Positions 1 through 64,000 of a DNA stretch of 64,000 nucleotides are shown piece by piece. Positions within the stretch are counted from its first letter, which is position 1. Each line of letters begins with the position of its first letter. The notes under the pieces are model-generated. The model made no database searches, was not told where the DNA came from, and saw only the letters and a list, made by a program, of their open reading frames with translations. A program made the position numbers and the translations under genes. Source of the DNA: Symbiotaphrina buchneri (lineage: Eukaryota > Ascomycota > Symbiotaphrinales > Symbiotaphrinaceae); the NCBI GenBank assembly GCA_001599915.1, contig BCIG01000008.1, forward strand, positions 186,001-250,000. The letters run 5' to 3'.

Positions 1-1
1 T

Positions 2-1792
2 CCAGATCCAAGGAAACGAGCAGATCTATTCGAGGTTGCTCGCCATAGCTGGCTGAGTGAGTATTCGCATGTGGTGGCGTTGATCACGAGCAGCACTACT
101 ACGACAGGTGATATCGCAAATACCACTGTCACTTCTGGTAAATATCTCCTTGTTGCATTTGGCAGAACTGAAAGCATTAACGGCGCCGCAGAAGACCAAC
201 CAGAAGCACCAGTGCTAGGACGGAGTGCCTCTGTTCGCGAGCCAACAAAAGCTCATCAGCCGCATATCTCACCTGTTGGCGGCTTGGTTCCCAAGCACGG
301 AAATGTAGCACCCGAACAGCAGGACAAGCCTAGGGATGCCAAGAGAAGGACTGTGCAGGTGGAATATGTTGCGCCCCAATCTTCCACTGCCCGGGGTGAT
401 CGATCTCCCAGTGAGACTAGAGCAGGACCTTCCAAAACTCGGGCAAGATCTGCGGCTCAAGGACCTGTGGAAGTGCCACCGCAGCGTGTTACATCAACAC
501 AAAAGCCGCTGCCCCAGGATCCGCCGGTATCGCGTGACGTGGCGGATCTCCAAGCTCAAGCACGGGCAGGTCGACCTTCAAGTTCGTCGCATAGTCCGGG
601 CGAGAACGTTAGGCCAAGGCGGGATGTTCCACGATCGACTTCTGACTCTGTTTGGGCTGGCGCTGCTTTCGCCTCAACTAGGCCATCGACTAGGGACTCT
701 CTCAGCTCAGCAGGCATGCTTGACTCGATGAGACTACCCTCAAGAGGTAACTCCTATGGTCAGCCGGTGGCCCCGACTGTTGCGGTTACGAACGCGCAAG
801 GCAGGTTGGCTCAACCGAAGAATAACAGAGGGTACATCATTTCCTCCCCGATTCCCCAGCAAGAGCCATTCGATGCATCTTTCGGGCGACCCAGTGCTCA
901 TCCTGCACCACCAAAGTTTGGCCAAGATCAATCGGCCACTCAATCGCAGAAGGGCCATAAGCGCTCAAATACTGTGTCAGGTATATCGGAAAAGATATTC
1001 GGTCGTCCTGGCTCATTCTTCGGTGGAGGAAGGCATGTTCAAGCAGCAGAAAAGCCGCAAAAATCCTATCCGCCTACAAGCATGTCTGGACCCATTTCTT
1101 CAGAAAGCCCAAGAGCTTCTACTGACTCACGACGGCCATCGGGGATATTCCGAAGGAGAGAAAGTGACGCTGCCAGCCGTGATAAGCCAAGAAGATTTTC
1201 GCTTCTTCCACATTCTTTCTCACTACGGAACTTTGTATCTGCACCCAAGGAGAACACTCCGCCGACAACCGCACAGCCCAATACTGAGCATGGAGGCTAC
1301 ATGCCACCACCAGCTTCGCGTAACAACGATCAACAACGAGCTGGTGTGGCGGAAGGCTCGAGCGGCGGCGGGTACGATGGTCCGTATGCCAACGTCAGGG
1401 ATAGCCCCGTTCATCGGAGTAGGCATAACGAGGCAGCGGCTTCTTCACCACAATATGACGTGGACGATTACCAACCGTACGGACATAGCTACAATGGTGA
1501 GGATTCGCGCCACACAGAGCCATATCAGCAACATCCTGGCATGTCTGAGGCCGGCCAACAGGACCCGCCTCAACGTGTCCCCAGAAGCGACAGCTATGCC
1601 GATGAGTTCCAGCCACAACAGCGTGCGCGGACTGCTAGAGGTCACGCCGTCTTACAGAAGAATAATCGGAAATTCACCGATGCGTATGAGTATGATCCTG
1701 CTGCAGGGGGTCACTATGGTGGAAGTCCCGGGGCAGCCAGAAAGGTAATGGACTTCTTCAGGAGAAGAGGAAGAGCAAGGGCGGGTGAATGA
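2..1792 (+). CDS. C-terminal part of Kin4-type Ser/Thr protein kinase (5' end outside window)
   Basis: Open from the left edge in the frame starting at base 2. The first residues, DPRKRADLFEVARHSWL, look like the last helix of a protein kinase domain (subdomain XI). After them comes a long disordered tail rich in Ser, Pro, Arg and Gln, ending in a basic patch (KVMDFFRRRGRARAGE). I read an intron at 138-191: gtaaat donor, ttaac branch, cag acceptor, 54 nt and free of stops. Splicing gives TVTSEDQPEAP followed by RSASVREP, which fits fungal homologues better than unspliced reading. Kin4-like kinases act in spindle-position and stress signalling, and the tail usually carries regulatory phosphosites. 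The catalytic residues lie outside the window, so the kinase identity rests on about 20 residues plus tail features recalled from the family. Stop is TGA at 1790-1792. Confidence 0.7.
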   Translation, partial: PDPRKRADLFEVARHSWLSEYSHVVALITSSTTTTGDIANTTVTSGKYLLVAFGRTESINGAAEDQPEAPVLGRSASVREPTKAHQPHISPVGGLVPKHGNVAPEQQDKPRDAKRRTVQVEYVAPQSSTARGDRSPSETRAGPSKTRARSAAQGPVEVPPQRVTSTQKPLPQDPPVSRDVADLQAQARAGRPSSSSHSPGENVRPRRDVPRSTSDSVWAGAAFASTRPSTRDSLSSAGMLDSMRLPSRGNSYGQPVAPTVAVTNAQGRLAQPKNNRGYIISSPIPQQEPFDASFGRPSAHPAPPKFGQDQSATQSQKGHKRSNTVSGISEKIFGRPGSFFGGGRHVQAAEKPQKSYPPTSMSGPISSESPRASTDSRRPSGIFRRRESDAASRDKPRRFSLLPHSFSLRNFVSAPKENTPPTTAQPNTEHGGYMPPPASRNNDQQRAGVAEGSSGGGYDGPYANVRDSPVHRSRHNEAAASSPQYDVDDYQPYGHSYNGEDSRHTEPYQQHPGMSEAGQQDPPQRVPRSDSYADEFQPQQRARTARGHAVLQKNNRKFTDAYEYDPAAGGHYGGSPGAARKVMDFFRRRGRARAGE

Positions 1793-4021
1793 ACAGGCAG
1801 TGTCTTTTGATTTCTTGCTCAAGTGCTTTGCGCTTCTGGTGCCGGGTGTGCAGCGTTATGTAATGCATGTGATTGTTAAGCGGACGGTCAGACAGAGGAG
1901 AAGCCGCAGCAAATTGTTTTTGACGTTCTTGTATACCCATTTCCATCTTAATCTTCTCATTGACATTCGCCTTTGCTCGTCAAGGCTTGCAGGGGCTGTT
2001 GAATTCGCATCTCCTTCCTAATTCAGCTATCGGCATTCGACGGAGTTCAAGCTGCCTATGCTATCGTTTTCTGTTTTAACTCTGGCCGTCGGAGTCATTC
2101 TGTTCTCAGGTAATTATGCTTGAGACAAGAAGCGTGGAATTTTGAGATATTGTGCGGCAAGGCAGACAGACAGATATTTACGTTCAAATTGCGCACCGCC
2201 CCTTTGCATCCGGTTCCCCCTGAAACATCTCACGTCGCTTCCTCTTCGTTGGCTAGCTTGCATCTGCTACGAAGTGTTGCTTTGGCTAGAGTCGACTATT
2301 GCGCCTTCCGCATGGCTTCTTTGTCCCTTGGAGTGCGTGGAGTCAGACATCCATGCCATTCCAGTTACAATGCTGTTGCAATGGCCGGGTTCTGAGAACG
2401 CATTGGGATGAAGAGCGTGCCCTCCACGATGAGGCTGGGACCTTATGGAAGGGCTATCGCGCATGTTCGAACTGTTTCGTGGTGTGGCGAACAGCAAGAG
2501 CCACGAGTTCAAGCATCCACATCGTTTTTCCCTCTTGTTGTATGGCCATCGGCTATTGCTATCGCATGGAAAGGCTGGAGCCGTTTAGAGCGCGGACGGG
2601 AAGGAACAGACTGGCAGGGCTGGCTCGCAATTAGAAGAGGAGGGGGAGGTTGTCATCTTCCGCTGTCGTCGAATTGTGAATAGCCACGGGTAGAATTTTC
2701 TTCTAGATTACAAACTGAAAGGATAAACGGCTCTTCTGTTTTGCGTGTGCGGCTAGATGTGAATGTAGAAATCGTGAAATTGGTGGTTTGTGTGGGGTGA
2801 GAGTGATTGTGACTGTGGGTGAACCCGACGGTCCTGAGTTGCGGACTGTCAATTTCTGATTGGGAAAGGGGATTTAGGGGGGGGAGATTGACAGTCCCGA
2901 CATGCAATCCCAGGCTCTGATAGAGGTCTGCAGTCCAAGATAAGATCGAGAGTGATTCTAAAAGATAATAATCTCTACGTCTATCCTGTGGTCTTACCAG
3001 ACCATGAATAAGTTGTACGGAGTAAATTGACCTACAGTCCCCATTTCTGGGACTGCTGGTCATTGACAGTCCAAGCGAGAAAGTCAGTCCGGGACTGTCA
3101 ATGGCTATATCCTGATGGACTTATTCAACATATATACACTTTCAGTGAGGGTACAGTAGTCAGATCTGGTATTCGAATGGAGATTCTCCAGGAGTGATCT
3201 GGAGAAGGAGAGTGTGATTTAGTTTATAGCACGTCTCAAAAATATAAAGGCTGTTTCGAGGTGCTCTCATCATCGAAAGAGGTCTATCTGACCTACAGTC
3301 CGGGCTTTGGGACTGTCGGTCATTGACAGTCCAAGCGAGAAAGGCAGTCCGGGACTGTCTATCACACACATTCTGATGAACGCATTCAGCACGATATCCA
3401 TGTCCAATGAGGGTGCATCAGTCAGATGAAGTGGTAGTATTTGGATGGAAATTATGCAGACGTATCCGGGGCGGGAGAGGACGGTTTGCTTTACGACGTG
3501 CTTTAGTTATGCCTTAGGAATGGGAATGGTTTCGAGAGGTCTATCTGAATCACAGTCCGCTTTTTGGGACTGTCGGTCATTGACAGTCCAAGGGAGAAAG
3601 ACAGTCCGGGACTGTCAATCACAACATCCTGACAGGAATTTAATAGATCAATCAACAGACCAATTGGTTTCGGACGGAGTGTATTGAAACGTTGTAATTT
3701 TTCGAGATTGAATCATGGATTGGTTCTGAAGGTGTGATTGTCTACGTACAACCTTCAGTGGGAGCTGGTGGGGTGGCTTTCAGGGGCTCAGGGGTTTAGG
3801 GGCCCGCGCAGTAGCAGCACCAGCAGCAGTCTAGATCTGGGAAAGTGAAGTGCTGATGGTCAGCAATTTCTGCAGATTTTCGTTTCTGGCAACGTAATGG
3901 TTGTCTACTAACTTCAAGAAATCACAGTCTATCAGCATATCAGAAGATGCTCCTAAAAATGCAAATGCTATGCGCTACCCGATCTGCGCAGGGTAGGATG
4001 ACGAGACTGAGATATGCACAT
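1793..4021. other. Intergenic region between convergent kinase tail and NOC2
   Basis: About 2.2 kb without a convincing gene. The short open frames on both strands have no family signature and no splice logic. The right half (about 2.8-3.64 kb) holds the repeat array described separately. The rest is probably 3' UTR of the two convergent genes plus unique spacer. Confidence 0.6.
2801..3640. repeat. Tandem array of ~260 bp units carrying inverted GGACTGT half-sites
   Basis: The string cattgacagtcca starts at 3061, 3321 and 3578, so the period is 260 then 257 bp. Sequence between these points is recognisably homologous: shared gtctatctga, gagggt(a/g)ca, cctga and ttcgag(a/g) blocks in the same order. 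A more decayed copy appears upstream, around 2801-3060. Each unit core contains the 7-mer GGACTGT or its complement ACAGTCC about five times in alternating orientation. For example, ggactgtc at 3310-3317 pairs with gacagtcc at 3325-3332 across a 7-nt loop. There is no open frame common to the units. It could be a local minisatellite, a relic of a non-coding mobile element, or an array of protein-binding sites. Confidence 0.75.
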
Positions 4022-6521
4022 CTACTCTTCTTCATCCTCGTCCTCATCCTCATCCTGCACTTCATCCTCTTCAGACTCGAACCCTTCGCTCTCTCCCTCT
4101 TCCTCAACTTCCACTCCATCCATGCCATTAGCCCTCTCCCTTTCGCGCTCTTCCCTGTCTTGCTTCCTTTTCCGTTCCTCCTCTCTTCTTCCCTCCTCAA
4201 CCATCTTCTCCTTCTCCTCTCTCAGTTTCCTCTGGCCCACCACGAAAGCTCCGAGAGGCGACTTCTCCCACTCCACATCCTTCAAGAAAGCCTCAACCTG
4301 TGCACGATCATTGGGCGCAAACTCCACCTTCGCCCTCCGCTCCTCGATCCAGCGTGAATTGGACTCGAGTTTCTGCACCACAAGCGAGATGGCCGAGTTG
4401 ATCTTGTTGTTCTTGTTACCGCCATTCTTCGAAGAAACCTCCTTCAGCCAGCGTTTCAGCATGACGAGAACCGGGAGGGTCAGCTCGGGAAAGGCGATGT
4501 TCTTGCTCCACAGTACGAAGAATTCTGCCAAGAGCTCGGCAACCTGCTCGCCTACGCCATCTTGATAAACACGAGTGCGAAGGTAGCTTTTGGGAGCGCG
4601 AATTGAGGTCGCGAAATCCAGAGGCTTGAGAGTCGACGGCTTTGGCGGCTTCTTCATCTCGGCGGAATTCAGCACTTCAAGCAAAGCTGGTGCGAGTGGT
4701 ATGTATGTCCCAGTCGAGAGGGAGATCCGCAGCAAGGACCGGAAGAGCTGGAAGCGGAGTGGAAAGTATTGTGCTGTTGGGATCAGGCGCATTGTCCCTA
4801 GAGTGACCTGGACCACAGGATAGATGAGTGGTCGCAGCGGCGACTCCTTGCCAGCTTCGGCCTCACGAATACCAACGCAATGTGCGGAGAGTACACGAGA
4901 CCAGAAGTCCAGCGAATGAACATATTGCCAATTGTACACCAGCTTGTATGATTCCCGTTGAAACCCAGTCAGCTTTTGATACCAAGAAGTGGTTGTAAGC
5001 GTCATACCTTTGTAGGCTTCGTTATGCTACTCCTCAGATGTATGGCTAATTGACGGATGAAAGTGAAACCGGTGGTATAGCCGACCGTCGGATCAAGCCC
5101 CCATAATTCAGCCGCAGAGTTCTTCATCAAGTTCACCCCCGAGATTGTATGGACGGTGGTATTCCGACTGCCCTTCACTAGGCCTTGATATACTGATTTG
5201 AGAACCATCTCCTTGAGCCCAGGATCACCGATGACGGCCAATTTCCGGATGACCAAGAATGCTGTCACACGGGTTGCTTCTGTACTGGCAGAGTCCGACC
5301 AAGTGTCGACCAGGGTTCTAGTGATATCGCGCAGCAATTTCCGGAATTGAAGGAGATATGGCAGGAGTGGAATGAAAGCAGAAAGTGTGAGTTTCAGTGT
5401 AGGCGCATCGGAGAGGTTCGTCAAAAGATGGTTCACAGAAGCAGCATGCGATTTGAGGAGGGGCGTGAGGGTTCGATATTTCTTCGACTCAGTAGAAATG
5501 CGTCTAGATCAACGTAAGTTTCGCTCTAAAACTCGACCAAAACAGCCACTTACACCTTGCCAGAGGCGCTCTCTTTGACTGGTAGATGGTGATTCAGCAC
5601 ATCCGGCAGATGCTTCAGCGTCGTGATCAGTAGCTCATGGTAGACTGCAATTGTTAGCCTTGCTTGACCGTACGCTTATAACGTGGACATACCATTCGGG
5701 TCCGATATTTTGTACTTGTAGCCCTTGTCTTCATCCTCATTGAGGTGAGCAGCTGCTCGGAAAGCCAGAACTACTTGCCGAGCGGCACGAAGGGAATGTT
5801 GTTCTGCTAGTGCCGTCTTCCACTTCTGCACCATGGCCATAGTGACATCTGCAGAATCCCTTCCCTCCTCAACATCTTCTTCGTCTTCGGCTTTGCTTTT
5901 CTTGTCCTTCTTGCGTTTCTTCTTTGGCTTTTCTTCCTCACCGCTACTTAGCTCGTCGACCTCCGCCAAATCAGCGTTCTCCTCGAAATCTAGCAGCTCG
6001 GCGTCATTCTCCTGAAGATATTTGTAGAATTCGGGATCTTTTTCGGCCAAGGCTTCGAGATCTCCCTTATGAGTGTCAAAGTCATCTTCCTCCTCGGAAA
6101 TAGGTTCACTATCACTTCGAACCGCGTTCTCCTCCAGTGAGCCGACAGACGAAGCATCATCCTCTGCCCCGGGTTCGGTCCTCTTCCGTTTGCCGATCTT
6201 TTGAGAGACCTCTTTGCTCTTCTTCGAAGCCTTCGTTGACTTCTTCACCGGTGCCTCTGGTATGTCAAATCCTCCCTGAAAGAAGTCATCCACACTCATC
6301 TCTCCATAAGGATTCTCGTCTCCAGCAGGTTCGGGCTTCGAAGTGCCATCTGATGCCTTGCCAAAGGTCTCCTGCCGGTCTTTCGCATCTCTAGCCTTTC
6401 TTTTCTCCTTCTGTTGATGGCGCTGTTTGATCTTTGCGAACTCTTTTCGGCGACCTAGGGTATCCTTTAGGTGATTCTTCTCGAACTTTTTGGTCGCCTT
6501 CTTATTCTGTCCGCCCGCCAT
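4022..6521 (-). CDS. NOC2: Nucleolar complex protein 2 (Noc2/Rebelote), 60S ribosome biogenesis
   Basis: Four exons on the minus strand: 6521-5693, 5644-5554, 5503-5008 and 4942-4022, about 778 aa. Introns 5645-5692 (48 nt) and 5504-5553 (50 nt) have gtatgt and gtaagt donors. The third, 4943-5007 (65 nt), has a gctgac branch, but its acceptor is less certain. The first quarter is lysine and acid rich, typical of nucleolar proteins. The conserved Noc2 core follows, with YHELLITTLKHLPD, then LWGLDPTVGYTTGF and VYNWQYVHSLDFWSRVLS, and the protein ends in an acidic Glu/Asp tail. Noc2 pairs with Noc1 and then Noc3 to move pre-60S particles from nucleolus to nucleoplasm. ATG at 6521 was chosen because MAGGQNKKATKKFEKNHLKDT is the usual basic start. 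It is divergent from VPS28. Confidence 0.93.
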
Positions 6522-6807
6522 TGTCACAATCCAGGCTTTTGTAAATTGGATTGCTCTTTAGTCGGGCCCGAGGGGAAAAGTCGAGTTTGGTTTTGGCAGG
6601 GTGACTATGCTTGTGGATTTCTGAAAATGTGCAGGCTAAAATTTCTACGGAAGATGCCGTTGCCGATACCCTACCACCGACTGGACTATCTTAGTGCCCT
6701 TCTCCACATTCAGCTTTCCACCATGACCGCCAGACGCTGAAGCTTCGACTCACACGATCCTATCCGCGACAAAGAGATAACCAACGTTTCTCCGCCACAC
6801 CTGCAAT
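6522..6807. promoter_or_regulatory. Shared divergent promoter between NOC2 and VPS28
   Basis: The 286 bp between the two ATGs must hold both 5' UTRs and core promoters. AAAATTT at 6638-6644, about 117 nt upstream of the NOC2 start, resembles the core of the yeast rRNA-processing element (RRPE) found at ribosome-biogenesis genes. A 7-mer match can occur by chance, so this assignment is only suggestive. No clear TATA box is seen. Confidence 0.35.
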
Positions 6808-7624
6808 ATGTACGGACATCAGCTTGCATATGCGCCGACGCCGTACAGTTACACTCCAAACCCCGCTCTAGCTGCCACAATCAATCTAGACGAAGTGCGT
6901 CGCAGACCTCGCTTCTTTCAACTGCCCGCTCTAACCTGCAATATAGGAAGTGAAGCTCGCAACGACCAGCGCTGAACGGGAGCTGTACGATTCACTAGCC
7001 GAGATCTACAGTGTAATCCTCACACTAGATGCTCTGGAAAAAGCGTACATCAAAGACTCGATCAAAGAGTCGGAATATACGGAGACCTGCGACAGACTGT
7101 TGAAGCAATACAAGGCTATTCTGGGAGATGACAATGTTGCGAAGCGATTCGTCGACTTGGAAACTTTCAAGAGAGAATGGAATGTAAGTGTACTTCTTCT
7201 GGCGGTGTTTTGCGCAGGTCGCTGATGAAGATTCTAGATGGAATGCTCCCGGGCCACAGAGCGACTCAAGATTGGTCTGCCGGCCACAGTAGAACAACCG
7301 TCCCACAATGTAGTGGCGAGCACCAGTTCTAGTGGAGCAACCGGCACAGCAATTCTGGAGGCCACGCAGGACTTCATAACGTTCCTTGACGCCTTGAAAC
7401 TTAATCTCCTCGCCAAGGACCAGCTCCATCCCCTTCTTTCGGACGTCATACAATCGGTGAACAAAGTCACGGATAGGGATTTCGAAGGCCGCGGCAGGAT
7501 TGTACAATGGCTGATCACGCTCAATCAGCTCAAGGCCAACGAGGAGCTCACCGAGGACCAGGCGCGTCAGCTTTCCTTCGACATGGAGCAAGCCTACCAC
7601 GGGTTCAAGGAGACCTTGAAATAG
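6808..7624 (+). CDS. VPS28: Vps28, ESCRT-I subunit
   Basis: Three exons, 6808-6894, 6947-7183 and 7238-7624, encode 236 aa, the usual size for fungal Vps28. Both introns are short (52 and 54 nt): gtgcgt donor with ctaac branch, and gtaagt donor. The N-terminal part (EVKLATTSAERELYDSLAEI, then YTETCDRLLKQYKAIL) is the helical region that packs into the ESCRT-I core with Vps23 and Vps37. The C-terminal part (FITFLDALKLNLLAKDQLHPLL, FEGRGRIVQWLITLN) is the four-helix domain that contacts ESCRT-II Vps36. The product acts on endosomes, sorting ubiquitinated cargo into multivesicular bodies. In filamentous fungi ESCRT also supports the alkaline pH (Pal/Rim) response. The start is fixed by a short Tyr/Pro leader, MYGHQLAYAPTPYSY. 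Confidence 0.95.
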
Positions 7625-7900
7625 GCACTGCAATATGATGGAGCCGGCACTTGCTCTGTTGGACTTGGATTTGGGCAGCAACTCCGTCCGCTTCATGCGA
7701 AAATGGTGTATCAACCTGAGGTGGCCACTGCGCCGACATCGACCGAAACGACTCAGGGGACGATGGTGCACGGACCACAAGCTTAATCGTCCGCGAGATA
7801 AGCGAGGGGATTTTCTTCCCGCCGCGACCAAAGTAAACTTCCTACCCCCGAATCTCTTTGTACCTCCGACACGGGGCGGCTGGTTCATTCGGAGGGTGAA

Positions 7901-9093
7901 ATGGCTCCCTACCTGGGCGCAGATGGTGAAGATTCACTCGAGGATGCCCCTGTCATTCACGGTATGTCTCCATCTCACTCACCGCTTCCCGCTGCCGGAT
8001 CATGCTAAGACCGAATCCCAGTCCTTGACTTGCCGCAACTCTACACACGGCCATCTGCTGAAGCCCTTATCGATACCTTGGAGCTGGTCTCCATGGCCCC
8101 ACCATCTTGGGAAATCGATCAAAGACCCTCCGGCCCCTCCAAACCCCAGGTTGATCCTGCCGGGCTCACACACTACCTTACGAACATAATCGCAAGTCCG
8201 CTCCAATGGATACCATCGGAGGATTTACAAGAGCGTATCTGGTCTCTAGCAGCTCAACGCCTCTCCGAACGCTCCGGTCGTACGGGCATGTCAGCCATTA
8301 CTCGCTCTTTCACCGTACCATTGTTCCAACCAGCACAGTCAAAATCACTTAAACAATAGAACTCACCCTCCATGAACCGGCGTTGACATCAGACAACCTC
8401 GGCCTCAAGACCTGGGCAGCTTCCTACCTCCTCTCCAAGCGTCTGCACACCTTCAATCTCCCGCCCCATCCTACAGCAACAACGCAACCTCACATCACAA
8501 ACCGCCGCATCCTCGAACTGGGCGCTGGTACCGGTCTCGTCGGTCTCTCCGCCGCCGCAGTCTTTGCACCCTGCACCACCCACCTGACGGACCTTCCAGC
8601 CATCGTCCCTAATCTCGCCCACAACATTTCTCTGAACGAAGATGCCATCTCCGCAATCTCAGCCCCATGCATACCGGCCTCTCCCAATACCGACGCAAGC
8701 CCCAATGAAACCTCCAAAATCACATCCGGCGTCCTGGACTGGACAGACAACACCACATTTCCCAAAGACGACAGCGAGCGCTATGACCTCGTCCTCGCGG
8801 CCGACCCTCTCTATGCCCCCGAGCACCCTGCCCTACTCGTGGGGATGGTAGCTCGCTGGCTGCGGCGGAATGCGCATGCCAGGATGATTGTGGAAGTCCC
8901 GATCAGGGAGGCGTACGTCAAGGAGGTTACCGACTTACGACAGAGGCTGGAAGGGATCGGGATGCGGTTGTTGGAGAGCGGGGAGGAAGTGGGCATGGAT
9001 GATTGGGGCAGTGAAGAAGCCGGTCGTGCGGGCGTGATGTGTTGGTGGGGTGTGTGGGCTTGGGCCGGAGTTGATGATTGTAGAAGTGGATAA
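7901..9093 (+). CDS. Putative SAM-dependent protein-lysine methyltransferase (METTL21/EFM family) with an unresolved exon join
   Basis: Exon 1 is 7901-7961 and intron 1 is 7962-8021 (60 nt). It continues as VLDLPQLYTRPSAEALIDTL to about 8359. The methyltransferase domain lies in another frame from about 8353 to 9093: ELTLHEPALTSDNLGLKTWAASYLL, the SAM-binding loop LELGAGTGLVGLSA, an acidic turn THLTDLP, and the catalytic-side motif LVLAADPLYAPEHP. Homologues that target elongation factors (Efm2-like) have this long N-terminal region, but I cannot fix the substrate. The middle join is awkward. The only usable acceptor (8358-8359) needs a phase-1 donor near 8277 or 8280, which would delete the conserved-looking SGRTG..TRSFTVP segment. 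A genuine 1-nt indel near 8330-8350 explains the sequence as well. It converges on the SDR gene. Confidence 0.75.
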
Positions 9094-9397
9094 TGCGAGC
9101 GCACAGAGCAATGAGCGCTTCGGCACTGAATAGACCCGGTCTGGGATGGCGTTATGAGCAGAATACGAACTGATAGACACGCGATGATATGCTTAGAGCA
9201 GATTTAGACTAGACGTTAGAGCGCATAGATATCACATAGATATAGATTACCAGCAGGGGATTTGCAAGGAAAGGTTCGATCATATGGCAATGCGTGTTCA
9301 TTTCAGCCATGTCTCATGATTATCATGGACCCTTTCCGTAGTTCATGCTATCTTTCGTCCATCCTCCGAAAACCCCAGGATGGAAAGAAGTAACAAC
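9094..9397. other. Convergent intergenic spacer
   Basis: 304 bp between the stop codons of the methyltransferase and SDR genes. It presumably holds both 3' UTRs and poly(A) signals. No open frame or structure stands out. Confidence 0.6.
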
Positions 9398-10502
9398 CTA
9401 ATCGCCCAAGGGATACGGATGCATGATCTGTCCATAGTACAGCTCGGCCTCCCGGCTAGCGAGGAAGACGTAGGTAGGGGCAATCTCACTGGGCTGTCCC
9501 GGCCGACCCAGCTGGCTCTTCTGGCCGAAGCCCTCCATCTGCTCCGGCGGCCGAGACGCCGGCTGCAGCGGCGTGTGCACGGGTCCCGGCGCCACGCCGT
9601 TCACACGGATGCCCTTGGGCAGGAGGTTCTTCGCGAGCGCACGCGTGAAGCCCACGATGGCGCCCTTGGTCGAGGCGTAGTCCACCATGGAGGCGGTGCC
9701 GCGGAAGGTCACGACTGAGGTGGTGTTGATGATGCTGGTGTCCGGTTTGTTAGCGACGGCTCAGACTGGGCAGGGAAGGAAAGGTATTGAGCGCTGGGAC
9801 GCGGGGTGGAACGTACGAAGAGCCATGGCGCATGTGTGGGACGGCGTATTTGGTGATGGCGAACATCTGCAGGATGTTGCTCCGGAACACGGATTCCACC
9901 TGCTCCAGGTCGATCTCGGCGAAGTCCTCGCACATCTCCTGCTTGCTGGCGTTGTTGACGAGTACATCGATTCGGCCATACTTCTTGACATGTTCGTCCA
10001 CGGCCTTCTTGCACGTCTCGTTGTCCATGAGGTTGCCCGCGATTAGGAGACATGATTGGTTCTCTCCTTCGACCGCCTTCTTGGTGTCTTGAGCGTCCGC
10101 CTCCTCCTCGGGCAAGTACACGATGGTGATATCAGCGCCCTCGCGGGCCATCAGAATAGCAACGGAGCGGCCAATCCCAGAGCTAGCGGAAGATTCGATG
10201 GTCAGATGTGCTCGGTATTGGCTGGAAAGGGAGACGGAGCAAAGACAGGACATACTCTCCACCAGTGATGAGAACCTTCTTGTTGCGGAGCTTATTGACG
10301 CCCTTGTAGGCCTGAAAGTGGCCGTCGCTCTCGAGAAGAGTCGCCTCGCTCATAGGCTTCATGTTCTTCTCCAGCCTACAACAAGGATCAGCGCGGTGCA
10401 GGAGAACGCAAGGACCATATGTAGCGCTCACCCAGGCAAATTCTGGGACTGCCCCTCCTCAACGGGCTTGAAATGGCCCTTTTCTCCAATACTAGACGAC
10501 AT
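9398..10502 (-). CDS. Short-chain dehydrogenase/reductase, bacterial YghA/GsP39-like class
   Basis: Four exons on the minus strand: 10502-10432, 10375-10256, 10182-9817 and 9734-9398, encoding 297 aa. Intron lengths are 56, 73 and 82 nt. The join at 10255/10182 rebuilds the nucleotide-binding motif ITGGDSGIGRSVA, which strongly supports the splice model. Other hallmarks are VLVNNAS (the NNAG-like motif), the catalytic YxxxK in VDYASTKGA with the upstream Ser in the NTTSVV strand, and PGPVHTPLQP after the active site. The N-terminal extension (KGHFKPVEEGQSQNLPG, YKGVNKLRNKKVLITGG) is typical of the glucose-dehydrogenase-like or general-stress SDRs shared by fungi and bacteria. The substrate is unknown. 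NAD(P) dependence is inferred from the fold. Likely cytosolic, with no signal peptide. Confidence 0.9.
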
Positions 10503-13500
10503 CCTTGCTGCTGCTGGAAGGAACCGGATGAGGGCGTTAAGGTCTGTAGAGCCTGAGTCGTAAGAGAAATCGACCAGTACGACAAGGGAAAGGAGGGCTG
10601 AAGAAAGGAAGAAGGAATCAAGAAGAGAATTAGATGGCAGTTTTTGTATGTCACGTAGAAAATACACTGAGTGAAGCCTGCAAACTGCTCCTACACCGTA
10701 CGAAATACTTACGAGCCAGAAGCTCATGGCTCTGATGTCATCGTGACTCGCGCATTGAGACGCGTTACACTCGCATTAACGCGCCTTGGACGCAGCATCT
10801 TTACAGCAGGAGAAATCCTAATAATTCGCTTCATAGCTGACTTGCACTGTTTTGACTCAATGGGCGCACGAAAGCCTATAAGGGAGAGCTTGCCTCGAAG
10901 ATGATCAGATGAGAAAACAACATCCGATTGATCTTCTAATTTTTTGCTAGTACCCCATATCTTATCTTATCTTCCGCGGATCAGTTCCGCATTTGATTCC
11001 ATGGATAGATAAAGGGAAACAGGCTGTTTTCTTCCCGACCTTGCTCTACGAGATAACTGCCTTGTATATCCTTAAGATAAACAGTTAAGTTGGACTTCAT
11101 TCGGCTTCCTTCGGCACTGATGCAGTGACCTAATGGCGTCAGAACAATTCGCAGCTCAACTTCAGATCGTGATGGCTACTATTACTTTCATTTTCTCATT
11201 AAGGCAAGGTAGTTAGTTGCTTGGGTCAGGCACGCCGCCGTCGTAAGCGGAGTGCATTAGAGAGCAACAACAGCCACTGGCGACACGGGAGTGAATCCAA
11301 GTGCTCGAGACTTCAGACTGGAACAGGAAATGCAGGGATTCGCAAAGGAACGACGTCTAGCCGTAGGACAGCCTGGCTGTACTGAAGGAGGTTGTGTAGG
11401 GTGATCTCAACAAACCAACTACCGACAGGCACTGATTATGGAATTGGGCCGTCTTGCATCCGGATCAGGTACGCTGCAGGGGCATCATGCCAGGCGCCGC
11501 AGAACTGTCAGATGCTTCTTTCCCCAGCCAAGCACCGAGAGGCGTCTGAGCTTTGCCTGGGAGCAGGATATCCTTACTTAGAGCCGTGCCAGATGTGGAT
11601 ATTCCAGAGCGGCGTTAGCGGAGTCAGCTCCGTAATGGAACCATTGCAATTGCAATGTGATGCATCATCGATACCACGCGTCCTGGGACGTACTTCTAGC
11701 CGAGTTCGGTAGTATTGAAAGACCAAAGGATCAGGCCCGAGTCAGTGCCGTAGTGACCATCCGCAATGTGAGAGGAATAGGAAGGAAACAGTATATGCAG
11801 GTCGAGATTAGGGCCACACGACACCGATTGTGCATTTGTGAATTGACTGATCGGTATAAAACTTCCAAAAAGCGGAATGAGATAGGCAACCGGCCGCGTT
11901 CATCGATGAAAGGGTACAGGTGCAGTAATAGGTTGACCGAGATTGGCAGGTCCCAATCGGTAACAGACGGGAAGCAAAGATTCCCGATGGGATGATCACT
12001 ATCCGTGCCCTGGTGGAAGAACAGACAAAAAACGAGCAATAGTTGACAGTAAGAAGCTGCGGCGCAGACAAAAGTAGAAGAACGAAATGCCGGGCAGAAT
12101 GAACCTGCCGGGCTGAGAAAGTGCGGAAACGGACATAGAACGCTGCAGAGGATTGCGGCATATGCTCTGGGGAGGACAATTTCAGAGAATCAAGCTGGAG
12201 GAGCAGCATGTGAGACGGACTGGCTTTCTGTCCGCTCCGGCAACGACGGCAAGGTCTCGGTAGCATGGCAGGCCATGGCCATGGATCTGACGTTGATGGA
12301 AACGCATTTGGACATGGAACGGACGTGCATTGATTGCAGCTGGAGATGTGAGAACTGCGAGATAACGTCCTTGGTAGTCGATGCAAGGGATGGACGACGG
12401 TTTCGACGGTCGTGCTGCATGCACGCATGGGGGCGGGGAGTACGAGGTACGAACTAGAACTGGTCAATGCTACCTAAAAGTACCTATCCGAAGTCGTCAG
12501 ATACATTGTTAAGTGAACGAAAACTGTACCTTGCCCTGCATTTGTTCCACGTAGTACACTAAGAACGTACCTTGGGTAGCTGCTGCTGATACGATAGGTA
12601 CTTGTACGTTTGTTGGCTTAGCCGAGAGAACCCTCGTGCAAGCCATGCTGGCCTGGAAGACGCTCTCAGTCCCGCTAACTGAGAATGCACCTCTGCACCT
12701 ATATCATATTATTTGATATTTGGTAGAGCCTGGCTTGTCTTAGCTTTGCCTTTATCATCGTTGCTGCATCCTGCTGCTCCGTTATTATTATGATGCGAGG
12801 GATGATAAGGGAAGGTAGGCAAGGCGAGGTAATGCGGTGCTTTTACCTCTACGGCGGGGTCACGGGCTGTTTGCGCCTTTGGTCCACTCCTAGATCAGAT
12901 CTTACCGGTAGATCACCTCAGCAATTCGAGGCGAGAGACTCCCTCAGAGCCGGGTAAGATTTGTGTGTAGAATTGAACGACCTGGAGAGGACCGTTGCTC
13001 CGACATGTCCGTCCAATATAATGTGATTTAGCACAGGGAGTAGGGACTAGTAACTCTGCCGCATCAGCTACCTTGCCTTAGGAGATCGCTTGGCTGGTCT
13101 CGGCAGTGCAGACTTGGTCTGATAATGCAAGGGTCATGACCATGATAAAATTGACCATGGCGAAGGTTGAAAGCCACCCGACCTCTGGTGGCTGATTTTA
13201 TGGTGCTAGCAATTGAACTGCAAGCATCGTCCGATCTCGCCCATTAATTCTTTCTCGTGTTTTGTTGACCAGCTCGTCCATAGTGATGCACCGACGGTTC
13301 CTAAAGGTTGCTTCCAGGAAGCCGCCCACTCGATCCGCGATAGATTGGAGAGAATCACTTTTTATGGGGCGAATATAGGGTGGTGGCTGCTCTGCGTTCT
13401 AACCTCAATGGGAGGCCGATAATGCCCGCCGTAGACATATCGGGATGGAGCAGGGACCCCGCAGACTCAGGAAAGCTGCAGGCGAGGTAAGCGCGTCTGT

Positions 13501-16385
13501 AAGCTGCACTGCAACTCAGAACAAGAACGGAAGGGTGACCGGGCAGTAGGGTCGAGCCAACAAGGATCGGAAAGCACCTGATGACTGTTATTCGGTAACA
13601 TGTCCAGGATATCCTCAGGCAGCTCAGTTGTCTATAGGTCGCATCTTCCTGATGGGGCGGTGTCCTTCTAGAAGCCATTGAGCAAACCCCCGGTTAGCAT
13701 CCCTCCACCCCTCCTCGCGAGAATATACCAGCTGCTTCGTACACATCGCCCGCTACTGGTTACGTAGCCGCAGGGTCAGACTCCTCCGCTGCAGTCATCC
13801 TGTAAATGCCGGGTTTCGGCATGCAGGCCGCCCAGAAGGACACGGACGCAGCGCCCCAAGCCATCCGCGCAATATCGCGAGATCTGGGTTTGCAGAGTCG
13901 GATCGAACAATCGTCAATGTCGTGTAACACTGTCTGTTATTCGATAGGCCCGGTCAAGGTGGATCGCGAGCATGTCTCCTGTAGGAGCATGTAGGAAAAC
14001 ACGCGTTCCTACATACGGGGCCTCGGGCTAATGCAAATCGCGCGTAATTTGCTGATCTGCCTATTGCCTTGGCTTGCGGGGTTGAAGAATGATTCGTCCG
14101 GTCGTGGTGTGGATGTGCTCAAGTTTGATAAGGTTAGTGGCCGAGCATAACGATAGGAACAATGTCAAATGTTAGCTTTTGGAAGTGACCAGAGGTCCAG
14201 GTGAGCATGGCGCTGGCAGATTCTCTCCGATCTAAGCCTAAAGGCGAAACCCTTGTCTCCCCCATCGGCTGTTCTTCACTTCTCAACGAAAGGACTGTGA
14301 TCGATCAGAAAAACCATCCGCTATCGCAACATCCTCGTCAATCAACTCCATTTATGTATCTGCATCTGCGTCCAGTCATGGGTCTTCTGGTCACAAATCC
14401 AACGCTGGTCCTAACCGTATCGCGCTGGTGTTACGCTGATCACGGTGGAGCGCTCGGGCGCGCTGAGGTGCGGATCCATGGCACGAGAGCACTTGTTGAC
14501 CGAAACGGCTTTTGATGGGTCCCTCGTTTCGCACTGCGAATCTGCCCTCGCTTCTTTCGTCTCAACTCGGACTTGTAACCTCCAAGCTTCCCCCTTACTG
14601 ACTGCGGTTAACCCAAGTCCCTCGAGGGCAGCGGAAGAGGGCGAGACGCCCGCTCCGCTCCGTAAGCCGGGAGAGCACGAGCCTATGGACAAGCGAGCCC
14701 TGGATTTCCCCGAGCAGCGCCCGATAGGTAAAAATAGTTAGCTGGTGGACGGAGTAGCTTATGATTGCCTGCACTTCTGGCGAAAGTGGACTTGACTGTC
14801 TTGACGCATACAATTGGCATAATGACTGAGAGTGGGCCGGGGGCCGTGATCACTGGTCGGCAGAACTCGCCTTTTAGAGTTTTTGTCAAGGAAGAGGAGG
14901 TTGAAGCCAATGTTAACGATGATGACTGCGGCTGGTTCATGGGATCTGGATTGCGAGCATGAGGTTGGCTGGGTGTCGCCGTCCTCCACGGACATTAACG
15001 TGGTGGATGCCTTGATTCCTCCCGAGAGCACCGGGCTTTTCACTCCATTTTCGTTCTTCGCTTTTCATTTGTCTTCATTTCATGTTAGTTGGCCAGCAGA
15101 AAATCCCTGTTCCTTGGTCCATGAGATGTCCACAGGTACGAGTACCTCTCTTAGCCAACTTAACTTCGTTTCTTCCCGCCCTTCATGCGGCAGGTAGTCG
15201 GCCCTTTGTCACTTGGCCACCTCAAAGTCCGATTGATAGACGCTCGTTCGGATGATTGCAGTTCCTAGTTTTGCGCCAGCAAGTCTCGTCAAGGCAGTGG
15301 AGGCGACGGTCGACCAGGCTGCTGCGAGGCTAAGGCACATTAAAGATGGAAGAAGCTTTGGCTCTAGCGACGCCGTGCAGGTTGAGGGAAGCAGCTCCAG
15401 ACGTGGTGAGCTTAGGGCTCTGGCGCATGCACATCCACTGACTGGGTCTAGTTCCGGGTGGAAAGCTCACTGGAGAGTCTCACTGGAGCTTTGGCTTAAG
15501 GTACGGAGTACTTAACTAAGGTACTGCTTCAGTGCTTTACCGTCCCCCGTCTAGTGGCCCGCGCTTACTGTTAACCCCCCCTCCACCACAAAACCACCCC
15601 CATCCCCATCCCCGACTCCCGTGCTCTCTGCTGCATTAATGGAAGCTGCATTGCCGTTAAAACCCATTTGTGGAGACCGGCCGATACTTCAACCTATTCT
15701 TTCCACTAGACCAACTCGTCCAAGGTCCTGCGACCATCAGGCCAGCCCGGCCCTGATGATATGATTTTGACGGCACTGGTTATGCAAGTCACCATTTTTG
15801 TGCCCTGTGGAGACCTCACGGACGTTCTTGCGCAATCGACCCTCTCCACTAAACCTCTCACTATCTGCTTCGTCCCTATCTAATGCTCTCTCCACCAGTC
15901 AATGTGCCTGCTAAGGCACCCCTACTGGATGCGCCGAGCTCACATGTCACACTCGCTCCATCATGCTCATTCACCCTCTCCTTCTCTCCGAGGTGGCTTG
16001 CGGTAAGGTATATAGGACTGGACGGATCCGGACGCGGAGGATTCTCTCTCTTCTTCCTTTCTTCTCTCCTCTGCTCTTCCCAGAAGAACTGACTCTTTCA
16101 ATGTTTGTCAAGTAGCTGGTCGTTCGTCGATCGCTGTCGTTACTCCCTTGTTCTCCTTTCTCATTTTTTGGGTCCCGGGCGATTTGTCTGAGTTTTCCAT
16201 CATTCACTTAATGCACATCCAGATTCCACAGATAGACGAGACCCAGTGAATGAAGATTGAAGATCAAAGCGAGCTACATCTAATCCTGCATCTGCTTCAT
16301 TTCCGACCTGGAAATCCCTTACGCCCTCCACCGTCCTCCTCCTCGAACATCTCCACTACCGCACAATCTCCAGACGACCGCCAAG
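10503..16385. other. 5.9 kb gene-free tract
   Basis: No frame here shows a recognisable domain or a convincing chain of exons. Open stretches occur on both strands at similar lengths, for example 11808-12467 (-) and 14883-15197 (+), as expected by chance at balanced GC. The last ~800 bp before 16386 is pyrimidine rich, with ctctctcttcttcctttctt near 16050, and looks like the promoter and leader of the downstream glycosyltransferase. Scattered tacctt/aaggta words occur around 12470-12600. Non-coding RNA or fast-evolving small secreted protein genes cannot be excluded by eye. Confidence 0.5.
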
Positions 16386-18128
16386 ATGTCCTCTTGGTTC
16401 TCCTGGATGTCTTCCTGGATGTTTTGGTTCGTGTTTGCCTGGTGAGTAGTAGCGTGCTCTGTCCTTTTGGCACACGTCCAACTAACTCCACCTGCAGGCT
16501 CTACCGGTACACAAGGCTGATCGTCAATTGTATCTCTCATTGGACCTTCCGGCCTATCCCTCTTCCAGAGAACCCGAGTCTTAAACCCGGGGATGTCACG
16601 ATCATCATTCCCAGCATCGACGGAGATAATGAAGAGTTACGCGAGACCATCTGAACCTGTCTTCACAACGACCCGCATGAAATCATCCTGGTAACAATCA
16701 ACATAAATCTCCAAGAGGCTAGCAACATGGCTCGGTCGATAAGTGAGAAGAAGATCAAAGTTCTGGGGGTACAACATGCGAACAAGAGACGCCAAATGGC
16801 TCGTGCTATCCCGGAGGTCACCACTCCCATCACGGTTTTTGCAGACGATGATGTTAGTTGGCCTCCAAAGCTCCTCTGGTGGATCCTCGCCGCATTCGAG
16901 AAGCCTAGTGTTGGTGGTGTGCAAACCTCACAGCGTCTGCGTCGACCTGAGAATCCAAACTTCTGGGACTTCCTCGGGTCAGTCTATCTCCAGCGAAGAA
17001 ACTTCGAAATATCTGCTACCACGCGAATTGATGGAGGCATCTCGTGTTTGTCTGGCCGTACCGTCGGATATCGCACGCACATCCTCCAAGACGAGGCATT
17101 CACGTCGGCGTTCACGAACGAATACTTCTTGTCCCATCGCTACCAGCTCAATGCAGACGACGACAACTTCATTACCCGCTGGGTTGTGTTGCGTGGTTGG
17201 GACGTTAAGGTACAATACCACCGTGAAGCCGAACTGCAGACTACCTTGGAGAACAATCCCAAATACCTCAAGCAATGCCTGCGCTGGTCTCGGAGTAACT
17301 GGCGGAGCAATTTGACGAGTATGTTCAGTGACCGGGTCGTGTGGAGGTGAGTTCAGTGGCTTTTTTGGTTTTGCCTTTTTCGCCCTTGCATGCATATCTG
17401 TTTTGGTGCGGGTTCTTTTCGCTTTTATTCGTCGCACCTTGCGGCAGAGTCGAAGCGAAAAGTGAGGGGCATCGCAGCCACCCCTGTCATTAAGGTGCAT
17501 AAGACTCGAAAGGTAGAATCCGAGCTAATGCAAAGACCGGGGTCGGCACAGTAAGCAACCCTACAGCACTTACGCTCTGTTCGTCGCAACGTTGAACCCC
17601 TCCGCACTCATCTACGATCCGTTACTCTTCTATCTTTGTTATCATGCCACAATTGAGTTTGGGTGGGATAGCGCATCACGGACCGATGCCTTGGTCGCTC
17701 TCGGCTGTTGGATATTCTTTACCAAGATTGTCAAGATCCTTGTTTTGTTCTTGCGTTATCCAGAAGATATCGTCTTCCTCCCAGCGCAGATTGTATTTGC
17801 CTACTTGCACGGAATCATAAAGGTTTATGCTTTTTTCACAATGTTCGTGGTAAGTCCGGAACCATTTCCCGCATTGCCGTCCTGCCCTGCAAGTTCCGAA
17901 CCCCTTATACGCTGTACCGGCACTGTGCAACTACCCCACACAGGCCAAGAGCACATTCGTACCGTGACCAAGCCAGTGCCGGATCGAGCTGACATGGGTT
18001 GATAGACGACATGGGGCAGCCGCGAAGGTGCAGATGCTGATAATGCATGCCGACTCATTCGCGTGCCAGAACCGAGCAGACCGGCGTTTGTGGACGTCCG
18101 CTATGGACGTTCGATGCTAAAAGCATGA
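16386..18128 (+). CDS. Family 2 polysaccharide synthase (Cps1/hyaluronan-synthase-like), interrupted by one in-frame TGA
   Basis: I read four exons: 16386-16441, 16498-17346, 17552-17849 and 18006-18128. Introns are 56, 205 and 156 nt, with ctaac, gctaat and gctgac branches. The spliced length is about 441 codons. Seen in order: an N-terminal Trp/Phe membrane segment, the GT2 start DVTIIIPSIDGDNEE, FADDDVSWPP (DxD), SGRTVGYRTHILQDEAF, LNADDDNFITRW, the processive QCLRW motif, then a membrane-rich C-terminus (FFTKIVKILVLFL, YAFFTMFV) and TTWGSREGADADNA. TGA at 16652-16654 interrupts exon 2 inside ETI_TCLHNDP, where I expect an Arg codon (CGA to TGA is a single transition). Everything downstream stays in frame. 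It is either a young pseudogene, a base-call error or a readthrough codon. If functional, it would extend a surface glucan or glycan at the plasma membrane. Confidence 0.75.
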
Positions 18129-20057
18129 GGAGGCATTGTCTGTGTGTGGTGAGAATCAGGGGATTGGTCTCTCTTGAGAAGGTCCGCTTTTCTCACAGCC
18201 ACTTGATACTCTCAGACGGGGGTATAGTGATGATGTTGACGTGACCGTTACGACGAGTGTCTTTCTTTCCACTATCTGAATTTCGATTCTCGAAAAGCCG
18301 CAAAAGTTTGCATATGGTCAGGCCGGGCGAGGTGAGGAATAATGGTCAAAAGTCTCTCCACCTTTTGTAACCTATCACTTTGCTTCCATTTTGTTTCGAC
18401 AAGGAGGTAGACACAGTTACTCCAATGATTGATATGAGCTTCATGCATACCAGAAAGACTGACTTGCAAGTGTTTGATTCGTGGTTTGCGCGACACAACC
18501 GGAAGAGATGTACTAGTTAGGAATTTGCATGTCAGACCAGACTCCTATCAGACGCGTGTTTCTAAATCGTGACAGTGATGCGTGCGTCTAGTGGCTGTAC
18601 TCGGCGTCTCAGAGATCCTGGGAATGGCGTCGACAGGGCTGATTGATAGCATGATCGTGAGTTTCCCACGACGCTAGTGTCGACAAACATGGCAGGCTGC
18701 ATCTGCAACCACGTTACCAATTGTACAGAAGCGGCTGGGCCAACTGGGGCTGCAACTGTGATCATTAATACTAATGCGTATACATAGACCTTGACTGGCA
18801 CATACTGGATCTTACGAATTGGTTATCGAGTAGAAGAAAAAGGCCACTCCCTGAACTCCCATGATTCAGGAGATAAATCTTGCTACGACAAGGCCTGGCT
18901 TCTGCGGTTAATGTGACCAATATGCACGAGTCGACCTCTCATGGAGGTACTGTACCTAGATGGGACGTCCATCTAGCAATCCTGAGAGGCGATGGCACTT
19001 GGGAGTCATCCACAGCACTATTGTTGCTAGGGAGTCAGAACGAGCGTCACTCTCTTGATTGCTTCTTTCGGACCCTTGCTATGTCTCTCAAAATATCACA
19101 TGCAACACTCCCGTTGCAGAACTGCTTGGTTTCCCTGTGCTGCAGGTCGGGATCTGCCGCCAGTGAGGCCGGCGTTCATGATCATGGGTCGCAGGTGAAG
19201 TGGGAAACCCCTCTGACTTCGCTCCAGTCAGCTCACGCTCACGATCTCCCCGATGATGCATGCTAAGACAACCAATCGCCGAAATCGCCGGTGATGAAGC
19301 GCTTGCTACCGGCGCCAGCGATCCGTCACCTCGAAGTCCGTACCGACTTAACCCATTGTGGATTGTATGTAGCTTGCTTCGTGTTGCCGTCATGGGGCGG
19401 TGCAGACCGCGCTTCAGCCAAACTTGTGGCGTCGGCTGTGCGGCAAGAAACGTCGCCTATGACGGGAACGCCAAGATAGAGTTGACCAGGCTAGGCCGAA
19501 AGTGTGGAGGTGACAGATAACCATAACTTGGAAGAGCAGATCATTTCCAGTTAAGATAACTGTGTGGATTAACCGAGCTGTGCCGTACCTTGGATACAAA
19601 GTTGCCTGGACAGATACTCCTTCCCTCAGGTAAGGTACTGGATGGTTGGACGCTCTGTTCCTGCCGACAATAAGGGACCACGACAGATTGCCCATGAGGA
19701 GTATGTTGACTCCTTGTGCCTCACCATACTTGGTGACACTATGCACTGTCGCACCAAAATGCCTATGAACACAGTAATCCAACATCGCGAGCGCTGGACT
19801 GGTCCGACTGGAAGTTGCTGGCTTGGCGACGCGCTATTCAGTCTTGGCTTTCGTATTTCGCCTCGCGGCTCGCTCAATAATGCCCCAATGCTCATCATCC
19901 CAATTTGGCTAGAGTTGTCGCGGCCATCATGCCTTGATATGCTACGGAGTACTTGTAGCTCGTCCACCGCCCAACTTCAGCTTCCCTCTTACGCTTCCCC
20001 ATTTTCAAATCACTCCCAGCGAGTGCACGACATCTCCAGCTCTATTGCAGGCATAGA
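18129..20057. other. Gene-free spacer upstream of the Ca2+/H+ exchanger
   Basis: About 1.9 kb with no supported gene. An open frame beginning at 19642 runs into the exchanger 5' region but is in a different frame from it, has no domain signature, and overlaps probable leader and intron sequence. The segment probably holds the exchanger promoter and 5' UTR. Confidence 0.5.
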
Positions 20058-22810
20058 ATGCGTAAGTAGCAGTTCTCATAGTCTTCCCTTAGTTCTTTTT
20101 CTTTCTCTTTGCGATGGTACTTGTTTCCCTGCATTTGTTACTCTGCTGCCACAGACAAGCCAATCACGGCGTGTCCCGATCAAACGTTGTTTATCTGATG
20201 AACCGTTATCTCTTCCCCTGATCAAGTGCACCATTCCTATTAACACCTGCTCTCTTCAGACCGTATCCGTTCATGGGCCCGCCACAAAGCGCCTGCAGAG
20301 AACTACAACCCATTCTCGGCCCCTGAGGTCCAGCAGTCATCGAATCTTCCGACAGCTGCAACACTATCCACGAATACTTCAGGACGCAGCCTCAAGCAGA
20401 ATCGCTCTCATGGAGATGGAGAGGCTAGATCCACCGGCGGTGGCGGTCTCAGTGAGGCCAGCTCAAACCCTGGTCAAGCGGCAACCACAGGTAACAATGT
20501 GGCCGATAATACGTCCGACGCTCTTCCCCCACCCGCACCGCCTCCCGCGACTGAGGGCCAGGAATCTGCCGCCGTAGAGCCGCCCTCGCAGAAGAACGTT
20601 TTCAAGCGTTTCTTCGGACACATGAAAGACATATTATTTGCTAGCTGGCTCAACGCGCTATTGGTCTTCGTCCCAGTTGGAATTGCGGTCCATTTCGCTG
20701 GGGCTAGTCCGACTATCATATTCGTCATGAATGCGATAGCTATTGTCCCGCTTGCCGGATTATTGAGCCACGCAACCGAAAGCGTTGCGAGCAGGCTTGG
20801 TGACACAGTAGGAGCTCTGATCAATGTCACCTTTGGCAATGCGGTGGAGCTCATCATCTTCATCATCGCCCTCGCCAAGAATGAAATACGCATCGTCCAG
20901 GCTTCACTGCTAGGATCTATGCTTTCTAATCTACTCCTTATTCTGGGAATGTGCTTCCTGTTCGGTGGGCTGCGCTTTCAGGAACAAATCTACAATAGCA
21001 CCGTCACCCAAATGAGCGCCTGTCTTCTGAGTTTGAGTGTGACGAGCTTGCTTCTGCCTACAGCATTCCATGCTTCTTTCACTGATACCACCCAAGCTGA
21101 TAAGGCGGTGCTCAAAGTTAGCCGGGGCACGAGTGTGGTGAGTGATGGTTCAGATCGGTCTCCCAAGACATCGCTGACGTAGTGCTAGATTCTGCTCCTT
21201 ATTTACATTCTTTATCTGCTCTTCCAGCTGAAATCTCACGCCTACATGTATGAAAGCACCTCTCAACATGTGATCGATGAGGAGTCGCACCCCGGTTTGC
21301 TGGCGGACATCATGGGATCAAGTTCAGATAGTTCGGATGGATCGTCTTCCGATAGTGACGCATCGTCCAACTCGAATACCACTGCCAAGCGTATCAGAAG
21401 AGTCCTAAGAGGACGAAAGCGTCGCAAGTCGAGTACCAGCTCCAATCAGACGGCCACGATCCCTGGAAGCCCTAGGACGCTCTCTTCTGGCACCGCCAAC
21501 GGCACCGTATTGGAAAGCCCGGGCCTGGATCTTGTGGAATCCCCGCTAGAGATGAAGCATACCGGTAGCCATGATCTGGGTACAATAGTCAGCGGAGATG
21601 AGGCGGATGTTGAACGCGGATCGAGTACAGCGAACCACAGGTTACAAGATAGGTCAGTGTATTTCAAGGACTTCGAGACAGGGAAGGGCCCAGCCTCGCC
21701 ACCGCTCAAGAAGAAGAGCAAAAAGAAGAAGAAGAAAGAGCAGGCCGAGTCGCAACTGCCGTTAGACGAGAAACAGGCCGACCCTACCGGTTCAGTCCCC
21801 TCTGCCGCTCCTCGACCTACTCCTGAGGTCAAGAATGAAGGTGAAGGAAAAGTATCCCTCCAGGAAGACACAAGAGGACGGCGTGCTTTTGCAAACCTGC
21901 GCGGTCTGTCCGTTGGTGTGCCCAACGTCCTCTCGGGGACTGTGTTTTCTTCTGCAGCGGCGCCCGACACGCCCCCACGAGGTTCTCCTTCCTTAGGGCC
22001 CACTCGCTCTGGGACTGGGGTTGTCCCTCCCCGCGTGTACGGCTTACGACGGACTCATTCCCTGCCTGAGGGACTTGATCAGGTTCGTACAGCAGCCGGT
22101 CCGACCGCTACATTGCCTCCGCGAGCCTATATCAATCCCAAGGTTGCCGTCCGTCAAGCAAGCGCGGTTACGGAAGGTAAGCCGCACAAGGAAGAAATGT
22201 CACGCACCACGGCTTTGCTTCTACTTCTGATATCTACCGGCTTGGTTGCGCTGTGCGCCGAATTCCTCGTGGACAGCATCAACAGTTTCGTGACGGACTC
22301 TGGCGTCAGCCAGACGTTCGTGGGACTGATATTGCTTCCCATTGTCGGTAATGCAGCCGAGCACGTCACCGCTGTTACAGTGGCGGCGAAAAATAAGATG
22401 GATTTAGCAATCGGCGTTGCCGTTGGAAGTAGTATCCAGATTGGTATGTCTACTTTCGCCTACCCCTAATCTGGTGATCCTCTCGCTGATAGTGCTTCCA
22501 GCTCTCTTCATCACCTCGTTGATCGTCCTTCTCGGCTGGTGTCTGAGCAAGGACATGTCACTGTACTTCAGCCTATTCGAGACCGTCTCGCTCTTCGTCT
22601 CGGCCTTTATCGTCAACTTCCTCGTCCTGGACGGCCGCAGCAACTACCTTGAAGGCGCGCTGCTGACGGCAGCCTACATCATCATCGCGTATGTGTTTCC
22701 TGCAGCTTGTTTCGTGTTCCAAGGGAATGAAACTAACGTTCCGCAGTGTGGGTGCCTTCTTCTACCCCAGCTCCGCCGACCAGAGCTCTATCGGCGGCGG
22801 TGGGCCTTAA
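20058..22810 (+). CDS. Vacuolar-type Ca2+/H+ exchanger (CAX/VCX1 family) with a long cytosolic loop
   Basis: Well-supported exons are 20260-21137, 21189-22443, 22493-22688 and 22747-22810 (introns 51, 49 and 58 nt). The first exon is tentative: ATGC at 20058-20061 followed by gtaagt, with the next exon at 20260. ATG at 20198 is an alternative. The predicted length is about 798 aa. The two CaCA repeats are clear: INVTFGNAVELIIFIIALAKNE in the first half and LLPIVGNAAEHVTAVTVAAKNKMDLAIGV in the second, each with the ion-coordinating Glu. Between them sits a roughly 330-residue insert with Ser/Asp runs, a poly-Lys stretch and Pro/Arg-rich sequence, so the protein is almost twice the length of yeast Vcx1. 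The family moves cytosolic Ca2+ into the vacuole using the proton gradient. The loop may be regulatory (inference). Confidence 0.9.
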
Positions 22811-23741
22811 AGGGCAGTAAAGGACGTCTTGCGATTAGAGGACGATGCCACTATAGTGTTCTTTCGGAACAGATGATGCGCCTCTCGGTTGCCTTGTGTC
22901 GCTTGTCACTTCGTTTTCACACTCCTTCAGGGCAACATTACTGTCTCTACCATGCTTGACCTGTAGTCTGGCAACATGCCGGGCCTCGGCCTATGATGCA
23001 GACAATCCTTGTGCAATTGCTCAAGCTGGGGCGCGGCGACAGTTTGATTTGACTTGATTTGCACTTTACGATTTGAGCTGGCCAATGCGCTCATGCTTTT
23101 GTGCTTTCTTCCTGTCAGTCGTTACAGATAGTGATATCTCCCTAGTTTACGTTGTTTTGCATGCTTTTTATACCTTCACACACGACTTCAATGAAGCGAT
23201 TCCAGGATCGAACTTTACTTCAAGAGAAATCACCCGTAACTAAACGTACCTTGCTTGATGTGTCCTACGACGTAGAGAAGCCGATCCGATTCACTCGTGT
23301 GCAAATTACAGCAGTGCATCCATGTAAAATGTGGATGTGGATGTAAATTCCACACTGTATTCTTCTATTTACTACATCTGCACTGTGCCCCGCCCCGCTC
23401 CTCCTGTCGTTGCAAGATTCGTGTGTATACGCCGCACCATCTATTTCATTCATGGCCGGGCCGGCCTCATGACTGATGCCCTAGGTCGATGGGTGGTCTC
23501 CAATGAACCACCAGCAGTAATGAATTCTCCCCGTACTCCTTTGTTTTGAGAAAAACGCGCGCCATGAAATACACGTGGGTGGGCCCATTGAACCAAAGCC
23601 CGAATCAGAACGCCGTTCGTGTGCAGATGCCATGTGGATATATGTACAACAGACAGCTTCATGAGGAAAAAGAGAATAAACAGACATAAAATCAGAAGCT
23701 GGGATTGCAAAGCAAGCGACTAATTGACTAAACGGGGGTCG
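22811..23741. other. Convergent intergenic region between exchanger and histidine kinase
   Basis: About 930 bp between two stop codons. It contains T-rich stretches suited to 3' UTRs. No gene, RNA or repeat is recognised. Confidence 0.55.
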
Positions 23742-26700
23742 TCAAGGTCTCGACTTCGGACTAAACGGCTCCGGAGGCTCGATTCCCTGCAGCTTCGCCG
23801 GGTCAGGCGTGTTGGCACGGGTGCTCGCCGTCGAAGCTTCTCTGTATCGTTCGACCAGTTCCGAGATTTTCGGGAGGAGCTCCTGGATACGGAAGGGTTT
23901 GGAGACGACATCGTCCATGCCAGCCTGCAGGGCGCCCTCGATCTGTTCGGTTCGAGCGTTGGCCGTGACGGCGATGATGGGGACGTGGCGGACGACTTTG
24001 CCGTCGCGCTGGAACTCGCGGATCTTCTTCGCGCACGTGATGCCGTCCATGATGGGCATTTCTTGGTCCATCAGGATCACGCTGAGGTCGATGCCGTCTT
24101 GCTCACTGCCGTGCCAGAATTTGGACTCTTGCAGCTTGTCGAGGGCTTCGACTCCGTGGTTGGCCAGGTGCACCTCACACCCTAGATTGCGCAGTTGTCT
24201 GGACAGCACTTTCTGGTTCACCAGATTGTCCTCGACGATCAGGACCTTGAAGTTGTCATAAGTCTTTGATGCGGTATTCGACCCGTCGATGGACCTGTGC
24301 TTATTGGAAGAACCTTTGCGTGGCATCATACGCAGGGTCTCTGGGGTGGTGGGCTGGGGTGCTCGTCTGCATTGAATGTAGAATGCAAATGTACTCCCCT
24401 TGCCACTTTCCGAAGCCACACCAATTTCTCCGCCTTGAAGTTCCACCAGCTCTCTGCTTATAAAGAGACCGAGGCCTGATCCACCGTACTGCACGTGAGT
24501 ACGAGGGCTAGCTTGAGAGAAGCGTAGGAAAAGGAGTTTCTTCTCGTCTTCAGATAGGCCTCGACCAGTATCCCTGACAGCGAAATGGATGTAAACGATC
24601 TCATCGTCACCCCAATCCCCTCCTACGGCAATATCAACATTGCCACGTTTTGATGGTACGTATGTAACAGGTGGATTCGCGGAGATGGCCCTCTCCTCAC
24701 CCTCTGACGGTCTACGCAAAGACGCACCGATGCTGACGGAGATTGACCTCTTATCTTCTGTGGTCGTGAATTTGATTGCATTCGTAGTGAGGTTGATGAG
24801 AACTTGTAGAGCCCTTGACGGATCACATTTTACGTGATCAACTTTGAGCTTGTGGTAAGATTCGTCCACGTCAAAATGCATTTTGATGTCATTTGTTTCC
24901 ATCTCACTCTCGAACATTTTCAATGCACGTTGTGCAACAGTGATCGGCTGGACAGTCACCGGGGTCACAACCAGAAGTGCTGAGTCCAGTTTGGAAAGTG
25001 TCAGAATATCGTCCACGATACGCTTTTGGTGCTGCGCGCAAAGGATGATTGTGTGAGCAGCATCCAGGTTGTCGGAGACTAATTGCGCAGCCAGATAGCT
25101 GGTCTTCTTGGCTGTTGCACGCCATTGTGTCAATGATGTCGTTATCTCATCCGCGGATTGAAGGATGGCGCTCAGTGGGTTCCGCATTTCATGACTGGTG
25201 ATGTCGATGAAGTTCTCCTGTTGTCTCTTTAATTCCACAGCTTCCTCCATCCGTTTCTTCTGGAAGTCTTCGGCCCATTTTTGTTGACTGATATTGGTCA
25301 ATGCTCCAAAAACCCTTTTGAGTGTGCCATCCGGGTTCTTTTCCGGATATGCCGAAGCTAATACCCATGTCTCTCCTTTGGTCCCGTTTCTACCCTCCCA
25401 AGGTGTTTTGAACCTGAACTCCGCCGATATGGGTACTTTGTCCTGGGTGAGATCCCGCCACAGTTGTTCGACCTTGGCTCTGTCTTCGTCCTTGACCGAA
25501 TTCATCCAAGTATCCGTACTATTTTCTTCTCTGGGATGTCTTGTAATTTCGTACCAGGCGTCATTGCAAAATATGATGCGGCCATCTGAATTGGCGATGA
25601 ACATGCCAACGGGTGCAAATTCTGCCATTCTCGTGAATTTGATCTCACTTTCCACAGCTTCCTGAGTTCGTGCTTTCAGCTGTTCCGAGAGCTCGATGCG
25701 GTCGAGCGCTGCTAACCGAGCGGCTCGTTGCCCCCGACGAATTTCTTCTTCGAACAGAACAACAGAAGCCATTGAGGTGGCCAATTGGCGACTGAGCAGC
25801 TGAATGAAGAGGTTGTAGTCATCGTCGTACGGTCTTCTGGGATTGATCCCCATGACCAGAAAACCGAGCACCGTGTCGCCTGTCGTGGGATGTATGGGGC
25901 ATACCACCGCAGCGGTGCAAGCATCACCAAAGCCGCGCCAGTGTATGCCCTCAATGAGGGATGACGGTAGACTGTCATCGGACGTCTGGAGGAGAATGGG
26001 TCGATCAGCATTCAAGGCATCCCGAAACATAGGACCGAACCCTTCTGTAGAAGACCTCAAATCCAGTTGTGGTGGTGCTGCCATGTGACCTTCTGGAACG
26101 CCCAAAGCACCTTCCAGAATACACTGTTTGATACCAAAGACTGAACTCGACGTCGTTGAGGTGGTGTCACTGTCGGCATCATCCAGCACACTGTACAACA
26201 GTACGAAAGGCGTGTCATATTCATTATACTCCAAGCCTTTCAAGACCTGACCCCAGAAGCTCTTCACTTCACGTGCGGCAGCAGTACGTTCACCCACCTC
26301 CCGGAGCGTGAGCATTCGCCTCTCGGCAATTTTTCGTCGAGTTTTCTCAAAAGCAGGATTGTAAAGCCCAACTACAGACCCATCTTCGCCGACCAAGGGA
26401 ATGATGGACCAGGAGAAGTATGTTTCTTCGAGAAATCCTGCTCTTTTGATGAAAAGGCAATCATCATCCTATAGCTAGTAAGCAGTGTCCACGAAAGCGG
26501 GTATCCACGGTACGTAATCACCTTCATTGTTGCCTGCCCTGTGGTAAATGCGCTCTGGAAGACTTCCTCCACCTCCGTCCAAATCTCAGACCAGGCTTCT
26601 TTGTAACTCTGCCCCATCAGCTGGGGATGTTTCTGACCGGCCAACAAGATGTAGGCTTCATTATAGATTGCGATAAGATCCGGACCCCAATACATCGCGG

Positions 26701-28312
26701 CAGGATGAGGACTAGCCATGATCAAATTGCTCATGTGTCGAAGGGCAGAGGGCCAGTTTTCGATGGGTCCCAACGATGTCGAGCCCCAGTCGACGCTTCT
26801 TGCAAGTTGCACATGCCGGGGAAGTGCTGGTGTATTGGGCAGGCGCGTCCAGTCAAAGAAGCCTGTATCCAATTGCTTCGTGGCTTCAAGCGTACCGTTA
26901 TCTTTCACAGAGTCTTCGCTTGTTGACTCAGATGGCGGAAGAACAGACAAAGCCGGTCCTGACGAGGACTCGCTCACAGCACTACCAGCAACGCCTTCGA
27001 TCCCCGCCGGGGGGACTACGCTCGGTACAGAGACGTTCCCAAAATAGTCAGACGGCTCCGAAGCGATAGACATGCTCGACTGAACATGAAGATCAAATTC
27101 GGGCGCAGGGCTTGACCATGCCGCCCCCGCAGATATTGAAGGCTGACTGGGCGTCGATGTAGAAGGGGCAACCGACGACCCCAGAGTCGTAGCTGATGGA
27201 GTGACTTGATATGAACCACTGAAGACGCGCAAGCGCTTTCTCAATGTAGAGCACGTCCATTCCACGCCTCCAAATGTGAATGAAGGCAGCGAGACATCTA
27301 ATGGCTGCCGGTTCCTTACGAAGCTCGTAGCCCAGGACTTGAAATCTGGAAATGCTGCTGACCCTGCAATACCGGGCGAAGCGGGCTCCGAAGCTCCAGT
27401 AACCGCGTACAGAAATGACGGAAGAGCGCGCAAAGATGCGTTTGCAAAGATAATTTTCAATGGACCGGGTTGGAAATTGGCCATGTCCCGTAGATCCATT
27501 ATAAACGTGAGGCGCTCATCCTGCTCCAGAAGCTCCACAATCCCAATGTGGCTCAGTATATGTTGACCAGTCAGGTTGTCTGCTCCTTCCGGAGTCGCTG
27601 ACCGTGGGATACTCAGACGGTCAAAGTTTGTTCCTCCTGGTGTGCTCAATGCGCGAGCTGGACTGCTGGTGCTGGGCGTAACCCGAGCAAGCTTTACCGT
27701 CCTGATGCCCTCGATGTCTTCCGCTCGAGCTTTGGATAGCATCGCTGCGCCCGCTTCAAAGCTGCTGAAACGGGGTGGCAGAGGTGGTCTCTGCACGCGG
27801 GTGTGTGAAAAGAAGAGGGGTGACTGGGGTTGCCCTTTGGGCGCGCTCGTAGGTGGACCGATAGGGAACGAGCCGTGATCAAGAGAGAAACGAGGCTTCT
27901 TGGTCAATAGACGTGGTTTCTTGTAGGCAATGCCCCGGTCACCGCCTTCTTTTGGCGGAGACCTCTTTCTGCTTTTACGGGACTTTGATCCTTCCTGGAC
28001 GGCAGTCTTGAGGATCGGCTGCGACACAGACCTTGAGATGGAAGGAGGCCGAAGAGACGCTCGTTCCAAAGGCTGTGACTCAGCCTCTGGCCTCTCAGTC
28101 GGCCCTGCCTCGCATTCCGGCTTATTGTCCGTTTGAGAGTTAAACAGAGAGTGCTCTGTATTGCGAGCTGTCTGAGTGACAATGGCACGTATGTCTGGAG
28201 TGCTGGACCTCCTCGATAGAAGCGGCGGTCTGGAGCTTGATTGTGAGGCGTTGCGATTTGCGAAAGTGCTCGGCGCGGTGAAAATGGACTTTTGGTTATC
28301 GCTGTTACTCAT
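23742..28312 (-). CDS. Hybrid sensor histidine kinase (PAS, HisKA, HATPase, receiver)
   Basis: Two exons, 28312-26522 and 26468-23742, are joined by a 53-nt intron (26469-26521), giving about 1505 aa. The join restores MKDDDCLFIKRAGFLEETYF, a PAS-like segment. The first ~450 residues are low-complexity Ser/Pro/Arg. A PAS-like region (VDWGSTSLGPIENWP, about residue 525) follows, then a GAF-like region (CPIHPTTGDTVLGFLVMGI) and a second PAS (FAPVGMFIANSDGRIIFC). The HisKA phospho-acceptor is in FIDITSHEMRNPLSAI (about residue 1020). The HATPase boxes are NLTTNAIKF, DTGRGL and GGSGLGLFI. The receiver domain has LIVEDN, the phospho-Asp in LMDQEMPIMDG and Lys in VSKPF. It should feed a Ypd1-type phosphorelay. 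No membrane segments are evident, so sensing is probably cytosolic. I do not assign a fungal HHK class. Confidence 0.93.
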
Positions 28313-29704
28313 GGACACAGATATTGCCCGGTTCAACCGTCGCTCGAGATATGCCTGCTTCCAGGGCCCAGGCAAGATTTCCCTTGCTCGTATAGCTTAA
28401 GCTCACAAAAGCCCGCCGCAAAACTAGATGAGATCCAATCTCATGGCGAAGCGCCAAGCGGGTGAGCAGCGAATGTGCAAAAGACGACCCCTGGTCAACG
28501 AGTGAGAGGCCTCTCCAACTGGTAGTAGGCCCAGTTTGACTGCGTCGTCCGGGGTGGGTCAGTGACACTGCGGGGACTCTGGGACAAAGAGCTGGAGTAG
28601 AAAATTCAACGACCGGGGTTCGAAGGGGCCAAGACTCGATTGGCATGGACAGAGATGTGTCAAGGATGGTCGGTGCGTCTTGCGGAACGGATCGAGCAAA
28701 TCGAAGAGCCGGAACGTGGACCGGCTGCTGCGAGACAGAGGCAGAGAGATACGAGGATACGAGGGATACGAGCTGTGAGCGGCGTTAGCGAGACTCGCCT
28801 TCTCGCTCGGCCCCTGGACCCTTGTGGGCGGCCACCCGGCTGCCTGGATAATTGATTGGTTGTGGGGCGCCCGCTCTTTACTCCGTACCGTACGTGGTTC
28901 GTATTGCCTGAACAAGCACAGAGGATCGCACTTCGCCAGCTTCAAATCGCACATAGTCGACTTCGCAACACCTGTGAGAAGGATCCAAGACGGAATGCTC
29001 GACAGTACAGTGTTGCAGTCCTCATCCTCGGCAGAGAGAAAGAACACACATGATCCAGCAGTACAGGACACATTACAGTATCTCACGTAAGACACGGGTA
29101 ATGCGTGCGCCGCCCGGTACTACCGAAAGAGGTATTGTCAAGCCCACCTAAACACCAATCTACGACCTCCTTTATGCTTTGTTCGAACAACCTTGGAAGA
29201 CCTATGAGGACCTCTATGTCGGCAAATGACGTGAAAACACCTTGTTGGATACGCGAGGCATGCCTGAGCTATCTCTACCGTCCCATACCCTCTATCTTGA
29301 AAGGAAGCATTGTGGAAGAGACCTTATCACTCCAACCAAGCGCAGTCCGGTACACCATTACCTCTGTTGACCTCCCCTATGTCAACAAGAGACGACAAAA
29401 CACAAAGACAGAAGACGCCGATCCACAGATCGAGAACCACAACACAAATCCATAGACGCAACGAAGGAAGTCAGGCGGACAAATGAGTCGCCTGCTCCCG
29501 ATATTAGTACTGTAGCTGTTGAAGAACACTTTTGTAGGCCGCCGTCGCCGGAAACCCTTGCCGCCTATTTTACGCCGAGCAATGTCATGCACGATGACCC
29601 CGTCATGAACGCCATTGAAAACAAAAGGCCGTCTCGGGGTATCGGTAGGAAGGAGTGGAAAGTACAAGCAAAAAGGGGGCGGCAACCCTCTACCAATTCT
29701 AGGT
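28313..29704. other. Intergenic region upstream of histidine kinase and downstream of the zinc-finger gene
   Basis: About 1.4 kb. It should contain the kinase promoter and 5' UTR on its left side and the 3' UTR of the Sfp1-like gene on its right. Open frames present on both strands overlap each other and have no domain signature. Confidence 0.55.
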
Positions 29705-31626
29705 TCATGATATCATAGGATCATCAGCCATACCGGTCAAGCCAGCGCCTGCAATGTTAACATTCATTGCCTGCATGGCATCCGCACTGGCGGCGGCGTT
29801 CAGCGCAGCCATCCTCAGCTCCGGATTGCAGGGCGGTGAGTGGGCTTTGTGATATTTCAGCCCATTGAGATTCTTGTATCGTTTGCCGCAAACCTCACAA
29901 CGGTAAGGCTTTTCTTTCTCCATTCCCAGGGTACCAGGGTACGGAACTGAGGTTTCCGGGTTGACGATGGAGAAAGTGCCGTCAGGATTCTCATGAAGTT
30001 GCTGATTTGTATGGCCATGCTCCGAATTGTTAGAAGCGTCCCTACAGTTATGACAGGAGAGTTTGAACATACAGTTTTGTGGTATTTGAGACCATTCTGG
30101 TTCTTGTATGCCTTCTCGCATCCAATGACAGGGCAGCGGAATGGTTTGTGTTCTTCGCCAGGGAGCAAGAGCGGCCCATCTCCACTGATCCCTGCCATCA
30201 TCTGTTGTTCGCGAATCCTCTTGGCTAGCTCACTGTTGGTGGTCGTCTGCCCACGGAGCTGTGTAAACTGCTGGTTGCCGAAAGCTCCATTGGGGGTGAA
30301 CAGCCGTTTGGCAGGCTCGTCTATGCAGAGGTCAAGCATCTCGTTACCGGACCCATAGCCAAATCCAAGACCCTGCCCGTTGCCCTGGAAGAGGTTCGAA
30401 TTCCCAAAAGCAGCCAGGTTCCCCAAATTCGAAAAGTCAATGTTCCCTTCAGCAGGCGTACCAGGGCCCGAGGAATCGGGAGAGAATGTATGTTGCTGGA
30501 ATGGCTGTGCACTAAGCGTAGGAGTATTCACGGACGAGACGGTTGGATTATTCTGGAATTGGAAACCGTGAGTTGGAGTCGCAGGGGTGCCGGGACGGGA
30601 TGATCGTAGGCCTTGATGGTTTTGTAGCGCATTGGCCATATTCAGGTTGACCGGCGCTCCCCGTCCGGCGTTCTGCTGGCCAAACTGCAGCGGTTGTTGG
30701 GGGGCTTGTTGCGTTTGAAATCCAAGCTGCGAGGCCTGCTGCATGTTTCCAGACTTCAGCGCTTCGCCAAGAAAGTCGTCATCCATTTCCATGTCCTCCA
30801 CTGTATCCATATCTGGGAGAGTCGTTTGCGAAGTGTTGTTGTTAAAGCTCGTGTCCGCACCCTGCCTTCCAGATTGGAGTCCCATGGAAGCGCCCCCAAG
30901 CGAACCATTCTGACTCTGTGTGAACATCGTCTGCGGACCACCTTGGTGCTGTTGTTGCTGTTGTTGCTGCTGCATCTGCTGCATCTGTTGCGGCACCGTT
31001 CCGGCAGCAGCTGCAATCCCAGATTTTCCAGTAGGAGTTCCATTTGGCCCAGTTTGACCGCCTTGCGAGGATCTCTGCATTGCCTCGCTAGGCTGCTGAG
31101 CGTGTGCTTCCTCATAATGCTGCAGAAGATCGTGCAATGATGGTAGAGTGATTCCGCAGCAGGAGAAGTCTTTCATGAAGTTTGCTTCAAGCTTGGGCAA
31201 ATAGGAGGAGGAGTGGAAGGATGGCGTCTGAAAAGTGAACGGTGAGGTGCCAGCCATGAGAATGTCATCACGGATCCAGCTGCCAACTGAGACACCACCC
31301 CAGCTCATGCCACCGATCAGGCTTCCGGCTAGCGATTCCCGTCGGTATCTGTCCTTCCCATTGGCATTGCCCATAGAGATTGGTTTCGTGCCAGTTCCCC
31401 AGCCAGACATCCCTGCGCTGAAGGAGCCCTGGCGCAATGCAGCCTGTGTCGGGGTGCCAACATTGTCACTTGGGGGAGCCAATCCCATCTGCGAGTCGTC
31501 CGACGTTTGTCCTCTCCCACCGGCCTGGAGAGCAGACGTCAGGTTTGATGTCTGATTTCCACCGGGCGAGGAGGAAGACTGGCGGGTCGGCGTGGCGATA
31601 TCTATAGGAGAGGCTGCGGAAGCCAT
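29705..31626 (-). CDS. SFP1: Sfp1-like C2H2 zinc-finger transcription factor
   Basis: Exons 31626-30073 and 30019-29705 are joined by a 53-nt intron (30020-30072; gtatgt donor, tctaac branch). The splice completes a split zinc-finger pair. Finger 1 is [21 protein letters not shown] (its second His follows the join) and finger 2 is [19 protein letters not shown], separated by [19 protein letters not shown]. This long-linker pair is characteristic of Sfp1, the TOR-responsive activator of ribosomal-protein and ribosome-biogenesis genes. The middle is Gln/Asn/Gly rich and includes a run of about eight glutamines near 30950-30985. ATG 31626 is the first in-frame start. The frame stays open to about 32145 with acidic sequence (FEPDLDDFSTPLF), so the true start is probably in an upstream exon with an acceptor near 31921. 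From 31626 the length is 622 aa. Confidence 0.85.
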
Positions 31627-32145
31627 TTTTGGTTCGAACGGAGCAAAAAGAGGAGTGGAAAAATCGTCCAAATCTGGTTCAAAGAGAGTGGAATCGTCGA
31701 AAAGACCAAACTGTCCGGCACCGCCGTCGTCTGACGTGCGATGCCACGGAGGAAATAGTTCCTCCCCTTTACCAGACCGGCCGTAACCGTGAGCGGCGAA
31801 CGTGCCCACGTCTCTCGGAGTGCCCACTGGAGTACTCTCTTGAGTTGCCAGATGATCACGATCACTGTCTGGCGAATGATGCAAATTTGGAGTTGCTACG
31901 TCTGACGAGTCCAGTTTCGCTGCGATTAGTGTAGTGTACTGATGTGTTACCCGATCGTCACCGGAAAAGATGTCGGGGAAAAGCGGTGTCCGAGACGAGG
32001 TCGGAAAACAAGAGATCGCACACCACAAAATACTTGTTTTGAGGAGTGAAGGTGTATTATTATCCAGCTGTCTGGCACAGCGTAGTGGCGTATGGGGAAA
32101 GACGTAGGGAAGATGTAAGAGGAGGTTGAAGGGGAAGTGGTCCAC

Positions 32146-35100
32146 TATGGTGGGAGTAGTAAGTACGAGGAATAGTGTTGGTCTGGGGGGCCCTACCTTA
32201 CCTATTACACCGAAATGATGATGGATACAGGCGGTCCGGACGAGTGGGCTGTAAACGGCCTAGCCGAAGTCTAAACCGCGGCTGCAACAGGCGAAGCGGA
32301 AAGTGGAAGAGGGCCTCCCTCGGCCTCGACGTACGAAGACGACCATCCGCTTGGATGCGAGCGGCAGGATGCCCAGATGGCGAGTCGCCGTTCTATCATT
32401 CTTGAGATAGCTCTGCGACTACTCTCCATACATGGCTGCACATTCTATGTTTACCTTGGTAGATCATATTCGTTACCGTCCACAGCGGTTACTGACTGCT
32501 GTGGCTTATCTGGGCCAAGTATGTAGACAACTGTCCAGTACTTCGTATAGGGAAGGTACCACCTTCATCCAGAATACAATCCCTCACATATTAATGCTGA
32601 AGGGTTGATCTTGGCTTCTCGTAGTGGTTGTCAACGAATGAAGACATTGCTACTGCTACGAAGTACGGTGTGGAGTACCTCCGTCTTCTTAAGGTAAGGT
32701 CATCACCTACGGGAGGCCAATACCCACTAGAGTTGCCCGGCTTGACATCTGGTCCCACATGTCTATGGAGTAATAGTAACCAGAATAAGAAATATCGTGA
32801 ATGTCGGTCTGACTACTGCGTACTGCAGGACTGTCCTGATTTAGGTATTTAAGGTAGGTATTAGCACCTCTTCCTGCGGTATTATTATCATTACGACGTT
32901 CATTCCGGCATACGAAGCAAGTCGGCGAAGACCATGGTCTGACTAGTCTATCTTTCGCACACCTTATTGGCCAACTGCTGACAGCTTCGGCCACCAAGAT
33001 CTGCTCGCTAGAAGCTGCCCAGTCGCAAACCAGCCTTACCATCATTGCATCGTACCCAAGAAGATCGACTGCACGATTACGTCTTTGTTCCTTGCAACGC
33101 ATTGCTGGGCCCTGAGTTGCCTCAACGACAAACTTTGATACAGCGTCAACAGTTGATGCATGAATGCTATGACATTCAGGGATTTTCCTAATTTTTCCGA
33201 ATCGATCGCACATGTGTCGGGGATAGGATCATGTCTCAGTGAGAAGAATTTGCTCAGACTTGTCGTGTTGTAGGCATTGCGTATGAGGCTTCCCTCCCCG
33301 CGGCATGGATTTTGGTTTGGACGATCCCTGTGCAGAACAGCACACTTTAACTTTGTACGAACGAACTGGCTTGTCCCACAGGTACATTATTACCCCAATG
33401 TATCTACCTCACTTTAGTCCTGTAGTCTCTTCAGACGGACTTCCATGCCAGATGCTTCTATTTTATATCCCGAGATAGATCTTGGCCACAGTGTCTATGT
33501 CACTCATCCTCCGCCAACCAGGTTTTCTACCCAAAAAATAGTACGTCTGTCAGCCATCTTTGCCGCCTCCTGAGATATGGCCTTGAGTTCCTGCAGGGAG
33601 CTTTTGGTACTCACAGACAGTGTCTGAATGTGGAGACTGCTGCACGCACGCATGTATGCATATCCAAGATCTGCGGTCTCCTAGATAATAGTTATGTGCC
33701 TTCACGTACCAAGCCCTGTGCGCCGCGGCATCTCGAAGCTTTAGTCGCACGCCGCCCCTGTCAACAACCACTGCTTGAGACGCCGTTGAATAACTTTTTC
33801 TCCAATTAAAGGCGGAGAAAGGCGGAGAAGGGCGGCCAGCAACGTTACCAACGGACTACGCCGGGGCTAAGACCACAGATCCCAGAGCTACGGAGGTTTA
33901 GATACGCTATTAATGGGGCTACTCTGTAGTCTGTGGCTTGCGAATTACGGACGACGACGCTGCCTGGGATACAGGCAGCTGTTGGTACCGTAAGCTCAAC
34001 CAGGTGAGACTTCAAGTCGTGTAGCATTTTTGTTTCGACCAGCTACCCTTCTTCAGCTCATAGCAAATTTTTCAAAAGAGTGGCTGAGGGTCTTGATGAC
34101 ACTTGTTGACGACCAGTGCGCATATTCTTGGCTTTGGGGGTTGAGGCATTATTCAGGACTTGATGCCAGAACAAGCTGTCGACCCATATTTTGACACACG
34201 GACCACACATGGACCCTGGCCCGTGTTACCTAACGGCATCCCAAGGATGCGGATCCCTAACGTCGATTTCCAGGTGGGAATTCCTTAGGAACATCCCGGC
34301 CGCCAATGAGAAGCGAGGCGCCCCAAAATTCTGCAGTAGTGGCTCGGGATGAGAGCACGCGGGCTCTGACCACATACGGAACGGTGGTCAAAAGCCTTGC
34401 TAAGTGCTTTACGGCCATGTCGTGGCTTGCTAGGATTAAGTGCGTTAGAGTTGAGGGGGCTTCGTTCATAAGTCATTGGCGTGCGAGGCGTCTGCTCTTG
34501 TACGAATACGAATGGTACGAGATTCGAATGCCGAGATTTCCACGAAGGCGGAGCCGGCTGGCCGGGTTCCGGAACGCTTCGAATTTTGTTCTCGAAGCAT
34601 TATTAATTCCAGGGACCTGGACACAGTAAGGTAGCTCGTATTCGTACTTCCCTTGAAATGGGTGACTATGCAAGCTACTTCGTACAACAAGTCCCTTACA
34701 GTCCGACTACAGGATGATTGGTCCCTTACCCTTGCGCTTTGCTGCTTCTCTTCTCTTCAGGTATGCTGAAAGTGCCTCCAGATGTGGGTCTCATTTGAAG
34801 CAGTTCCGTCAGGTCGGCGAATTCGTACTCCCCAGACAAAGGCAAAACGCCAAAATTAACATCTGGACGAGGGCTCAGCTCCATGGCTGCCTCCCCCTGC
34901 TCTCAGTTCCCTATCCGACGAAGCAAAAGTGGGACTGGCTGCGGCTGACGTCCCGCCGTCGTCCGCTATCCCACATTCTTTATGCCTTGCAACCGTAACT
35001 TAGTTTCTTGCGACGGAGGCCGTTGAATATAGCGTAGCAAAGGATATAGGAAATCTTTTGATATTGACTGGTCACTGGTAGGCTAATGCAAGTATAGGGG

Positions 35101-35558
35101 AAGGGCAGGCAGTGAAAATTTAGGTACGGCGACGGTGATACTACCACTTCACAAAGAGGCTAATTCCGAAATGCGATAAAGCATCAAGATGGTGAGCATT
35201 GGTGGATCATTCAGTTCACCGACGTTGCTAGGACACAGTTGATAGGATGTGGTCAGAGCACTGGATATATATGTATGTGTATGATCTGCAGCTACGAAAG
35301 TACGAACTCGAAAGGACAAATAAATAAGGAAAAAATAGATGTAAACCAACATTGGTTGGAATCTAAATCCGTCCCGTCCGTCCTTCGGAGATGCCATGGC
35401 AAGGTGAGCGCCGCCACAGGACACCGCTGACAGGACGGCATCTTCCGCTCTTGGTGCAAAATCTCTCCGTACGAATACGAAATATCAATGAGCAGGGCGT
35501 GTCACTCTGTACATGTCAACAGCCCAATTGAGGGCACCTTTACCAACGCATAGCAACG
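32146..35558. other. 3.4 kb gene-free tract
   Basis: No domain-bearing frame is seen on either strand. It contains a small family of an 11-nt word (see the repeat at 34501-34646), tandem ggcggagaa-like units near 33812-33835, and several aaggta words around 32500-32870. The left end should hold the Sfp1 promoter and the right end the DUS3 promoter. Confidence 0.5.
34501..34646. repeat. Inverted-repeat element, 11-nt perfect ends, with internal hairpin
   Basis: tacgaatacga at 34501-34511 is matched by its exact complement at 34636-34646, enclosing 124 nt. Inside, gcttcga at 34576-34582 pairs with tcgaagc at 34592-34598. The same 11-mer recurs at 35470-35480. The size and layout resemble a very small MITE-like element, but I see no clear target-site duplication, so the mobile-element reading is speculative. 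Confidence 0.4.
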
Positions 35559-37974
35559 ATGGAGCAGACGCCACAAATTCCAATTGAGCAGGCCTCCAGC
35601 CTGAAGGCGGCCCCAGTCGATATTGCCGAGGCCCACACGCAGCCTGTCTTCCCCGAGGACACCGCAGCAACCAAGGCTGAGAAGGCTGAGAAGGCTGAGA
35701 AGGCTGAGAAGGCTGAAAGCAATGGCTTCGTGAATGGGCATCTAGACAATCCGGTTGAAGAGTCACCCGCCAAGCGCATAAAATTAGACGTCGGTACAGA
35801 GTCGGATACTGCGGGAAGGCGCCGGGGAGTAGCTGCCATCAAGCCAGAGTGAGCAAGGTGTTCGAATTTCGTGTTGGGATCTACTAAGCACTGTTCTGTC
35901 AGATATCTGGTAAATTCCAACGGAAATGACGACCCTCGAGCTTCTAGGGCCGTCGATGACGATGCAGCTGAGCAGGGTGGACATCAAGATACTCAAAGCG
36001 GGTCTAAGAAAAGAAACAAAAACAAGGGGCAGAACAAGAATCGGAGTTTTGGAGTTTCAGCAGATGCCCTCGGGCTCTGCAGTAGCCGCATGTCTCAGCC
36101 GGAATTCTCACCAGAGGAATGCCGGTTCGGCGAGAAATGCAAATATGAACACGACTTGCGCAGGTATCTGAGGGAGGGGAAAAGGGCGGATTTGACGACC
36201 ATGGGTGGGGTTTGTCCCGTCTGGGATGTCAAGGGCAAGTGTGACGCCGGCTGGAAATGTCGATTCGTGGGGTCGCATATGAAGGAGATAGAACATGAAG
36301 ACGGCAGGAAAGAACTGGTCCTCGTTGAGGATGAGGACCGCAAGGCTAAAGCCACAGAGCTCCCGGGAGGGGCGGACGGCGGTATTGTCAACATGGTGGC
36401 TACCGAGAAGAAAATCCTCCTAACGAAGCGGAAGATTCCCACACCAAAGTCTGACCAATACTTGCAATGGCTGGACAAGAGCTCCCAAGAGTTGGGCAAG
36501 GAACAGTCAGCGGAGAAGCGAAAGGAGGCCGATACTCCTGAAGCAGACCGTATAGTGCAGAACGGAGATGCAAACCCGGCTGATACTGAATCACTGCAAG
36601 AGAACAGAGCTCGGTATACGGAACCTCCACTGTTACCTTCAGAAAAACGGCGTATCTACTTCGGCGCAGATACCCCAGTGCTTGCTCCGCTCACAACCCA
36701 GGGCAATCTCCCCTTCCGCCGCTTATGCGTCGACCTTGGCGCTCAGATCACGTATTCGGAGATGGCAATGTGCCTTCCTATCCTACAAGGGCAGAAGTCC
36801 GAATGGGCGCTGATGAAAGCCCATGTTTCCGAGACGCTGCCACCAACACTCAAGGAAACCTCCTCTGTCGTGGCCAGCTACGACAACAGCAAAGACATGA
36901 AGTTCGGCGCTCAAATATCGGGTAACAAACCGTGGCAGGTTGTGAAAGCCACGGAGATCCTGACAAGCCTATGCTCTCATCTCCGCGTCGTGGACCTCAA
37001 CTGTGGTTGCCCTATCGATCTCGTCTATCGATCTGGTGGTGGCTCGGGCTTGCTGGATTCCCCGGGGAAGCTCGAGAAGATGTTGCGGGGTATGAATACC
37101 GTCTCGGGGGAAGTCCCAATCACGGTAAAGATCCGCACGGGTACGCGCGACGGGAAGCCTACTGCACATAAGCTCGTCGAGCGGCTTGTTCTAGGAGGCG
37201 AAGAAGCGCTTTCCGTCGGCGCTGGTCCAGCTGGCGTCGCAGCTGTCACTCTGCATGGCCGGACGAGGCAGCAGCGCTATACGAAGAGTGCAGATTGGAG
37301 TTACATCGCAGACTGCGCCGCTCTCATCAAGTCACTGCAGAAAGAAGCGGATGCCCGAGCTGATACTGTGCGAGAAAGCGATGCAAGGCTACAGAGTGCA
37401 AGCGGAAAGGCGAGCAACGGAGGTGTATATTTCCTTGGAAACGGCGACTGCTATTCACACGTGGACTACTTCTCGCATCTGGAAGAAGCGCGCGTCGACT
37501 CAGTCATGGTCGGCCGGGGAGCGCTTGTCAAGCCTTGGCTTTTCGAGATCGCTGCCGGGCAATATCTGGACAAGAGCGCGAGCGAGCGCTTGGGATACGT
37601 GGAGCGCTTCGTGCGGTATGGCTTGCAGGCATGGGGCTCGGATGAGATGGGTGTGGGATTGACCAGAAGATTCTTGCTGGAATGGCTGAATTTCACGCAT
37701 CGTTATGTGCCTATCGGGTTGCTGGAGCATCTGCCGCCCAACCTGCAGGACAGAGCTCCGGCGTTCCGTGGCCGGAATGAATTGGAAACTTTGCTGGCCA
37801 GTGACAATTACAAGGACTGGGTCAAGATAAGGTAAGTGTTCTGTTGTGCCTTGCGATTCACTACATCAGCTGATACATGCTCTCAGCGAAATGTTCCTTG
37901 GCCCAGCGAGTGACGGCTTCAAATTTGTTCCGAAGCACAAGTCCAACAGTTATGAGATCGAAGCCGAAGGTTGA
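35559..37974 (+). CDS. DUS3: tRNA-dihydrouridine(47) synthase [NAD(P)+], Dus3
   Basis: Exons 35559-35848, 35903-37831 and 37887-37974 give 768 aa. Introns are 54 and 55 nt, and the last exon adds only 29 codons ([19 protein letters not shown]...). The N-terminus has a KAE repeat encoded by five 9-bp units, then two CCCH zinc fingers ([13 protein letters not shown] and [22 protein letters not shown]) that bind RNA. The flavin-dependent TIM barrel starts at about residue 350: [32 protein letters not shown], and the catalytic loop [22 protein letters not shown] with its cysteines. [18 protein letters not shown] and [13 protein letters not shown] follow. Dus3 reduces U47 in the variable loop of cytoplasmic tRNAs using FMN and NAD(P)H. 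The second exon stays open past the donor for only one codon, so the C-terminal intron is easy to miss. Confidence 0.95.
35673..35717 (+). repeat. 9-bp coding minisatellite in DUS3 (five copies)
   Basis: The unit aaggctgag is repeated in register five times, with the last copy ending in gaa. It encodes Lys-Ala-Glu repeats in the disordered N-terminus of Dus3. Copy number is likely to vary between strains because the repeat is perfect and in frame. Confidence 0.9.
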
Positions 37975-38506
37975 CTTGACCACCCAAATTCTGAAAGGGG
38001 CAGAAAGGGGTATCGTAGGTTTGTGGCCCGCCGATACCCTTCTGCCTAGCTTCATTTGGTCACCGGGCCGTTGCTAAAAGCCTCGTGATGACCCTAACAA
38101 CTGCAGATGCTCTGAGGAAGCATCCGACCTTGAACCTGAGGTGAAAAACCAAGGGCTCGGTAACCTAGGTTATATTTGCAGTAGGCATCCAATTTTCAAA
38201 TTGACATGCCGGTCTAGCTAGAAGAGCACAGAAGCTTTGGCATTGCCAACAAGCTCTTCAGAGAATCTTTTTGGACCCATCACCGTGATGGATCACAAGT
38301 AGAAATACTGAGCTCATATGACCTACCCTTGCCATGCTTCGTGCCGTAGCGGGTGCAATGCTGTAGGAAGCCGTCCCCCCTTCGTCATCCCAACTTTGTC
38401 CCTGAATGGCTGTACGCCGACTCTCCTGTCACACAGGAGCACCAACAGGGCGACACTGTCCACACAAGGATTACGAAGCATCCGCTTGATGGGCGCAACA
38501 ACTCCT
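37975..38506. other. Convergent spacer between DUS3 and MDM12
   Basis: 532 bp between stop codons with no recognised feature. It should carry both 3' UTRs. Confidence 0.55.
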
Positions 38507-39856
38507 TCAGACGAGAAAGGTCCAGAAACTGGGCCAGACCAGCTCTTCCTCCACGGTTCGGCGGACCTGCTCCAATACAAACTTCTCCAGCTTGCCAACA
38601 TTCTTCAAAACCTGGGCCCCTCCACCTCCAGCGGCCCCGGCAGCGGTGATGTTTGCTCCGGGGACTAAGATACCTACGCCATCCTTCTCCTTCCTCTCTC
38701 CAATCTCGCTCTCCACTCGGATGTCTCGTAGAATACCCGCTTCGAATTTAGCCTTGGACTGATGAGTTGCCTTCCGCCCGTCCGCACCAAGCTCCGTCGA
38801 GGAAGACATGTCCGATATTGCCATCTCGGCTTCCTCCGGTCCCAGAAAGCAAAATCCAACATGACCTTTCTTGCGCAGGTAGGCCAGCACTCCCACACCA
38901 TCAAGAACGAGACTTGTAATTTTCAGCTTTATGGGTATGTTCACGAAGCTTGGCATTGGATAGTCCAGTAATATATTTGCCGTAAGTGACAGGTGCACAT
39001 CACCAGCGTAGCGGATATGGAAGACGAGCTGGATATCCTCAGGGTCAGGTTCGCTATGGGTCTTCTCCTGCAACTCTGGTGAGGCCAGTGCGGGTGCGGA
39101 CGCTGGGTCCGGCAAATCAGCTGAGCCACCAGTGGAAGGTCTAGACTGTGCCGAAGAACCCGTGGTGGACAGCGAGGGCTGCTGGCTATGGCCGTTGGGT
39201 CTGTTTCGCGTGGGGCCACGATCCGGCTCATGCGTCCATGGATACCCTCCACCAGCAACGGCAGCCAATGGCGTATGCGTGCCTGAGAGGCTGGCAGCTA
39301 TGTGGTTATGAAAGTATGAAAGATTCGAAGTCCCACCGGGAATGCCCGGTGTCGAGGTCCCGAGCTGTAATGGGCTGAAAGAGTGATTGTCAGAACCGGT
39401 CATGGGAGGACGGATGTCGATGCGTGGAGGTACTCGTAAGTCGCGGGAATGGCTTCGAGCGTGCGAGTCGCGTTCGCGCGCGTTACCAACCCCCCCATCA
39501 TTCAAGTCATTGCCGTCCGTCGGCCGCTCCAATGAAGTGGTTTTCGACCTTCTTGCGGGGTCCAAGCCAGGTCTTGCCCCATTTTCGTCTTGTTGCTCGT
39601 CGTCCTCCTCCTCCTCAGTGCCTTCCTCGTCCTCGACGAGTTCTTCGTAGAATTCCGGAAAGGGATCACAGATATCCTTAATCTCTATCGAGGGGCAGAC
39701 AGAACCGAAATCGAAAGAGTGCACCTGGACGGAACTAATGAAACGCGGGAGGGCAACCTGCTGGAACCTGTCGTGGATGAAGGCGCGGATCGTCTCCGCC
39801 AAGGCCTTGCCATCTTCGCCGGCGGTCAGGGCATCCCAATTGATGTCTATGGACAT
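38507..39856 (-). CDS. MDM12: Mdm12, ERMES complex subunit
   Basis: Single exon of 449 aa starting at the ATG at 39856, where the family signature MSIDINWDAL begins. The frame extends upstream of this ATG but without family similarity. The SMP-type lipid-binding fold is split as in other fungal Mdm12: an N-terminal strand region (VALPRFISSVQVHSFDFGS, PSIEIKDICDPFPEFYE), then a long acidic and Ser/Pro-rich insert, then the C-terminal part (IQLVFHIRYAGDVHLSLTAN, DYPMPSFVNIPIKLKIT, GHVGFCFLGP, VGKLEKFVLEQVRRTVEEEL). Mdm12 bridges Mmm1 in the ER and Mdm34 on the mitochondrion and shuttles phospholipids at the contact site. The insert, with poly-Glu/Asp at about residues 75-90, is longer than in yeast, as is normal in filamentous fungi. 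Confidence 0.95.
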   Translation of the reverse strand: MSIDINWDALTAGEDGKALAETIRAFIHDRFQQVALPRFISSVQVHSFDFGSVCPSIEIKDICDPFPEFYEELVEDEEGTEEEEDDEQQDENGARPGLDPARRSKTTSLERPTDGNDLNDGGVGNARERDSHARSHSRDLRVPPRIDIRPPMTGSDNHSFSPLQLGTSTPGIPGGTSNLSYFHNHIAASLSGTHTPLAAVAGGGYPWTHEPDRGPTRNRPNGHSQQPSLSTTGSSAQSRPSTGGSADLPDPASAPALASPELQEKTHSEPDPEDIQLVFHIRYAGDVHLSLTANILLDYPMPSFVNIPIKLKITSLVLDGVGVLAYLRKKGHVGFCFLGPEEAEMAISDMSSSTELGADGRKATHQSKAKFEAGILRDIRVESEIGERKEKDGVGILVPGANITAAGAAGGGGAQVLKNVGKLEKFVLEQVRRTVEEELVWPSFWTFLV

Positions 39857-42800
39857 TCGTTGCGTGGCTCTTTCATCGATGAAGGACGGTGGGAGATCGG
39901 ACCAGCGGCAAGTGTGATGGAGCGGCCCGAGGCGGGCGTGGGTGATCAAGACCCGGATTCTTTGTACGAGTCCCTAGAGCGTAAGGAGTGGAGAGTTGTA
40001 ACTTGTGTAAGTGGACGAGCTCAGTTAGATAAGCTTTAGCTGCAAAAGTTGGGGCGGCGCGGGAGCCGGGAAGTCCTGTCTAAAGGTACGAACACTCCAC
40101 CCACTAGACTAACTAACTAAGGTGAGGTACCTCCTGAACCATCCCACAGAAAGTGACCATCGAGCTTGCCCGGTGCATGTTTGATCTGCAACAAATACCT
40201 GCCTCAAGTAAGGTACACTACCTGATCGAGGGTCCCTACAATCGATTTCATATCCAGGCCAATATTGGGTCAGACCTCAGAAGCATCTTGTGGTCCTCGA
40301 ACTCAGGAAATGGGCCCAAATAGATAACAAGCTGTACGGAATTTGCAGACACAGCGATAGTGTACGACATTCAAATCTCGTCAATACCATCTTCGCACAC
40401 TATTTAAGCCTGGGCTCGTCCAGCACGACGGCCACACGACCGCGCATGCTCCGCCGTCTAAGTATGAATGGCCGACCTGACACGGATGCAGTCGATCTAC
40501 TAGGCGCACAGTGGCCCAACAGGCAATGTCCAACGGCTTCGTGCGATCGAGGGCCGGGAAGCGGACAACATCAAGGAGGATAATCTAGACCGGCTGCGTC
40601 CCTTTTTCATGGCATTGCACCGAGACCTCGCCGTCCAGTTCTGCCCCTCGGAAGCCTTGAACATTGCTGTGACGTCCCCACATCTGCCCTTCATTATCTG
40701 AGCCCGGGCAGAGCTGCATCGGCAAGGTGCCCTTAGGGCTCGAACATTCCGTCTCTCTCCAAGTGCCAGCAATGCTGGATAATGCTTTTGCTGGGGAAGT
40801 GAGAGCGGCAAGGACAGCACAAGGCTATGTGTTGGAGATGCCTCAAAACCTGCTCAGTGAGCTAACGTGGCACAGCGCCGGGGCGCCACTAGCTGCGTAC
40901 GGCGCGCTATAGACTGGACAGTGCCAGCCATAGTGGTAGGTTGGGTATGCCGACACCCTTCCAGAGTAGGCGACGTACATATCCGCTGTATAACGGTGGG
41001 CCGTCCCGCCCGTTCTGCAACCAACCGCACAAGGGAGTTGTGGCACTGATCGACCATTCGTCCCTGGTTGCATGAACACATGGACCACAATCTGATTTTG
41101 ATCCGCATCGCCGAGGGCGCGGCGCGAGAATCGTTAGCCACCAGCAGATTCCGTATAGGCTCATATGTTACGTTGATAAACCCACAAAAAGACTCTGACC
41201 CACACTGGTGTCTAGAACCGTTAGCGCCCAGGACATCATAAGACCATATCTTGAACGCCACGTAGGACTTTGATATGCGAAGCGGCCTGGAAGATAGTAT
41301 AATGGCTCGTCATGTGTGCATCCGCAATACATCCATAAAATCTTGGAGCCAGTGGATATTAAGCCAACTGGGCTAGGGATTCAATCTCTTTCGGCAGCCC
41401 GAAGTCATGGAAGCCTTAAGCCGACCTACTCGATTTGCAACAGTGCAAGAAGTGAATGCCAGCTAGAAAGAAAGGAGCCATGTATGAAAGCAAATGACTC
41501 GCGCTCTAAGTGTAGCTCGCACGTGCGGTATGCACGACAGACGCCTTATGAAATGCCGCGCTCTCCGCAAGTCATCTAATCTAGCTTCAATGAAAATGCA
41601 AAGCAATAGCAGAGGCACCTTGTGCAGCCTAGGTAACAAGGCGACAGATGTAAACGAAGGACCCATAAACAAGTCATTTTCTCATTATAACAAACGTTCG
41701 CCGTGACCAGTAAACCGTGAGCTTTTTGCGTCGTAGAGCACTTTTAACCAACTCCATGGCGTCCCAAAGGATACCCCATCACCGCATTGCCGTCGATGCG
41801 CCGCGCTATGCTTGACCGCCGCCCCGATGAGACTCAAGCTTAGATTGATGCTGGAAAGTGGCAGCTCAAATACCCGTACAAAACCACAGATATACAGGTT
41901 GAGATGCCCGGGTAAATGCTGTCAACAGAGGCCTCCTCCACAGAACCATCTCAACCCGCTTCGCACTCGTCGCAAGCTTCGTCATGGGTGACCGGCATAT
42001 TCTTGACATTTGAACATTGCTTCCCCCTGGCCTGTGCACAAGGCGCAACCTCCACTCTTTGGTGTCCACAAGTGTACTTGTGAATTACCCTCGTACACAT
42101 GGTCGTTGAGAGCACTATCATTCGATTCGGACAACGCCCGTGTCCTCCAATAAATTCCAGAGTTGATGATGCTGAAATCCACTGAACAAGATCTAGTTTA
42201 ATTCAGACTGTTTGGTTCCTCACTCTGGGCAAGGAGCTCTACGTACGCGATAGATGGATGTGCCTCTCGGACAATGCAGCTCGAAGAAGGTTCAAGGACG
42301 ACGGACTATATGCGCTGGGCAGGCGCTCCGTCGCAAGCAGAGGCACGCTTGCTGTCCTGGGGTGCTAATGGGGACAAGAGCCTCTGGTACTTCGAACGGC
42401 ATCTTATACGACCCTGGTGGAATCGGCAGAGGAGTGAATGGAGGCCGTCGCGGGTAGAGATGCAGTTTGAAGGGGGGTTGCAACAAACCAATATGAGCAA
42501 CTTCAAGTCGACAGCCGCGATTGGAGGGGACAAGCGTGTCGGGTGCACATAGCGGGCAGTCAATCGTTATCAGGCCCGACGTCCATTAAAACAATGACCC
42601 CCTTGCTAGCGGGAAGCGACAGTGGAGCGGAGGCAGACTGTGCATGACTGCACGCACGCTTAGATCTGCCGTTTGACCAACTTTCTCTGTATTATCTGCG
42701 CGTCTGGCCAGCTCGAGTGCAAAGCTCTGATGGAGGGGGGATCAGTTTCGACACCTTGCTGAAAGGAGCAGCAGGTGGTCCCGCAAGCTGCACCGATCAT

Positions 42801-43609
42801 TCGCCCGTTGCTCGTACTGGGCCATGAAGAGCGAGGATGTTGAGTACGAAGCAGTACGAAGTAGTTCAGGGTCGTTTGCCGCCAGAAACCCCGTAACCTA
42901 AAAAGGGATGAGCAAGCAAGCCGTGGGACCTTGGCTAAACGCCATATGACTGTCTGATTGGCGATGGCTTTTGACGGTATGTAGAAGGAGTACTCCGTAC
43001 TACTCGTAGTGTCCGTCCGTCACATCCGCCTTCACTTGTTGCACTAAGGTATGTATGCCCCGGTCCCAGCAGCGACGCCGGAGGCCCGATTTGAGGAATC
43101 CTCATCAGCAGCGACATAGAGCGCTGGAAGGATGCGTGATGAATAATTGACGACGCTGTCTGTCGTTCTAACGCTCTCCGTTCGACGTTCAAACGAGAGA
43201 GACTGGTACGTCTATATACATTTGCAAACAGACCGATAGGTGGGGTTTGACAGTGCGAGGTGTGTATTTTGCTCGTACCTAAGGCTGTTTAGGTACCTCA
43301 GGTACCGACCTACCTTAGCATCACGGAGACGGCCGCCGCCGGCTACCTTGGGAGGTAAGAGAAATAATGATAACAACTAACGAAGGATGCCATGGTGAGA
43401 AAGAAAATATGACAGAATGATAGAGTAACATGGGAAAATGATACTTGAACTTACCACATAGTACGGTACCTCAGGTCTGCACGGTCTGGCCTCACCTCGC
43501 TCGCCTTACCGTGCCTCGTCGCCCTTGGTCTAACCTCCTGTTCCAACTTCCGGCGGCTTATTGAGACGAATCGGAAAGGAAAGCGGCGCAACTCCAAACC
43601 GAACTAAAC

Positions 43610-43635
43610 TACCTTGCCTACCTTAAGGCAAGGTA
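43610..43635. repeat. Perfect TACCTTGCCT hairpin
   Basis: taccttgcct (43610-43619) and aggcaaggta (43626-43635) are perfect complements separated by acctta. It belongs to the wider set of tacctt/aaggta words in the intergenic DNA of this window. Confidence 0.7.
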
Positions 43636-43708
43636 CCTCACCTAAGGTAGGATCGCAGTCTTTCTCCTGTAGAACTCGAGTGCAAGGCACGAAGGGCAGG
43701 CAAGGTAG

Positions 43709-43728
43709 GCAAGGTACGAGTACCTTGC
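43709..43728. repeat. Perfect GCAAGGTA hairpin
   Basis: gcaaggta (43709-43716) and taccttgc (43721-43728) pair across cgag. This is the same word pair as the hairpin about 75 bp upstream, in the opposite order. Confidence 0.7.
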
Positions 43729-45514
43729 GTCAGGATTCGGAAGTTCCGAGAGCAAGCCGACCGATTTGAGATTGTGGCTTGCCGATTGTGAGATATCTGC
43801 ACGATGGGCTCGCTGCAGGACAAAACCAAGTGCCGACATGGGCCTGAGTGTTACGCCTGATGACGGCGATCACCATCTACAATCAGCTCCTTGTTTAAAC
43901 ACTCCCTGCGGCCAGCCATCCGAGTCTTTGCCCAGATAGGTACAGATAGATATCTCCTCATCTCATCTTATCTCATGCAGACGCGGGTGACGTGCGTACA
44001 GTACGACCGAGGCCGAGGCGATGGTCACAAAAACGCCGCGTCCCCCAGCCAATGCAAAGCCACAGGTAAGCGCCCTTGTTCGCGCAGCAGAGTGTTTGGA
44101 GGCTTTGGACGTCTTCTTAGATTCACATGTAGCGGGCTCAGTCGTCTGCTTCCTGTTTGGGTTTCTTGGTCCGACGAGGCGCCATCTCCAACGCCGTTTG
44201 TTGCTCCTTTTTTGATTGACGATACCATCAATGTGCCTTGAATTTGCGGGCTGTAGATGACGATCCTGCGCGCTGCACGTAAGATAGCACCACAGCAAGG
44301 CACGACGATACCTTACAAGATCAACATAGGTATCCATTCTGCTGCGCTGTGCTGGCTTCTCGCATTCCCCTTGCTGCGGTTACTCCCGCTTGGCCTTGGG
44401 CGTATCAAAGGCTAGCAACCTCTAGGAGGACAAACGATGAGGCTTGAAAGCTTGGGGCCGGACGCCAAGCACGTGAATATCCCCTCCGTACTCCGTACAG
44501 GTTTGAAAAGAGATGTTTCACCACCGGCCGTTTTTGTGTAACACCAAGGTACCTTAGGTGTGCTGGGAGCAGTCACGGCTTACGTTCAAAGTCGCTGAGG
44601 GCGGTCAGTCGTTATCAAAGATCCTCTTCTCTCTTTCTCTTGGTTTGGTTTGGTTTCTTTTCTTTTCTTTTCTCTTCCCTTCATTTCTTTCCTTGCCTTC
44701 CCTTTTGGCCGGGAATGCAGATGTCAATAATAATAAGACAAAAGACCTTTAGCAAGACAGCTAGCTGCCTCGCTAGGTACCCAAGGTTGCATATTTCCGG
44801 CACATCCCGCTTTCCCCGGACTTTTCCATCGTGCCGAGGAACGCGGGAGAAGATGGAGGTTTTTCCGGCATCCTTCAGGTACCCTCCCCTTATCAAACCT
44901 AAGATAAGGTACCTACGGTCAGGCAACGGGAGGGAAGACGGGAAGATGGAGGGACATCTGATTGATGCGACCACCATTTCCTTCCCTCTTCTCTACCTAC
45001 CTTATGTCTATTGGTATCATCTGCTACGGTGACGTGACCCTCGGACGTAGTGAATTCTCTGTTTGGTCAATTATTGACTCAGGCCAACCCGACGAGCTGG
45101 TCCCGAGTATGCCCGCTTCACGGAACAACTACCTACGTCGAAGTCTACCTCCTTTCGTCCTTCTCCCCTCCAGCCCAGTGAGACCCGCGTAAGGCCAGAA
45201 GACGATGTAGTTTCGACTTCTGGAGTGCCCCACGGATTCGCCCTCGATCACATGCCATCCCACGATAATACAAACGTCGGATGATTCAGGGTTGGACCGT
45301 GGGGTCCAACCCCGCCTCGGCCGACAGTGCTTGATGGTCAACACGAATCACCTTGTTATCTAATGAAGCCACCCGACAACCCAACTCATTGACGTGGTCA
45401 GGCCCCAATTGTTGCCCAGTTGTTTCATTGCAGTCGTTTTCTTGGAAAGTCAAGTTACACGATCGCCAGCACGGCAGGAGAACGAAGCGGACCCGAGCTG
45501 ACAAGCACAGCCCT

Positions 45515-45522
45515 TATAAATT
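45515..45522 (+). promoter_or_regulatory. TATA box of the small gene at 45612
   Basis: TATAAATT lies 97 bp upstream of the ATG at 45612, a normal distance for a fungal TATA element with a short leader. Clear TATA boxes are rare elsewhere in this window. Confidence 0.45.
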
Positions 45523-45611
45523 GGGCACTCCACTTCGCTGATACGTGCAGCTGTCTATCTCTCCTGAAGCCGCCGTATGCCAGTAGAGTTTCTCATCATC
45601 GAACTCGCAAA

Positions 45612-45986
45612 ATGGCATCCATTCAGTTGACTACCCCGGCTCTAGTCGAGATGGGCTCCCAGGGCTTGGTCGCTAGGCAAGGCCCGGGCTTCTCGAGGTT
45701 CCTGAACCTAGTCTCGCCCATCCACAGACCAAGCATCGACCTGTCGCCGGTTGCAACGATATCCGGTGCTTCAACCCCGATCACCCAATCCACGACGACC
45801 AGTCCGTCGACGACACCTGTCCTATCATCACAGTTTGACAGCGACGCGGCAGTCATCGTTGATGAAGTGGGCGCTGGCCTCAGCGCCATCAGGCAAATCA
45901 GTGACAGTAGCAGCCGTCACAGGTTCCTGAAACTCGGACCTGTCCATTTCGGCGGCGAGCCTGGGGTGGGTGATTATTCGGAATAG
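45612..45986 (+). CDS. Small protein of unknown function (124 aa)
   Basis: Single open frame from ATG 45612 (context gcaaaATGGCA) to TAG at 45984-45986. I do not recognise the family with certainty. The middle (about residues 50-75) is Ser/Thr-rich. The C-terminus has a compact block, RHRFLKLGPVHFGGEPGVG, followed by acidic DYSE, which looks like a conserved short motif rather than random translation. There is no signal peptide or membrane segment. A TATA-like element sits 97 bp upstream. It converges with ROK1, with 261 bp between stops. The opposite strand is also open over part of this region (45623-45889), so coding status is likely but not proven. Confidence 0.5.
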   Translation: MASIQLTTPALVEMGSQGLVARQGPGFSRFLNLVSPIHRPSIDLSPVATISGASTPITQSTTTSPSTTPVLSSQFDSDAAVIVDEVGAGLSAIRQISDSSSRHRFLKLGPVHFGGEPGVGDYSE

Positions 45987-46247
45987 GTTTCAAGTGGACC
46001 CAGAGTGTATGCATGTTTGTCATCGGCGCTTTTCCTTCCTCGGCATGGAGATCGGCTTGCAAGCGGTGGGCAGTACCACCGCGTGGTCGACGGAAGAATA
46101 TATAGTCGTTGTTTAAGCAGGTAATGAAATTATGACTTCTTTAGAAATCCGAGGACGCCTTCCTGCTGCCTTCCTGCTGCCTTCGCACGAAGGCTGCCAT
46201 ACATTCTCAGTGCATCAACAGTACTCGCCAGCCATAACGAACTTCGA

Positions 46248-48353
46248 TCAGTCTGTGAATCCGGTCCATTCACCCTCTTCAGTCGTAGACGGACCTTTTG
46301 TCAACCTCTCTTCGCTATGCGATGTTTTGCGCCTAGCCTTTATCCGATTATGCTCCACGCGACGTTGAAACCCGCTCTTGGTACTGATCCTCGAACTACC
46401 ATTGTTTCTCCCTTCGAGGCCATTGCGCCTCACTTCCACACCATGAAGCTTCAGGTCTTTCTTTTGCTTTTTGCTGAGCTGTGGAAGAGCATCAAGCAGC
46501 CATGGCTGTAGAGCTTCCTTAGAATCCTCAAGACCGGCTTGCTTCTGGGCCGTTGCAATGATGTTCGCTACATTCTTCATATAAGGTATGTCATCCTTGG
46601 TATAAAGTGTGACGGCGACACCTCCCTTGCGACCAGCTCGGCCCGTCCGACCCACTCGATGAACGTAAGCAGCGCCAGAGGTCGGTATGTCGTAGTTAAC
46701 AACACCATTTACACCACGGAAGTCAACCCCTCTAGAGAGTAGATCGGTAGTTATCAGAACCCAAATCTCTCCTTTCCTGAAACCGGTCATGACCTCTTCC
46801 CTTCGACTGTCGGAGAGATCAGAGTGTAAGACGGCGATCCGTGATGATCCACCAGCTTCTAGCGGAATATCATATAAAAGCTCCGAGTGTAGAGCAACGG
46901 CGCGGGGTATGGTCTGAGTAAACACGAGAAAAGGAGGCCTTAAAGGAGTAATTGCGTCGGAAGATGCAGACGTCGGATGGAGCAACTGCCTCAACGCCAG
47001 TAGTTTCCCGTTTTCTGAAGCGGCATAGACCAACTTGTGGGATATGTTCGGTATAGCAGAGTCCTTCAGACCCACCACCAGTCGAATTAGCGGTGAAAGT
47101 TGGGATCGTGCCTTTTTGTCGGGCATTTTGGCTCGAGCTTGCAACTTGGATTGTACGAGTTCTTCGATGCTGGCACCCATCGTGGCTGACCACAAGCTTA
47201 TCCGCAGATCTGGATGACTGCAAGCGTCCCAGATAGTCAATGTCTGCTCTCTGAACAATGGATCCAATAGCACATCCGCCTCGTCCAATATCAGATATCT
47301 CACACCTGAAAGAGCCAGAACATTGTGTTCGTTAAGAGCATTGCCAAGTAACAGAGGTGTCGTAACCAGCACGTCCGCATTCAGCACTCGATCGTCCGTT
47401 CGATTTGCTTTTGGTCCCACCTGATGCTCTGACACACCTGGATGAGATTCTTTGGATGACGGCTCCTCTGGTTCGTTCTGACTCCCTGAAGCGGCTAATA
47501 TCAGGCCTTTCCGCATCCCGCTAACTTTAATGCCCGTATTGACGGTCAACTTTCTCCCTTCATTGACTATTTGAGCCGCGAGTTCCTTCGTTGGAGCCAC
47601 GACTATTGCCCTTAATGCATGTTCTCGCTTTCCATCTACCATACCTTTGTCTTTTTCGGACTTTTTCAATCGTAAGGCCGCGTTTACAGCTGGAATGAGG
47701 TATGCTAGAGTCTTGCCACTTCCAGTAGGTGCAACCGTGAGGAGGTCAATCTCTTTTGAACCTGTTCCCTCACGGCGCCCTCCTTTTTGTTGTTTCTTCT
47801 CATTGTGCCCGTCAGCGGCAGGGTCATATCCTTCCAGCAACAAAGGCAGACTCCCAAGCTGGACTTCTGTAGGGACGGAGTACCCTTGGTTCCGTATATT
47901 CTCCACGAGCCTCTTCGAAACGGAGTACCGACTGCTTAATTCCTGAAATTCTAGTAACGGTCGAGGATAGAGCTGTGGATGAGCGTTGTTTCCTGCCGAC
48001 CCAGCTCTACGTTCAGAACCTTCGTCTAACCGGACAATCTTTAGCTTATGCGATTTCAATATCCGTCTGCAATCCTCCGCGCTCATATCTTCATCGACTT
48101 CCGCCAGATGAACATCTCCATGTTTTAGCTCTGCAGGGGGGGCAGACGACTGTGATGGCATTCCTGGCCGTTTGCGCTTAGACCCAGCGGTCAAGGGGGC
48201 CGAAGTATTTGTCTTTATACCATCCTCTCTACCGAAAAGCTGAGGATTAGCAGGGCCTCCGGCTGATGGAAATGACTGCCCATCGGCTTGTGTTGATTTT
48301 GAGGACAAGCCAGTCAGCTTGGTCGATCGGGCCAACAGTTTGAAGGCATCCAT
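46248..48353 (-). CDS. ROK1: ATP-dependent DEAD-box RNA helicase Rok1
   Basis: Single exon of 701 aa. ATG 48353 was chosen because MDAFKLLARSTKL is the standard Rok1 start. The frame extends upstream without similarity. Helicase motifs in order: GYSVPTEVQLGSLPLLLEG (Q motif region), APTGSGKT (Walker A), VVAPTKELAAQ, LVTTPLLL, LDEADVLLD (DEAD), SLWSATM (SAT), LVFTQTIPRAVAL, LLSRGVDFRGVNGVVNYD, and HRVGRTGRAGRKG at the end of RecA domain 2. The linker between Walker A and DEAD is lengthened by charged low-complexity sequence. Rok1 works in the nucleolus on early 18S pre-rRNA, releasing snR30 with Rrp5. No introns. Confidence 0.95.
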   Translation of the reverse strand: MDAFKLLARSTKLTGLSSKSTQADGQSFPSAGGPANPQLFGREDGIKTNTSAPLTAGSKRKRPGMPSQSSAPPAELKHGDVHLAEVDEDMSAEDCRRILKSHKLKIVRLDEGSERRAGSAGNNAHPQLYPRPLLEFQELSSRYSVSKRLVENIRNQGYSVPTEVQLGSLPLLLEGYDPAADGHNEKKQQKGGRREGTGSKEIDLLTVAPTGSGKTLAYLIPAVNAALRLKKSEKDKGMVDGKREHALRAIVVAPTKELAAQIVNEGRKLTVNTGIKVSGMRKGLILAASGSQNEPEEPSSKESHPGVSEHQVGPKANRTDDRVLNADVLVTTPLLLGNALNEHNVLALSGVRYLILDEADVLLDPLFREQTLTIWDACSHPDLRISLWSATMGASIEELVQSKLQARAKMPDKKARSQLSPLIRLVVGLKDSAIPNISHKLVYAASENGKLLALRQLLHPTSASSDAITPLRPPFLVFTQTIPRAVALHSELLYDIPLEAGGSSRIAVLHSDLSDSRREEVMTGFRKGEIWVLITTDLLSRGVDFRGVNGVVNYDIPTSGAAYVHRVGRTGRAGRKGGVAVTLYTKDDIPYMKNVANIIATAQKQAGLEDSKEALQPWLLDALPQLSKKQKKDLKLHGVEVRRNGLEGRNNGSSRISTKSGFQRRVEHNRIKARRKTSHSEERLTKGPSTTEEGEWTGFTD

Positions 48354-49022
48354 TCTGCCTGCAGATGGACTGGACCAAGGAAGACCCTTTATTGTACCGC
48401 TGCCGCTGCTGACTGATGCTGGTATGTCGATTTCTGCGTGGGCACTTTCCGCAAAAATAATTGTTTCGTGCACTTAGATCTGAGAAGCTGTACAAACTTG
48501 AGCTAGTTCTTTTTTATTCAAGCGCGCCTGAAAATGTTTCCACTCTTGACAATTACCGTAATGTGTAGTGTGTAATTTGTAAAGGTACAGTACTTCGTGT
48601 TTATCAAGCTGGTAAGGTAGGCACATTTCGACGTAGTCTATTCCTTAATCTGCCCTATCTATATTATTATTATGTCCATGTTGCAAAAGCCGATAGAGCA
48701 TCTCGAGCTCCGAAAGCTGTTCTCTCTGTCAACACCTTTTCCTTTGTCTCTAATTCCACGCCATTTCCTCCCACACTGTCGATTATGTCACATGTTCTCT
48801 TTTGTATAATACAGCTGCCACAGGGGAGACCTGACAATTTTGATTGCTTTGTTTGAGTCTACAATACAATGATACATAAGCTGCAAGAGTGTAGGATATG
48901 TGCGATGAACTCTGTGCGTCCTTGCTCTTGACTGCAACCGAGATCCATATCTTCTCCATTCCATGCCACACAAGGCTCAGTGGATTCCCCAGTCCGACAT
49001 CATCCGGCTTCCAGCACCCCGA
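48354..49022. other. Intergenic spacer between ROK1 and ATP synthase subunit g
   Basis: 669 bp separating two genes transcribed leftward. It contains the ROK1 promoter and the 3' UTR of the subunit g gene. An aaggtacagtac stretch lies near 48583. No other feature is recognised. Confidence 0.5.
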
Positions 49023-49922
49023 CTAGTGGTGGGCGCCGGTTTCGCCTCGATATCCAACGAGCTTCATCCTGCCAATCATCTCGCCGACGCTGAAGAATCC
49101 AATGACTTCCGCCGTCACGATCGCAGCATTCGTCCACTGCTGACTCGACATGCTCCTGATTTGGTTGAGGATGTGGGTAGGTTGCAAGGTACTTGTCGAA
49201 GTAGTCGACCAGGTGAAAAGGTTCATGGGATGTTTCGCAGCGTTAATGAGGGGCTGGAAGTACGATTGAAATGTCGCCAGTGGCCTGGGAACATCAGCAT
49301 GAGCGTCTGCCATGACAAGTAAAACGCCGGCAAAGCTGTAGACAAGCAGGCAACTTACGGAGGATACATCTGCCGGTTCTGGAAGACTAGCTTGGAGAGC
49401 TCCAGCCCAACTCGTGAGTAATATAGTGCGGGTGGAATAAGGGCTGCCATTGAAGAGTTAGCATCAAACACTTGTCCATCATTGAAGGTTGGATAAGAAG
49501 CTTCGAGCTTGGACGCAAACAATCATCGAGAGACCAGGTCAATTGCAGTCAAATGCAACATATTGAGCTGAACGCTGAACCGCCATAACGACGATCGTGA
49601 ATTGGTTTGAAAGAGCCCATGTTCCAGCATAAAACTTACATTCCACGAAGGCAATCAGTCTGCCGGTGCGACCCCCTATGCGGCCCAGACTCTGCGAGAT
49701 TCCTTTTGCAGCAGAAGAAATTGCAGGCCCTGCAGATGAAGTGACACGCGACAAGCCCTGGGAAGCCTTGCTTGTCACAGATGCAGCAGTCTCCTTGGCC
49801 TTCGAAGCTCCGGTCGAGGCTGCTTGAGCCGCTTCCGATGTCGTCGAGGCATTGCGGGCCACGATGCTGCGCATCTGGAATGCCGTCTGGCGCCAAGCCA
49901 GGCGAGAGACAGCGAGCGACAT
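49023..49922 (-). CDS. ATP20: Mitochondrial F1Fo-ATP synthase subunit g (Atp20)
   Basis: Three exons: 49922-49640, 49443-49359 and 49284-49023 (209 aa). Intron 1 is 196 nt, intron 2 is 74 nt. The N-terminus is a classic mitochondrial presequence, basic and Ser/Ala rich without acids (MSLAVSRLAWRQTAFQMRSI). An Ala/Ser-rich linker follows. The conserved subunit g core is IPPALYYSRVGLELSKLVFQ, MYPPPLATFQSYFQPL, then a C-terminal membrane helix with the GxxxG-type motif (VTAEVIGFFSVGEMIGRMKLVGY). Subunits g and e hold ATP synthase dimers together at cristae ridges. The joins at T|CC and CC|G restore a continuous core, which supports the exon model. Confidence 0.93.
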
Positions 49923-50999
49923 CCTGAACGTCTGCTGCTCAAGGTGTTGAGTGGGACGTCAAGATTGAAGAGCTGATTAGGTGGATGATCTGATCGTTCG
50001 ACTTCCGTTGTCTGCCAGGATCCGGCAGAAGAAAATTGGATTCCCGTCGCTTAGTCATCAGACAGGTCTTGTCTGGTTGGTCGTCTGGCTGTTTGACTGT
50101 TTTGAGTGCGACACCCAGGGGTACCTTGCTGAGTGAAGTGCACTTACCGTCATTATTATTGTTACGTCGTAGGCCTACCAACGAAGGAGGTATGATACTG
50201 CATTGCATAAATTCCAGGTTCGTATTCCAGATTTATCATTGTACATTAATCGGATGGTCAGTAAGGTAGCGGATGTAGCCGGCTGAGCCAATCTGCTCCA
50301 CAGTGCAGCGTGAACGACCAGCTTCTAATTAGGGCAGAAATGAGTTCCATTGCTCAGCATCGTGCACATCTACTTCCTAGGTACCTTATTCCCCTATACG
50401 AAGTGAATGAAGACCTATTACTCTGTGGGATCCAGGAGGTACATGTGCGAAGTGAGCTACAGGATTTTGGGTCTGTGTTATTAAGGTAAGATTTTGTACC
50501 TTATCTCACCCGACCTTTTTCTTCAATCAACCGCGGCAAAATCGGGTCAATTATTAGCGAACAGCAGGCGGCGATGCTGGAAGATGTGGGGTCCCCGGAG
50601 CGCAGTTCCAGTTCAGAAGAGAGTAAGATGACGACGCATGCAAACAACAACCATCTCCGTACGTACACCTGTTCCCAAGAATTAAGTAAGGTAGCCGTCA
50701 AGTACAAGCATATGAGTAAGGTAAGGTAGTCAATAATTGAAAGGAAAAGAGTGGAGCTCTGGAAGGAAAGCAATACCAAAGCAAAAGGTTGGTTCGACTT
50801 CGGCCCTTTATAGTAGCAATTGCCCGCCTCAAATTAGCCTAAAACAAAACACTTCACGATACCCTCCTGGTGGCTTCATTAAATTCCCCGACGCAACCAA
50901 AGTATATTTGGGTTATTCTTCCCACGGTAGCCTCTGCACAAGAAGACGGACTTGTCACGACAAGAGGACCTTGGACCTTGACGCAACCTACCTGCAGTC
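49923..50999. promoter_or_regulatory. Divergent promoter region, ATP20 and ladA
   Basis: 1,077 bp between divergent start codons. TTAGCC at 50834-50839 is GGCTAA on the minus strand, about 160 bp upstream of the ladA ATG. GGCTAA is the core site of XlnR-type xylan/arabinan regulators, which fits a pentose-catabolic gene, but a 6-mer alone is weak evidence. Several aaggta words occur around 50380-50730. Confidence 0.3.
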
Positions 51000-52170
51000 A
51001 TGTCGAGCACTACCACCATCACGGCGAGCAAGCCCAACATTGGCGTCTACACAAACCCCGCACATGAGTTGTGGATAGGGGAAGCGGAACCAGCCCTTGA
51101 GACCGTGAAGAAGGGCGAGGACCTAAAGGAGGGGGAGGTCACCATTGGGATAAAGAGCACCGGAATTTGCGGGTATGCCATGTTCTTCACCCTCGTCTGG
51201 TGATCGATGACTGACTTCATGCGCGTTAAGCTCGGACGTGCATTTCTGGCATGCGGGGTGCATAGGGCCTATGATAGTCGAGGATACCCACATTCTAGGA
51301 CACGAGTCCGCTGGAGTCATTCTTGCCGTCCATCCTTCCGTGACTCATCTCAAAGTTGGAGACCGGGTGGCTATCGAACCAAACGTAATCTGCGGTCAAT
51401 GTGAACCATGCTTGACAGGCCGATACAATGGATGCGAGCGTGTGCAATTTCTATCAACACCCCCGGTCCCGGGACTGTTACGCCGATACGTGAACCATCC
51501 AGCCATGTGGTGCCACAAGATTGGCGACATGTCGTACGAGGACGGCGCCCTGCTTGAGCCTTTGAGCGTTTCACTGGCCGCTGTAGAACGGTCAGGTGTC
51601 AAGCTAGGGGATCCAGTGTTGATTTGCGGCGCCGGCCCGATCGGATTGATAACGCTCCTGTCATGCCGCGCCGCCGGTGCTGAACCTATCGTCATTACTG
51701 ATATTGATGAGGGTCGTCTGAACTTTGCGAAGAAGCTGGTGCCTTCCGTGCAAACCCACCAGGTGACGAGGGGGCAGACGGAGGAGGAATTTGCCAAGGC
51801 AATCATCACGAAGATGGACGGAATAGAGCCAGCAATAGCCCTTGAGTGCACTGGTGTCGAGAGCAGCGTGGCCTCTGCGATCTGGTCCGTCAAATTTGGG
51901 GGCAAGGTCTTCGTCATCGGCGTCGGCAAGAACGAAGTGAAAATACCGTTCATGCGCCTGAGTACCCGCGAGATTGATCTGCAGTTCCAATACAGATATT
52001 GCAACACGTGGCCAAGAGCCATCAGGTTGGTTAAGAGTGTGCTCATCAACATGAAACAACTGGTAACGCATCGCTTCGATATTGAGGATGCCATCAAGGC
52101 CTTCAACACTGCGGCGGATCCGAAGACAGGCGCCATCAAGGTTCAGATCAAGAGCGACAGGGAGGAATAG
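51000..52170 (+). CDS. ladA: L-arabinitol 4-dehydrogenase (NAD+)
   Basis: Exons 51000-51172 and 51231-52170 (58-nt intron with gtatgc donor) give 370 aa, the usual length. This zinc-dependent medium-chain dehydrogenase oxidises L-arabinitol to L-xylulose, the second step of fungal L-arabinose catabolism. Catalytic-zinc ligands are seen in STGICGSDVHFW and GHESAG. The structural-zinc lobe is [15 protein letters not shown]. The nucleotide fold is [14 protein letters not shown], followed by [10 protein letters not shown], whose Asp-Ile-Asp fits NAD+ rather than NADP+ use. [15 protein letters not shown] and TGAIKVQI complete a near family-standard C-terminus. The N-terminus [19 protein letters not shown] also matches ladA/lad1 enzymes better than xylitol or sorbitol dehydrogenases. 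Cytosolic. It converges with a hydroxyacid dehydrogenase. Confidence 0.95.
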
Positions 52171-52378
52171 ACTCGAAGAAGCGTTGATCTGCACGTGCTG
52201 AAGGTTCACTCTACAACTTGCATCGGGCTTGACATTTCTGCGCTGATCATACGGGATGCCTATGTGGTTGGCATTCATCATAAAGAGCTATGGCGCCGAC
52301 CTAGGGCTGTGGGGCGACGTCAAATAGACTAATGCTTTGTCCTTTCATGGTACAAAATTGCAAGCTTCAATATTTGCT

Positions 52379-53478
52379 CTAATTGATCCGCTTGAGCAGG
52401 TCTTTCCCCTCGATCCAGCGCTCCACATTCTCTGCAGTCTCTTCATACCACTGATGGATGACGTGTTCTTCTACGTAGCCCATGTGCGGCGACAGCAAGA
52501 CTTTGGATCTGCCGTTTGTTCCCCAATCCGTCGTTCGCCATTTGCTGTCCAAAGGCAGAGGCTCGATGTCGAAGACATCCAACGCTGCGCCCCTGATTCG
52601 ACCCTTTTCCAAAACATTCAACAAGGCTTCTTCGCGAATCAAGGGCCCTCTGGACGTGTTGACAATATACGCTGTGGGCTTCATTAAGGCGAGTTCCTGT
52701 GCATCCACAATATTCCTAGAGCGATCAGACAGCACGTAGTGTACGCTCAAGATATCAGCATTCTTGAACAACTCCTCTTTGGTCACAGCTTTGAATGTCT
52801 TGTTGCCATCTTGATCTTCCGCCTGCAAAGCAAATGCTCTGGCTTGCTCATCAGCTTTGTGCTGGTCTAGGTTCGAAGACCAGGCAATGATCTTCATGCC
52901 AAAAGCTAGATGGCCAATCCTTGCGGCATGTGCACCTAGTCTTCCCAACCCAAGTATTCCGAGCGTCTTGCCCTTCAGGCCAGTAGCTAAGTTGGTTTCC
53001 CAACCCCCGCTCTTTACGACGCCGTCATCTTCAGCGATGTTCCTCGCTATGCCTAGGATCAACGCCCATGCATGCTCCGTGGTAGAATCCAGGCTTGCCG
53101 CTGGGTGGCTGGTGCCAGATCTGCCCTTCCCATTGGTTCCACACACTGCGATGCCCAGCTCTTTGGCAGCTTTCATATCGATTGACGCGTTCCCCATCCC
53201 TGTAGTCAACAGGAGCTTCAGGTTGGGAAGGTTGGCTAGCAGCTCCTTTGGGAATGCTGTTCGTTCCCTCATGGTCGAGATGATGGTGAAAGGCCTGAGG
53301 CGCTCCACAAGCTTCTTCCTGACATCGTCGGTGGTTGATGGGTGGGAAAAGGGTGGCAGTGTGTCCCTGTATTCCGTGATCTGGAGGCGGTCAGGGTATA
53401 TTATATAGTTTCGAAGTGTTGTCGTGCCACTCCCTGGTAGTCATCCAGGATAGCCAAATCGATGGTCTGCGCCGCCAT
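52379..53478 (-). CDS. D-isomer-specific 2-hydroxyacid dehydrogenase, N-terminus spliced or frameshifted
   Basis: Main exon 53380-52379. ATG at 53478 begins MAAQTIDLAILDDYQG, the usual first strand. The nucleotide-binding domain has LGILGLGRLGAHAARI. Active-site elements are VNTSRGPLI (Arg), the acidic residue in LDVFDIEPLP, and SPHMGYV (His). The family reduces 2-oxo acids or oxidises D-2-hydroxy acids with NAD(H). The specific substrate is unknown. The N-terminal join is the oddity. A 50-nt intron (53381-53430; gtggca donor, ctgac branch, cag acceptor) splices in frame to give 349 aa. However, the removed piece itself reads VARQHFET then YPDRLQ, which looks like normal family sequence split by a frame change in an AT-only stretch near 53395-53410. 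So either the intron is real or the gene carries a small indel. Confidence 0.85.
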
Positions 53479-54322
53479 TGCTACCCTAGTTGTAAATGTT
53501 CGCAAGACCTTGGATGTGAAGATTGCACGACTGCCAGCTCTGGAAGTGGAAAGAAGAGTCAACATAAAACAGTGGGCGCTTAATAATTAATAATAGATGG
53601 TGGAGGATCTTCCACTGCGGAGGGCCTGAGGTAAGGTCCGCCCACTACGGCCCACCTTACAAAGACGAATGGAAGGTCGGAATAACCCCGCAATTCGCCA
53701 TTCGCCATGATTCGCGCCGATTTGGTTCTGGGGGGCCTGATAACGCGAAACGAAGCAGCAACAGCAACAGCCACAGCAACAGGATGGCGATAGCAAAATA
53801 ATGTATGGGATAGTGATATGATGCTGTACCTCGACCATGTACCGGTATCTATCAATTAAGCTTTCATAAATAATGAAACCGCTCTCGCGCCGTAGCTTTC
53901 TTTGTAATCCCGAGGCCAAGGCAAATAAACTAATATTGCCGGCAGAATCCATTCGTCGCTCGCCGCCTTCACCTCCACCAATCTGTAACCCTTGTGACTC
54001 CGCCTCGCCATCATCATCATCATCCATCTTCGAGGCTTAGCCAGTTGCACAGCCACCCCATAGCCATAGCTCCGGGACGAGCACACATCTGGCAGGAACC
54101 CGTGTGGCCTCTTCACTTTGTATGCGTTCTAATAGATCAAATTGCTTGCAGGGTGGTAATGAGCGTACCGACCACATCTTGGTTATAACAAGTGGGATCT
54201 TCACACGCAAGACGATGACACATTTCTCTAAAGCAGCTGCCGTATATTTGCCAGCACACAATCTAATAACTGTAGAACTTTGGCCAGCTTCGCAGCTGCC
54301 ATTTTACAACTCTCCTTCTACC
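53479..54322. other. Divergent intergenic region
   Basis: 844 bp upstream of both the hydroxyacid dehydrogenase and the truncated gene at 54323. It contains a short (atc)n run near 54011-54025 and a stretch rich in cagcaacag near 53755-53780. No gene is supported. Confidence 0.5.
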
Positions 54323-54670
54323 ATGGTTGCTGAATCCTTCTCACCTCCTCCAGGGCCTCCTCCTGGCTGGCGAGACCGCTTCCCTGATCCTGCTCAATCT
54401 TCGACTTCCAACAATAGTTTTGCTCCGCCTCCTGGTCCACCACCTTCCAAACCGCCCACAGGACAGCAGGATGGGACCAACGATGAGCCACCAGCATATC
54501 ATGATTGGACCGTAGTCCCAGACACCTCGGAATTCCCGCCTCCACCGAGCCTGGGTTATGAGGCCAGTCCGTCCGGCAATGCTCCACTCTCTGAGGCGGA
54601 TCGTGCACATGAGTGGTGTCAGCAGAACCCTCTTTGGGCTCCGAGGACTCTAACCCCCGAGGAGACCTAG
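54323..54670 (+). pseudogene. 5' remnant of a fungal proline-rich (probably SPRY-domain) protein gene
   Basis: Open frame of 115 aa from ATG 54323. It has PPPGPPPGW repeats, then PPAYHDWTVVPDTSEFPPPPSLGYE and DRAHEWCQQNPLWAPRTLTPEE, ending abruptly at TAG 54668-54670. From memory, this order of motifs is the N-terminal third of a conserved Pezizomycotina protein that continues into a SPRY-like domain of about 200 residues. No such domain follows here in any frame. Instead, the next bases belong to the 3'-truncated gene on the other strand. I infer that the C-terminal part was deleted together with that of its neighbour. It might still be expressed as a short protein. Confidence 0.5.
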
Positions 54671-55222
54671 CATGACCTTGTTGCCCCCTGCAATGACTCG
54701 TAGTAAGGCCATGAGAGCTCTCGCAAACCCCTGGGAGGCAAGGTACTCCTCCTCTTCACTATCAATCAGCGAACTGAACAGGGATATTGCTTCCCGAATT
54801 ATACCGTCCTCGTATGACACGGCAGCAATTTTGGAGATAGTTGTGTATATTTGTGAGGAGGCCGCGAAAGCCAAGCATGGATGCGGGTATGGGGCTCTCG
54901 ACTCTTCGTCCAACAAAGCTGTCAATCGTTGGAGGCACATTCGGATCGTTTCGGCAGCGTTTGCATTCGAAGCGATGGACGGTGTGTCCCTCCATATTTG
55001 CTACTCCAGCCTTAGCACAAGCTCATCTCAGCAGAAAGAGGGCATCTACCACCAACTGATTATAATACCGTTTGAACTGGGTCAACCGTTGTTGCGGGTT
55101 CTTCGCTGTTGATACCTTGGCCGCGGGGGACTGACCGATACCACCTATGAGTTTTGCCCACTTTAAAGGACGGTCAGTCCACTGTTCAGTGGGGTTCAAA
55201 GATATTGACTCACAAAATCCAT
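54650..55222 (-). pseudogene. 5' remnant of a FHIP/RAI16-like gene (FTS-Hook-FHIP complex)
   Basis: Three exons: 55222-55214 (only 9 nt, MDF), 55160-55050 and 55000-54650. Introns are 53 nt (gtgagt donor, actgacc branch) and 49 nt. The result is 156 aa: MDFWAKLIGGIGQ, then NPQQRLTQFKRYYNQLV, RMCLQRLTALLDEESR, LFSSLIDSEEEEYLASQGFA and ALMALLRVIAGGNK. This helical pattern fits the N-terminal end of FHIP proteins, which link early endosomes to dynein through Hook and normally run to 800-1000 residues. Here the frame hits a stop four codons after entering the 3' end of the facing gene. Exon joins are clean, so the 5' part was functional recently. The FHIP name rests on recalled family pattern, not on a search. 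Confidence 0.55.
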
Positions 55223-56014
55223 GTTGCTCGGTGATGCCAGGAACCTAGCACCTGGCAACAGCGTATGAACTATCTCTCTCTCATAGCAAGCGGGCGCCTT
55301 GCAACGCCGTTGACATAATACTATCTGGTTGATGCAGGCAGTGGGTCCTGAAGGACGGGTAGTTGCTTCGCATGATGTGCTTGCCGTTCGCGTCGGTTTC
55401 AGATATCCGCATCCCTGATGATTTTGTATGGAGTCGCTTCCTACTGGCGAACTTCTAGGGAAGACGCGCTGGTCGCGACCGCCTGAGCGCCGTTGAGAGA
55501 TTTAAGGTATTGGCCCGTGCACACACTACGCTTTGGAGCTTCGCGGCCTCGGCGGTATTCGTACGATTACCGACCTTGTCGTACTGTGCCAGCGGCGTAA
55601 GTTTGTGAAAAATGATTCAGGAAGACTACATATAATAATCTTTCCTTATACCTACCTTATTAAGGTACTAGGTAGACAAGACATAGAGTCCGAGCAAGGG
55701 AGTACGAAGGAAAGGATACCGTTGGCTCTTAGGCCATAAAGAATGAGGCATAGATTGCGTACCTTACGGCTGATGAGCGTCGAACCTTGGCTTGCAGGCT
55801 GCGTCCCTATCTTATCTTCCCTCATCAAGACCGCCAATGATGGCATTGAACGCCACCTCCAAACTCCATCCCATGCTGCAAAGGTTCTTCCGCGATATCT
55901 AAGGTACGTAAGATTACCCTTCCAATCAGTAACGCCGGAGACTCTCCATCAACCCCCAACGCCATGCAATAGTTGTCCGGCAGAAAGACACATAACCTAG
56001 TACCAACACCTCCC
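55223..56014. other. Intergenic region
   Basis: 792 bp between the FHIP-like start and the NC2 alpha stop. It contains taccttattaaggtacta near 55650, another member of the tacctt/aaggta word family. No gene is supported. Confidence 0.5.
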
Positions 56015-56842
56015 TTAGAAATCATCACTGTCCGTCCGCTTCTTCCTACCGCCGCGTTTCTTCTTCGAGTCCACTCCGGTCTCGTCTCCCTCTTCATTCT
56101 TTTCTGCCACAGTAGGGGCATCAGGTACTCTCGAGATGATTTCTTGCAGGAAGTCGAATTGCTCATCCTTCAATACTGCTTGCTTCAGGTGCGAAGCAGT
56201 CACACGCTTTGACGACCTCGCCCTTGCTTCCTGCGCAGATTTGGTGACTATGTTTATCATGAACAACTCCAATGCTTTGGCTATACAAAGAAGATCAAGT
56301 TAGAAAAGGAGCCAGTTGGGTGCAGCGATAAGTCGCAGAGGCGCAGAGAGGACAAACTTACAAACTGCAACAGGGGTGACTTGGGCAACCTTGCCGACAT
56401 CTTCGTCCGCTTGCATGATGCGCTTTATCCTTGCTACCGGAAATTTCGTATTGACAACAATGCCATGCGCTGCGCTGGCCTCAGTTTTGGTCGGCTTCTT
56501 TGCTTTCCGATCACCACCCTTGGAGCTTGTTCCGGGCGCCACGCCATAATTGGGTAGATATTCGCCTTCTTCTAGCTTTAAGGCGCGTTGCGGATACGAC
56601 GGTTGCATTGGGTTGGGGTTATAATAGGTCGACGTGTCGTAACTCGGCTGGGAGAAGGACCCCCGATACATGAGCCGCTGTGCATCTGGTCGTGTAGGTT
56701 CGGCGTAGGAGTGATAGGCCGAGAGGTCAGGGGACTGTGGGGCATATGTTCCATCGTCCATTGTCTTAGAAGCGCGTGTTGGGGGCGTCCTAAAGTTTTG
56801 CTTCCGTCGCCTATCCACGAATAAGCCTGAGTTCTTTCCCAT
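56015..56842 (-). CDS. BUR6: NC2 alpha / Dr1-associated corepressor (Bur6, DRAP1), histone-fold protein
   Basis: Exons 56842-56362 and 56280-56015, joined by an 81-nt intron (gtaagt donor), give 248 aa. The histone fold is unmistakable: TKFPVARIKRIMQADEDVG, KVAQVTPVAVSKALELF, NIVTKSAQEARARSSKR, VTASHLKQAVL and DEQFDFLQEIISRVPD. The C-terminus is Lys/Arg-rich and then acidic. NC2 alpha pairs with NC2 beta on TBP-bound promoters and blocks TFIIA/TFIIB entry, although it can also activate. The ATG at 56842 gives a basic leader (MGKNSGLFVDRRRKQNF). A second in-frame ATG at 56761 (MDDGTYAPQSPDLSAY) matches the start usual for fungal homologues and may be the true one, giving 221 aa. Confidence 0.9.
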
Positions 56843-57886
56843 CTGGACTGTCGAGCAGCCGCGTGTCAAAGGACTTGGACCAGGTCTCACATACCGAGAG
56901 AGATTGGGTAAAAAAAACAATCAGTTTTCCGAATTCAGACCGGTGGCGTCATGCAGGAAACGGCTGAAAGAAAAGGGCAGAATGAGAGGAGAATGATTGG
57001 TTGTGACTTGTTGATCTGGGGCGCGACGCGCTGACGGGCGATTTGGGCGGGTTGCGGCAGACTTGCTGTGCGCTGGGCTTGGCTGATGGCTGGGGTCTGA
57101 TGTCAGGGTTGGTGTGCGACTGCAGATGCCTGGCTGTACCCGTTGCGGTATGTGTGGTACTTCGCTCTTAACCGGAGAAATAAGCTGCGGACAGGGCGAG
57201 CGGGGTGAACCTGATTTATAGCCAGAGATTGGGTTTGGGATTTGGCTTTGGCCGGCCTCCGGCATTTTGCAGCTAGGCAACCTAGCACGCAGCATTTTTC
57301 TCGCTTAATAATAATGATCGCCTTCTCCTTGCTCTCCTCCTTCTAATTTCGTACACTGGCCCACTGCAATCTGGGCATCGGGCACACCGACGCTCACGCG
57401 GTTTGCCCTCAGCAGTGCGTAATCACGATCCTTCAAAGTCCCGGATTTGTTTCCTTTCACACTCTTCTTTTCCAGTGGTCTCTTAGATACAGTGTAAGTA
57501 GATGTTTCCTAGTTCACGACTTCCTCCATCGTCCCCGCAAAACTCTTGGCTGGCTGAGAATGTTGGGTGATGATAAACCGAGCTGCTCGACATTGCATTG
57601 CAATCTTTTGCCTTTTCTGGAGCCTCAAGCCGAACGTCCGCGACGTAGAAGCCCGCTGGCAATCAGCTCGTGGTTCCTGCTAGGCCGTTCGTGCTGCTCG
57701 TCGCAAAAGTCCATGAGAGTCGTAAACTTGATCTAATCTGACAACATCTCTCCAATATCTTTCTGATCAGTTTGCTGTGCCTTTTCTTGGGCTTTCAGTC
57801 TGATGTTTGCAGAAAGAAGACGTGAAGATTAATCGTATCTTTTCTTTAAGAGCACTTGAGGACATGCACTCGGTGCTACCAATTCT
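56843..57886. other. Intergenic region between NC2 alpha and the hydrolase gene
   Basis: About 1.04 kb. The left half should be the promoter and leader of NC2 alpha. An aataataatgatcg stretch lies near 57307. No supported gene. Confidence 0.5.
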
Positions 57887-59261
57887 CTAGCAACCCTGTA
57901 TCCGTGGTATAGATCGCTTCCTGGGCTCATCATGGCCCATGCGATCCTTCATAGTATCCACAATATAACTCAAACCTTTCAGCCTCTCGTTGGGCCGCTC
58001 CCCCAAGAAGAGTGCTGCAACAGGCCATGCATGGATGGAGTCCTGCTCTTCTTTGACTACCACATGAGCTCCAGACTTTCTCAGTAATGGAACCATATTA
58101 TGGATCTCAGTGCTGAAAACTTCTTCCGATCCAAACACGATTAAAAAACCAAAGTGTGTTCCCGCTTTCCTCCAAAAATCCACGTTTCTGCAGTTCCCCG
58201 GAGATATGATCGGGTCTTCAAGGCGGGCATTAGGTCCCACGTACTGGCGTGCATACAGGTGCAGACTTTCAATGTTCAAGTAGTCACTCGGGGTATTGGC
58301 GTTGTTCGGCGAGACTAATGATACCCACGGGGATATCAACGCTGCGAATCCAGGCCTTTTGTCCTCAGCGTCCGGCGATTGAGCAAGAGTAAGGAGAAGG
58401 CTCAGAATCAAAGTACCACCAGCCGAGTCTCCTGCAACACAGACATGTGAAGGATGCTTGACGATGGATACTACATATTCGTAGCCCGCCAATGTTTCTT
58501 GGAGCTGTACAGGATATACCGCATCCGGCACGAGGGTATACTCCAACGCAAACAAGGCAGGGTTCTTATACCCAGCAGCCTTGAGCAGACTAACCCATAC
58601 CAGTAGGAACTCTAGGTAGAAGTATGCGGAGCCCATGGAGAATCCTCCGCCTGGTTCCGGATCAGTTGCCGCATTAAACTCCAGAGTTGATAAGGCCTCA
58701 CCATGACAATAATAAACCACAATATCAGGTTCCTCTTGTGGCTGATATGCGATCCAGATACCTTTAAATGCAGGCTAGGCACAATATCAGGATGTTATTC
58801 GACGGACTGACACGGCAGAACCCACGAAATGAATTTCCCGCCATGGGATTGGGCTTCGGAGTAACCCATGTCTGAGCATGCGAAATCTCAAGAAAGGCAT
58901 TGCCACTTGCTTAGAGAAAAAGACTCGGCCGGTCTTTGCAGGGACGTTGGCGAAAGCGTAACGGACACATCTGACGACAAAATCTTGGAAAGCCGTGGCA
59001 TGACGGACAAAAGGTGTCTGATCTTCAGTCCGAGTGAAGTATCGTTCCCAAATAAGTTCATGAGGTAGCTGCAACACTAAAATTGCCAAGGTCAGTGGCA
59101 GTCAAAAGCATAGGACTTCTGGGAGGATTGTTACTGAGGAAGGGTAAGGCTCTGAGCAAACATAATAGGACATTCACAAGGCCAACATTCAGTATGAGCT
59201 GAGGGGCAAGAAAGATGATGAAAACAATACAATCTATGTAGGACACATTGCCTAGAATCAT
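57887..59261 (-). CDS. Membrane-anchored alpha/beta hydrolase (HSL/esterase type)
   Basis: Four exons: 59261-59135, 59076-58826, 58774-58702 and 58650-57887 (404 aa). Introns are 58, 51 and 51 nt. The last intron (58651-58701) has no stop and a length divisible by three, so unspliced translation would insert 17 residues. Splicing restores the oxyanion-hole motif YYCHGGGFSMGS. The nucleophile elbow is GDSAGG, the Asp/Glu region is IVFGSEEVFSTEI and the catalytic His is in SIHAWP. The N-terminus has a hydrophobic helix (IDCIVFIIFLAPQLILNVGL), so the enzyme is probably tethered to the ER or lipid-droplet membrane. The fold matches HSL-type lipases and steryl-acetate hydrolases of fungi. The exact ester substrate is unknown. 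Divergent from the RING gene. Confidence 0.9.
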
Positions 59262-59804
59262 CGTCAGAACGCTCGATAAGAGCAGAGTATGAAATTCTAG
59301 TTGTAGACTTCATAAGCAAGTCGCCGGTTGTCTGCAACCTATTATTTAGTGCTAATAGAACGCCAGCTTCACTGAGAGAAGGTCCATTTCTGTGGTGGAC
59401 CAGGATTCATTGACGTTGAAGAACAAACTTCTATTTGTAGCCCCAAAATAACACGACTGTGACCATCCATGGAAGTCCAGAAGTTGGGACATCTTGAACG
59501 GTTTATAGTCACGTGACATATGCTACTTTCCTACCACACTCCATGAGGCATAGCTCGGTTAGAGCTTGGTGTCTCTCTTGGCCTGCAGTGAATTCAAATG
59601 CCCGCCAAAACAAAAGTTGATGTCTCTGTCAGGCGACTGCAATATCGAGTCTTCAAGCAGCGATCTCCTTCACCTGTGGAACACAGAGCCGCTGCTTGGA
59701 GCCAAATGATGAGGCCTAAGCAGAGCTTGCTGTGATCTCCTGCAGGTCCTGAAAGACTGCAGCCCTACTAGAATTACTGGTCTTGCACTGCTCCTTCTGT
59801 CATC
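59262..59804. promoter_or_regulatory. Divergent promoter between the hydrolase and RING-protein genes
   Basis: 543 bp separating two divergent start codons, so both promoters lie here. I see no TATA box or recognisable operator. Confidence 0.35.
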
Positions 59805-62800
59805 ATGTCGACCACAGAGAACACCCCAGCTACTGCAAGCATAGCAAGGTCTGTACTCGATCTCAACCGCGCCAGTTTTGTTGGCTTCATCACTCACATG
59901 TAGACTATCTAGCTTGCTTACGCAGGATGAGATCCCCATCAAGCTCCGATGCTCCATCTGCAGTAAGCTGGCTGTCAACGCTTTCCGCCTTCCATGCTGC
60001 GATCAATCCATATGTGAGAGCTGTAAGTCATTATCTGCGAACACTTCGGGACCGCTCCCTTGCCAGTACTACCACTGACTGCTATCATTCTGGCAGGCCA
60101 AGCGTCGCTGCCCTCATCCTGTCCGGTCTGCGAACATAGTCCGCTCTCCGCAGATGACTGCAAGCCAAACAAGGCTCTCCGAACGACCATCAAAGTCTTT
60201 TTAAGGACGGAGGAAAAGAAACGGGACATTCTCAGAGCGAAATCTCGTAATGAGGAGACACCTTCCGTTACGCGTGCGCCTGTTGAACCCAATGGGGCAC
60301 CTACCCTAGCGGTCGAGGGTCAGGAGGTATCTACGGCAGCCGATGGGACGCAGAGTACTGTCTTACAGAATGAAGGGGAAGGAGCGTCTGCGGACAGTGT
60401 AAGAGCTGGTGAAACAGGAATTGGGCAGGTGAAAATAAAATCGGAGCCCGATACTCAGGAGCTGCAGAAGGATATTCCCAGACCTACTATAGAAGTACTA
60501 CGTCTCAAGTCGATTCACGAACTCGTTACTGACTTCTAATAGACAGCTGACGTGGACACTCAATCGGATCAGGCTAATCACATGACCTCCGAACGAAGAG
60601 ATACCAATGCGGACACATTTGACACCCTGTCTGCTGGTCCCGGTTCAGATGAGAACTCGGCTCATGCGAGCTCAAAGCCGGCCGACGGGGCGGAGGGAGC
60701 TGGCACGTCGGAGCAGACTATGGCAAATATGTCGGAGGCTCAGAATTTCAACAATACGAACTATGGTTTCGATGGGAGTGGTTTTCCCAACATGGCTTGG
60801 AATACGCCTGCAGACTATACTGCGATGATGCAGGCCATGCAGAGTGGCATGTCTAACGGCCCCTGGGGCCCATTCCCAATGATGGGTAAGCTCTTCAAAG
60901 CCCCTGCTCTATTAATTCAGTGGCTGATGTAGCTCCATCAGGGACTGGCATGGCCATGGACCCGATGATGATGTCGCAGGGCATGTACGGAGGCTTTGGC
61001 GGGCAAGGCATGGGCATGAACGGTATGGGCATGGGCATGGGCATGGACTTCAACGCTGGACAAGGCGGTTATGGTGGATGGAACGGACAGTCCTGGAATC
61101 AAGGCCAAGATAAATTCAATCCAAATGCAAATGGCACTAGCTTTGGAGCTAATACTGGGTTTTCTGCTGTTCCTGGTGCTGGATATAATTTCCAGGGGCA
61201 TTCTGGCAACTACAATCAGACTTTTCCACAACAGTTCCAGCAAAATAACTTCCAGGGTGGTCCCAACGGATATTCACAGGGATTCAATCACCGTGGACGA
61301 GGAGGAAGAGGTCGCGGCGCTAGTTATGGCGGCCGTGGTGGTTATGGACAAAACTACCAGCCCAATGCTGAGCCCTTTCACCATCAATTGCCCGCAGAAG
61401 TGCAGCAGCAAAACCTACAGGCATCATCGAATCAAGGAACCGTAACTCCAAACGGGACAAACGAAGTTGCCAAAGAAGGTGGCCAATCCAACGATCCGGC
61501 GCCTCCTAATTCGCACAGCACAGAAGAGGACAATGTGACCTTGGAAAGCAATCATCAGGGTGAAGTAAATGATGAGTCTACCATACATGCAACAGCGGAA
61601 GAGAACGTCATTACGCAAGAACGCGAAGCTGTTGAAAAGGGAGAAGCTGTCTCGGGCAACACAGAGTCATTAACGCAACCTATTCCTACGTTTGAACAAG
61701 TTGACGAGGACTATAAGACTAGAGAAGTACCAGCGGCGGGGGCTTCTTTAGGTCCCAACGTTCCCTCAGGTCCTGCTGCCTTACAGTATGCTGATGCTAA
61801 TCATGATTTCGTCAGTCGCGGTAGAGGAATGAGTCGCGGCTATCTGCGGGGCAACTTTCGTGGGCGAACCGGACCTGGAGGCTATTCACAATACAATGGC
61901 TTCCCGGCCAATGGTCCATCGCTAACTAACTCTGACTTTTCAGTCGTTGCTCCTGCGGAGCCCAAGGGGGTAGGAGTGGAAGGAGCACCGAAAGCACCCA
62001 GGGCACTGAGGGAGGGACTCCCAAATACTGGTTTCAGAGGACGTGGTGGTCTGCCTTTGAGTTCAAGAGGTGGACATCCCTCGACAGGCCCGCAGGTCTC
62101 AACGGGTCCGCCACCCAATGCTCCAACTGGACCCAAAAGGTATGGACTTGTACTTGATTTCTCAATGGTCCTAACAAATCCTGATCTATGATATTTTATA
62201 GTGCGAAAGCAGAAAAGCGTAAGAGCCCGTCCCGCTCGCCATCTCCAGAGCGTCGCTCCCGACATCATCATCACCGCCGTCATCGTTCCCGGAGCTCATC
62301 GCAATTGGACACTGACCTAGATGAACATCGGGAAAAGCGTCATCGCACATCCCGAAAGCCACATCAACACTCAGCTGAGGAGGAAACTGATGGCCTGAAG
62401 GGCTCCCCGGCACGCTCACGCGACTCCTCTATGCCGTCCGATAGGGTCAAGGGCCGCGATAAGGAACAAGAAAGACGAAGCTCACATAAGCATTCTAGCT
62501 CTCGCCGTTCTCACAGGGATAGAGATAGGGACAGGGAGCGTAGTCGAGAACCCCGCCGTCGCAGACATCGGTCTCGTTCTCGTTCTACAGCTGCAGACTC
62601 GGATGCATTGAGAGTGCGCGAAGGCGATGAGTATGTCAGCAGTTATAAAGAGAAGGAGCGCTCAAGCAGATATGAGAACAAGCGCAGCCGACGAGATAGA
62701 TCTGAGGATATTGAGGATAGCGATGATCGCCATCATCGTCGATCCCGCCGTTCCAAGAAGGAAGAAAGATCAAGAGAGCCTACTGCCGCGGCAGAGCCGG

Positions 62801-63147
62801 AGAAGGATATTCACACCTTGGAACGTGAGGCACGGGACAGGGAGCGGATGCTGAAGGAGCAACAAAGAAGGGAGTCTTTGAACCAAGACCGTGATCGTGG
62901 GAGGAGAGAAAAGGATCGCAAACGCGACCGAGAGGTGGAGGATGTCGACGACGATGGTGATGGGGATGACTCTCGTCGCAGCAGACGGCACAAGCATAGG
63001 CACCACAGTCGGCGAAGCGGAGGAGATGACGAGGCAGAAGCGACCTCCAAATCAAGACGAGTGAGTTACAAGTACGAAGATGAGGAGTCGGACGAGGCTC
63101 GAGCTTTGCGCATCGAGAAGGAAAGGGAGGCGGCCCGATGGGGATGA
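59805..63147 (+). CDS. RING-finger protein with Gly/Met/RGG region and RS-rich C-terminus
   Basis: Six exons: 59805-59848, 59904-60022, 60097-60494, 60543-60885, 60933-62139 and 62202-63147, about 1018 aa. Introns of 55, 74, 48, 47 and 62 nt all have usable branch points. Residues 20-75 form a RING/U-box-like finger: LRCSICSKLAVNAFRLPCC, SICESCQASLPSSCPVCEH. KPNKALRTTIKVFL follows. The centre is low complexity, with Met-Gly repeats (MGMNGMGMGMGMD) and RGG boxes (RGRGGRGRGASYGGRGGYG; RGRGMSRGYLRGNFRGR). The C-terminus is packed with Arg/Ser/Glu/Asp repeats, like splicing or 3'-end-processing factors. This layout recalls Mpe1/RBBP6, an E3-like subunit of the cleavage/polyadenylation complex, but there is no DWNN domain at the N-terminus and I do not assign that name. 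Probably nuclear and RNA-associated. Confidence 0.87.
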
Positions 63148-64000
63148 AGTGCGAAGGGCTTGCTTGTACGAACCGGCTCTCATGAATTGGTTCCTTGCCG
63201 ATTCTAGAACTTAGCTTGGTTCCAAGTATGGGTCACGCTCTTTGGCTCCTTTAGACGGCCTTCAGGTAGCATCTTCAGAGCTCTCCGCTTCTCATGAAAG
63301 AATCACCGTTAACGGTCCTAATTACTGTACCTTTGTTGCGAATGGGTTTGAAATTGACAAATGCCGAAGCTACTTGGTCATCTCACGTAGCATGTTCTAA
63401 CTTGGCTCCCATGCAGGGCAAGGATCCTGCTACCCCGTAACTGTCCTTCCGTGCGTGCCATGGATCCACACTTGCATTTAGCCATCACCGAAGCAAGAGC
63501 CCCGGAGTGTGTTCAGTGCGAAGTTAGAGAATGTGCTTGAGCCATGGAATGGCATGAGCCAGAGTTGTTCGTCCACTCCGAAGCCTACGACTAACTCTTC
63601 GAATCACGGACAATGGTCAGAAAGGGATATAGGCCGAGCCGCTTACCCGATAGGCGTCATCCGAGGACAGCGCATCAGGGGTTCCCGTGCACAGCAAGGT
63701 CAAGCTTGACTTCGCCGACCGGAGGCCTCGACGACGGCTGAAGGCGCTGAAGACCTGGGCTGGAACCTGGAAGCTGGAACCTTGGACCTCTGGGCCTGAC
63801 CTGTCCGCTGCAGCTACCACTGGGGGGCCCGTATCTTCGAGTTCATGCCTCTGGGTTTGACGTCCTCATCATCCTTGTGCACGAGGGATAGTGGGCGCTG
63901 CAGGCTAGCATCGCGGCCAGAGCGGGTTCAATCGAAACTAGTCCACTTCTTTTTTGGTTCACTCCAATCACGGTCCGATTAGACACCATGGTCTCCGATC
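63148..64000. other. Intergenic DNA to the right edge
   Basis: 853 bp after the RING gene stop. No supported coding frame. A gene may begin beyond the edge, but nothing inside the window shows it. Confidence 0.5.

Follow-up and report, generated by a model that had tools for sequence, protein, structure and literature searches.

A probable balanced exchange that divided an FHIP gene and a second gene in Symbiotaphrina buchneri

In the draft assembly of Symbiotaphrina buchneri, two genes are each found in two pieces on two contigs, and the arrangement is most probably explained by one balanced rearrangement that split both genes within coding sequence and exchanged their ends. The layout is mirrored: contig C8 (BCIG01000008.1) carries two 5' pieces that converge on a single point, and contig C14 carries two 3' pieces that diverge from a single point. 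Because of this mirrored 5'/5' and 3'/3' arrangement, we read the two sites as both products of one reciprocal exchange. A single break-and-swap at two sites would have halved an FHIP gene and a gene whose Pro-rich product has a PPxY-type sequence and a C-terminal SPRY domain. The event appears to be a feature of the living strain as well as of its assembly.

We analyzed a window of 64,000 nucleotides (C8:186001-250000) and searched the genome from which it comes, a draft assembly of 23,383,419 bases (23.4 Mb) in 82 contigs, of which C8 has 798,597 bases and C14 has 744,169. Scans of genome contigs and viral contigs found no relatives of this genome, and a 5.8S rRNA search was without a match. 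Only two single N's occurred in the 208,979 bases of DNA examined, and neither was close to a junction. Coordinates of the features in the window are collected in Table 1. Note that the boundary at 54664 was chosen in the bookkeeping of the reading frames, and its true position may differ by a few bases.

Table 1. Features at the C8 junction (positions in the window)
Feature	Position	Strand	Basis or continuation
FHIP exon 1, 9 nt	55214..55222	-	Open frame; GT-AG intron after
FHIP exon 2	55050..55181	-	Open frame
FHIP exon 3, cut	54665..55000	-	PF10257 1-61; continuation on C14, L009:4794 to 7187, plus
FHIP frame tail read into the other gene, to stop	54650..54664	-	Frame reading
Pro-rich 5' piece, 114 codons, PPxY-type sequence	54323..54664	+	Open frame from ATG
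Pro-rich frame tail read through into FHIP sequence, to stop	54665..54670	+	Frame reading
C8 junction	54664..54665 (C8:240664/240665)	.	Matching C14 junction at about C14:542794-542797 (L009:4794-4797)

Four gene pieces at two junctions

The minus-strand gene in the window starts at 55222, has GT-AG introns, and ends in a stop at 54650. Its 163-aa product is FHIP/RAI16-like, scoring 43.5 bits against PF10257 (cut-off 24.9); the match covers positions 1-61 of the 358 in the profile, and 10 more residues follow position 61. Most of the PF10257 domain is absent from this piece. Searched against the PDB, the piece returned no FHIP match and two weak, chance-like nucleotidase matches (E 0.59 and 0.76). 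On the plus strand, the Pro-rich frame opens with an ATG at 54323 and closes with a stop whose last base is 54670; positions 54650-54670 (21 bp) are shared by both frames. An earlier note on this DNA had described two genes cut at one point, the FHIP-like identity of the minus-strand gene with its start, 9-nt first exon and introns, and the 21-bp overlap; all of these were borne out, the common cut point also by the matching junction on C14. The same note held that both proteins lack their C-terminal bulk. This is directly visible for FHIP. The 115-aa plus-strand protein matched no Pfam family at E 0.1, so its truncation is not demonstrable from the protein itself, and the matching C14 junction is what suggests it. 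The sole match of the Pro-rich piece in the genome is itself.

Two genes adjacent to the Pro-rich piece may serve as synteny markers. An L-arabinitol 4-dehydrogenase-like gene lies near it at window positions 51238-52170 on the plus strand (PDB 3m6i, E 5.2e-163), and a D-2-hydroxyacid dehydrogenase-like gene flanks it at 52379-53308 on the minus strand.

The remainder of the FHIP gene was recovered from the genome, a search for the missing 3' parts that the earlier note had proposed and that proved decisive. At E 1, PF10257 matched at exactly two places, C8:240695-240877 (minus strand, profile positions 1-61) and C14:542791-543795 (plus strand, positions 67-358), which places the 3' half at C14 542.8-543.8 kb. 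Their complementary coverage of the profile is why we consider them to be halves of one gene. There was no third FHIP match and no second FHIP 5' piece in the whole 23.4 Mb assembly at that threshold; with both matches accounted for, a second whole copy of the gene was discarded as an explanation. Also rejected was a missed intron that extends either gene past the junction, because the other gene occupies the way onward on each strand and the continuation of FHIP lies on C14.

We followed the C14 pieces in L009, a stretch of C14 in which positions 4794-4797 correspond to about C14:542794-542797. The FHIP 3' piece is open from L009:4794 on the plus strand, contains one GT-AG intron (L009:5453-5503), and reaches the end of its stop codon at L009:7187. 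It scored 249.1 bits against PF10257 (positions 69-358; cut-off 24.9) and 38.9 bits against PF19314 (cut-off 27), with KELAA (16.1 bits) and an LTN1 repeat model (15.4 bits) below their cut-offs. Its single PDB match at E 1 was human FHIP1B, 8qat chain C, a weak one (E 0.00035) that aligns residues 62-128 of the piece with residues 212-279 of the chain.

The second C14 piece came to light through the SPRY profile PF00622, which matched the genome five times at E 1, in three cases above the cut-off. Of the two weaker matches, one (C14:542393-542578, minus strand, 22.4 bits) is separated by approximately 0.2 kb from the FHIP match, which lies on the other strand. The corresponding open piece runs from L009:4797 down to the end of its stop at 4050, with one intron (L009:4409-4361). 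By itself it scored 24.3 bits against PF00622, short of the cut-off of 26.3, and its best PDB matches were chains of RanBP10, RanBP9, and SPRYD3 (E 1.2e-06 to 9.6e-06). Thus, the FHIP and SPRY 3' pieces start at one point on C14, diverge, and run open to their stops; they overlap by 4 bases (L009:4794-4797), and the C8 pieces abut at 54664/54665. A saccharopine dehydrogenase-like gene (PF03435, PF16653) at L009:1693-3799 on the plus strand, its end at 3799 placed by eye, heads toward the SPRY piece and may be used as a further synteny marker.

Filamentous fungi have Pro-rich SPRY proteins of the kind that the two remaining pieces would form. An exchange of this type leaves two partner pieces, and here these are the Pro-rich 5' piece and the 3' piece with SPRY; on that ground we infer a single gene, and we found no profile or homologue that covers both.

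Physical break, misassembly or deletion

The reading frames across the two junctions give information on whether the exchange happened in the cell or in the computer. We tried 35 positions on C8 against 50 positions on C14, allowing anything from a gain of 6 bases to a loss of 12. When no bases were gained or lost, no position put both genes in frame; both were in frame with a net loss of 1, 4, 7, or 10 bases or a gain of 2 or 5, an argument that is void if the break coincides with an intron or is flanked by a base error. The net change at the breaks is small, a few bases, as judged for FHIP by profile coverage together with the frames and for the SPRY gene by the frames alone.

A purely computational misjoin neither adds nor removes bases, so the frame result speaks against misassembly. 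The sequence around the junctions points the same way. Within 400 bp around them, the longest common words were 10 bp in direct and 7 bp in inverted orientation, and the 10-bp word was more than 100 bp away from either junction. A blastn comparison (E 1e-3) of 74 kb of C8 (186001-260000) with 49 kb of C14 (518001-567000) gave no similarity, and each junction region had a single match in the genome. The lack of long common sequence at the junctions favors a physical break over a misassembly, and with none in the searched flanks either, recombination between repeats was set aside as the mechanism. The junctions would instead have formed by end-joining with the loss of a few bases.

Two reciprocal misjoins could, in principle, have swapped the ends of two intact genes that are whole in the living strain. 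Genes that are whole in life would yield four undamaged pieces, as observed, and the assembly is a draft in 82 contigs, some ends of which carry repeats. Yet this account needs two independent misjoins that meet at matching points, it places a plain end swap on junctions where at least one gene would fall out of frame and where no long common sequence is available, and the contig-end repeats that we sampled had no blastn match in the 4 kb around either break. As a control, we looked at three other long families, namely phosphorylase (one gene), glucan synthase (two), and dynein heavy chain N1 (one), and found all three contiguous, with one contig for each of the four genes, in what is a small sample. 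We therefore consider a doubly misjoined assembly unlikely. The earlier note had pictured a misassembly as one skipped stretch of several kb, a picture that does not fit, as two matching misjoins would be needed.

That note had itself favored the loss of both 3' halves of a convergent pair in one deletion, and the local picture at 54650-54670, taken alone, would suggest as much. The FHIP 3' half is nonetheless present on C14, adjoining a SPRY 3' half that is cut at the same point, and the divergent halves there are what the mirror product of a reciprocal exchange would look like in place of an original convergent pair. The deletion could be rescued if the C14 piece came from a second copy of the gene, against which stands the finding of just one FHIP 5' piece in the genome. 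With both 3' halves sitting on C14, a deletion is vanishingly improbable. More generally, back-to-back 3' halves elsewhere in a genome can tell a balanced exchange from a deletion scar between convergent stubs.

The balanced exchange would be a reciprocal translocation if the two contigs belong to different chromosomes, and an inversion between the breaks if they belong to one, in which case its minimum span, set by the order of the contigs, would be about 0.44 Mb or about 1.1 Mb. The tips of C8 and C14 contained no telomere array in the 1.5 kb at each end, so the two forms are indistinguishable here; a single short run resembling telomere sequence occurs at the start of C8, at base 683.

Several observations on other contigs were made in passing. 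C6 and C15 each start with a telomere array, and C3 ends with one. The first 40 bases of C5, C10, C12, and C14 are nearly identical, and a repeat is thus probably present at the ends of many contigs. The genome has two FKS-type genes, whose full-length glucan synthase domains lie at C9:494312-496765 and C31:198946-201399, each covering PF02364 1-818 of 819, in open frames of 1,741 and 1,755 aa.

Age of the break

The break looks young, judging by the sequence, because none of the four pieces is interrupted: their 3,855 coding bases contain no internal stop, and each piece keeps one frame throughout. About 3.3% of random substitutions in those bases would give a stop. The 95% upper bound on neutral divergence since the break ranges from about 2.3% down to 0.5%, for assumed values of 0 to 0.15 indels per substitution and on the assumption that no piece is still under selection.

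Consequences for FHIP and comparison with known systems

The FTS-Hook-FHIP complex links Hook and dynein to early endosomes. On C14, the 3' pieces would be separated from their own promoters, FHIP is probably disabled, and both genes would now be nonfunctional. If the exchange is in the living strain, it has probably removed the sole FHIP gene found in the assembly together with a second gene, and a Hook domain and the dynein heavy chain remain. The N-terminal Hook model HOOK_N (PF19047) matched on C17 over positions 4-107 of 146 with 37.3 bits; with the HOOK coiled-coil model PF05622, the genome search came back empty. The dynein heavy chain is also there: the DHC_N1 match falls in an open frame of 4,119 aa.

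According to published work, early-endosome binding by fungal Hook requires FTS and FHIP (PMC7649786), and the Ustilago maydis homologues bind Hok1 and are located on early endosomes (PMC4148197). A hook disruptant of Aspergillus oryzae is described as viable with reduced growth and with early-endosome motility nearly gone (PMC5693997). Since this disruptant is viable, loss of the Hook/early-endosome pathway can be survived. If the exchange is in the living strain, this fungus would offer naturally FHIP-null hyphae, and early-endosome transport could be observed in them without engineering.

The pieces could also still be in use, with FHIP working as two separate parts or through joined transcripts, and the split tolerated or fixed. 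The undamaged frames of all four pieces and an in-frame ATG 10 codons upstream of the SPRY piece would fit this. However, the cut lies within coding sequence, the 3' pieces abut and leave no intergenic room for a promoter, and the FHIP 3' piece has no in-frame ATG until approximately 110 codons in, inside the conserved domain. We regard continued use as highly unlikely. There is likewise a slim outside chance that a natural lineage has fixed the rearrangement, either with FHIP in two working pieces or with early-endosome transport rewired to let Hook and dynein do without it.

FHIP itself can be compared with Aspergillus nidulans FhipA and human FHIP1B (8qat): the PF10257 profile is covered, but here in complementary parts by a gene in two pieces on two contigs. 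For the second gene, yeast Rsp5 adaptors Ear1 and Ssh4 offer a resemblance, since they combine SPRY with a PPxY-type sequence (PMC2810449), and so would the product here if its two pieces were one protein. The PPxY-type sequence occurs once, in the Pro-rich 5' piece, and such short motifs occur by chance in Pro-rich sequence. Ear1 and Ssh4 are membrane proteins (PMC2810449), but inspection of the 115-aa piece by eye showed no membrane anchor and no long hydrophobic stretch. The resemblance is only a lead.

As a rearrangement, this is another instance of a type of event known in filamentous fungi, and its mechanism is ordinary. Balanced translocations with sequenced breakpoints are described for Trichoderma reesei Rut-C30, QM9414, and QM9978, and a breakpoint lying 1.6 kb upstream of a regulator gene has been held responsible for a phenotype in QM9978 (PMC5469131); translocation strains of Neurospora have also been reported (PMC4978912). 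As in T. reesei, where chromosome ends were exchanged, the breakpoints here are known at the sequence level; in contrast, both breaks fall within coding sequence and were read from one assembly with no unrearranged strain beside it. The case is more than routine in that an FHIP gene is involved and both junctions are located.

Elsewhere in the window, positions 23745-26468 on the minus strand encode a hybrid histidine kinase with PAS, HisKA, HATPase, and response-regulator domains in one frame.
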